A stretch of 38,701 bases of DNA from Clostridia bacterium (GTDB lineage Bacteria > Bacillota > Clostridia > Lachnospirales > Lachnospiraceae). The notes beneath the pieces were generated by a model that had not been told where the DNA came from, made no database searches, and worked only from the letters and a program-made list of their open reading frames with translations. The position numbers were made by a program, and so were the translations under genes. Shown here in pieces: positions 1 to 38,701 of the stretch. The first letter of the stretch is position 1; each line of letters opens with the position of its first letter. Location of the stretch: contig CAJTDE010000038.1 of assembly GCA_910574835.1 (NCBI GenBank), forward strand, positions 1-38,701, given 5' to 3'.

Positions 1-55
1 TTTTACTAACCGTCCAAAAGTCAGTAATCTTATTTTACTCTGAGGTATCTTTTTA

Positions 56-976
56 TCAACCACCCTTCTTGGAATTCCTTATATTTGAATTATACAGGAA
101 GCTCCTGATATTATAGGGCGTTGTCAAGAAAACCTGCTTGGCCAGATGTCCCCGCTTCAAAGCTCCGTAAGCTCTTTTCGCTGCTTGTCTGCTGTCAAAT
201 ATCCCAAAAACAGTAGGACCGCTCCCACTCATCAGAGTGGCCAAAGCTCCGCCGCGGATCATAGCATCCTTCAGCTTCTGAATCACCGGATAAGCCGGTA
301 TCGTTACCGTCTCCAGAACATTTCCCAAAGTCATATGCCCTGCAAGCGCCTTCAAATCCTGATTCTTAAGCGCATCCAACATTCCGTCAATATCCGGATG
401 GCTCTCCAGCTCATTGGCTTTAAGGTTTTCAAAAACAAACCTGGTAGATACTCCAATCCCGGGCTTTGCCACCAGAATCGTACAGGGCGGCATAGGGGGC
501 AGAGGACTTAAAACCTCTCCAATTCCTTCCGCCAAAGCCGTTCCGCGCATAATACAGTAAGGCACATCTGCTCCTATCTTCACGCCTCTTTGCATCAGCT
601 CTTCCATAGAAAGCCCCAAATCATACATACGGTTCATCCCAAAGAGCACGGCAGCCGCATCTGAGCTTCCTCCGGCCATCCCCGCCGCCACAGGAATATA
701 CTTTTTCAGCTGAATCGAAATCCCTCCCGGAAGCCCAAATTCATCCCAAAGAAGCTTCGCCGCCTTGTAAACCAAATTATTCTCATTCTCAGGCAGATAG
801 TAAAGGTTTGTCCGAACGGAAATTCCCGTATCCTGCTTCTTCTCCAACTGGAGCTGGTCAAAAATATGTACTGTCTGCATGATCATTCGGACCTCATGAT
901 AGCCATCCTCCCGACGCCGCAAAACATCCAATCCCAAATTAATCTTCGCCAAAGCCTTCAGCTGCATCCTATCCAT
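56..976 (-). CDS. ispE: 4-diphosphocytidyl-2-C-methyl-D-erythritol kinase
   Basis: This is the cytosolic GHMP kinase that phosphorylates 4-diphosphocytidyl-methylerythritol in the non-mevalonate isoprenoid pathway. The 306-residue protein opens with the family signature AKINLGL (Lys11). It carries the glycine-rich ATP loop PVAAGMAGGSSDAAA at about residues 95-109, GADVPYC near 135-141, and a C-terminal GGALATLMSGSGPTVFG segment. The length is normal for IspE. The ATG at 976 is preceded by an AGAGGA ribosome binding site about 9 nt away; the internal ATG at 967 has a poorer site. The gene lies 226 nt downstream of sipL on the same strand, with a large hairpin between them. Identification is secure from the motifs. 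Confidence 0.95.
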   Translation of the reverse strand: MDRMQLKALAKINLGLDVLRRREDGYHEVRMIMQTVHIFDQLQLEKKQDTGISVRTNLYYLPENENNLVYKAAKLLWDEFGLPGGISIQLKKYIPVAAGMAGGSSDAAAVLFGMNRMYDLGLSMEELMQRGVKIGADVPYCIMRGTALAEGIGEVLSPLPPMPPCTILVAKPGIGVSTRFVFENLKANELESHPDIDGMLDALKNQDLKALAGHMTLGNVLETVTIPAYPVIQKLKDAMIRGGALATLMSGSGPTVFGIFDSRQAAKRAYGALKRGHLAKQVFLTTPYNIRSFLYNSNIRNSKKGG

Positions 977-1099
977 ACGCTTCTGTCCTCTATTCTATCC
1001 CATGTATTTTCTCTGTTTTTTGTATACACAAAAGTATAACAAACTTCCCCCTCACAAGCAACCCCAAAAACCGCCAATCCCCTCTCTCCTAACCTTTCA

Positions 1100-1184
1100 G
1101 GAAATCAGCCAGCCGGCTTTTCCGATATTCTGTGTATGTGAACCGTCCAAACACAGATATGGAAATGTCGGCTGGCTGATTTCC
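1100..1184. repeat. 85-nt long hairpin between sipL and ispE
   Basis: The perfect 16-nt inverted arms GGAAATCAGCCAGCCG (1100-1115) and their complement (1169-1184) enclose further pairing. This is TTTCC with GGAAA, ATAT with ATAT, and CTGTGT with ACACAG, around a 15-nt loop (1136-1150). On the minus strand no U-run follows, so it is not a typical intrinsic terminator. It lies 18 nt past the sipL stop and about 120 nt before ispE. It could be a processing or stabilising structure, or a small palindromic repeat. Confidence 0.7.
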
Positions 1185-1202
1185 CGGCAGAACCGCCCGT
1201 AT

Positions 1203-2768
1203 CTACAAGTTCTCCATCTGTTTTACCAGCAAAAGCTTCTGTCCCGCCTTGATCTGCTCTGTCCCCAGCTCGTTCAGCTGACAAATCTGCTCCACTGTTG
1301 TATGATAGCTCTTTGCCACATCCCATAAAGTATCCAAGGGCTGCGCCGTATAAATAAGAAATCCCGGCAGCCGCTTCACAGCTTCCATATCCAAAGGACG
1401 CTCCTCCACCCCGGAAATATGCTGCATAGACATGCGGTTCAAAACAAGCGCATTGATCTGTACTACCGCCTTCACCTCCAGCTCCCCGCTATTCACCATA
1501 TTAATCGAAAGCTGCTCCAAAGAAGTCTGCAAGTAGTAAACACTATCCTTTCCAACTCCATCCGCCTCAACAAGATGTTCAAAGGGAACCACTCCTTTCA
1601 GGCACAGGAACGGATGATTATCATCCGAAGTCACATAAAGCACCTGAACCGATATAACGCCTTCTACCCGAAGCCCTTCCGGTGTTATCGTACTGTCATC
1701 TATCTTTACCTCTCCCCGGCTATGGCATATCTGAAGAATCTGTATCTCCGGATTCCCCGTTTTCATACGATCTGCCACCCTGCATTTTGATGCGTTGCAC
1801 ACCAAAAGGCTCTCATAAACCGCCGGCTCCTTAATCAGTTCAAGCTCCCGAACCGGGCTGTAGAGATCGCAGATCATATTCAAATGCTCTTCCTCATAAA
1901 TCTGAATATCCAGCTCAAGCACGGCATCCAGGTTCAGCACCCTCAGTTCCCCGTCATAATCCGGCTTTAATTCCAGATCACTGTGAGCCAGGCTCAATCC
2001 TAAGTTTCCTGACATTCCCTCCTGACAGCCGCTTACATCTACATGGCTGTTAAACGGAATCACCTGTTCCATCCAGTATGTTTTTCCGCTGTCCTCCTCT
2101 CCTTCGTACAGGACAAAGACTACCAGCTCCCCTTTCACCAGGATTTCCCCTTCGCCAAGCCGAAGCTCTGTCCCCTGCATTGTTATATCCTGCCAAAGAA
2201 GCTGACGAATATTCGGCTTATTTGCCGGCAGAATAATTTCATCCTTAATTCGGCAGGTATCTCTCTTTCTCACTGCAAGGCCGGCTGTGGAAATCTGGCA
2301 TGTCTTTACCTGTACCGTTTCGCCGTCTTCCACCTCCACCGGCACCTCTTCATCAAACAATTCATCCACTGCAAGCTCCAGGGTTACGATGGTCTTAATA
2401 CTCAGCTTCCGGGAATTGATAAGCGCTGTTGATACGTCCTCCAGCATCCATTTTAATTGCAGATTATCCCCATCCTTTGCATTTTCCACATTCATCATCT
2501 CTTCAAAGGATATCTGCCCCTCAATACTATGTAATCCGCTCTCCGGCCCTTCCTCCATATAGAGTACGGAGAAATTCAAAGCTCCTTTCACCTTCACTCT
2601 TCCGGACTCGATTCGGATATCGCCAATGTCAATGCTTCCCTTTTCCTGAATGATCATACCTGCATCCGGCATATTGTCCGGAATATTATAGTCATCATCC
2701 AAAGTCATCTGGCTGACTGCTTTTCCTTTTTGTCGATTCATATGTATATTTCTGCGAACAAGCTCCAT
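1203..2768 (-). CDS. sipL: SipL-like spore coat morphogenesis protein (SPOCS/DUF3794 repeats plus LysM)
   Basis: The 521-residue protein contains repeated DUF3794/SPOCS beta-rich modules (for example around residues 40-140, 170-280 and 330-440) and ends in a LysM domain (about 470-517, with TLWDVAKSYHTTVEQICQLN). This is the layout of SipL of Clostridioides difficile, a mother-cell protein that binds the SpoIVA ATPase and is needed to encase the forespore in coat. There is no signal peptide, which fits a mother-cell cytoplasmic role. The ATG at 2768 has an AGG about 9 nt upstream. A sigma-E/K-like promoter pattern lies at 2803-2831. The gene implies a spore-forming lineage. The family call is firm; equivalence to SipL is inferred from the domain order. 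Confidence 0.85.
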   Translation of the reverse strand: MELVRRNIHMNRQKGKAVSQMTLDDDYNIPDNMPDAGMIIQEKGSIDIGDIRIESGRVKVKGALNFSVLYMEEGPESGLHSIEGQISFEEMMNVENAKDGDNLQLKWMLEDVSTALINSRKLSIKTIVTLELAVDELFDEEVPVEVEDGETVQVKTCQISTAGLAVRKRDTCRIKDEIILPANKPNIRQLLWQDITMQGTELRLGEGEILVKGELVVFVLYEGEEDSGKTYWMEQVIPFNSHVDVSGCQEGMSGNLGLSLAHSDLELKPDYDGELRVLNLDAVLELDIQIYEEEHLNMICDLYSPVRELELIKEPAVYESLLVCNASKCRVADRMKTGNPEIQILQICHSRGEVKIDDSTITPEGLRVEGVISVQVLYVTSDDNHPFLCLKGVVPFEHLVEADGVGKDSVYYLQTSLEQLSINMVNSGELEVKAVVQINALVLNRMSMQHISGVEERPLDMEAVKRLPGFLIYTAQPLDTLWDVAKSYHTTVEQICQLNELGTEQIKAGQKLLLVKQMENL

Positions 2769-2802
2769 AACTTATACCTGCTTTCCCTATTTCTTTTCTA
2801 CC

Positions 2803-2831
2803 AATCTATGCGCAGATTCTTCCAACTATTC
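2803..2831 (-). promoter_or_regulatory. candidate mother-cell sigma (sigma-E/K type) promoter of sipL
   Basis: Read on the minus strand, GAATAGTT (2824-2831) and GCATAGATT (around 2802-2811) resemble the ATA and CATA-type -35 and -10 elements of sigma-E/sigma-K promoters. About 17 nt separate the two ATA cores. This places a start site near 2796, roughly 28 nt before the sipL ATG. The motifs are short and degenerate, so this is a suggestion only. Confidence 0.3.
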
Positions 2832-2869
2832 AGATTACTGTTTTGCACCTTTGAAGCGCCTTACAAAAC

Positions 2870-2889
2870 TGCGGAAAATATCTTCCGCA
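2870..2889 (-). terminator. short intrinsic terminator after the PrcB-domain gene
   Basis: TGCGGAA (2870-2876) pairs with TTCCGCA (2883-2889) around a 6-nt loop. The hairpin starts 2 nt past the stop codon at 2892 and is followed on the minus strand by GTTTTGT. The stem is short (7 bp) but GC-rich. Confidence 0.5.
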
Positions 2890-2891
2890 AA

Positions 2892-3293
2892 TTACCGGAA
2901 CACCACCGGTTTATCTACAAATTCCGTCTGTACTACCAAGCTGGGATAGCTTGACGCCTGGGCCACCTGCTCCTCCTTACCCGGCCCAATCAGGCTGGTA
3001 TCAAAGTAGATAGCATTTTCCGATAAATACAGTTCATTCACAGCTATACTGTAGCCGCTTGTACTTTGCTCTCCGTAGCCGATACAAAGATAAAGCTTCC
3101 CTTCCTCCTCATAGGTTAATTTAAATTCCCCTTTTCGTTTTTCCTCCAAAATCGTCTGAAGTCCTTCCGGCGCTTTTCCTTCCTCTATGATTGTATATTC
3201 CAGATCCTGAAGCTTCTCCTGTTCATTTGTCTGAATACTGCATCCGGAAAGGAAAAGCAGTATACTGCCAATCAGCAGAACTCGTTTCCACAT
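2892..3293 (-). CDS. small lipoprotein with a PrcB C-terminal domain
   Basis: A protein of about 133 residues begins with a lipoprotein signal (MWKRVLLIGSILLFLSGC), predicting attachment of the mature chain to the outer face of the membrane through the cysteine. The C-terminal part (GYGEQSTSGYSIAV through YPSLVVQ) matches the PrcB_C family, named after a subunit of the Treponema dentilisin protease complex. Its function in Clostridia is unknown. The start is uncertain. GTG at 3302, ATG at 3299 and ATG at 3293 are all in frame, and the GAGG site lies 8 nt before 3293, which I therefore prefer. The gene is divergent from malQ and no partner protease is nearby. Confidence 0.75.
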   Translation of the reverse strand: MWKRVLLIGSILLFLSGCSIQTNEQEKLQDLEYTIIEEGKAPEGLQTILEEKRKGEFKLTYEEEGKLYLCIGYGEQSTSGYSIAVNELYLSENAIYFDTSLIGPGKEEQVAQASSYPSLVVQTEFVDKPVVFR

Positions 3294-3340
3294 ATTCATC
3301 ACCTCACTTTATATTTACGTGGGAAATGCTTGTATTATCC

Positions 3341-3369
3341 TTGTTTTTTCCAATCAACTTTATTATAAT
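3341..3369 (+). promoter_or_regulatory. sigma-A-type promoter of the malQ cluster
   Basis: TATAAT at 3364-3369 is a perfect -10 element. TTGTTT at 3341-3346 is a moderate -35 element, and the spacer is 17 nt. The predicted start near 3376 gives a leader of about 54 nt. Confidence 0.6.
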
Positions 3370-3384
3370 AGGAAAAGATGAAAC

Positions 3385-3413
3385 CGGCTTAAGCCTCTAT
3401 GCTCGTTAAGCCG
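3385..3413 (+). promoter_or_regulatory. leader hairpin before malQ
   Basis: CGGCTTAA (3385-3392) and TTAAGCCG (3406-3413) form a perfect 8-bp stem with a 13-nt loop. It lies between the promoter and the AAGGAG ribosome binding site. No U-run follows, so it may affect translation or mRNA stability rather than stop transcription. Confidence 0.45.
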
Positions 3414-3429
3414 CGAAAGGAGAAGTAAT

Positions 3430-4950
3430 ATGCGCTTTAAAACATCCGCCGATGACCATGTAAATCACAGGTACAGCGGCATCCTGGTACACCCCACTTC
3501 TTTTCCCTCCCCCTATGGAATCGGAGATTTTGGAAAAGGAGCATACGAATTTATAGATTTTTTGGAGGCATCCGGCCAGCATCTGTGGCAGATCCTTCCT
3601 CTGGTTCCCATCACTCCCTATGGCAATTCTCCCTACCAGGGTTATTCCGTGTTCGCAGGGGAGCCTTTGCTCATCAGTCCGGAACTTCTGAAAGAAAAGG
3701 AGCTTCTCACCGGCGAAGATCTGAAAGACATTCCGGCTTTTGACCCTGTGAAGGTAGATTATGAAAAGGTTCGCATCTACAAAGAGACCCTTTATAAAAA
3801 GGCATACGAATCCTTCCGCCACACTGCGGATAAGAACTTCTTAGAGGAGTACAATTCCTTCTGTGACGCCAACGAGTTTTGGCTGGGAGATTACTGCCTG
3901 TTTATGGCTATTCGGGAGGATCAGGAAAATATTATCTGGACCAAATGGCCGGAAGAGCTGCGCAATCTCTCCAAGAAGGATCGTCCGCTGTGGGAGGCAA
4001 AGCTTAAGGACGGCATTGCTTACCAGAAGTTTTTACAATACCTTTTCTACATCCAATGGTATGATCTGAAGAAGTACGCCAATGATAAGGGTATTGCAAT
4101 TATTGGCGATATTCCCATCTTCGTATCCCCGGAAGGAGCCGATGTATGGGCTAACCGGCATCTGTTCCAGGTAAATGAAGCAGGTTATCCGGATAAGGTC
4201 GCGGGCGTACCCCCCGATTACTTCAGCGCTACGGGTCAAAAATGGGATAATCCTCTGTATGATTGGAAGGCTCATAAAAAGGAAGGCTACCAATGGTGGA
4301 TTGCCCGCATCCGCAACCAAATCGATCAGGTGGACTATTTGCGCATCGATCACTTCCGAGGCTTTGAAGCTTACTGGGAGGTAGACGCCAAAGAGGAAAC
4401 CGCCATCAACGGCATCTGGAAGAAAGGACCCGGAGAAGAATTTTTCCGCGCTATTCAAGCCGAGCTTGGGGAGGATCTTCCCATCTTTGCGGAAGATCTT
4501 GGACTGATCACTCCGGAGGTGGAGCATTTGCGTGACGCTTTGGGCTTTCCTGGTATGCGTATTCTGCAATTTGCCTTTGAAGGAGGCGAAAGCACCTTCC
4601 TTCCCCATCAATTGAACACCCGCAACTGTATCTGCTATACGGGCACACATGATAACGACACCAGCACCGGCTGGTATCAGAACACCTCGGACTATGCCAG
4701 GGATAAAGTTCGCCGCTATATGAACACGGATGCTTCCAGCATCAGTTGGGATTTTATACGCATCTGCCTTGGTACCATTGCCCGTTATGCCATCTTCCCG
4801 CTTCAGGATGTGTTAAAGCTTGGCAGCGAAGCGCGTATGAATACCCCCGGCGTTGCGTTGGGCAACTGGGAATGGCGCTATCGCAAAGAGGATTTGAATC
4901 TCGGCATGGCTTCCGGATTACGACAGATGACAGAACTCTTCGGCAGATAG
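3430..4950 (+). CDS. malQ: 4-alpha-glucanotransferase (amylomaltase, GH77)
   Basis: This cytosolic enzyme transfers maltodextrin units between glucans in glycogen and maltose metabolism. The 506-residue protein covers a full GH77 barrel. It has the N-terminal SGILVHPTSFPSPYGIGDFG, the nucleophile motif LRIDHFRGFEAYW (Asp307), the acid/base region AEDLG (Glu355) and the GTHDNDT motif near 405-411. It ends with ARMNTPG and NWEWR, also typical. The start at 3430 follows AAAGGAGAAG. The gene leads a cluster and is followed 9 nt later by plsC, although the downstream genes concern lipid and peptidoglycan synthesis. No glycogen or maltose genes are adjacent. Confidence 0.96.
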   Translation: MRFKTSADDHVNHRYSGILVHPTSFPSPYGIGDFGKGAYEFIDFLEASGQHLWQILPLVPITPYGNSPYQGYSVFAGEPLLISPELLKEKELLTGEDLKDIPAFDPVKVDYEKVRIYKETLYKKAYESFRHTADKNFLEEYNSFCDANEFWLGDYCLFMAIREDQENIIWTKWPEELRNLSKKDRPLWEAKLKDGIAYQKFLQYLFYIQWYDLKKYANDKGIAIIGDIPIFVSPEGADVWANRHLFQVNEAGYPDKVAGVPPDYFSATGQKWDNPLYDWKAHKKEGYQWWIARIRNQIDQVDYLRIDHFRGFEAYWEVDAKEETAINGIWKKGPGEEFFRAIQAELGEDLPIFAEDLGLITPEVEHLRDALGFPGMRILQFAFEGGESTFLPHQLNTRNCICYTGTHDNDTSTGWYQNTSDYARDKVRRYMNTDASSISWDFIRICLGTIARYAIFPLQDVLKLGSEARMNTPGVALGNWEWRYRKEDLNLGMASGLRQMTELFGR

Positions 4951-4959
4951 GAGGCACGA

Positions 4960-5691
4960 ATGATAAGGTTCATTATAATTGCGCTGATGCTCTTTCTCTA
5001 TCTGCTTTTGGGCATCCCTGTCCTCTTAGTGGAATGGGTCATCGGAAAGTTTAATCAGGAAGCAAAAGATTACAGCTGTCTGCGCATGGTGCAGACAGCC
5101 TTTAAGCTCATGCTTAAAGTAGCAGGCGTGCGTCTTACCGTTATCGGTGAGGAGCATGTTCCAAAGGATCAGGCTGTCCTGTATATCGGAAATCACCGGA
5201 GCTATTTTGACATTCTTCTTACGTATTCCCGATGTCCCAGGCTGACCGGCTATATCGCCAAGGTGGAGATGCTGCGTTATTGGTTTCTTCGTGACTGGAT
5301 GAAGGCTCTCTACTGTCTGTTTCTGGATCGGGAGGATATTAAGGCCGGTTTAAAAACCATCCTGCAGGGAATTGAATATATTAAAAGAGGAATTTCCATC
5401 TGCATTTTTCCGGAAGGAACCAGGAACCGTACCGACGAAATGCTTCCCTTTAAGGAGGGCAGTATGAAGATTGCGGAAAAAACGGGTTGTCCGATTATTC
5501 CTATGGCAATTACTAATTCTGCGGAAATATTTGAAAACCATCTTCCCTTTATTCGTCCCTGCCATGTGATACTTGAATATGGAACACCAATCCTTCCCGG
5601 CAAACTGTCAAAAGAGGAAAAGAAGTTTCTGGGTTCCTATACCCAGAGTCAAATCCAAAAGATGCTGGATAAAAATAAAAGTCTGGTATAA
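4960..5691 (+). CDS. plsC: 1-acyl-sn-glycerol-3-phosphate acyltransferase
   Basis: This membrane-associated acyltransferase converts lysophosphatidic acid to phosphatidic acid in phospholipid synthesis. The 243-residue protein has an N-terminal hydrophobic segment (about residues 4-27). The catalytic NHRSYFD motif (His79 and Asp84) is followed by the glycerol-phosphate-binding motif FPEGTRNR (150-157). Both match the NHX4D and FPEGT signatures of the PlsC family. It begins 9 nt after malQ, with AGGAGG overlapping the malQ stop, which suggests cotranscription. Homologues with other acyl acceptors exist, so the exact substrate is inferred. Confidence 0.9.
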   Translation: MIRFIIIALMLFLYLLLGIPVLLVEWVIGKFNQEAKDYSCLRMVQTAFKLMLKVAGVRLTVIGEEHVPKDQAVLYIGNHRSYFDILLTYSRCPRLTGYIAKVEMLRYWFLRDWMKALYCLFLDREDIKAGLKTILQGIEYIKRGISICIFPEGTRNRTDEMLPFKEGSMKIAEKTGCPIIPMAITNSAEIFENHLPFIRPCHVILEYGTPILPGKLSKEEKKFLGSYTQSQIQKMLDKNKSLV

Positions 5692-5741
5692 TGGATGATT
5701 CACGGATCTATCCGTACCTGCATGATGAGGAGTGAAATATT

Positions 5742-6794
5742 ATGAAAATCGTAGTTTTAGCCGGAGGAATCAGCACGGAACGAGATGTTTCCTTTAGTTC
5801 AGGCAGCAAGATTTATTATGCATTAAAAGCCCGGGGACATGATGCTATTCTTCTGGATGTGTACCTGGGCCTTGAGACGGAAAAGCCGGTAACGGAACAG
5901 CTCTTTTATGAGCCGGTGGATTGGGCAAAGGATATTCGGGCCATTTCCGAATCCCACCCGGATTTGTCCCGCTTAAAGGAACAGCGCAGGGATGGGGGCA
6001 GGAGCATGTTCGGTCCCAATGTTTTGTCTCTCTGCGAGATGGCCGATATCGTTTTTCTGGGACTCCACGGGGCTAACGGCGAGGATGGACGTATTCAAGC
6101 CGCCTTTGATCTTATGGGTATTCGTTACACAGGCACCGGATATCTGAGCAGCGCTCTGGCTATGGATAAGGGATTGTCCAAGCAATTGTTTCAGGAAGCC
6201 GGAATCCCCACCCCCGCCGGATTCACGCTCAAGAACGGGCAGCAGACAGTTCCCTCTTCCGTTCCCTATCCCTGCATGGTAAAAACCATCTGCGGCGGTT
6301 CCAGTGTCGGAGCCTATCGGGTTAATTCTCCGGAAGCTCTTCCTGACGCCCTTAACGAAGCCTATGCCTTTGGCGAAGATGTGGTAGTAGAGCAATTTAT
6401 TACCGGCCGGGAGTTCTCCGTCGGCGTCATCGACGGGAAGGCTCTGCCTGTTATCGAGATTGCACCTCTTCAGGGCTTCTATGACTATAAAAATAAATAT
6501 CAGCCCGGAAGTACGATTGAGACTTGCCCGGCAGAATTGAGCGGGGAATTAACAGCACGGCTTCAAAGCTATGCGGAACAGGTATTTACCGTTCTCAAGC
6601 TCACCTCCTATGCCCGGATTGATTTTATGATGGACACCTCGGATCAATCCTTCTACTGCCTGGAGGCCAACACGCTTCCGGGTATGACTCCAACCAGCCT
6701 GCTGCCCCAAGAGGCCGCGGCGATTGGCATGTCCTTTGAAGATCTCTGTGAAAAGTTAATCGAAGTCTCGCTTGCCCGATACCAAGAAATGTAA
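5742..6794 (+). CDS. ddl: D-alanine--D-alanine ligase
   Basis: This cytosolic ATP-grasp ligase makes the D-Ala-D-Ala dipeptide of peptidoglycan. The 350-residue protein shows the N-terminal VLAGGISTERDVSFSSG, GLHGANGEDG, and a C-terminal metal-binding EANTLPGMTPTSLLP. The omega-loop contains YDYKNKY. The tyrosine there is typical of D-Ala-D-Ala ligases, not of VanA-type D-Ala-D-Lac ligases. GAGGAG precedes the ATG. The gene is 50 nt after plsC and 27 nt before murF, whose product uses this dipeptide, so the pair forms a functional unit. Confidence 0.94.
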   Translation: MKIVVLAGGISTERDVSFSSGSKIYYALKARGHDAILLDVYLGLETEKPVTEQLFYEPVDWAKDIRAISESHPDLSRLKEQRRDGGRSMFGPNVLSLCEMADIVFLGLHGANGEDGRIQAAFDLMGIRYTGTGYLSSALAMDKGLSKQLFQEAGIPTPAGFTLKNGQQTVPSSVPYPCMVKTICGGSSVGAYRVNSPEALPDALNEAYAFGEDVVVEQFITGREFSVGVIDGKALPVIEIAPLQGFYDYKNKYQPGSTIETCPAELSGELTARLQSYAEQVFTVLKLTSYARIDFMMDTSDQSFYCLEANTLPGMTPTSLLPQEAAAIGMSFEDLCEKLIEVSLARYQEM

Positions 6795-6821
6795 GCGCTT
6801 ATTTTTAAAGGATGTAAGATC

Positions 6822-8201
6822 ATGAAAGAAATGTCGTTAAATCAGATTGCTCATGCCTGCGGGGGAACCTATACAGGTCCGGATTCCCTGAAAAACAGAG
6901 AGGTATCCGGCGTCGTCATCGACAGCCGTAAGGTGGAACCCGGCTATCTTTTTATCGCCCTTAAGGGGGAACGAGTGGACGGCCACAGCTTCATTCCTGC
7001 CGTCTTTGCCAAAGGCGCGGCCTGTGTCCTCTGCGAAGAGGCTCCCGAGCATCCGGCAGGTCCCTATATCCTGGTGGAATCCTGTCTCCAGGCCCTGAAA
7101 AGCCTGGCAGAATATTACCGCAATACTCTTTCCATTCCGATTGTAGGAATTACGGGCAGCGTGGGTAAAACAAGCACCAAAGAAATGATTGCCGCTGTCC
7201 TTGGAGAAAAATACTGCGTGTTAAAGACGGAAGGTAACTTTAATAATGAGATTGGCCTTCCCCTTACCATCTTCCGTATTCGAGAAAAGCATGAGGCTGC
7301 CGTTTTGGAAATGGGCATCAGTGATTTTGGAGAAATGACCCGCTTAAGCCGTATGGCAAAGCCCAATATCTGCGTGCTGACCAATATCGGTCTCTGCCAT
7401 CTGGAGAATCTAAAGGATCGGGACGGCATTTTAAAAGCTAAGACAGAAATGTTTGCCGAAGCACAGCCAGGCGCCCGTATTATTCTGAATGGCGATGACG
7501 ATAAGCTGATCACTCTAAAAGAAAGCCGTACGCCTACTCCCTGTTTTTTCGGCCTTGCCCCCTCCAATGATCTCTATGGGGAAGCCATTGAAAATCTGGG
7601 ACTTGAGGGCACACGCTGTACCTTTGTCACCAGAGCAGGGCGTTTTTGCGCTCATATTCCGATTCCGGGACGTCATATGGTTTACAATGCCCTGGCCGGC
7701 GTCGCTGTTGGTTTAGCGCTTGATCTGTCCTTAGAAGAAATTAAGACCGGAATTGAAAGCCTCACCCCGGTCAGCGGACGCAATCATCTGATCCATATGG
7801 AAAAATGGGATATTTTAGACGACTGCTACAATGCCAATCCGGTGTCTATGTGCGCTTCCCTGGATGTGTTAAGCTGCGCTCTGGGAAGAAAAGTTGCTAT
7901 TTTAGGAGATATGGGGGAGCTGGGAGAGAATGAAAAGCTGCTCCATTACAATGTGGGCTGTCATGCGGCAGATGCGGACATTGATGCGGTTTTTCTTGTC
8001 GGCACATTGTCCGAAGAGATTGGACGCGGCATCGAAGCCAAGAATCCGAGCCTAACCTTCCGGCATTTTGATACAAAGCAGGAGCTAATAACCGCATTAC
8101 CTCTTCTGCTGTCCAAAGGAGATTCCATTTTGGTAAAAGCTTCTCATTTTATGGAATTTGAAGAGATCGTAGCTTATCTGAAAAAAACCGGCGCTTTGTA
8201 A
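6822..8201 (+). CDS. murF: UDP-N-acetylmuramoyl-tripeptide--D-alanyl-D-alanine ligase
   Basis: MurF adds D-Ala-D-Ala to the UDP-MurNAc tripeptide, the last cytosolic step of the precursor. The 459-residue protein has the N-terminal uridine-binding domain (DSRKVEPGYLFIALKGE), the ATP loop GITGSVGKTST (109-119), the downstream EMGISDFGEM and a C-terminal DCYNANPVSM segment. All are typical of Mur ligases, and the length is normal. It follows ddl directly. AGGATGTAAG precedes the ATG as a weak to moderate ribosome binding site. Confidence 0.95.
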   Translation: MKEMSLNQIAHACGGTYTGPDSLKNREVSGVVIDSRKVEPGYLFIALKGERVDGHSFIPAVFAKGAACVLCEEAPEHPAGPYILVESCLQALKSLAEYYRNTLSIPIVGITGSVGKTSTKEMIAAVLGEKYCVLKTEGNFNNEIGLPLTIFRIREKHEAAVLEMGISDFGEMTRLSRMAKPNICVLTNIGLCHLENLKDRDGILKAKTEMFAEAQPGARIILNGDDDKLITLKESRTPTPCFFGLAPSNDLYGEAIENLGLEGTRCTFVTRAGRFCAHIPIPGRHMVYNALAGVAVGLALDLSLEEIKTGIESLTPVSGRNHLIHMEKWDILDDCYNANPVSMCASLDVLSCALGRKVAILGDMGELGENEKLLHYNVGCHAADADIDAVFLVGTLSEEIGRGIEAKNPSLTFRHFDTKQELITALPLLLSKGDSILVKASHFMEFEEIVAYLKKTGAL

Positions 8202-8258
8202 GCATGAATCCGTTTTCAAACATTCTGTGGTTACAAACGGCAGAGAAGGGTGAACCCA

Positions 8259-9215
8259 ATGAAAAAATTACGTTTTGGTATTCTCAGTACTTCTTCAATT
8301 GCTCCGCGTTTTATTAAAGGCGTTCAGGCTGCTGAAAATTGTGAGGCTTACGCGCTTGCCTCCAGAAGCCTTAAGAAAGCCCAGGAAAAAGCTGCCCTTT
8401 GGAATGTTCCAAGGGCTTATGGCAGCTACGAAGAGCTTCTTGAATCTGATGAAATTGACGTAGCTTATGTAGCCATGATCAACAGTAAGCATTATAAGTA
8501 TGCAAAAATGGCCTTAGAACACGGGAAACATGTACTCTGCGAAAAGCCCTTTACCCTAAGTGTCCACGAGTCCAAAGAGTTGTTTTCCCTTGCAAGGGAA
8601 AAGAGGCTTTTTATTATGGAAGCTCAAAAGGTTCTCTTCCTTCCTGTGATACAAAAGGTTAAAGCCTTAATTCAATCCGGCTCTTTAGGCGCAGTCAAAA
8701 TGGCGGATTTCTCCAGCTCCTTTGATCCCGGCTACAATTCCTGGTTTTTTGACGCGGAAAAGGGCGGCGGTCCCCTCTATGGGAATGCCATTTACAGCCT
8801 TCAGCTGATGCAATATCTCTTTGACTGCAAGGTGACGTCTTGGAACGGACTTTGTACCAAAAGTAAGAGCGGTGTTGAAAATCAGTTTTCCGTCACTATG
8901 TTGATGGAGAATGATCTTTTGTTTACAAATAAGACGAGCACTCTTGTAACTACTTCTCATGTAGGTTATCTCTATGGGGAGAAGGGTTATGTTGAAATTC
9001 CCGACTACTGGAAGGCACGCAAAGCGATTCTGCACTACCCGGATAAAGAGCCTGTGGTTTTGGAATATCCTTGCGAATACGAGCTTATGTATGAAGCCTT
9101 ACATGTGGAAAGATGCATTCGTGAGCATTTGGTTGAAAGTCCTGTCATGACGGAGGCCATGACTCTCAATGCTATCAGAATTTTAAACGATATCCGAAAT
9201 TTATGGAATTTGTAG
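8259..9215 (+). CDS. Gfo/Idh/MocA family NAD(P)-dependent oxidoreductase
   Basis: The roughly 318-residue protein has an N-terminal Rossmann fold beginning KKLRFGILSTSSIAPRF and the family motif CEKPF (the conserved EKP lysine). The C-terminal alpha/beta half resembles a GFO_IDH_MocA substrate domain. Such enzymes oxidise or reduce sugars and cyclitols, or act as dihydrodiol-type dehydrogenases. The substrate cannot be read from sequence. An upstream in-frame GTG at 8250 exists, but AGAAGGG lies 8 nt before the ATG at 8259, which is the better start. It follows murF by 57 nt and may be cotranscribed, but no functional link to cell wall synthesis is evident. Confidence 0.88.
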   Translation: MKKLRFGILSTSSIAPRFIKGVQAAENCEAYALASRSLKKAQEKAALWNVPRAYGSYEELLESDEIDVAYVAMINSKHYKYAKMALEHGKHVLCEKPFTLSVHESKELFSLAREKRLFIMEAQKVLFLPVIQKVKALIQSGSLGAVKMADFSSSFDPGYNSWFFDAEKGGGPLYGNAIYSLQLMQYLFDCKVTSWNGLCTKSKSGVENQFSVTMLMENDLLFTNKTSTLVTTSHVGYLYGEKGYVEIPDYWKARKAILHYPDKEPVVLEYPCEYELMYEALHVERCIREHLVESPVMTEAMTLNAIRILNDIRNLWNL

Positions 9216-9367
9216 AAAATTATTTTATTTTTATATATTTTTCATACAGTTCATACAAAACAAGACAATAAAAGAATATTTTAAAGGGCTAACCTCCTTC
9301 TTTTCTAAGATTTTCTATTGAAAAACTAAACTTGTAACAAATTCCCACAAAATTCCATTATTAACGC

Positions 9368-9396
9368 TTGACATTTGGTCTGCGATCGGCTAAGAT
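9368..9396 (+). promoter_or_regulatory. strong sigma-A promoter of the cold-shock gene
   Basis: A perfect TTGACA (9368-9373) and TAAGAT (9391-9396) are separated by exactly 17 nt. The predicted start near 9403 leaves an untranslated leader of about 134 nt, long for this genome but usual for cold-shock genes. Confidence 0.8.
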
Positions 9397-9434
9397 AATG
9401 GTGCATTGAAGTATATTTTTGATGAATTTGATTC

Positions 9435-9488
9435 ACATGCTTTATAGGTCATCATTCTATGCATGGTGCTTATAAAACATGTTTTTTT
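9435..9488 (+). promoter_or_regulatory. terminator-like hairpin in the cold-shock leader
   Basis: ACATGCTTTATA (9435-9446) pairs with TATAAAACATGT (9471-9482) with one mismatch. T7 follows directly (9482-9488), about 50 nt before the start codon. The position suggests an attenuator or thermosensitive leader. The stem is AT-rich, so its stability would depend on temperature. Confidence 0.45.
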
Positions 9489-9536
9489 ATCTCGGAGAAG
9501 ATATGCGGAATAGTACTTAAAAGGAGGTATCTTTTA

Positions 9537-9743
9537 ATGAACAAAGGTACAGTAAAGTGGTTCAACGGCACAAAAGGATATGGTTTCATTACCAACTCCG
9601 AGACAGGCGAGGACGTATTCGTACACTTCTCCGGTATTGTCGCCGAGGGATTCAAAACACTGGAAGAGGGACAGTCCGTAACTTTCGATATCACCGAGGG
9701 TAATCGCGGACCTCAGGCAACCAATGTAACAGTTGTTGCGTAA
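9537..9743 (+). CDS. cold-shock protein (CspA/CspB family)
   Basis: The 68-residue single cold-shock domain protein binds single-stranded RNA and DNA and acts as an RNA chaperone. It shows the RNP1-type motif KGYGFI and the RNP2-type motif VFVHFSGI, and opens with [17 protein letters not shown] as usual. The frame stays open upstream to 9459. However, AAAAGGAGGT sits 9 nt before the ATG at 9537, and the standard family N-terminus starts there. The gene is monocistronic, with its own promoter, leader and terminator. Confidence 0.97.
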
Positions 9744-9752
9744 GCGTCAAAC

Positions 9753-9808
9753 AAGACAGGGGCGCTGCAAAATAAGCCGAAGGACTTATTTTGCAGCGCC
9801 CCTGTCTT
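9753..9808 (+). terminator. 24-bp bidirectional terminator
   Basis: Perfect arms run from 9753-9776 and 9785-9808 with an 8-nt loop (CCGAAGGA). The stem includes GGGGCGCTGC and its complement and ends in TTTC. It lies 10 nt past the cold-shock stop and 5 nt from the stop of the convergent esterase gene, so it can serve both. Confidence 0.9.
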
Positions 9809-9812
9809 TCTG

Positions 9813-10691
9813 CTATTCTATCTCTATTAAAGCTCCGTTTTCCCCTCTTGCATAATGCCGCAGAAAATCCCAAGCTACAAAAGCCTTCTGTTCCGTCAGT
9901 TCATGCTTGCCGCCCTCAATCAATACCAGTTGGCCAAGCGGCGCCGTATGGCCTTCTTTATAATAATTGCTGAAAGTCCAAGTAACGTCTTCTATAATAG
10001 ATGTTTCTACCTCGTCCGGCTCATAACCCCAGTATTCCGTCTTGTCAAAGTCCTTCGCCTCCCCGGACTCCAAAAGTCCGTTAAATCTCATAAGAGACTC
10101 TATTCCCCACACCTCATCGTCTATGACACGCATAGCTCCGGAATCCATTTCCAAGGTTAAATCCTCGCTTCCCTGTATAATCTGAAACGGCATCTCATAG
10201 GGGGAGCTTAAATGTTTAATAGGCATCATCCAGCTCATAAAGCAGATTCCCGCAAAGGTTCCCGGATAATCGTTGGTCATCGCCCCTACTACGCCTCCGC
10301 CATTGGAAAAACCCGTAGCATAAATACGAGTAGTATCTACAGGATAATGCTCTATGGCATAATTCAAAATTTCCATAACCCGTTTCGTTTGGCTGTAGCT
10401 TTCCGTTGTTTTATACTTCGGAACCAGGAGCAGCAGCCCGGCTTCCTGTGCCTGCTGAAGCCAGCCGGCCTGTTGAAGCTTTTCTTCAGGATCTCCTTTA
10501 AACGCACAGGCTACCAGAACCAGCGGACGCTTTTCCTCCGGATTGTCAACAGCGGACTGCGGTAGGTACATCCACCCTTCTTCCCCGCCTGCTGTCGTGT
10601 AGCTTTCTTCTTCCATTCCTGTTTCCTTTTTGCCTGAACAGCCGGAAAGCAGCAATGCCATGATAACTATGATACTTACGAATCTTTTCAT
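9813..10691 (-). CDS. alpha/beta-hydrolase (esterase-like) lipoprotein
   Basis: The roughly 292-residue exported lipoprotein has signal MKRFVSIIVIMALLLSGC. It has an alpha/beta-hydrolase core with the nucleophile elbow GFSNGG (Ser129), a likely acid in GSEDLT (Asp177) and a late histidine in GGKHE (His263). It resembles PHB-depolymerase-like or acetyl-esterase (LpqC-type) enzymes acting on extracellular polymers. The substrate is unknown. The frame is open to 10736, but the signal peptide and an AAAGGGG site about 10 nt upstream favour the ATG at 10691. It is 88 nt downstream of the sigma-like gene on the same strand. Confidence 0.8.
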   Translation of the reverse strand: MKRFVSIIVIMALLLSGCSGKKETGMEEESYTTAGGEEGWMYLPQSAVDNPEEKRPLVLVACAFKGDPEEKLQQAGWLQQAQEAGLLLLVPKYKTTESYSQTKRVMEILNYAIEHYPVDTTRIYATGFSNGGGVVGAMTNDYPGTFAGICFMSWMMPIKHLSSPYEMPFQIIQGSEDLTLEMDSGAMRVIDDEVWGIESLMRFNGLLESGEAKDFDKTEYWGYEPDEVETSIIEDVTWTFSNYYKEGHTAPLGQLVLIEGGKHELTEQKAFVAWDFLRHYARGENGALIEIE

Positions 10692-10779
10692 CCGTATTCT
10701 TACCCCTTTCTCAAAACATCTTATGTTACTGTTCACTTTGACCGGTAACTATCTTACACTTCTATCTGCCGCAAGGGGC

Positions 10780-11544
10780 TTAAGCCTCTTCTTCCTCATA
10801 TGGCGTCTCACCTGCAAGCTTCAGCAAGTCCTCCACCTCTTCCGCCGGCATTTCCAAATACATCGCCAGTTCTTCCACGGAAACCTTCCGCTCTAATTCA
10901 TCTGTCAGCTTCTTAATCTCATCTCTCAGATGATTTAAGCGCTCTGCAATAAGGCTTCCGGCCTCTTTTTCCGCTTTGTCGTCCTCCACTGCCTGGGCGA
11001 TTGCATGACAAATCTCCTGCCGGAGATATTGAAGCGGGGAGCTTCCCGGTTCGCGAAGTCCGATGTTCTCCATTGCCAGCATTAACCCGATATTTCCCTC
11101 TTGCACCAAATCTCCCAGAAGCACTTCCCGTCCCCGGAAGTCATGTGCCAGACGCAAAACCTCCGGTAAAAGCTGTTCCGTAAGCTTCGCCTTTGCAAAT
11201 CCGTCGCCCGTCTCTTCCACCTGGCGGCACAGCTTTAAAAGCTCCTCTTCTTCCAAATATTCCAGCCGTTCAAGCTCTGCCTGATAGCTTTTTAAAAAGC
11301 CTTTCTCCTCCTCTGTCAAGGGAAGCTCCTGCTTTTCTTTCTCTTCTTCTCTCTCAGCCGGCACATAACCTTCTACAACAATCTGACAGGAGGCCAGATA
11401 AGAAAAAATCAATTCGTATTGCTCCTCTGAAAGCTCCATTGAGTTAAAAAAATTCCGCACCTGCTCTCCCGTCAAACGGTTTCTCTTTTTGGCGGCCTCT
11501 TCTCCAAGGTCTGCAAGCTTTTGCTGAAATTCTTCCCGATTCAT
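10780..11544 (-). CDS. sigma-70-like protein with regions 1.1, 2 and 3 but no region 4
   Basis: The roughly 254-residue, highly acidic protein has an N-terminal segment like sigma region 1.1 (LTGEQVRNFFNSMELSEEQY). A region 2-like core contains RGREVLLGDLVQEGNIGLM, matching the core-binding DLIQEGNIGLM signature. A region 3-like segment follows (RKVSVEELAMYLEMPAEEV). It then stops in an acidic tail, with no -35-binding region 4. The aromatic -10-melting residues of region 2.3/2.4 (usually FSTYATWWIRQAI) are replaced by PLQYLRQEICHAI. AAGGAG abuts the ATG at 11550 but lies 6 nt before the ATG at 11544, which I prefer. It is downstream of rlmD by 25 nt. It probably binds RNA polymerase core; its role is unknown. 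Confidence 0.75.
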   Translation of the reverse strand: MNREEFQQKLADLGEEAAKKRNRLTGEQVRNFFNSMELSEEQYELIFSYLASCQIVVEGYVPAEREEEKEKQELPLTEEEKGFLKSYQAELERLEYLEEEELLKLCRQVEETGDGFAKAKLTEQLLPEVLRLAHDFRGREVLLGDLVQEGNIGLMLAMENIGLREPGSSPLQYLRQEICHAIAQAVEDDKAEKEAGSLIAERLNHLRDEIKKLTDELERKVSVEELAMYLEMPAEEVEDLLKLAGETPYEEEEA

Positions 11545-11569
11545 GGGCATCTCCTTTGATTATAATATC

Positions 11570-12925
11570 TTATTTTTTATCTAAAAGCGCTATATTCTCT
11601 ATCCCTGCCGTATGAGGAAACATATCCACCGGCCGCACCTTCTTCAGCTCATAACCGCCCTCATACAGAATCTTCAGATCCCTCGCCAAAGTGGCTGAAT
11701 CGCAGCTTACATAGACTATCCGCTTCGGTGCCATAGAAATCATAGTATCAAGACATGCACGATCACATCCCTTTCTTGGCGGGTCCACTACGATCACATC
11801 CGCCCGGATTCCGTTTTCCCGATACTTCCCGGGCAGTACTTCTTCCGCCTTTCCCAAATAAAACTCCACGTTGGATAAACCGTTAATTTCCGCATTCTTC
11901 CTGGCATCCTCCACCGCCTGGGGAACTACCTCCACCCCATAAACCCTGCCCGCCTTCTGTGCTAAAAACAGGGAGATAGTTCCAATTCCGCAGTATAGAT
12001 CCCAGACAACTTCCTCTCCCGTCAATTCAGCATAGTTAAGAGCCGTCTCATAAAGCTTCTTTGTCTGAATCGGATTTACCTGATAAAAGGACAGCGGAGA
12101 TATCTGATAACTCACATCGCCTATCCGGTCCGTGATATAAGTCTGCCCCCGCACCGGAATCAGCTTATCTCCCAGAATTACATTCGTATTCTTTTTATTT
12201 ACATTAAGTGTAAGGCTCACCATTCCCGGCAGCTGAAAAAGCCGGTCAGCCAGCCGTTCTACTCCCGGAATCCCATCACCGTTGATCACCAGGCAGACCA
12301 TCAGTTCCCCCGTCGAAAAGCCCTTTCGAATCAATGCATGACGGATAAGTCCCTTCCCGGAAGCTTCTTCATAAGAGGAAATCCCCTCTTTCTCCATAAA
12401 ACTCAGAATGATTTTTAATATCTCCTCATTCTCCTCCGCCCCCAGAAGACAGTCCGTATTGGGAACAATATGGTGGGTACGTCCCGCATAAAAACCGGTC
12501 ACAGCCCTTCCCTCACGGTCCCGTCCGAAGGGAAACTGCGCCTTATTCCGGTAACGAAAAGGCCGCTCCATTCCGATAACCGGAAGCACCTCAGGTTCGG
12601 AAAAGCCTCCAATCCGGATCAATTGATTTTTCACCTTTTCCCGCTTATACTCCAGCTGCTTCTCATAGGAAAGGGCCTGAATCTGGCAGCCGCCGCAGGA
12701 TCGATGCAAGGGGCAGGGAGGCTCTATGCGCTCCGGGGAAGGCTTCAGCAGTTTCATCATCCTGCCATAGCCATAGGTTTTTTTCACCTTCAGCACCTTT
12801 ACTTCAATCACATCGCCCGGCAGGGCATCCTTAACAAACAAAGGAAAGCCATCTAACTTTCCGATGCCTTCCCCTTCGTTCCCCAAGCTCTCTATCGTCA
12901 ATGTATACAAATCATTTTTATTCAT
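11570..12925 (-). CDS. rlmD: 23S rRNA (uracil-C5) methyltransferase, RlmD/RumA family
   Basis: This cytosolic SAM-dependent enzyme makes 5-methyluridine in 23S rRNA. The 451-residue protein has an N-terminal TRAM domain, then Fe-S cluster cysteines in CPLHRSCGGC (Cys71, 77, 80) plus a later NTDC. The SAM-binding motif is DLYCGIGTISLFL and the catalytic cysteine lies in VYVSCDSATLARD. Firmicutes often carry two paralogues (RlmCD-type), so the target could be U747, U1939 or both. It is 24 nt downstream of yhaM and 25 nt upstream of the sigma-like gene, consistent with one operon. Confidence 0.9.
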   Translation of the reverse strand: MNKNDLYTLTIESLGNEGEGIGKLDGFPLFVKDALPGDVIEVKVLKVKKTYGYGRMMKLLKPSPERIEPPCPLHRSCGGCQIQALSYEKQLEYKREKVKNQLIRIGGFSEPEVLPVIGMERPFRYRNKAQFPFGRDREGRAVTGFYAGRTHHIVPNTDCLLGAEENEEILKIILSFMEKEGISSYEEASGKGLIRHALIRKGFSTGELMVCLVINGDGIPGVERLADRLFQLPGMVSLTLNVNKKNTNVILGDKLIPVRGQTYITDRIGDVSYQISPLSFYQVNPIQTKKLYETALNYAELTGEEVVWDLYCGIGTISLFLAQKAGRVYGVEVVPQAVEDARKNAEINGLSNVEFYLGKAEEVLPGKYRENGIRADVIVVDPPRKGCDRACLDTMISMAPKRIVYVSCDSATLARDLKILYEGGYELKKVRPVDMFPHTAGIENIALLDKK

Positions 12926-12949
12926 CTTCCGGCTCCCATCTATTCAGGC

Positions 12950-13921
12950 TCACTGCGGAACATTCGGCTGTATCTCATATTGAGAGCTTCTGCGGATATT
13001 GGACTCAAACAAGCGGTTATAGCCAAGCCACTCCTGGCTTGCCCCCGCTGACTTAAAGAGCTCCTTCAAGGTCTCCATCTTAGCATCCGTATTATCCGCC
13101 ATATTCAGAGCCACCGCCTCAATAAGAGCCGGCTTCTTGGGGGAGCCGTATTCCAGTTCCCCGTGGTGGGCCAGAATACAATGCTTCAGCTCATTCTCAA
13201 GACGGCGCGGAAATCCGGGAATACGCCGGGCCCGTTCCCCTACCATCTCGCTCCCCATAGCAATATGCCCCAGAAGCTGTCCCTCATCGGTGTAATCATT
13301 TTCCGGGAAATCCGACAGCTCGTAAACCTTGCCGATATCGTGGCACATAGCCGCCGCAAATAAAAGATCCCTGTTCAAAATGGGATAAGCCTTCACATAA
13401 TAACCGCAGAGCTTGCACACGCTTAAGGTATGCTCCAGAAGGCCGCCCACAAAGCTGTGATGAACGCTTTTTGCCGCAGAATGAAACTTGAAGGCTTTTA
13501 TAAATGCCTCATCCCTCACAAAAAATTCCTGCAGCAGAGCCCTCAAGTGCGGCTCCTGCACCTGATCCGCAAAGCTCATAAGCTCCTGGTACATCGCCTC
13601 AATATCCTTATCGCTCACCGGCAGATAATCCGCCGCCTTGTATTCGCTTTCCCTGGCTCTCCTGGCCCGCTTGATGTTGAGCTGCAGCGTACCCTGAAAG
13701 CTCGTAACCTCCGCCATAATATCCACATAATCCAGAACCTCAAAATCCTCTATTCCCTGAGAATTGGGGTCCCAGATCTTCGAGTCAATGGTGCCTGTCT
13801 TATCCTGCATAATCACATTTTCGTAGGTTTTGCCGTTTTTCGTTACCGCCGACTGCTTGTACTTGCAGAGATAAACGCCGGAGATCCGGTCACCCTCCCG
13901 AAAGTTTTCAATATATTTCAT
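12950..13921 (-). CDS. yhaM: 3'-5' exoribonuclease YhaM family
   Basis: The 323-residue protein has an N-terminal OB-fold (about 1-95, with MQDKTGTIDSKIWDPN) and an HD phosphohydrolase domain. Visible metal ligands are His164 in LLEHTLSVC and His194-Asp195 in CHDIGK, with a further ILAHHGELEYGSPK. This is the layout of YhaM, a manganese-dependent 3'-5' exonuclease that trims RNA 3' ends and ssDNA in Gram-positives. GAGGAGGG precedes the ATG. It lies 59 nt downstream of the HtrA-like gene, in the same direction. Confidence 0.9.
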   Translation of the reverse strand: MKYIENFREGDRISGVYLCKYKQSAVTKNGKTYENVIMQDKTGTIDSKIWDPNSQGIEDFEVLDYVDIMAEVTSFQGTLQLNIKRARRARESEYKAADYLPVSDKDIEAMYQELMSFADQVQEPHLRALLQEFFVRDEAFIKAFKFHSAAKSVHHSFVGGLLEHTLSVCKLCGYYVKAYPILNRDLLFAAAMCHDIGKVYELSDFPENDYTDEGQLLGHIAMGSEMVGERARRIPGFPRRLENELKHCILAHHGELEYGSPKKPALIEAVALNMADNTDAKMETLKELFKSAGASQEWLGYNRLFESNIRRSSQYEIQPNVPQ

Positions 13922-13980
13922 AACGCCCTCCTCATATACTCCCTTTACATTTGCCCGTCACGAGCGTAAGCAGCCCTCTG

Positions 13981-15255
13981 TCACAGCCTGTCAAGCGTCA
14001 CGCTGCAGGGAATCTCCTTGTATCCCTCTTTCCCCAGACGCATTACAAGAACCTGGATAACCTGCTCTCTGGAAAACTTTAAGAGCATCTCCTGAATCTC
14101 GGAAATTCCCGTGATAGTCTGCCCATTGATTTCCACAATCACGTCTCCCTGCTGTATCCCGGCATCCATAGCCGGAGAATTCATCTCCACTCCGGTTACA
14201 TACACACCTGCGGGAAGCGACCGAATCTCCGCTGTTTCCTGGGTTACATCCGCACCCATAATCCCGATATACACCAGATCCTGGCTGTTGGAAAGATGTT
14301 CTATTACATCCTTCACATCGGAAATACCATAGGCCGTCAGCGTATCCCGGCTTCCCGGCCCCTGATATCCCTGCTGAATAATTCCCACAATCTGTCCTTC
14401 CAGGTTCACCAGAACGCCGCTGCTCTCGGAAGCCTTCGGCATATCTGTGAGAAGCAGCTCATATTCTCCGTCAATGACACTCACCGCATGACCGGAGGAT
14501 ACCAGATTGCCGTAGAGCACGGAGCCTGGTACACCTGCCGGGCTTCCCACCGCAATCACCAGTTCTCCTGCGCGCATATTCCGGGAACCGCCCAGTTCCG
14601 CCATCCGGATCTGATCAAGAGTTCCTTCCGGCAGATCCGCCAGATTTACACTGAGCACCGCCAGATCCGTTACCGTGTCGTAATTTTTTAAAACAGCATC
14701 AATGCTCGTATGGCTGGCCAGAGTTACCTGGAGCTGATCCGCCGACTGCACGCGGGAATAAATGGTGAGCACCAGAAGCTCCACACCGTTATTTCCTACC
14801 AAAATTCCGCTGGTCTGCTCCCTGCTCTCATAGGTCTCATTAAACCAGTCCGTATCGTTGCTGGCCGCCGTGACCGTAACCAGGCTTTTGGCGCACTCAT
14901 CCGCCACGTTTTTCAGCTTTGTGTAAAGCTTCTTATAATCCTCAAGCTCAAGCTCCACGGACTCCGTTATAATAAGGGGCTCCTGAGGCGGCGCAGGCTC
15001 CTGGGGAGCGGTCACCGGCTCATCCTCTTCCTCCCGGGGAAGACTGATCTCCTGGCGCTCTTCCTTCCGAAACCGTTCCTCCATCCAGGGATAGGAAACC
15101 ACAAAGACAAAGCAGGCCGTGATTCCGCACGCCGCTGCCAGTACAAGCTGAAAGACGACCTTCCGAAACGTCCTATTCTGGTAAAAATGCTGACGCTTAA
15201 TCTTCTCCTTCACAAAGGAAAATTCCTCTTCATCCCGCTTCTTTTCTTCTGCCAT
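13981..15255 (-). CDS. HtrA/DegP-like membrane protein with degenerate catalytic triad and PDZ domain
   Basis: The 424-residue protein has a charged cytosolic N-terminus, one membrane segment (about 32-56), an acidic and proline-rich linker (65-95), a trypsin-like domain (about 120-310) and a PDZ domain (about 325-420). This is the layout of S1C proteases that clear misfolded envelope proteins. The catalytic triad is not intact. The usual TNNHV is VLTIYSRV, with Ser167 in place of His. Asp197 (VTDLAV) is kept, and the GNSGG loop reads SESSG with Ser278 retained. It is probably a catalytically inactive, substrate- or peptide-binding relative. It is the first gene of the minus-strand operon and divergent from mutS2. 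Confidence 0.85.
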   Translation of the reverse strand: MAEEKKRDEEEFSFVKEKIKRQHFYQNRTFRKVVFQLVLAAACGITACFVFVVSYPWMEERFRKEERQEISLPREEEDEPVTAPQEPAPPQEPLIITESVELELEDYKKLYTKLKNVADECAKSLVTVTAASNDTDWFNETYESREQTSGILVGNNGVELLVLTIYSRVQSADQLQVTLASHTSIDAVLKNYDTVTDLAVLSVNLADLPEGTLDQIRMAELGGSRNMRAGELVIAVGSPAGVPGSVLYGNLVSSGHAVSVIDGEYELLLTDMPKASESSGVLVNLEGQIVGIIQQGYQGPGSRDTLTAYGISDVKDVIEHLSNSQDLVYIGIMGADVTQETAEIRSLPAGVYVTGVEMNSPAMDAGIQQGDVIVEINGQTITGISEIQEMLLKFSREQVIQVLVMRLGKEGYKEIPCSVTLDRL

Positions 15256-15379
15256 AAGATTTCTCCGCTACTGTAAATCTGCTGACCATGTACACTAACC
15301 CTTATTTTAATACATTTTCTCTTTTCTGTCCAGATTTTATGATTGCGAAAAAGCCCTTTCTTTTCCGGCAAAAGTAGGG

Positions 15380-15392
15380 TAAAATAAGATAC
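15380..15392 (+). promoter_or_regulatory. candidate -10 element giving a leaderless mutS2 transcript
   Basis: TAAAAT at 15380-15385 lies 7 nt before the A of the mutS2 ATG (15393), where transcription would be expected to start. There is no Shine-Dalgarno motif at normal distance; the nearest is AGGG about 14 nt away. No good -35 is visible, so support is limited. Confidence 0.3.
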
Positions 15393-17771
15393 ATGAACAA
15401 GAAAGTATTAAAAACCTTAGAATATGACAAAATTATAGAACAGCTATCCCTTCTGGCGGGAAGCGACGGGGGGCGTAAGCGCTGTCTTTCCCTTGTACCC
15501 GGCTGCCGTCTTGACGAGATTAACCAGGCGCAAAAAGAAACGGATGACGCACTGAAGCGTTTATACCGTAAGGGGAGCGTCTCCTTCTCCGGCGTCAGGG
15601 ATGTGAAAGCTTCCTTCAAAAGACTGGAGATTGGCGGCTCCCTGAACGCCGCGGAACTTTTGCAGATATGCAGTCTTCTGGAAGCGGCCGGACGTGTGAA
15701 GCGGTATGCCCGAAGCGCAGAGACAGAAGGCGAAAACGAGGACAGCCTTGATCCGCTTTTTTGGGCCATCGAGCCCTGTACCCCCTTATCTGCCGAGATA
15801 CGAAGATGTATCTTGTCGGAGGAAGAGATCAGTGATGACGCCAGTCCGGAGCTTCGCCAGATACGCAGAAATATCCGTACTGCCAATGACCGTATTCACA
15901 GTACCCTGGCCGGACTGATCAACGGCTCCTCCCGCAGCTATCTGCAGGATGCTGTGATCACACAGAGAAACGGCCGTTACTGTGTTCCCGTCCGGGCGGA
16001 ATACCGAAGCCAGGTCCCTGGTATGATACACGATCAGTCCTCCACCGGTTCCACTCTGTTTGTGGAGCCTATGGCGGTTGTAAGGCTGAATAATGATCTG
16101 AAAGAGCTTCATTTAAAGGAACAGGAAGAGATTGAACATGTTCTGGAACGCTTAAGCGAGGAAACCGTTTCTTTTACGGAAGCCATTCTGCAAAATTATG
16201 AGCTTTTGACCGAATTGGATTTTATCTTTGCGAAGGCAGCTCTTGCAAAGAATATGAAGGCCGTCTGTCCCGTGTTCAATACCAGAGGGGAAATTCATAT
16301 CAAGGAAGGACGCCACCCGCTTTTGGATTCGGAAAAAGTGGTTCCCGTAACCATTCGGCTGGGAAGAGATTTTGATCTCCTCATTGTAACCGGTCCCAAC
16401 ACGGGCGGAAAAACCGTGTCCTTAAAAACAGTGGGGCTTCTGACGCTTATGGGGCAGGCCGGACTTCAGATTCCTGCCGCTCCTCATTCGGAGCTTGCCC
16501 TATTTGAGGATGTGTATGCGGATATCGGTGATGAGCAGAGCATCGAGCAGTCCTTAAGCACCTTTTCCTCTCATATGACCAATATCATCCGTATTTTAAA
16601 TGAGGCTTCGCTGAACTCACTGGTGCTCTTTGATGAGCTCTGTGCCGGAACCGATCCCACGGAAGGGGCGGCCCTTGCCATCTCCATTCTCTCCCATTTG
16701 CACAAGATGGGGATTCGGACGATGGCTACCACCCACTACAGTGAGCTGAAGGTCTATGCCCTCTCCACACCCAGGGTGGAAAATGCTTCCTGCGAATTTA
16801 ATGTAGATACCTTAAGCCCCACCTACCGGCTTCTGATTGGAATCCCGGGCAAGAGCAACGCCTTTGCCATTTCCTCCAAGCTTGGGCTTCCCTCTTTCCT
16901 GATTGAAGAAGCAAAAACCCATCTGAGCGAGCAAAGCGAAAGCTTCGAGGATCTAATAGCGGATCTGGAGGCCAGCCGCAGAACCAGTATTCAGGAACAG
17001 GAGGAGATTCGCCTTCACAAGGAAGAGATCGAACGCCTCCGGGCCGCTCTGGAAAAAAAGCAGGAAAAACTGGAGGATCAGAGGGAACGCATTTTACGGG
17101 AAGCCAACGAGCAGGCCCGGAAAGTGCTTAAGGAAGCCAAGGACTATGCGGATCAGACCATGAAGGACTTCCACAAATTCGGAAAATCCAATATCTCCGT
17201 AAGCGAGATGGAGGCCGAGCGCGCCCGTCTCAGGGAACGGCTTCAAAAAACAGAGGAAAAGCTTTCTCTCAAAAAAGAACAGGCGCCCAAAAAGCAGTTA
17301 AAGCCTTCGGATCTGCATCTGGGAGATTCGGTCCGCGTATTAAGCCTCAATCTGGAAGGCTCCGTATCCTCCCTGCCGGATGCAAAGGGAAATCTGTTCG
17401 TACAGATGGGGATTCTGCGTTCCCAGGTCAAGCTTTCCGATCTGGAGCTGATTGACGAACCGGTGATTACCGGAAAGAACTTCAGCAAAAGCGGCGCCGG
17501 AAAGATTAAGATGAGCAAGTCCGCCAGTGTCAGCACGGAGATCAATCTCATCGGAATGACGGTGGACGAGGCTCTGGCTCACTTGGACAAATACCTGGAT
17601 GACGCTTCCCTGGCCCATCTTCCTTCCGTGCGCATTGTCCACGGCAAGGGAACGGGAGCTCTCCGAAAAGCAGTTCACACCCACTTAAAACGCTGTAAAT
17701 ATGTAAAATCATTCCGATTGGGTGAATTCGGAGAAGGAGACGCCGGTGTTACCATTGCGGAATTTAAGTAA
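15393..17771 (+). CDS. mutS2: endonuclease MutS2
   Basis: The 792-residue MutS2 protein is an ATPase linked to suppression of recombination and to ribosome-collision rescue in Bacillus. The N-terminus NKKVLKTLEYDKIIEQL is typical. Walker A is GPNTGGKT (334-341) and Walker B is LVLFDELCAGTDP. The signature ADIGDEQSIEQSLSTFSSH lies between them. A long coiled coil spans about 510-640, and a C-terminal Smr nuclease domain (about 715-792) carries the VRIVHGKGTGALR motif. It is full length. The response regulator begins 15 nt after the stop, so cotranscription is likely. Confidence 0.96.
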   Translation: MNKKVLKTLEYDKIIEQLSLLAGSDGGRKRCLSLVPGCRLDEINQAQKETDDALKRLYRKGSVSFSGVRDVKASFKRLEIGGSLNAAELLQICSLLEAAGRVKRYARSAETEGENEDSLDPLFWAIEPCTPLSAEIRRCILSEEEISDDASPELRQIRRNIRTANDRIHSTLAGLINGSSRSYLQDAVITQRNGRYCVPVRAEYRSQVPGMIHDQSSTGSTLFVEPMAVVRLNNDLKELHLKEQEEIEHVLERLSEETVSFTEAILQNYELLTELDFIFAKAALAKNMKAVCPVFNTRGEIHIKEGRHPLLDSEKVVPVTIRLGRDFDLLIVTGPNTGGKTVSLKTVGLLTLMGQAGLQIPAAPHSELALFEDVYADIGDEQSIEQSLSTFSSHMTNIIRILNEASLNSLVLFDELCAGTDPTEGAALAISILSHLHKMGIRTMATTHYSELKVYALSTPRVENASCEFNVDTLSPTYRLLIGIPGKSNAFAISSKLGLPSFLIEEAKTHLSEQSESFEDLIADLEASRRTSIQEQEEIRLHKEEIERLRAALEKKQEKLEDQRERILREANEQARKVLKEAKDYADQTMKDFHKFGKSNISVSEMEAERARLRERLQKTEEKLSLKKEQAPKKQLKPSDLHLGDSVRVLSLNLEGSVSSLPDAKGNLFVQMGILRSQVKLSDLELIDEPVITGKNFSKSGAGKIKMSKSASVSTEINLIGMTVDEALAHLDKYLDDASLAHLPSVRIVHGKGTGALRKAVHTHLKRCKYVKSFRLGEFGEGDAGVTIAEFK

Positions 17772-17786
17772 GGAGACTGATTGATT

Positions 17787-18488
17787 ATGGTAGCAAAACA
17801 GAAAATTCTTATCGTAGACGACGATGCAAATATTGCGGAGCTTATCTCCCTCTACCTTACAAAGGAATGCTTCGAAACCATGATGGTTCATGACGGGGAG
17901 GAGGCCCTGTCCGTATTCGACAGCTTTGGGCCGAATCTGATTCTTCTGGATCTGATGCTTCCCGGCATTGACGGCTATCAGGTCTGCCGGGAGATACGGG
18001 CCAAATCAGCCACTCCTATTATTATGCTCTCCGCCAAAGGAGAGGTCTTTGACAAGGTTTTGGGCCTGGAGCTTGGGGCTGACGACTATATTATTAAGCC
18101 TTTTGATTCCAAAGAACTGGTCGCCCGGGTAAAGGCCGTGCTCCGGCGCTATCAGCCGGCCAAGCCGGAGGCTCCCAAATCCTCTGCCAAGGTAGTGGAA
18201 TACCCTGAGCTGGTGATCAATCAGACCAACTACTCCGTTCTCTACAAGGGCGTGCCTGTGGATATGCCGCCCAAGGAGCTGGAGCTTCTCTACTTTCTGG
18301 CCTCCTCGCCCAACCAGGTATTTACCAGGGAGCAGCTTCTCGATCACATCTGGGGTTATGAATATATCGGAGATACACGTACCGTAGATGTACATATCAA
18401 GCGTCTCCGGGAAAAGATCAAGGATCATCCTACCTGGAGCCTGTCCACCGTGTGGGGAATCGGCTACAAATTTGAAGTCAGAGGATAG
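17787..18488 (+). CDS. OmpR-family response regulator
   Basis: The roughly 233-residue protein has a receiver domain with acidic pocket DDD (11-13), phosphoacceptor Asp55 (LILLDLMLPG) and conserved Lys in DYIIKPFD. A winged-helix DNA-binding domain (about 135-233) ends in TVWGIGYKFE. The TTG at 17781 is also in frame, but the ATG at 17787 has AGGAG 11 nt upstream and is more conventional. It is followed 7 nt later by its partner kinase. The target genes are unknown; the DUF885 gene just downstream is one candidate. Confidence 0.93.
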   Translation: MVAKQKILIVDDDANIAELISLYLTKECFETMMVHDGEEALSVFDSFGPNLILLDLMLPGIDGYQVCREIRAKSATPIIMLSAKGEVFDKVLGLELGADDYIIKPFDSKELVARVKAVLRRYQPAKPEAPKSSAKVVEYPELVINQTNYSVLYKGVPVDMPPKELELLYFLASSPNQVFTREQLLDHIWGYEYIGDTRTVDVHIKRLREKIKDHPTWSLSTVWGIGYKFEVRG

Positions 18489-18495
18489 ACGCTTT

Positions 18496-19929
18496 ATGAA
18501 ACATTCCCTCTATTTAAAATTTATATTAACGTATGTGGTATTTGGTTTCCTAAGCTTCTTTATCATTGCCACCTTCAGCTCGCAGATGACCCTGAATCAC
18601 CTGACCTCCCAGAAGGCGGAAAGCTTGTATAAGGAAGCCAACTACATCTCCACAAATTTTGTGCGGAGCTACTACTCCAAAAGCCAGGATGCGGATTCTC
18701 TCCGGGCCATTCACTCCCAATTTCAGGCTCTGGATATGTATCTGGGGGCTTCCATCTGGCTTTTGAACTCCGACGGCACCATACTGGTGGATTCGGATGC
18801 CGCCTTTTCCGAGAATACCGCCTCCGGCATGAGCGCCTTTGACCCTACGGATATGGGGAACCGCTACTATGTCATCGGCAATTTCTATGACACCTTTGAA
18901 GAAGAGGTGCTTTCCGTTGCCGCACCCATTACCTATAACTTTCGGACACGCGGTTATGTTCTGATTCACATACCCCTGTCCTCTATTGAAGGGGAGCGGG
19001 ATCAGATTCTGAATATCACTTATTTAACGGTTCTTCTGGTTTTCCTTCTGTCCCTTCTGGTACTGGCTGTTTTTACCTTTACCGTATACCGGCCTCTGAT
19101 GAAAATTACCGAGGCCGCCCGGCAGTATGCCCAGGGAAATTTTAAATATACGCTTGAAATTTATGAGGAGGACGAAATGGGCCAGCTGGCGGACACGCTG
19201 AATTATATGTCCCACGAGCTGGGCGAGTCCGACGACTACCAGAAGAAATTCGTCGCCAATATCTCCCACGACTTCCGTTCTCCCTTAACCTCCATCAAGG
19301 GCTATCTGGAAGCCATCCTGGACGGAACCATCCCTCCGGAAATGCAGGAAAAATATCTGAATACGGTCCTTATGGAGACAGAGCGGCTCAACAAGCTCAC
19401 AAGCGGCTTACTGGCCTTAAATTCTTTCGACACCAAGCGAAACCGTCTGGATATCACCAATTTTGACGTCAATGGGGTGATTAAAAATACCATCGCTTCC
19501 TTTGAAGGCCAGTGCCGGGAACGCCATATTACCCTTGAGCTTCTCTTTGACGCCAAGCAGCAGTATGTATCCGCAGATATGGGAAAGATTCAGCAGGTTA
19601 TGTACAACCTCTTGGATAATGCCATTAAGTTCAGTCCCAACGACTCGATTATAACCATCGAAACGACCCTGCGCCATGAAAAGGTCTTTATTTCCGTAAA
19701 GGATGAAGGAGTCGGGATTCCCAGGGACAGCATGAAGAAGATCTGGGAGCGGTTTTACAAGACGGACGCCTCCCGGGGCAGGGATAAGAGGGGAACCGGA
19801 CTGGGACTGGCCATTGTGAAGGAGATTATCACCACTCACGGGGAGCATATCAACGCCATCTCTACGGAAGGGGTGGGAACGGAATTTATCTTTACACTTC
19901 CCCGTGTTCCGGAATCGGAGGATGCTTAA
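18496..19929 (+). CDS. membrane sensor histidine kinase
   Basis: The 477-residue kinase has TM1 (about 8-30), an extracellular sensor loop of about 140 residues resembling a PAS-like fold (31-173), TM2 (about 174-198), HAMP (about 198-248), a dimerisation domain with phospho-His258 (ISHDFRSPLTS), and an ATPase domain with the N box NLLDNAIKFS, DEGVGI and GTGLGLAI. All catalytic motifs are intact. The frame is open back to 18388, inside the regulator gene, but MKHSLYLKF at 18496 starts the membrane segment and is the real start. It pairs with the preceding regulator. The signal is not known. Confidence 0.93.
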   Translation: MKHSLYLKFILTYVVFGFLSFFIIATFSSQMTLNHLTSQKAESLYKEANYISTNFVRSYYSKSQDADSLRAIHSQFQALDMYLGASIWLLNSDGTILVDSDAAFSENTASGMSAFDPTDMGNRYYVIGNFYDTFEEEVLSVAAPITYNFRTRGYVLIHIPLSSIEGERDQILNITYLTVLLVFLLSLLVLAVFTFTVYRPLMKITEAARQYAQGNFKYTLEIYEEDEMGQLADTLNYMSHELGESDDYQKKFVANISHDFRSPLTSIKGYLEAILDGTIPPEMQEKYLNTVLMETERLNKLTSGLLALNSFDTKRNRLDITNFDVNGVIKNTIASFEGQCRERHITLELLFDAKQQYVSADMGKIQQVMYNLLDNAIKFSPNDSIITIETTLRHEKVFISVKDEGVGIPRDSMKKIWERFYKTDASRGRDKRGTGLGLAIVKEIITTHGEHINAISTEGVGTEFIFTLPRVPESEDA

Positions 19930-19986
19930 ATTATCTGTTAAGACAGTAGAAAAATGCAGCAATGTTAAAGGAGGAGCCCACAGACC

Positions 19987-21738
19987 ATGAAAAAGACCAC
20001 CAATCACACCCTTTGCAGACGTACCATTGTCCTGCTTCTCACCCTTTCCCTGATATTCGCCTCTGTGACAGGCTGTAATTCCGGGAAGAAGGCGGCAAAA
20101 GCACAGGAACGCTTTGATGCTTTTACCAATGAAGTTTTTGTTTCCGATATTACGGAAAATATTCTGAATCTCCACTGGACCCTGGCCTTCCCTGAGAATT
20201 ACGGGATTGATGATTACAAAATATCCTTCGGCAGCTTTTCCAAGGAATATGAAGAAGAATCCTACCAGGAGCTTCGTGATATGTTAAAGGAGCTGAAGGA
20301 TTTTGATTACGATCTGCTGACGGAGGATCAAAAGCTGATCTACGATATTATGCTGACTTACGGGGAGGATAATCTGAAAACGGAAAAATACAGGCTCTAT
20401 TATGATTATCTGTCTCCCACCAACGGAGTGCAGTCTTATCTGCCCACCCTCCTTGCGGAATATAAATTTTACAAAAAGCAGGACGTTGCGGATTATCTGA
20501 ATACCTTGCGGCTGTTTCCGGACTACTTTAAGGATCTGATGGCCTTTGAGCAGGAGCAGTCGGAAAATGGATTTTTTATGCCGGATTTTGAGGCTGACAA
20601 GGTGATTGACCAGTGCCAGCAGTTTATGGAAGATCCGGAAAACCACTATCTCATTGACAGCTTTAATCTGCGTCTTGATGAGACAGACTTCCTTACGGAT
20701 GAGGAAAAGGAAAGTTATCGCAAGGAAAATGCGGATTTAGTACAAAATACGATGATTCCGGCTTACGGTTATCTGGTGGAAGAGCTTGCAAAGCTGAAGG
20801 GCACCGGGGAAAACGATGCCGGCTTATGTTACTTTAAGGACGGAAGAGAGTTCTATGAGCTTCTTGTGCGGGATTCGACCGGCTCCGATAAGTCCGTGGA
20901 GGAGTTTGAGGACTTGATTCTTAAGAAGATGCAGAGTGATCTGGAAACCATCTGGGAGCTTTCTTTGGAGGATGAAGATTTTGACCGCATGATGGAGTGT
21001 CCGGTGGATCTCAGCGATCCCTATGCGGTTCTCAATCAGTTAAAGGAAGGGCTTGCCGAGGATTTTCCGGCTTCCGGCGAGCTGCCCTTTAAGGTGAGCT
21101 ATGTTCCGTCTTCTATGGAGGAGTATATGAATCCGGCTTATTATATTCTTCCTCCTGTGGATTATCTGGAAAATAATGCCATTTATATTAATAATAAACA
21201 TTCCAGTGATGATATCGAGCAGTTTGTCACTCTGGCCCACGAGGGCTTTCCGGGACATCTGTATCAGACGACTTATTTTTACGGGAAAGAGCCTTCTCCT
21301 ATCCGCAAGCTGTTCGGCTTCTCCGGGTACTCGGAAGGCTGGGGCACTTATGCGGAAATCTATGCCTACCGGCTGGCCGGACTGGATGATAAAATGCTTC
21401 AGCTGAATGAATTGAATAAGACTTATACGCTTGCGCTTTACTGCCTGACGGATATGGGCATCAACTATGAGGGCTGGACGCTTGAGGATACGGAGGAGTT
21501 CCTTGGTATTGATAAGGAAACCTGCCGGGAGATCTATGAAATGATGGTGGAAGAGCCTGCTCTTTATCTTGCTTATTACGGAGGGTATCTTGAGTTTGTG
21601 GAGCTTCGGGAGAAGGCGATGGAAACCCTTGGGGAAAAATTTGATTTGAAGGAATTTCATACCTTTCTGTTAGATATGGGTCCGGCTCAGTTTGAGATTA
21701 TTGAGGATCGGATGGAGGACTGGATGGAGAAGCAGTAA
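19987..21738 (+). CDS. DUF885 family metallopeptidase-like lipoprotein
   Basis: The 583-residue exported protein has a signal ending in the lipobox SVTGC (Cys about 30). The DUF885 hallmark HEGFPGH is at residues 418-424, followed by a GYSEGWGTYAE segment providing likely zinc ligands. This is the pattern of the DUF885 family of predicted zinc hydrolases or peptidases. No biochemical role can be given from sequence. A GGAGG site precedes the ATG. It follows the kinase by 57 nt and is closed by a hairpin at 21769, so it may belong to the regulon of the two-component pair. Confidence 0.85.
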   Translation: MKKTTNHTLCRRTIVLLLTLSLIFASVTGCNSGKKAAKAQERFDAFTNEVFVSDITENILNLHWTLAFPENYGIDDYKISFGSFSKEYEEESYQELRDMLKELKDFDYDLLTEDQKLIYDIMLTYGEDNLKTEKYRLYYDYLSPTNGVQSYLPTLLAEYKFYKKQDVADYLNTLRLFPDYFKDLMAFEQEQSENGFFMPDFEADKVIDQCQQFMEDPENHYLIDSFNLRLDETDFLTDEEKESYRKENADLVQNTMIPAYGYLVEELAKLKGTGENDAGLCYFKDGREFYELLVRDSTGSDKSVEEFEDLILKKMQSDLETIWELSLEDEDFDRMMECPVDLSDPYAVLNQLKEGLAEDFPASGELPFKVSYVPSSMEEYMNPAYYILPPVDYLENNAIYINNKHSSDDIEQFVTLAHEGFPGHLYQTTYFYGKEPSPIRKLFGFSGYSEGWGTYAEIYAYRLAGLDDKMLQLNELNKTYTLALYCLTDMGINYEGWTLEDTEEFLGIDKETCREIYEMMVEEPALYLAYYGGYLEFVELREKAMETLGEKFDLKEFHTFLLDMGPAQFEIIEDRMEDWMEKQ

Positions 21739-21768
21739 ATTTTATTGTTCTGTTTCCGTAAATGGCAG

Positions 21769-21800
21769 CAGCCGGGAAGTGTTATATTTCCCGGCTGTTT
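21769..21800 (+). terminator. intrinsic terminator after the DUF885 gene
   Basis: CAGCCGGGAA (21769-21778) pairs with TTCCCGGCTG (21788-21797) around a 9-nt loop and is followed by TTT. It is 30 nt past the stop. The convergent minus-strand operon ends at 21896, so it may also use this hairpin. Confidence 0.7.
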
Positions 21801-21895
21801 GCGGTTCCAATCAAAACCGTGATAAAAGCGCTCCCGTCCCACAGCTTCCGACAATTTGCTACCAACAGTTTATTTCATATGCAGAACAGTCCAGT

Positions 21896-22144
21896 TTATT
21901 CAAATCCATCATCTTCCAATTCCCAGTATTGATTTGGTTTCAGCTCCGGTTTTGGTAATAACCGCATTTGAACTACCCAGTTTTTATTTTCGTTTCTAAC
22001 TGCCCGCATTTTCAAGCAATACTTTAACCATTTGGGCTGCTCTTCCATTGGATGCAGTTCTTCAAATTTTTTACATGCGGCAAATATGGACAAGTCACGG
22101 TCACTCTTTTGCTTGTCTCGATTATTTGATATCTCCAATGCCAT
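21896..22144 (-). CDS. unknown 82-residue protein coupled to nucleotidyltransferases
   Basis: I do not recognise this family. The small soluble protein is charged, with a basic middle (KYCLKMRAVRNENKNW) and an acidic C-terminus (ELEDDGFE). It has no signal or membrane segment. Its ATG at 22144 lies inside the end of the upstream nucleotidyltransferase gene (stop at 22122), and the GGTGGGGGGTG before it can act as a ribosome binding site, implying translational coupling. An alternative GTG start at 22147 exists. Being third in a compact overlapping operon suggests a partner or accessory subunit of the two nucleotidyltransferases. Confidence 0.6.
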   Translation of the reverse strand: MALEISNNRDKQKSDRDLSIFAACKKFEELHPMEEQPKWLKYCLKMRAVRNENKNWVVQMRLLPKPELKPNQYWELEDDGFE

Positions 22145-22907
22145 CACCCCCCACCATCCTCAAAAATATCCCATCCAAAGCCTCCCACCCCGGATTCCTG
22201 TCATCCGCCATCTCCTTTGAAATCTGCCCGTATCTCGCAATTTCATCCTCAATAAATCGCTGAATCACCGGTATCCTTGGATTCATATCCCTCTCATCAC
22301 TCTCCGCCTTTTTCGCAAGCATCTCCCCTATCTTATCTGTCAGTTCGCCCGGAAGCTCCTGCTTGAGCAGTTCTTCAAAACGCACCGGAGGAACAGCGTG
22401 ATTATGCTCCACATACCGGCACGCCAGGAGCGGCCGCAGCGCATAGATGTACTTCTTATACCTTACCTCACTGCCTTGCAGATACTGCCTGTAAGTGCTG
22501 TTGGCCGTTCCATAATAGTGATAAAGCGCGGCCTTCTCGGAAAAATACTGTCCGCAGCACTCGTAAATCTCCTCCCATTCCTTAGTCGTTTTATAAACAA
22601 CCGGAGAATTTGCCCACTCAAAAATAACGGCGTTTCCTTTATGAAACTGAACGAGAGCCTTTCTCAAATCCCATCCGTTGATATCCAATACCTCATCAAG
22701 CTGCCACTCAATCACATCCCGCTTTTCCTGTAAACTCAGATAAGCCTCTTTCTCTCTCACATAGACAAATCTCACATCATAATCACTGTCGGGAGATTCC
22801 ACGCCCCAGGCCCGGCTTCCTGATTCCACCGCATAAAGAACCCGGACCCGTTCCTTCTTTTCAATCTCTGCAAGCTTTTCCCGGATTTCCCTTGCCACGT
22901 CTCTCAT
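22122..22907 (-). CDS. RlaP/YcgL-type predicted nucleotidyltransferase (gene 2 of operon)
   Basis: The roughly 261-residue protein belongs to the polymerase-beta nucleotidyltransferase superfamily, COG3541/RlaP type (Bacillus YcgL). The N-terminal catalytic motif is GSRAWGVESPDSDYDVRF, giving Gly30-Ser31 and the metal-binding Asp42 and Asp44. A helical C-terminal part has conserved YKKYIYALRPLLACR. Members have been proposed, from gene neighbourhood analyses, to act in RNA repair, but no reaction is established. GAGGGGG lies upstream of the ATG at 22907. It overlaps the first nucleotidyltransferase gene by 47 nt and the small downstream gene by 23 nt. Confidence 0.8.
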   Translation of the reverse strand: MRDVAREIREKLAEIEKKERVRVLYAVESGSRAWGVESPDSDYDVRFVYVREKEAYLSLQEKRDVIEWQLDEVLDINGWDLRKALVQFHKGNAVIFEWANSPVVYKTTKEWEEIYECCGQYFSEKAALYHYYGTANSTYRQYLQGSEVRYKKYIYALRPLLACRYVEHNHAVPPVRFEELLKQELPGELTDKIGEMLAKKAESDERDMNPRIPVIQRFIEDEIARYGQISKEMADDRNPGWEALDGIFLRMVGGDGIGDIK

Positions 22908-23925
22908 CAAATTCCCCCTCTATCGCTCTTAGATTTACATATTCCATTAATTGCTCAACAGCCTCCATATCCGGATTGTCCGGCAGGCGGCTATTTTGCG
23001 TCGCCGTATCCAGACGCTTTTCATAATCTCCCAGAATTTTATAAAACTCCCCGGAAAAGGTCTTATCTTCTTTCTGAAAATCCCCCCGCCGGATACTTTT
23101 CAGCAGTTCCAGATCATCTGTCCTGCGAGTCTTGATTTCCCCCTTTTCCAAAATGTCAATCGCCATCATAAAAAGGCGGATCAGATGCATGGCGTGTTTG
23201 TTCAGATGATTGTCATCCTTCTTTTTGTTGCGCTTGCCTATCTTGTCATAGTCCCGAATCACATGGTTCATGGCGCCGAGCATATTCTCATAGTCTCGTA
23301 AAGGCAGATGCCGGTAGTCCGCATCAATGAACAGCTCTGTGTCAAGCTCCGGGTTCTCTGACTTATCAATATAAATGTGAATCCTCCCCTTATCAAACAT
23401 ATCATTTTTCCGTCTGAAATCCTCCAGAGCATTTTTCACAGAATTAAAAATGTGCCGCTCCCGTTCCTGCTGGGGCATGGAGTCCCGGGCGATTGCATTC
23501 TGCAGCCTCCGAAGCTGTGCGCCTGCATATCCTCCAAAGGACTTCGCCGCCCTTTTTGACAGAAACAGATGCTTGTTTTCTAACAGCAATTCCCCCAGGG
23601 GCCTTTTAATCAGATACTGTTCCTCATCCAGCCCCAACATCTCAATGGTATTCGGATTACACTCCAGAAGAAGGCGGATAATCTTATTAAAGGAATAAAT
23701 CACCGTATCCGTATGAACATCCTCATACTGCTCAAAGCTGGTCAATCCCAGGAGATCCGAGGGCAGGTTCAGCGCAATCCCTCTGAAATCTATATCGCTG
23801 TCCTCACGATTTGTGCCGTAAGCATAGCTCCCCCCAAGGCCCAGAAGAATAATGCGGCCGCCAAGCCTTGGATTCGTCCTTAAAAAATCGTATTCCGTTG
23901 AATAAATTAGCTTCTTAAAATCCAT
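22861..23925 (-). CDS. RlaP/YcgL-type predicted nucleotidyltransferase (gene 1 of operon)
   Basis: The roughly 354-residue protein is a second, divergent member of the same superfamily. Its motif GGSYAYGTNREDSDIDFRG places Gly32-Ser33 and metal-binding Asp44 and Asp46 near the N-terminus. The rest is mostly helical (NKHAMHLIRLFMMAIDIL), as in nucleotidyltransferases with a substrate-binding helical bundle. The frame remains open to 24075, but the upstream residues look non-conserved. The ATG at 23925 with AGG 8-9 nt before it starts directly at the domain, so I chose that start. Two paralogous enzymes in one overlapping operon suggest a heteromeric or two-step RNA modification role. This is inference. 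Confidence 0.8.
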   Translation of the reverse strand: MDFKKLIYSTEYDFLRTNPRLGGRIILLGLGGSYAYGTNREDSDIDFRGIALNLPSDLLGLTSFEQYEDVHTDTVIYSFNKIIRLLLECNPNTIEMLGLDEEQYLIKRPLGELLLENKHLFLSKRAAKSFGGYAGAQLRRLQNAIARDSMPQQERERHIFNSVKNALEDFRRKNDMFDKGRIHIYIDKSENPELDTELFIDADYRHLPLRDYENMLGAMNHVIRDYDKIGKRNKKKDDNHLNKHAMHLIRLFMMAIDILEKGEIKTRRTDDLELLKSIRRGDFQKEDKTFSGEFYKILGDYEKRLDTATQNSRLPDNPDMEAVEQLMEYVNLRAIEGEFDERRGKGNPGKACRD

Positions 23926-24070
23926 TTTCTTTACCTGCCAGTCTGATTGTCGCCAAACTCCAAAAAATACGCCTGAAATGGTCCCTGTTCGCTCCGCGGC
24001 CGGTAACCTGAAATACACTAAGGCCGCCGGCCCGACAATGCTCTTATCCGGTACGGCAGCCTTATACTGA

Positions 24071-24104
24071 TACACCGGCGCCGATACGGCGCTGCACCGG
24101 TGTA
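24071..24104 (-). terminator. GC-rich hairpin after the hydratase gene
   Basis: TACACCG (24071-24077) pairs with CGGTGTA (24098-24104). An inner GCGCCG/CGGCGC stem (24078-24092) has an ATA loop, leaving a 5-nt bulge. It starts 10 nt past the hydratase stop on the minus strand. No clear U-run follows, so termination is only probable. Confidence 0.4.
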
Positions 24105-24114
24105 ATATTAACAG

Positions 24115-26400
24115 CTATCCTCTGTAGTAATTAATCAGACAACCCTTCAAAATAATCTCACGCTCGTCATCCGTCAAAGCGCCCAGGCGAAGTGTTACCT
24201 CTCTTTCCTGCTCTCCATTCACATAAGCCTTCACTTCGCTTCTGTTCTCCTCAATGGCCTTGCGCACCTCAGGAATAAACAGGAAATCTCCCTTTGCAAA
24301 GGGAAGCGCGCCCTCGTCAATCAGGAAGGGCAGCATGCCCCAGTTAATGAGATTGGAGCGGTAACGCTTAGTCGCGTAGGAATTGGCAATATTCGCCCAT
24401 CCTCCCAGTACTTTCTGGCAGGACGCCGCCTGTTCTCTGGCGGAACCGTCTCCCGGCTTCACGGCAAATATGGTGCTTCCCACACCCAGATTCGTTTTAT
24501 CCACACCCGGATACCAGGGATTCAAAGCGTCAAAGATACCTTTCAGATCCGAAACCGCCTCTGCCGGGCACTTTCCGGCCTCAATCGCTTTCTGCGCCGC
24601 CTGGATCTCCTTGGCATTTCCCACATAAGCCGGGTCCTTCCTGGACAACGTAAACTCCGCAAGTCCAAGGGGATTGGAACGGTAAGAGGAAGTCTCACCG
24701 GAGGGAATCAGCTCGTCCGTAGTCGTAACCGGATCGTGAATCTCCGAAACCACCTTTAAAATCATATGCTCCGGCAAAGCAGACATGGCCGGCCAGTCCT
24801 TGATATTGGGACCAAACTTAATCTCCACCTCCGGGTCCGCCTCTCCCTTGCTGTCAAATACCCGGTTCTCATAAATCTTGCTGTCAAAGAAGTACCTGGG
24901 ATTGGTGTACTTCACATCCACCTCCGTAGCCGCTGTCAGATATCCCTTATTGGCTGCCGTAGCCGCAATGGAACGTGCATCCATCAGCGCCACGGACGCA
25001 ATCTGGCCGCTCTGGAGCTTGGAGCCTTCCCGGTTGGGGAAGTTTCTTGTGGAATGGCGGATACTGAAGCCGTTGTTGGAGGGCGTGTCGCCGGCGCCGA
25101 AGCAGGGACCGCAGAAGGCCGTCTTCATAACTGCTCCCGTCTCCATCAGCGCAGCCGCCGCGCCGTTTTTCACCAGTTCCATATAAACGGGCATACTGGC
25201 CGGATATACGCTTAAGGTAAACTCGTCCGGTCCAATGCTTGCTCCCTTTAAAATATCGGCCGCCGCACAGATATTTTCAAAGCCGCCGCCTGCGCAGCCG
25301 GCAATGATTCCCTGATCTACATACAGCTTCCCGCCGCGGATCTTATCCGTCAGCCGGAAGTCTACGGCGTCGCCCAGGCTTACCAGCGCTTTTTTCTCCA
25401 CATCCCGGAGAATATCGCCCAAATTGGCTTTTACCTCCTCGATGGTATAGGTGTTGCTTGGGTGGAAGGGCATGGCTATCATAGGCTTAACCGCACTCAA
25501 ATCCACGTAAATCATGCCGTCATAGTAAGCGGCCGCCCCCGGATTCAGCTCCCGGTAGTCTCCGCTTCTTCCGTGAATCTCATAAAATTCCTTAATCACA
25601 TCATCCGTTTTCCAGATGGAGGACAGGCAGGTGGTCTCCGTGGTCATTACATCAATACCGATACGGAAATCTGCACTCAGATTTTCCACGCCGTCGCCGA
25701 TAAACTCCATCACCTTATTATTTACATAGCCTTTTTCAAATACGGCTCCGATAATCGCCAGAGCCACGTCCTGAGGGCCTACTCCCTTCTGAGGCTCGCC
25801 GGTGAGATAGACGCCTACAATGCCCGGCATGGGGATATCGTAGGTCTTGTTCAGAAGCTGCTTTACAAGCTCCGGGCCGCCCTCTCCCATCGCCATAGTG
25901 CCCAGAGCGCCGTAACGTGTATGGCTGTCCGAGCCGAGAATCATTTTTCCGCCTGCTGCGAGCATCTCGCGGGCGTACTGGTGGATCACCGCCTGATGAG
26001 GGGGCACATAGACGCCGCCGTACTTCTTGGCACAGGTCAGGCCGTACATATGATCATCCTCGTTGATGGTTCCGCCTACGGCGCAGAGGCTGTTGTGGCA
26101 GTTGGTCAGTACATAGGGGATGGGGAAACGCTCCAGTCCCGACGCCCGGGCTGTCTGAATGATGCCTACAAAGGTAATATCGTGGGAGGTCAGCTTGTCA
26201 AACTTGATCTCCAGTTTTTCCATACTGTCAGATGTATTGTGTGCCTCCAGGATTCCATAAGCGATGGTCTGCTTTCTGGCTTCCTCCTTGGAGGGCGCCT
26301 TGCCCAGCCTGCTCTCCAGAACGCTCACCGCATCCCTGCTGTCCGGGATAATCTCCGTTCCATTCAGCACATAGGCTCCGCCTTCAAATAATTGAATCAT
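24115..26400 (-). CDS. aconitase-family hydratase (YbhJ-like)
   Basis: The 761-residue protein covers the full aconitase/IPM isomerase fold with a C-terminal swivel domain. The three Fe-S ligands are visible as Cys369 (IIAGCAGGG), Cys430 and Cys433 (CGPC). [11 protein letters not shown] (157-167) and the [19 protein letters not shown] segment are also typical. It resembles the uncharacterised hydratase YbhJ of Escherichia coli more than AcnA, and it lacks citrate-cycle neighbours. The likely reaction is stereospecific hydration/dehydration of a carboxylic acid; the substrate is unknown. AGGAGG lies 7 nt before the ATG. A structured repeat element lies immediately upstream. Confidence 0.85.
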
Positions 26401-26416
26401 ATTGCTCCTCCTATTC

Positions 26417-26544
26417 CAGTTCCGTAATATCCCTTACAATACACCTTGCCTAAATCAATTTCCAGCCGCTTAAAGATGTGTCTGTAAATTGATTTGTGCA
26501 TTGTAAGGGATATTACTGTTCCCGTTCCGTAATAATAATAGTAT
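26417..26544 (-). repeat. structured palindromic element A with flanking 27-nt boxes, upstream of the hydratase gene
   Basis: The core is 26424-26516 (93 nt). Outer arms are 26424-26444 and 26496-26516 (20 of 21 pairs). A 7-nt bulge (26445-26451) lies on one side only. Inner arms 26452-26465 and 26482-26495 give 13 of 14 pairs, and the loop is 16 nt. A 27-nt box (CAGTTCCGTAATA, 9 nt, then a GTACA-like end) at 26417-26443 overlaps the gene-proximal arm, and a degenerate copy lies at 26522-26544. The gene-proximal end is 7 nt from the AGGAGG ribosome binding site, so it forms the hydratase 5' leader if transcribed. Confidence 0.85.
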
Positions 26545-26557
26545 TGTTTTCATCAAA

Positions 26558-26590
26558 TTGCCGGCCAAGGCAGCACGCCTTGTCCGGCAA
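26558..26590 (-). terminator. terminator of the second two-component operon
   Basis: TTGCCGG plus CAAGGC (26558-26571) pairs with GCCTTG plus CCGGCAA (26577-26590), with one mismatch and a 5-nt loop. On the minus strand it lies about 40 nt past the kinase stop and is followed by TTTGATG. It is strong and GC-rich with a modest U-run. Confidence 0.7.
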
Positions 26591-26631
26591 CACTAAATTT
26601 ATTATAAATATCCCCGGCAAAGATTGCAAGT

Positions 26632-29280
26632 TTATTCTGTGAGAATTTGCTCTTTCAACCCCGGAGCGCCGAGATCTTCCACCGCGGAATCTGCCGGATT
26701 CTGTCCCTGGGCCTCTGTTCTGGGCGCCTCCGGGAAAATAATTGTAACCTTGAACAAATCCCCGTCCAGATAGATATCAAAGCTTCCCTTCTGCAGTTCC
26801 GTCAAGGTCTTAGTAATGGACAGTCCAAGTCCGCTTCCCTCCGTGCTTCTTGCCACGTCGCCGCGGATAAACCGCTCCGTCAGCTCGCCTGCGTCAATGT
26901 TCAAAGGCTGCTCGGAAATATTTTTAATATGAAAGCGCACCATATGGCCTACCACGGTCAGCTCCACATAGACCCTTGTCCCCGGCATAGCATATTTCGC
27001 CACATTGCCGTACAGATTTTCAATAATACGCCAAAGCCTCCGCCCGTCGGCCTCGATGATTACCGGCTCCCTTGGCATATTTACCACAAGCTGCAGCTCC
27101 CGCTCCTCAAACTTCTCGCTGAACTCCCCGTTAGTCTGATTGATCAGTTCCTGGAAATTAATTCTCACTAATTCCAGCTTCACATTACCGGAGCTTATCT
27201 TGGAAGCCTCCACCAAATCATCCGTCAGATGCTTCAGGCGCTGAGACTTATCCTCCAGAATGGCAATGTAATTCCTTGCTCTTTCATTCGGAATATCCTC
27301 CCGTTTCAGCAGATCCACATAGTTGATAATGGAGGTCAGAGGCGTCTTGATATCATGGGACACATTGGTAATCAGATCTGTTTTCAAACGTTCATCCTTC
27401 ACGCTCTGTTCCACGGCCGTAGAAAGCCCCTCGCCGATGTGGTTCACGGCCTCCGCCAGAAGCAGGCTGTCGCCGGACAGCTTTTCAATCGGAATCTGAT
27501 AATTCAAATCCCCTTCGGAAATCTTCCTGATTCCCTCTAAGATCTGCTTGCGCTGCCGGGCCTGCTGCAGCAAAATCAAGCCTGCTGCAAAGTCAAAAAT
27601 CACCAGCAGCATAATTCCCAAACTTCCAAAGAAGAAAAGCAGCATATTTACCAGCAGGAACATTCCATAAGAAAGCATTACCTTCGTTGTTACCTTCCAT
27701 CTGCCCACCATCCGGTAAAAATGCTTCAATACGGCATAGAGCACACTGTTCTTCCAAAGCGTCCTCGTTTTAATACGCCGCACCAGACTGAGATATCCGC
27801 AGAGAAACAGGAAATTCAGCAAAAAGGTAATAACCCCTCCAAATACACCTGCCTCTCCAAGTCCATTTACCCGGTTATGCATCAATGTTCCTGCAAATGT
27901 AATCAGCCATGCGGGAAGGAGTAGAAGCAGCGCTGCCCCTTCGGTGCGAATCCTATCAAATCTTGTAAGGCTGATACTTCTATCTTCTTCCTCCGTTCCC
28001 CGTCCCGCAGCCAGGGTCAAATAAATCAGGGTCAGAAGATACAAAATACCGCCCAGAATCACCCCATATACGGACATGCGGCTGATGGGCTGAATCTCCT
28101 CATACTGCCGCTTATACGTCTGAAGATTATCGCTTGCCACATAGCTTGGATCAATGGCAATTGCCAGGGTATAATTTCCCTCTATGGACATTGGAAATTC
28201 CTTCAGATAGCTGCTGATTTCGCTTAAGGAAACCGGCATCTGATTCATCTCATAGCTCATATCCGAGCTGTTAAAGATCAGATAGTCTCCATGACTGCGA
28301 ATATAATCCAAGAGGCTGTTTCGATCCGCAAGCTCTGTCTTGCCGAAGCTTTTGATATTGGTTATGGTCTTTTGCTCGTAGTCCTCTTTGGTCACCCGGG
28401 TTACCTCCTCCGGAATCACCAGGTAACGCATATTGGTCATGCTGGGGCTGAAAAGCTCCAGATTTTCCTTATAGGAATAATAGTCATTGTAAATATTGTT
28501 AAGTACATGTTCCAGGGATGCATAAATCTCCTGCAGCTCCTGGGTAGACAGCTTCTGTGCTTCCGCATAGGAAATAATATCCGTATATTCCGCCGGTGCG
28601 TAGCGCTCCTCTACCGCCTGGATCTCCTCCACATCCTGAATCACAGCCTGACCGAAGATTCCTTCCCCGAACAGATCCGGCTCCTCCAGTTCTCCCTCCG
28701 GTATGAAGGTTTCTTCCATAGCTTCCTCCGAAACTTCCTCCAAAGATTCCTCAATAAAGGACAGTGCCGCATCATAGGAAATGGAAACGGAGGCTACTGC
28801 CGTTCCGTCGTCATAGATTGCCTGCTCCGTATAATCCTTGGAGCTTTTGGAGATATAGCCGATTCTCCCGTCATCATAGGTGATTTTCAAAAGGGTATTA
28901 TATGTGCAGCCATCCAAAGACCAGTTCAGCAGATCCGTCAGTTTGTAGCAGAGACCGCCGTCCTCCGCCTTCGTATGAAGAATCTGATTTTCGTCCGCAT
29001 ATTCCTGAATATTCAGCACCAGGGAGGCATCATACACGCCGTTCTTTTCAAACCGGCTCTCCCGACTGGCAGCACGGACGCACCGGAAAATCTGTTCCCG
29101 GGCTTCGTGCTGAAAATAGGCCGTATTCTCAAACACGTCGTCCTCTTTGAACAGACGGAACCCGCTGTTTCCCACGGATACCATACAAACGGCTATGGAC
29201 AGTACCAGCACCACCGCACAAACTTGATTCAAAATAAGGGCCAGGGCCTTCCAGCCCTTAGAATATTCCCATCGCTTCAT
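26632..29280 (-). CDS. large multi-pass sensor histidine kinase
   Basis: The 882-residue kinase has TM1 (about 13-35), an extracellular domain of some 365 residues with a strongly acidic stretch (about 176-205), then several membrane segments (about 403-425, 449-465, 480-500, 533-570), a HAMP-like linker, phospho-His642 (TNVSHDIKTPLTS) and an ATPase domain with N box ENLYGNVAKYA and G2 box GSGLGLSI. The usual DxGxG box is replaced by KNISEQPLNI, as in a known subgroup of Firmicute kinases. It follows its regulator after only 2 nt. The signal is probably an envelope or extracellular ligand; the extracellular domain is not recognisable. Confidence 0.9.
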   Translation of the reverse strand: MKRWEYSKGWKALALILNQVCAVVLVLSIAVCMVSVGNSGFRLFKEDDVFENTAYFQHEAREQIFRCVRAASRESRFEKNGVYDASLVLNIQEYADENQILHTKAEDGGLCYKLTDLLNWSLDGCTYNTLLKITYDDGRIGYISKSSKDYTEQAIYDDGTAVASVSISYDAALSFIEESLEEVSEEAMEETFIPEGELEEPDLFGEGIFGQAVIQDVEEIQAVEERYAPAEYTDIISYAEAQKLSTQELQEIYASLEHVLNNIYNDYYSYKENLELFSPSMTNMRYLVIPEEVTRVTKEDYEQKTITNIKSFGKTELADRNSLLDYIRSHGDYLIFNSSDMSYEMNQMPVSLSEISSYLKEFPMSIEGNYTLAIAIDPSYVASDNLQTYKRQYEEIQPISRMSVYGVILGGILYLLTLIYLTLAAGRGTEEEDRSISLTRFDRIRTEGAALLLLLPAWLITFAGTLMHNRVNGLGEAGVFGGVITFLLNFLFLCGYLSLVRRIKTRTLWKNSVLYAVLKHFYRMVGRWKVTTKVMLSYGMFLLVNMLLFFFGSLGIMLLVIFDFAAGLILLQQARQRKQILEGIRKISEGDLNYQIPIEKLSGDSLLLAEAVNHIGEGLSTAVEQSVKDERLKTDLITNVSHDIKTPLTSIINYVDLLKREDIPNERARNYIAILEDKSQRLKHLTDDLVEASKISSGNVKLELVRINFQELINQTNGEFSEKFEERELQLVVNMPREPVIIEADGRRLWRIIENLYGNVAKYAMPGTRVYVELTVVGHMVRFHIKNISEQPLNIDAGELTERFIRGDVARSTEGSGLGLSITKTLTELQKGSFDIYLDGDLFKVTIIFPEAPRTEAQGQNPADSAVEDLGAPGLKEQILTE

Positions 29281-29282
29281 TC

Positions 29283-29981
29283 CTACAGCTTCTCCACTTT
29301 ATAGCCGATTCCCCACACCACTTTCAGATAGCGCGGTTCCTTTGCATTGATTTCAATCTTTTCCCGAATGTGGCGGATGTGTACCGCCACCGTGTTGTCC
29401 GCTCCGATGGCATCCTCGTTCCAGATGCTTTCATAAATCTGATTGATGGAAAATACTTTTCCTTGGTTTTTCACCAACAGGAGCAGAATATTGTATTCTA
29501 TGGGAGTGAGCTTCACCGGCTCCCCGTCTACGGTTACCTCTTTCAGATCGTCGTTCATCACCAGTCCACCGGTCTGATAGATCTTCTGGCTTTCCTCCGC
29601 CGCATTGCCAAGCTTGGTGTAACGCCGAAGCTGCGATTTCACACGTGCAACCAGTTCCAGGGGGTTGAAGGGCTTTGTCACATAGTCGTCCGCTCCGATG
29701 TTGAGGCCCAGGATTTTGTCCGCGTCCTCGGATTTGGCAGACAGGATGATAATGGGGATACTGCTCTTCTCCCGGATTTTCAGTGTGGCCCTAAGACCGT
29801 CCAGCTTGGGCATCATGATATCAATGATCAGAAGCTGAATCTCATGCTTCTCCATCATATTGACCGCCTGGAGGCCGTCATAGGCTTTTAAGATCTGATA
29901 CCCCTCCTGGGATAAATAGATCTCTATGGCGTCTACAATTTCCTTATCGTCGTCGCATACTAAAATGGTATTTGTATTCAT
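29283..29981 (-). CDS. OmpR-family response regulator
   Basis: The roughly 232-residue protein has a receiver domain with DDD (10-12), phosphoacceptor Asp54 (LLIIDIMMPKLDG) and the lysine of DYVTKPFNP. The winged-helix effector domain ends KVVWGIGYKVE. The start is ambiguous because the frame opens at 30017. CAGAGG lies 8 nt before the ATG at 29981 and only 2 nt before the ATG at 29987, so I chose 29981. It is the first gene of the pair with the large kinase, from an extended -10 promoter at 30020. Confidence 0.92.
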   Translation of the reverse strand: MNTNTILVCDDDKEIVDAIEIYLSQEGYQILKAYDGLQAVNMMEKHEIQLLIIDIMMPKLDGLRATLKIREKSSIPIIILSAKSEDADKILGLNIGADDYVTKPFNPLELVARVKSQLRRYTKLGNAAEESQKIYQTGGLVMNDDLKEVTVDGEPVKLTPIEYNILLLLVKNQGKVFSINQIYESIWNEDAIGADNTVAVHIRHIREKIEINAKEPRYLKVVWGIGYKVEKL

Positions 29982-30019
29982 CTTCATCACCTCTGCTCCC
30001 ATTTTACCGATTCTCATTG

Positions 30020-30028
30020 ATTATAACA
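30020..30028 (-). promoter_or_regulatory. extended -10 promoter of the second two-component operon
   Basis: On the minus strand TGTTATAAT combines a TG extension and a perfect TATAAT. The predicted start near 30013 leaves a leader of about 32 nt. No convincing -35 is visible at 16-18 nt, which fits an extended -10 promoter. Confidence 0.5.
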
Positions 30029-30151
30029 AGGGTTTTTTAATTTCGGCTGGGGGATTTCTTAAGAATTTGTTACTTTTCTTACAATTTTAAAAGAAACATG
30101 AAATAGAATATGCGATAAAAGTTTATTTTGAACTGTTTCTTAAAGGACCAT

Positions 30152-30200
30152 TTTAAAAAACGGAGAGATGAGAAAAACCCTTATGCTCTTTCTCATCTCC
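30152..30200 (-). terminator. intrinsic terminator downstream of the degV-like gene
   Basis: GAGATGAGAAA (30165-30175) and TTTCTCATCTC (30189-30199) form a perfect 11-bp stem with a 13-nt loop. On the minus strand it is followed by CGTTTTTTAAAA. It lies about 240 nt past the degV stop, beyond the 172-nt palindrome. Confidence 0.8.
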
Positions 30201-30242
30201 CGCTTTATCTGACATTGCAAAAACTTTTCTTTCCTATGGATT

Positions 30243-30414
30243 GAACTAGTAGTCCGTACTGGAAATCCTTGTGCATATTTCTGAGGATATTTTTCCGAGA
30301 GTGCAGGTCAAAAAACGCAGACGTAGTGGTGCTACGGCGAGGCTTTTTGACCTGTGCTATCGGAGAAATAGACCGGAAATATGCACAAGGATTTCCGATA
30401 CGGACTGCTAGTTC
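30243..30414. repeat. 172-nt imperfect palindrome after the degV-like gene
   Basis: Outer arms 30243-30281 and 30376-30414 match at 36 of 39 positions. Middle arms 30295-30314 and 30344-30363 (CCGAGAGTGCAGGTCAAAAA type) pair with three mismatches. A tip stem CGTAG/CTACG (30322-30326, 30332-30336) closes a 5-nt loop. The whole folds on itself around 30329 and has no coding frame. It fills most of the otherwise empty 455 nt between the degV stop and the response regulator start. It resembles a MITE-like or large structured RNA repeat; no terminal duplication is obvious. Confidence 0.85.
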
Positions 30415-30436
30415 TCCTAAACTGCCGCAACACCTT

Positions 30437-31321
30437 TTATTTCAGGTATTCCGCATACTTCTCTTCACTGGCGCTCAGGAATACGATACCGATGATTCCG
30501 GGGCCTGTGTGGGCGCCGATGGCGCAGCCTACCTGTGATTCTATGATATTCTTACAGTGGTACTTCTCTGTCAGCATTTCCTTTACCTTTGTGCAGGTCT
30601 CGGGATCGTTGCCATGAACCACGGCAATCTCCTGTTTTTCCAAGTCCACACCGCGCTCGCCTACAAGATCAACGCAGCGCTTTAAGGACTTCATACGTCC
30701 CCTTACCTTCTCAAAGGCTACCAGTGCCCCGTCGTCATTGACCTCGATAATGGGTTTGATATCAAGCACGCCTCCCACTACGGCGGAAGTCCTGCTCAAA
30801 CGGCCGCCCTTGTACAGATATTCCAGGGTATCCACGGTCACAATATGCTCCATGTTGTCAAAGAAATAACGGGCCGCCTCTGTAATCAGCTCCTTGGATG
30901 CGCTGTTCTTCTGCATACGTAAAAGCTTAATCACGCCCAATCCAAAGCCCATTGAAGCGCATTTTGAATCGACAATGGTGATTTTAAAGTCCGGGTATTC
31001 CTCCAAAAGCTCCTCGCGGGCCAGGTTGGCCGCGTTAAAGGTTCCGGCAATTCCCGTAGAAAAGCACAAATAGAGCACCTCATCCCCGGCCTTTGCATAA
31101 GGCTCAAAGTTCTCCCGGAACATGTACTGATTGATGTGATAGGTCTTAATATCCGCTCCCTCTGACTGAATACGGTAAAAATCCTTCGGGAAGATGGTCT
31201 TTCCGTCAAAGTAATCCGTTCCGTTGATGGTGACGGGTGTTGGAATCACATGCAGCTGATATTCGTCTATAATCTCTTTTGGCAGGTCTGTTGCCGAATC
31301 CGTAATAATTTTAAAAGCCAT
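30437..31321 (-). CDS. DegV family fatty-acid-binding protein
   Basis: The 294-residue two-domain protein starts MAFKIITDSATDLP, the DegV signature. It has the fatty-acid-binding GIAGTFNAANLA and the second domain containing YKGGRLSRTSAVVGGVL. DegV/FakB proteins present fatty acids to the FakA kinase for incorporation into phospholipids. The frame is open to 31420, but AGGAGG lies 7 nt before the ATG at 31321 and the conserved N-terminus starts there. No fakA is nearby. The upstream region holds a structured repeat, and downstream come the 172-nt palindrome and a terminator. Confidence 0.93.
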   Translation of the reverse strand: MAFKIITDSATDLPKEIIDEYQLHVIPTPVTINGTDYFDGKTIFPKDFYRIQSEGADIKTYHINQYMFRENFEPYAKAGDEVLYLCFSTGIAGTFNAANLAREELLEEYPDFKITIVDSKCASMGFGLGVIKLLRMQKNSASKELITEAARYFFDNMEHIVTVDTLEYLYKGGRLSRTSAVVGGVLDIKPIIEVNDDGALVAFEKVRGRMKSLKRCVDLVGERGVDLEKQEIAVVHGNDPETCTKVKEMLTEKYHCKNIIESQVGCAIGAHTGPGIIGIVFLSASEEKYAEYLK

Positions 31322-31338
31322 GCTTATCCTCCTATTAT

Positions 31339-31506
31339 AGTCGCTGCGCGACAGCACTAAAGAGTAAAGTCGCTTCGACACACCTGTGATGAGAGAAACT
31401 TTCATTCGAAATGCACTCATGAAAGTTCCTCTCGTGCGTCTTTGCGACTTTACTATTTTAAGTCGCTACGCGATAGCTCTAAAGAGCAAAGTCGCTGCGT
31501 GACACG
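31339..31506 (-). repeat. structured element D with 45-nt direct repeats, upstream of the degV-like gene
   Basis: Two direct repeats (31339-31383 and 31461-31506, roughly 80 percent alike, each with a TCGC-3 nt-GCGA mini-hairpin and CTAAAGAG) flank a 92-nt palindrome at 31363-31454. The palindrome has 21-position outer arms (11 bp, 3x3 internal loop, then 7 positions with one mismatch). A one-sided 7-nt bulge (31384-31390), 15-position inner arms (31391-31405 and 31419-31433) and a 13-nt loop complete it. The gene-proximal arm is part of one repeat. The layout matches elements A and B although the sequence differs. Confidence 0.8.
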
Positions 31507-31519
31507 TTCCGCACTATCC

Positions 31520-33445
31520 CTATAATTCGTCTAGTTCCTTCAGCCAGATATCGCTGCATGCATCGCTGGGCATCCGCAGATCGCCTCTGGGCGATACGGC
31601 CACGGTTCCTACCTTGGGGCCGTCCGGCAGGCAGGAGCGTTTAAACTGCTGCGCAAAAAACCGCTTGTAAAAGGTCCTGAGCCATTTTAAAATCACCGCG
31701 TCCTCATAGGCTCCTGCAAATGCCGCCCTTGCCATCCGATAAATCTTGGAGGGTGAAAAACCAAACCGCAGCACATAGTACAGGAAGAAGTCGTGAAGCT
31801 CGTAAGGCCCTACGAGATCCTCTGTTTTCTGGGAAATCCCCCCATCCTTGGGCGGCAGCAGCTCGGGACTTACCGGTGTATCCAGTACATCCAGAAGCAC
31901 GTCGGAAAGCTCCTTATCCCCGCAGGTATCCGCATAATAACGCACCAGATGACGCACCAGTGTCTTAGGCACGCCGCTGTTGACTCCGTACATGGACATA
32001 TGATCCCCGTTGTAGGTCGCCCATCCAAGGGCAAGCTCCGACATATCGCCGGTTCCCACAACCAGGCCGCCGGTCTGATTGGCAATTCCCATAAGTACCT
32101 GGGTCCGCTCTCTGGCCTGAGCATTCTCATAGGTGATATCATGATTCTCCGGATCCTGTCCGATATCCCAGAAATGGGCGTTCACCGACTCGCGGATGTC
32201 CACCTCCCGAAGCGTTGCTCCCAATTTTCTTGTAAGCTTGCAGGCATTGTCATAGGTGCGGCCTGTGGTGCCGAAGCAGGGCATGGTCACGCCGATGATC
32301 TGCTCTCTGGGAAGAGACAGAAGGTCAAAAGCCCTGGCGGTCACAAGCAAAGCCAATGTGGAATCCAGTCCGCCGGAGATTCCCACTACGACTGACCAGC
32401 AGCCCGTATGCTCCAGGCGTTTTTTAAGCCCCATTGCCTGTATGGAAAGTATCTCCTCACAGCGGCGCTCCCGGTCGGACTTATCCTCCGGGACAAAGGG
32501 ACCGGGCGCAATCTGACGCTCCAGTTTCGTAGTTTCCATTGAAAGATGGAATCCAACCTCCGTATAAGCATCATTATTTTCAATCCAAAACGTGTTCATT
32601 CTTCTGCGCTCGCCTGCGAGACGGCATACATCTATATCGCCGTAAGTAATTCCGCTTTGGAAGCGCTCCGACCGGCCAAGAATGGTTCCGTTCTCCGCAA
32701 TAAGGTTTTGACCGCCAAAGACCAAATCCTGGGTGGACTCTCCCTCCCCTGCATTGGCGTATACATAACCGCATACCAGCCTGGCGGACTGGCTGCCAAT
32801 CAATTCCTCCCGGTAGTGCTCCTTGCCTATGGTCTCATCACTGGCGGAGCAGTTGGCAATAACTGTTGCGCCTGTCAATGCATGACGCACGCTTGGAGGC
32901 TCGGGAACCCACAGGTCTTCACAAATCTCCGCGGCAACTACAAGCTCCTGCAATTCCGCACAGGAAAATACCATATCGGTTCCAAAGAGTACATACTCCT
33001 CCTTTTTTGTTCCGCGGCCGAGCCACACATATTCCGCCTCCCGGTTTCCCGGTGTAAAATAGCGCATCTCATAAAATTCCCCGTAATTGGGAAGATTGGT
33101 TTTGGGCACCATTCCCAGAATCTCGCCGCGGTTCAGTACGGCCGCCACATTATAGAGCTTTCCCTGCTTCTCCCAGGGCAAGCCCACGAATATCAGCGCA
33201 TCCAGATCCTTCACCGCATCCGCTATGGCAAATAAAGTCTCTCTTGCCTTTTGGATAAGAGCCGCCTGGAAAAACAGATCTCCGCAGGTGTAGCCCGTGA
33301 TGCAAAGCTCCGGAAATACAATCAGCTTTGCGCCGTTTCCGGCTGCCTCTTTTGCAAGACGAATGATCTCCGCTCCGTTAAATTCCGGCTGTGCCACACG
33401 AATCTTTGGTGTAATGGCCGCTGTTTTTACAAATCCATGTTTCAT
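31520..33445 (-). CDS. nadE: glutamine-dependent NAD+ synthetase
   Basis: The 641-residue enzyme converts nicotinate adenine dinucleotide to NAD+ using ammonia from glutamine. An N-terminal nitrilase-type glutaminase domain carries the triad Glu46 (VFPEL), Lys115 (VPKTNLPNYGEF) and Cys175 (AEICEDLWV). The C-terminal synthetase has the PP-loop SGGLDS (357-362), GTGDMSELALGW and a late FKRSCLPDGPK. This is the long, fused type that does not need external ammonia. GGAG lies 8 nt before the ATG. A 93-nt structured element lies directly upstream, ending about 16 nt before the ribosome binding site. Confidence 0.96.
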   Translation of the reverse strand: MKHGFVKTAAITPKIRVAQPEFNGAEIIRLAKEAAGNGAKLIVFPELCITGYTCGDLFFQAALIQKARETLFAIADAVKDLDALIFVGLPWEKQGKLYNVAAVLNRGEILGMVPKTNLPNYGEFYEMRYFTPGNREAEYVWLGRGTKKEEYVLFGTDMVFSCAELQELVVAAEICEDLWVPEPPSVRHALTGATVIANCSASDETIGKEHYREELIGSQSARLVCGYVYANAGEGESTQDLVFGGQNLIAENGTILGRSERFQSGITYGDIDVCRLAGERRRMNTFWIENNDAYTEVGFHLSMETTKLERQIAPGPFVPEDKSDRERRCEEILSIQAMGLKKRLEHTGCWSVVVGISGGLDSTLALLVTARAFDLLSLPREQIIGVTMPCFGTTGRTYDNACKLTRKLGATLREVDIRESVNAHFWDIGQDPENHDITYENAQARERTQVLMGIANQTGGLVVGTGDMSELALGWATYNGDHMSMYGVNSGVPKTLVRHLVRYYADTCGDKELSDVLLDVLDTPVSPELLPPKDGGISQKTEDLVGPYELHDFFLYYVLRFGFSPSKIYRMARAAFAGAYEDAVILKWLRTFYKRFFAQQFKRSCLPDGPKVGTVAVSPRGDLRMPSDACSDIWLKELDEL

Positions 33446-33461
33446 TTTATCATCTCCATTC

Positions 33462-33594
33462 CAGTTCCGTAATAACCTTCACGGTACACAAGATTGAGAA
33501 CAATTTCCAGCCACAAAAGCATGTGTCTGTAAATTGTTCTGTGCACCGGGAAGGTTATTACTATTTCCAGTTCCGTAATATTACTTAGGGTACA
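33462..33594 (-). repeat. structured palindromic element B with flanking 27-nt boxes, upstream of nadE
   Basis: The core is 33469-33561 (93 nt). Outer arms are 33469-33489 and 33541-33561 (19 of 21 pairs). A one-sided 7-nt bulge is at 33490-33496. Inner arms 33497-33510 and 33527-33540 give 13 of 14 pairs, and the loop is 16 nt. The geometry is identical to element A. Paired positions that differ from A change on both sides. The 27-nt box is complete on both flanks (33462-33488 and 33568-33594, CAGTTCCGTAATA, 9 nt, GTACA). Confidence 0.88.
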
Positions 33595-33601
33595 TAAAGC
33601 C

Positions 33602-34483
33602 CTACCGCTTTGCCTTCTCCAATATTCTTTTTAATTCTTCTATATTGAAGCTATACGCCTCATTGCAGAAATGGCATTTTACCTCAATAGGCTTGCCGTC
33701 CCGAATCATCTCGCGAATCTCTTTGCTTCCAATGCTGATGATAGCTTTTTCCACACGTTCCTTGGAGCAGTTGCAGGAAAATGCCGTGGGTATGGTATCG
33801 TTAACGGTAAAGCCCAGATCTCCTAAAAGCTCCTCCAGAATCCCTTCCGGCGTCAGTCCCCGGTTCAGCAGCTCTGTGACTGAGCTTACTTTGGCAAGGC
33901 GCTGTTCCAGTGCGTCTATTACTTTGTCCTCGGTGTAGGGCATCAGCTGAATGATGAATCCCCCGGCCTGGCATACGGTGTTGTCACGGTTCAGCAAAAC
34001 TCCCAGTCCCACGGATGAGGGGATCTGCTCGGAGTTTGCAAAATAATACGTTAAATCCTCTGCAATCTCCCCGGTCTGCAGCTCCGTCTGGCCCACATAA
34101 GGCTCTTTCATGCCCAGATCGCGAATCACCTGAAGCATACCCGTTCCGATGGCTCCCGATACATCCAGTTTTCCCTTCGCATTGGCCGGAATCAGAACTG
34201 CCGGCTCGTTCACATAGCCCTTTACTCGGGCCTTGGAATCGGCCGTAACAGTAATTCCTCCAAGGGGTCCGTCTCCCCGGATCTGTAAGGTGAGAAGATC
34301 CTGCTCCCCCTTCATCATAGACCCCATCATAGCGCCTGCGCTTAAAGAACGGCCCAGAGCCGCCGTTGCTACGGGACTGGTGTTGTGAATCTGTCTGGCC
34401 TTTTCCACCATGTCCCGGGAGGTTATGGCAAAGGCCCGAATCTGATTGTCCGCCGCCGTCGCCCTTACAATATAGTCTGACAT
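33602..34483 (-). CDS. hslO: redox-regulated chaperone Hsp33
   Basis: This 293-residue cytosolic chaperone is activated by oxidation. The N-terminal core begins SDYIVRATAADNQIRAFA. The C-terminal zinc-binding redox switch shows the CxC (SCNCSKERV) and CxxC (VKCHFCNEAY) pairs with normal spacing. Its start overlaps the end of the methyltransferase gene by 19 nt, so the two are translated from one mRNA. Length and motifs are complete. Confidence 0.96.
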   Translation of the reverse strand: MSDYIVRATAADNQIRAFAITSRDMVEKARQIHNTSPVATAALGRSLSAGAMMGSMMKGEQDLLTLQIRGDGPLGGITVTADSKARVKGYVNEPAVLIPANAKGKLDVSGAIGTGMLQVIRDLGMKEPYVGQTELQTGEIAEDLTYYFANSEQIPSSVGLGVLLNRDNTVCQAGGFIIQLMPYTEDKVIDALEQRLAKVSSVTELLNRGLTPEGILEELLGDLGFTVNDTIPTAFSCNCSKERVEKAIISIGSKEIREMIRDGKPIEVKCHFCNEAYSFNIEELKRILEKAKR

Positions 34484-35280
34484 TGCTTTGTTTCTCCTTC
34501 TGTTTCCATTTTCCCGTGCTCCCGCGCAATCACATGGATTCTCTCCGTCGTTTCCGACGGCTCCTGCCCGGTATCGGCATCGCAGATCCGCAGAAGCTCC
34601 ATACCTGCCTCTTTCACAAGACCTCGTATCTGTTCTTCGGAATAGGCCCGTTGAAAATGAGTTTCCTCGTATCTTTTGTACAGCCCGTCCTTTTGGCGGA
34701 TAAACAGGGTTAAATCGTACTGATTCAGCATTTCCTCCGGGTCATAATAGTTTTCCCAGATAAAGCTTCCCTCCTCCCGGTTTTCCGCTATGGTATTCTC
34801 CCCTAAAAGGGTCTCATATTTATAAACGGTATTGAGGTCAAAAAGGAAGATTCCTTTGGGGTCCAGATAATTATTTACCAGGCGGAATACTTGTAAAAGA
34901 TCTGCTTCCTCCGTAATATAGTTGACGGAATCGCAGACACTTACTACCGCCTTTACTGTCCCATAGAGTTCAAACTCACGCATGTCCTGGAGAAGATATA
35001 AAATATCATGCCCGGAGGCGGAACGCTTTTCCGCCGCCAGCTCCAGCATTTCCTCTGAGATATCCACTCCGGTCATATCATAGCCGGCCTCTGCCAGAAG
35101 TTCTGTCATGGTTCCGGTGCCGCAGCCAAGGTCCAGTATCAGTCCGTCCTTTATCCCGTATTCTTTTAACAGCTCTACTATCCGATCCCGCCATTTTTCA
35201 TAGGGAACATTGTCCATAAATAAATCATAGACTGCCGCAAAGCCCGCATATTCATCCGCAACGATTCTCCTGCCGCTCAT
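34465..35280 (-). CDS. class I SAM-dependent methyltransferase
   Basis: The 271-residue protein has the Rossmann-like motif I LILDLGCGTGTMTELL, motif II MTGVDISEEML and a downstream CDSVNYI. It starts YAGFAAVYDLFMDNVPYEKW, a common N-terminus in a Firmicute methyltransferase family of unknown substrate. The cytosolic protein has no membrane segment. A promoter at 35314-35342 lies directly upstream and hslO follows with overlap. The substrate cannot be inferred. Confidence 0.88.
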   Translation of the reverse strand: MSGRRIVADEYAGFAAVYDLFMDNVPYEKWRDRIVELLKEYGIKDGLILDLGCGTGTMTELLAEAGYDMTGVDISEEMLELAAEKRSASGHDILYLLQDMREFELYGTVKAVVSVCDSVNYITEEADLLQVFRLVNNYLDPKGIFLFDLNTVYKYETLLGENTIAENREEGSFIWENYYDPEEMLNQYDLTLFIRQKDGLYKRYEETHFQRAYSEEQIRGLVKEAGMELLRICDADTGQEPSETTERIHVIAREHGKMETEGETKQCQTIL

Positions 35281-35313
35281 GTGCTTCTTTTTCTCCCTCG
35301 CCCAATTGTTCTT

Positions 35314-35342
35314 ATTCTATCAAATTTTTTTTCAAAAAACAA
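35314..35342 (-). promoter_or_regulatory. promoter of the methyltransferase-hslO operon
   Basis: On the minus strand, TTGTTT (35337-35342) and TAGAAT (35314-35319) are separated by 17 nt. The -35 lies inside the U-run of the upstream terminator, so terminator and promoter overlap. Confidence 0.5.
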
Positions 35343-35373
35343 GACAGCCTCCACTCGAAATGAAAGACTGTCT
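35333..35373 (-). terminator. intrinsic terminator of the murB-rapZ-whiA-crh cluster
   Basis: On the minus strand AGACAGTC (35366-35373) pairs with GGCTGTCT (35342-35349) with one U-G wobble. It is followed by TGTTTTTTG, 15 nt past the crh stop. Confidence 0.8.
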
Positions 35374-35387
35374 GTTCCGCACCTTTT

Positions 35388-35642
35388 TTACTTACTGCTC
35401 AAAAACTTCTCTATATTGGCCATAGCCTCTTCCTCGTCCTCGCCGTTGGCTGAGACAGTCACCGTCTCTCCGGCATATAGTCCAAGGGTCATCATCCCCA
35501 TAATGCTTTTGGCATTTACCTTCTTGTTATCACTTTCCACGTAAATCTCACTGCCATACTGACTCGCCACCTGTACTAACAGTGCCACCGGTCTTGCTTC
35601 CAGACCGTTTGGGATCTGAATCGTGATTTCCTGCTTAATCAT
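35388..35642 (-). CDS. crh: HPr-like protein with Glu15 (Crh-type)
   Basis: This 84-residue protein has the full HPr fold. The PTS phosphorylation site His15 is replaced by Glu15 (PNGLEARP), while Ser46 and its surroundings (AKSIMGMMTLG) are kept. It therefore cannot carry phosphate in the PTS but could be phosphorylated on Ser46 by HPr kinase, as Bacillus Crh (Gln15) is, and act in carbon regulation. The start overlaps the whiA stop by 4 nt (ATGA). Its place after whiA matches the Bacillus yvcJ-yvcK-yvcL-crh order, supporting the Crh assignment, which is otherwise by analogy. Confidence 0.82.
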   Translation of the reverse strand: MIKQEITIQIPNGLEARPVALLVQVASQYGSEIYVESDNKKVNAKSIMGMMTLGLYAGETVTVSANGEDEEEAMANIEKFLSSK

Positions 35643-36538
35643 AATAACCTTTCCTCCTTGTGCTCCCTTAGCTCCTCTGCAATGAGACTCAGTTTCCTCA
35701 GCCTGTGATTGACACCCGATTTTCCCACACAGGGGGTCAGCATCTGTCCCAACTCCTTCAATGTGGATTCCGGTTGTTCCAGGCGAAGCTTTGCTATCTC
35801 GATTAAACCTTCGGGAAGCTGGTCAAACCCGATTGTTGCTTTAATATATTGTATATCTTCAATCTGCTTTACCGCTGCAGAAACGGTCTTGTTCAGGTTG
35901 GCAGTCTCGCAGTTCACCTGCCTGTTCACGGAATTGCGCATATCCTTGAGAATCCTGATATTTTCAAAATTCATAAGGGCTACGTGAGCCTCCATGACAT
36001 TCAGAATGTCTACAATCTGCGCCCCCTCTTTGATGTATACGATGTGGTTCTTCTTGCGCCCGGTCACTCTGGCTTCTATGCCAAAGCTTCCGATCATTTC
36101 GCAGAGTTGATTTGCTTTCTCAAGGCTGTTACAGACAATCTCAAAGTGATAGCCCTTCTCCGGGTCACTGACCGAACCGGAGGCTAAAAATGCTCCGCGG
36201 ATAAACGCACGTTTACAGCAAAGATTTTGAATCAGCACATGTTTTACGACAGAAATATCCCCATAAGACACGACTTCAAAGCTGTGTCCTCCCTTAAGGC
36301 TCTTATTCTGTCTGGCTGACACATCCAGTCTTATATTAAAGGTTTTTTTCAACAATGTAAAGTACTTTCTTGCAACTGCCGGATTTTCCGTGTGCATACG
36401 AAGCGCCGAAACGGAGCCTTCCTCTTCCGTTACCCGGCCGCAGAAGCCTAAGATTGCCGCGATTTCCGCCAGCCGGCAATGCCTGGCTCCGGGAATCTGC
36501 CTGGACAATTCTTCCTTGATTTCACTGGAAAAAGACAT
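35639..36538 (-). CDS. whiA: DNA-binding regulator WhiA
   Basis: The 299-residue protein starts MSFSSEIKEELSRQ and has a LAGLIDADG-homing-endonuclease-like N-terminal part (about 1-200, including RGAFLASGSVSDPEKGYHFEI). The C-terminal helix-turn-helix part ends LTPCVGKSGVNHRLRKL. WhiA is conserved in Gram-positives and is tied to cell division and nucleoid or membrane homeostasis. It lies 24 nt after rapZ and overlaps crh by 4 nt. Usually yvcK lies between rapZ and whiA; here it is absent. Confidence 0.95.
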   Translation of the reverse strand: MSFSSEIKEELSRQIPGARHCRLAEIAAILGFCGRVTEEEGSVSALRMHTENPAVARKYFTLLKKTFNIRLDVSARQNKSLKGGHSFEVVSYGDISVVKHVLIQNLCCKRAFIRGAFLASGSVSDPEKGYHFEIVCNSLEKANQLCEMIGSFGIEARVTGRKKNHIVYIKEGAQIVDILNVMEAHVALMNFENIRILKDMRNSVNRQVNCETANLNKTVSAAVKQIEDIQYIKATIGFDQLPEGLIEIAKLRLEQPESTLKELGQMLTPCVGKSGVNHRLRKLSLIAEELREHKEERLL

Positions 36539-36562
36539 TTGTTACCTCATATTGTTTACGGT

Positions 36563-37441
36563 TCAGTGAGCTTTTACAATGGCATCTTTTTCAATATCTC
36601 TGTGTTCACACCGAACTACATAATCTCCGTTTTCTTTCAGACGTTCATAAAGCCGGTTTGCCAAGGTCACGGAGCGATGCTTTCCTCCCGTGCAGCCTAC
36701 GGCAATGACAAGCTGATTCTTTCCCTCCTGCACATAGTTGGGAAGAAGGAAACGAACCATGTCCTCCAGTTTATCCAGAAAATGGTGCGCCGCCTCGAAG
36801 CCCATGACGAAATCCTGTATCTCCTTATCGTTTCCGCTCAGCCTGCGGAGATCTTCATAGTAATAAGGATTGGGCAGGAAACGCACGTCGAAAACCAGAT
36901 CTGCGTCATTGGGAATCCCGAACTTGAATCCAAAGGAAAGAACGGAAATGACGAGATTTCTAAATTCTCTGTTTTGTACGAATATTTTGTCCAATTCCAC
37001 CCGAAGCTCTCTGGTGAGAAGGCTGCTGGTATCTATAATGTAATCTGCCTGCTTTTTCAAAAAGGTCAGACGTTCGCGCTCTTTTTCTATCCCCTCCATG
37101 ATACGCCCGTCTCCTGCCAGGGGATGATTTCTTCTTGTTTCCTTGTAGCGTTTTATCAATACATGGTCTGCGGCGTCCAGGAACAAGATCTCGTAGGTGC
37201 AGCCGGCCATAGTCAATTCCTCCAGGGCACGCTGCAGATCGCTTAACGCCTGTCCGCTGCGCACGTCAATGCCGAGGGCCACTTTGGTAATTTCACTGGT
37301 TCCGGAGTAGACGAGCTCGGAGAACTTGCCCATTAACGGGATCGGAAGATTATCGACACAAAAATAGCCGGCATCCTCTAACATCCGAAGGGAGGTTCCC
37401 CTTCCGGCTCCCGACATGCCTGTTATGATTACAAAACGCAC
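36563..37441 (-). CDS. rapZ: RapZ/YvcJ family protein with degenerate P-loop
   Basis: The 292-residue protein matches the RapZ/YvcJ family over its length: GYFCVDNLP, LFLDAADHVLIKRYKETRR, and the C-terminal AVGCTGGKHRSV with its conserved uridine-nucleotide-sugar-binding region. In Gram-positives it is a nucleotide-binding protein linked to competence; in E. coli RapZ is an RNase adaptor for GlcN6P control. The Walker A motif, normally GxSGxGKS/T, reads GMSGAGRG, with Lys replaced by Arg and Ser/Thr by Gly. The start is GTG at 37441 after GGAGG. It is in a cluster with murB and whiA. Confidence 0.9.
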   Translation of the reverse strand: MRFVIITGMSGAGRGTSLRMLEDAGYFCVDNLPIPLMGKFSELVYSGTSEITKVALGIDVRSGQALSDLQRALEELTMAGCTYEILFLDAADHVLIKRYKETRRNHPLAGDGRIMEGIEKERERLTFLKKQADYIIDTSSLLTRELRVELDKIFVQNREFRNLVISVLSFGFKFGIPNDADLVFDVRFLPNPYYYEDLRRLSGNDKEIQDFVMGFEAAHHFLDKLEDMVRFLLPNYVQEGKNQLVIAVGCTGGKHRSVTLANRLYERLKENGDYVVRCEHRDIEKDAIVKAH

Positions 37442-37457
37442 TTTTAATCCTCCATTT

Positions 37458-37514
37458 CAGTTCCATAGTTGTCCATTTTGTACATCCGAGTTCCAAAATA
37501 TTCTTCTTAGTACA
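37458..37514 (-). repeat. tandem pair of 27-nt boxes upstream of rapZ
   Basis: Two copies (37458-37484 and 37488-37514) match the 27-nt box of elements A and B: CAGTTCC-type start, 9-nt variable part, GTACA end. They lie 3 nt apart. No palindrome separates them. They sit between murB and rapZ, with the first box 8 nt before the rapZ GGAGG. Confidence 0.65.
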
Positions 37515-37538
37515 CCTGTATGAAAATATGACTGTTAT

Positions 37539-38450
37539 CTAAAATCCTAACAGCTTTACTTCCAGCTCCAGGTCCACCCCGAACTGCCGCCGGACCTCCT
37601 GCTGTACGTAGGCTACCAGATCCCGCACATTCTGGGCCGTAGCCTCTCCTCGGTTGATCACAAATCCACAATGCTTCTCCGACACCTGGGCGTCTCCGAC
37701 CCGACAGCCGCGAAGTCCTGCATCCATAATGAGCTTTCCGGCAAAATAGCCTTCCGGCCGTTTGAAGGTGCTGCCGGCACTGGCGTATTCCAAGGGCTGC
37801 TTTCCCATCCGTGTCTCCTTAAGCTCTTGCATCCTGGACTCGATGGCTTTCTTATCTCCCTGTTTCAGCTCCAATACGACCTCCAAAACAATGTAATGAT
37901 TCCGGGCAATGCTGCTCGTCCGATATCCCAGAGCCAGTTCATCCCCGGAAAGCCATATCTGTTCTCCATCTTCCTTTAAGACCAGAGCCTTCTTCACCAC
38001 GTCCTTCATCTCGCCGCCGTAGGCTCCTGCGTTCATTACAAGCGCGCCGCCTAAGGTCCCGGGGATTCCCGAGGCAAACTCAAGTCCTGTCAGACCTTCC
38101 CTGGCCGCTATGTGGGCAGCCTTCACCAGCAGAGCGCCCGCTCTGGCATACAGTGTCTGCCCTTCTGTCCGAATATCATTCCAATTCTGAAAGAGCTGAA
38201 TGACAACGCCGTTGTAGCCTTTGTCACTGGCCAGAATGTTGCTTCCGTTTCCCAGAATATAGTAGTCTTCTCCAAATGTCCGGCAGGCAGCTATGATCCC
38301 GGAAAGCTGCTTTGGCGTCTTTGGAAGGCAGAAGTACTTTGCCGGGCCTCCTATCCGAAAGGTGGTATGCTTTTTCAACGGCTCATCTGTCTGTACTTGG
38401 CCCTCTTCTCCAAGGATCTCTCGTAATCTTTCATAAAACTCCTGCTTCAT
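37539..38450 (-). CDS. murB: UDP-N-acetylenolpyruvoylglucosamine reductase
   Basis: This FAD-dependent enzyme makes UDP-MurNAc in the cytosol, the second step of peptidoglycan precursor synthesis. The 303-residue protein has the FAD-binding TTFRIGGPAKYF, ILGNGSNILASD and GIPGTLGGALVMNAGAYG. The catalytic serine lies in ASAGSTFKRP and a late KHCGFVIN follows. The length and absence of the type I insert mark it as a type II MurB. GGAG lies 6 nt before the ATG. It heads the murB-rapZ-whiA-crh cluster. Confidence 0.96.
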   Translation of the reverse strand: MKQEFYERLREILGEEGQVQTDEPLKKHTTFRIGGPAKYFCLPKTPKQLSGIIAACRTFGEDYYILGNGSNILASDKGYNGVVIQLFQNWNDIRTEGQTLYARAGALLVKAAHIAAREGLTGLEFASGIPGTLGGALVMNAGAYGGEMKDVVKKALVLKEDGEQIWLSGDELALGYRTSSIARNHYIVLEVVLELKQGDKKAIESRMQELKETRMGKQPLEYASAGSTFKRPEGYFAGKLIMDAGLRGCRVGDAQVSEKHCGFVINRGEATAQNVRDLVAYVQQEVRRQFGVDLELEVKLLGF

Positions 38451-38534
38451 ACGGCACTCCTGCTTTCAGCCATTCTTATGTACATGGGCGATTCCTGCCC
38501 CGAATATACATAAAAGCTTCGATGTATTGATCTA

Positions 38535-38576
38535 AGTATATGCCAAAACATCGGAAAGTACAACCCCTTTCCGATG
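38535..38576 (-). promoter_or_regulatory. candidate murB promoter overlapping a hairpin
   Basis: On the minus strand TATACT (38535-38540) is a good -10 with a weak TTGTAC -35 (38558-38563) at 17 nt. The -35 lies in the loop and stem of a perfect 10-bp inverted repeat, CATCGGAAAG (38549-38558) and CTTTCCGATG (38567-38576), which could be an operator or a terminator of an upstream gene. Confidence 0.35.
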
Positions 38577-38637
38577 CTCTGCCGGGGAAGAGGCTTTGAC
38601 GGGTGTTTGACACATCAGTAATCAAAAAAGTACCTTT

Positions 38638-38663
38638 AAGCCTTGTAATAGGCTTATTTTTTT
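38638..38663 (+). terminator. small terminator-like hairpin near the window end
   Basis: AAGCCT (38638-38643) and AGGCTT (38650-38655) form a 6-bp stem with a 6-nt loop, followed by ATTTTTTT. It reads as a plus-strand terminator, but no plus-strand gene precedes it within the window. The opposite strand has T6 eight nt beyond the stem, so it may serve a minus-strand gene past the window end. Confidence 0.4.
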
Positions 38664-38701
38664 GTCAACTTTTTTGTTTTACTATCTAGCAATATTTAGT
38701 G

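What the first reader, a model, noticed from the sequence alone, without database searches (positions are those of the whole stretch)
26424..33561. Two 93-nt palindromes (A at 26424-26516, B at 33469-33561) with identical geometry and compensatory base-pair changes
Seen directly: both copies have 21-position outer arms, a 7-nt bulge on the same side, 14-position inner arms and a 16-nt loop. In the outer arm five positions differ between A and B (A 26430-26440 against B 33475-33485), and the partner base changes too each time. Two more compensated changes occur in the inner arm. The loop-side sequence CAATTTCCAG and CTGTAAATTG is conserved. Pairing kept through seven double changes implies selection on the fold, or a mechanism that regenerates palindromes. 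Both sit directly upstream of a minus-strand ribosome binding site (hydratase and nadE), so a cis-acting leader RNA is possible. So is a non-autonomous palindromic mobile element.
Basis: seen in the sequence. Interest (0 to 1): 0.82.

Follow-up and report, generated by a model that had tools for sequence, protein, structure and literature searches.

The report
Repeated hairpin leaders before bacterial genes
A gut bacterium carries a foldable RNA module at about a hundred places just in front of the start sites of everyday genes, each place with its own stem letters but the same shape, which looks like a new family of interchangeable RNA leaders.

Summary
The two palindromes are real and belong to a large family. 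In the fetched parts of the host genome I counted 131 sense-strand units in 96 arrays of 1-3 tandem copies. In 92 of 96 arrays an open reading frame of 60 aa or more (or one cut by the locus end) starts within 50 nt on the same strand; a stricter test (SD plus ORF) holds for 83 of 96, against 4.9% of random places. Architecture: CAG, a 21-bp stem with locus-specific letters, a 7-nt 3' bulge, a conserved inner hairpin, CGGAACUNNAA, Shine-Dalgarno, AUG. Pairing is kept through double changes at 21 of 39 pairs within the genome and 31 of 33 in matches from six other genera; sense G-U exceeds A-C. Arrays differ by whole units between close relatives, and the hairpin is absent before the same genes in others. 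Rfam, phage, plasmid and viral collections gave no match. Best reading: a mostly intercistronic cis-acting leader RNA, spread by a mechanism not identified here, that keeps the ribosome-binding site open and probably serves as a protein-binding or processing site. Function is inferred, not shown.

The parts
26414..26518 (-). Unit A: leader hairpin with flanking CAG and CGGAACTGGAA (palindrome itself 26424-26516)
   Evidence: 115.4 bits in own genome
26405..26412 (-). Shine-Dalgarno AGGAGGAG after unit A
   Evidence: read
24115..26400 (-). Gene behind unit A: hydratase (aconitase family, NF008503)
26517..26534 (-). Half-unit remnant upstream of A (TATTACGGAACGGGAACA)
   Evidence: read
33459..33563 (-). 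Unit B: leader hairpin (palindrome itself 33469-33561)
   Evidence: 111.4 bits
33453..33458 (-). Shine-Dalgarno TGGAGA after unit B
   Evidence: read
31520..33445 (-). Gene behind unit B: NAD+ synthase (NF002730)
33562..33583 (-). Half-unit remnant upstream of B (TAATATTACGGAACTGGAAATA)
   Evidence: read
31357..31455 (-). Third, diverged (type-2) unit with the same geometry
   Evidence: (31.5 bits)
31340..31352 (-). Extra mini-hairpin GTCGCGCAGCGAC in the type-2 linker
31328..31333 (-). Shine-Dalgarno AGGAGG after the type-2 unit
   Evidence: read
30437..31321 (-). Gene behind the type-2 unit: DegV family protein (TIGR00762)

Best explanation
The palindromes are two copies of a transcribed, cis-acting leader module. 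On the sense strand a unit reads CAG, outer stem, inner hairpin with conserved purine mismatches, 7-nt bulge, outer stem, CGGAACUNNAA, and then the Shine-Dalgarno and start codon of the next gene. Shown by sequence: family size, orientation, placement, a fold conserved through compensatory changes with a sense-strand bias, tandem whole-unit dynamics, presence and absence between relatives. Inferred: the module works in mRNA, mostly between codirectional genes, by folding on itself so that the ribosome-binding site stays unpaired and independent of the upstream gene, while the conserved inner hairpin is a docking or cleavage site for a double-strand RNA-binding factor (an RNase III-type enzyme or an unknown protein) that sets processing and half-life. 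Copies spread to new start sites by a mechanism not identified here and are then kept or decay locally.
For: 131 sense units in 96 arrays; an ORF of 60 aa or more, or one cut by the locus end, starts within 50 nt of the array in 92 of 96, SD plus ORF in 83 of 96 against 979 of 20,000 random places; two of the four others run through a type-2 unit to an SD and ATG. Covariation in 44 host units: 21 of 39 pairs with double changes, 95.8% of cells paired against 89.9% shuffled and at most 47.0% slid; 52 matches from six other genera: 31 of 33 pairs, score 0.519 against 0.192. G-U 47 against A-C 12 in sense, two G-U-rich columns left out. Host against G009: paired positions changed at 45 of 2842, unpaired at 39 of 1053. 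SD and start region more unpaired than in 91 other genes (0.58 v 0.46) and than with a shuffled hairpin (0.583 v 0.502, 91 leaders). 81 of 96 arrays follow a codirectional gene within 400 nt, median gap 43. Ten downstream proteins named by NCBIfam are assorted housekeeping or metabolic proteins; my reading of the other N-termini agrees.
Against: No transcript, protein partner or expression effect was measured. The hairpin is absent before the same genes in close relatives (nadE, recA) and 8 of 16 genus genomes gave no BLAST match, so it is dispensable. Between host and G009 as many stem changes break a standard pair (21) as keep one (21), though 13 of the 21 breaks lie in three units (L048, L164, L177). 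G-U tolerance would also fit a folded single DNA strand of the same sense. The SD-accessibility effect is modest and predicted only. Gene-proximal units are not measurably more stable than distal ones (28 arrays, p 0.23).
Confidence: 0.7

Rival explanations
1. A purely selfish non-autonomous mobile element (MITE-like) whose transposase or recombinase recognises the folded single strand and inserts specifically just 5' of Shine-Dalgarno-like purine runs; it has no benefit for the host.
For: 96 dispersed arrays; occupied and empty states, e.g. L169 against L062 differing by one unit between GGAA and TAGAGG, recA; whole-unit differences in 12 of 43 array pairs between host and G009 (counted from the listing); little overlap of downstream genes between genera.
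Against: Stems change more slowly than unpaired positions at the same loci after the split from G009 and compensated changes occurred there (L149, L050); no enzyme found: Y1 transposase is absent from element-bearing G008, G009, G015 (draft genomes); no constant target duplication was recognised by eye; 92 of 96 arrays have a gene start just downstream on their own strand.
Confidence: 0.2
2. A classical regulon leader (riboswitch, ribosomal-protein leader or similar) sensing one signal.
For: Structured, sense-strand, 5' of SD, covarying.
Against: Downstream genes look unrelated in function; of 39 arrays from six other genera (one without a reading frame of 40 aa left out) only 2 have a downstream protein at 65% identity or more to one in the host set, three more matches lie at 29-49%; no Rfam match at gathering. 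Alternative, SD-sequestering folds were not examined.
Confidence: 0.05
3. Palindromes regenerated by a DNA mechanism (template switching between arms), giving covariation without selection.
For: Tandem copies share arms (median identity 1.00 over 12 positions) while arrays differ (0.42); an A-U to G-C change is found in both units of the G009 array at the L050 locus and in none of the three host units.
Against: Single changes to or from G-U outnumber intact double changes, 19 against 2, and sense A-C intermediates are fewer, 7, five of them in two decayed units; conserved mismatches and a bulge of near-constant length persist.
Confidence: 0.05

Closest known systems
Correia repeat enclosed elements (CREE/NEMIS) of Neisseria
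   Same: Over 120 dispersed copies in a genome, inverted-repeat structure, next to genes, mobile between strains, able to bind RNase III (abstract of PMC2649163 read).
   Different: Per that abstract CREE make promoters, bind IHF and can disrupt coding sequences; here arrays are sense-oriented before a start codon in 92 of 96 cases, carry or abut the SD, are often tandem, and show covarying locus-specific stems.
ERIC / other bacterial MITE-like repeats
   Same: Intergenic, transcribed; orientation matters for the mRNA effect (two passages of PMC2229807 seen).
   Different: The two passages seen mention no fixed distance to an SD; the unit sequence and geometry here are unlike ERIC as I recall it.
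REP sequences with RAYT (Y1) transposases
   Same: Imperfect hairpins, many copies, clusters (recalled).
   Different: Y1 transposase does not track the element; the unit is about 105 nt and gene-oriented.
Integron attC sites
   Same: Structure conserved with variable arm sequence, unpaired bases that mark one strand, recombination in units (recalled).
   Different: No integron integrase over the cut-off in 16 genomes (general tyrosine recombinases match below it, in the control genomes too); the loci are housekeeping genes, not cassettes.

Membership tests
cis-acting structured leader RNA | Located in the 5' leader, one orientation, before the start codon | tested here: met
   92 of 96 arrays by the ORF criterion, 83 of 96 by SD plus ORF, against 4.9% of random places for the latter
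cis-acting structured leader RNA | Conserved secondary structure with compensatory changes | tested here: met
   0 of 500 shuffles reach any of five measures in either alignment
cis-acting structured leader RNA | Transcribed and affects expression | not testable with these tools
   no RNA-seq or reporter data
Known Rfam family | Score above gathering threshold | tested here: not met
   0 matches in the window; only three sub-threshold matches in four loci at E up to 5
Non-autonomous mobile element (MITE) | Dispersed copies with empty and occupied sites | tested here: met
   by reading; the direction (gain) is suggested for recA, where all eight outgroup genomes and G004, G007, G008 lack it
Non-autonomous mobile element (MITE) | Target-site duplication and a parent transposase | tested here: inconclusive
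   GGAA on both sides at L169 and recA, no systematic test; no parent enzyme found
REP/RAYT | Y1 transposase in bearing genomes | tested here: not met
   absent in bearing G008, G009, G015 (draft genomes)
Integron attC | Integron integrase | tested here: not met
   0 of 16 genomes over cut-off
Intrinsic terminator | G+C-rich hairpin followed by a T run | tested here: not met
   by reading the 96 array ends listed: the common end is CGGAACTNNAATAGGAG, no T run; the terminator scan tool was not used
CREE/NEMIS | RNase III cleavage | not testable with these tools
   the long duplex makes it plausible only

The most novel reading that the evidence does not exclude
A genome-wide, portable intercistronic leader cassette: one RNA architecture with a standard ribosome-binding site, copied in front of about a hundred unrelated genes, read by a dedicated but unknown RNA-binding or processing factor, with each locus kept distinct in stem letters so that copies do not pair with each other.
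Probability: 0.3. Interest if true: 0.88.

Novelty: new variant of a known kind. Interest (0 to 1): 0.74.

Why it matters
If true, a bacterial lineage has placed the translation start of about a hundred everyday genes behind a dispersing RNA fold. That would be a natural library of the same leader, with 89 distinct 12-nt outer-arm stretches among 96 gene-proximal units and 1-3 copies per gene (0 in some relatives), in which the effect of hairpin number, stem sequence and SD spacing on expression can be read directly. It would also show how a dispersed repeat can become a standard part of mRNAs.

Tried and rejected
Rfam at gathering and at E up to 5: nothing credible. Plasmids and phages (blastn with unit A) and viral contigs (exact pattern): no match. 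Y1 transposase and integron integrase as drivers: rejected. Terminator: rejected by reading the sequence. A regulon by gene function or by orthologues shared between genera: not seen (only 10 downstream proteins were sent to NCBIfam, the other names rest on my reading of N-terminal sequences). Gene-proximal unit more stable than distal: not supported. A target-site duplication: suggestive at two loci, not tested systematically. A search of 391 genomes of the class with model R2 found only the host, but with strict filters and ten candidates scored per genome, and the answer lists 21 of the 391, so it does not show whether any of the six other bearing genera was in the sample; it limits breadth only weakly. 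The family search also used strict filters and may undercount. Paper searches whose listings showed no account of this element: (12 of 56 listed); I judged by titles and first lines of abstracts, and read only the abstract and outline of PMC2649163 and two passages of PMC2229807.

Rows dropped: of 228 matches, 131 were kept as sense units; the rest were mostly mirror matches on the opposite strand of a place already counted, and a few short fragments. Alignment A1 (model R1) holds 44 units, one per array except L032, which gave two of one array. A2 holds 52 rows, four of which are mirror matches, and is fitted to the model. A3, which held three mirror rows, was not used further; A4 (87 rows) replaced it for model R2. 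Of 49 arrays paired with a G009 locus, 43 had both flanks and were compared. In one search the L164 and L177 comparisons are decayed or misaligned and add stem breaks. In one search gene identities were taken without gaps. Counts such as the five compensated positions, the 12 of 43 and the A-C cases were made by eye from the listings.

Full report
Observation. Palindromes A (26424-26516) and B (33469-33561) are present as described and fold far better than shuffles. The compensated differences are real (by eye); one extra uncompensated change lies in B. On the minus strand both stand directly before a Shine-Dalgarno and the start codon of a hydratase and of an NAD+ synthase.

A family. BLAST with A found 79 matches in the host genome, mirror-strand matches included, with only 40 of 89 candidates scored. 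The flanking 15-mer TCCAGTTCCGTAATA occurs 144 times with up to one mismatch, against 0 for the reversed control. A covariance model from 44 units gives 146 matches in the host, mirror matches included, with 150 of 2774 candidates scored. In the host loci fetched I kept 131 sense units in 96 arrays: 68 single, 21 double, 7 triple.

Anatomy (sense strand). CAG; outer stem of about 21 pairs; AAATC-[AG]ATTTACAG-R-CACA, loop, TGTG-R-CTGGAAATT-GATTT; bulge of about 7 nt; outer stem; CGGAACTNNAA; then, most often, TAGGAG and ATG. Three non-Watson-Crick sites recur: A.G at the base (43 of 44 rows), A.G in the inner hairpin (31 of 44), and a site that is G.A in 21 and A.G in 15 of 44. Tandem units repeat with the linker AACTNNAA. 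Outer arms are alike within arrays (median identity 1.00 over 12 positions, 42 pairs) and unlike between arrays (0.42, 4560 pairs); there are 89 distinct stretches among 96 gene-proximal units. A type-2 subfamily has the same geometry with other stem letters and an extra mini-hairpin; 17 such units were found by pattern in the fetched host loci, and the window holds one at 31357-31455.

Placement. In 92 of 96 arrays an ORF of 60 aa or more (or one cut by the locus end) starts within 50 nt on the same strand, median 14 nt. With an SD required it is 83 of 96, against 979 of 20,000 random places. Two of the four exceptions (L041, L163) are followed by a type-2 unit and then SD and ATG; the other two precede reading frames of 59 and 16 aa. 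43 arrays are on the contig plus and 53 on the minus strand; 81 of 96 follow a codirectional gene within 400 nt, 64 of them within 100 nt.

Selection on the fold. In A1, 39 named pairs: 21 have double changes (shuffled mean 9.9), 95.8% of cells pair (89.9%), covariation score 0.249 (0.137); no shuffle of 500 reaches any of the five values and slid structures fall far below. In 52 matches from six other genera (four of them mirror matches), aligned to the model and so leaning towards it, 31 of 33 pairs have double changes, score 0.519 against 0.192. Leaving out two columns where G-U is common, sense G-U cells outnumber A-C 47 to 12; over all columns G-U is 99, A-C 14 and other mismatches 57 of 1708 cells. 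Cells share ancestry, so the p value there is only a guide. Between host and G009 (41 orthologous units) paired positions changed at 45 of 2842 sites and unpaired positions at 39 of 1053. Of 42 changed pairs, 21 keep a standard pair (7 to G-U, 12 from G-U to Watson-Crick, 2 double) and 21 do not; 7 of the latter are A-C, and 13 of the 21 lie in L048, L164 and L177. In 13 more distant orthologues the arms are 69% identical, the inner hairpin 85% and the gene 85% (medians); the relative's arms reach a complementarity score of 13 or more in 9 of the 13.

Dynamics. Of 43 orthologous arrays with both flanks, 12 differ by about whole units, including one with none left in G009. At nadE, G009 has lost the inner hairpin and other relatives hold remnants or none. 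At recA the unit is intact in G000 and G009, degenerate in G005, G006 and G015, and absent in G004, G007, G008 and all eight outgroup genomes, by reading 330 nt upstream. L169 against the G005 locus L062 differs by one unit between GGAA and TAGAGG, although G004 and G009 hold shortened forms there, so loss in G005 is as likely as gain.

Distribution. 8 of 16 genus genomes, host included, by BLAST; 7 of 299 genomes of the family, host included, by model; 1 of 391 of the class, the host, with a weaker screen. A strict pattern scan of one collection of 84,980 species genomes gave 81 stretches, of which the 80 listed lie in six genomes; their titles say Clostridia bacterium, Lachnoclostridium sp., uncultured Lachnospiraceae, or an unclassified bacterium (1XD21-13). 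That several come from mouse gut is my recollection of those isolate names.

Mechanism. Shown: the fold, its orientation, its placement, its retention. Inferred: action in mRNA. Predicted unpaired probability of the SD and start region is 0.58 in leaders against 0.46 in 91 other genes and drops to 0.502 when the hairpin is shuffled. This fits a fold that keeps the ribosome-binding site open and separates it from the upstream gene. The conserved inner hairpin with purine mismatches is more than such a spacer needs and suggests a binding or cleavage factor. The agent of spread is unknown; Y1 transposases and integron integrases do not fit. A folded single DNA strand of the same sense cannot be excluded by sequence.

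Verdict. A family of gene-oriented leader hairpins, without a match in Rfam 15 and not seen in the paper listings searched, with features of both a cis-acting RNA and a dispersing repeat. It works like CREE- or ERIC-type transcribed repeats but differs from them in orientation, SD attachment and tandem design.

Noticed in passing
window 31357-31455 (-): Third, type-2 unit with the same geometry but different stem letters; G009 has two tandem copies where the host has one.
   Followed up: partly
L041, L163 downstream of the type-1 unit: A linker TAGTCCGGCTAAGAAAT... with its own small inverted repeat joins a type-1 unit to a type-2 unit before the SD.
   Followed up: no
A1 columns 39 and 55: A purine-purine mismatch that swaps as G.A (21) or A.G (15 of 44), a non-canonical covariation.
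   Followed up: no
L050 1301-5145: Four successive arrays with different arms before four genes of what looks like an rnf operon (only rnfA was named by a search).
   Followed up: partly
L028 / L297-L312, upstream of recA: The unit lies between a LexA-box-like CGAACAAACATTCG and the recA SD in some relatives only (the box name is recalled).
   Followed up: partly
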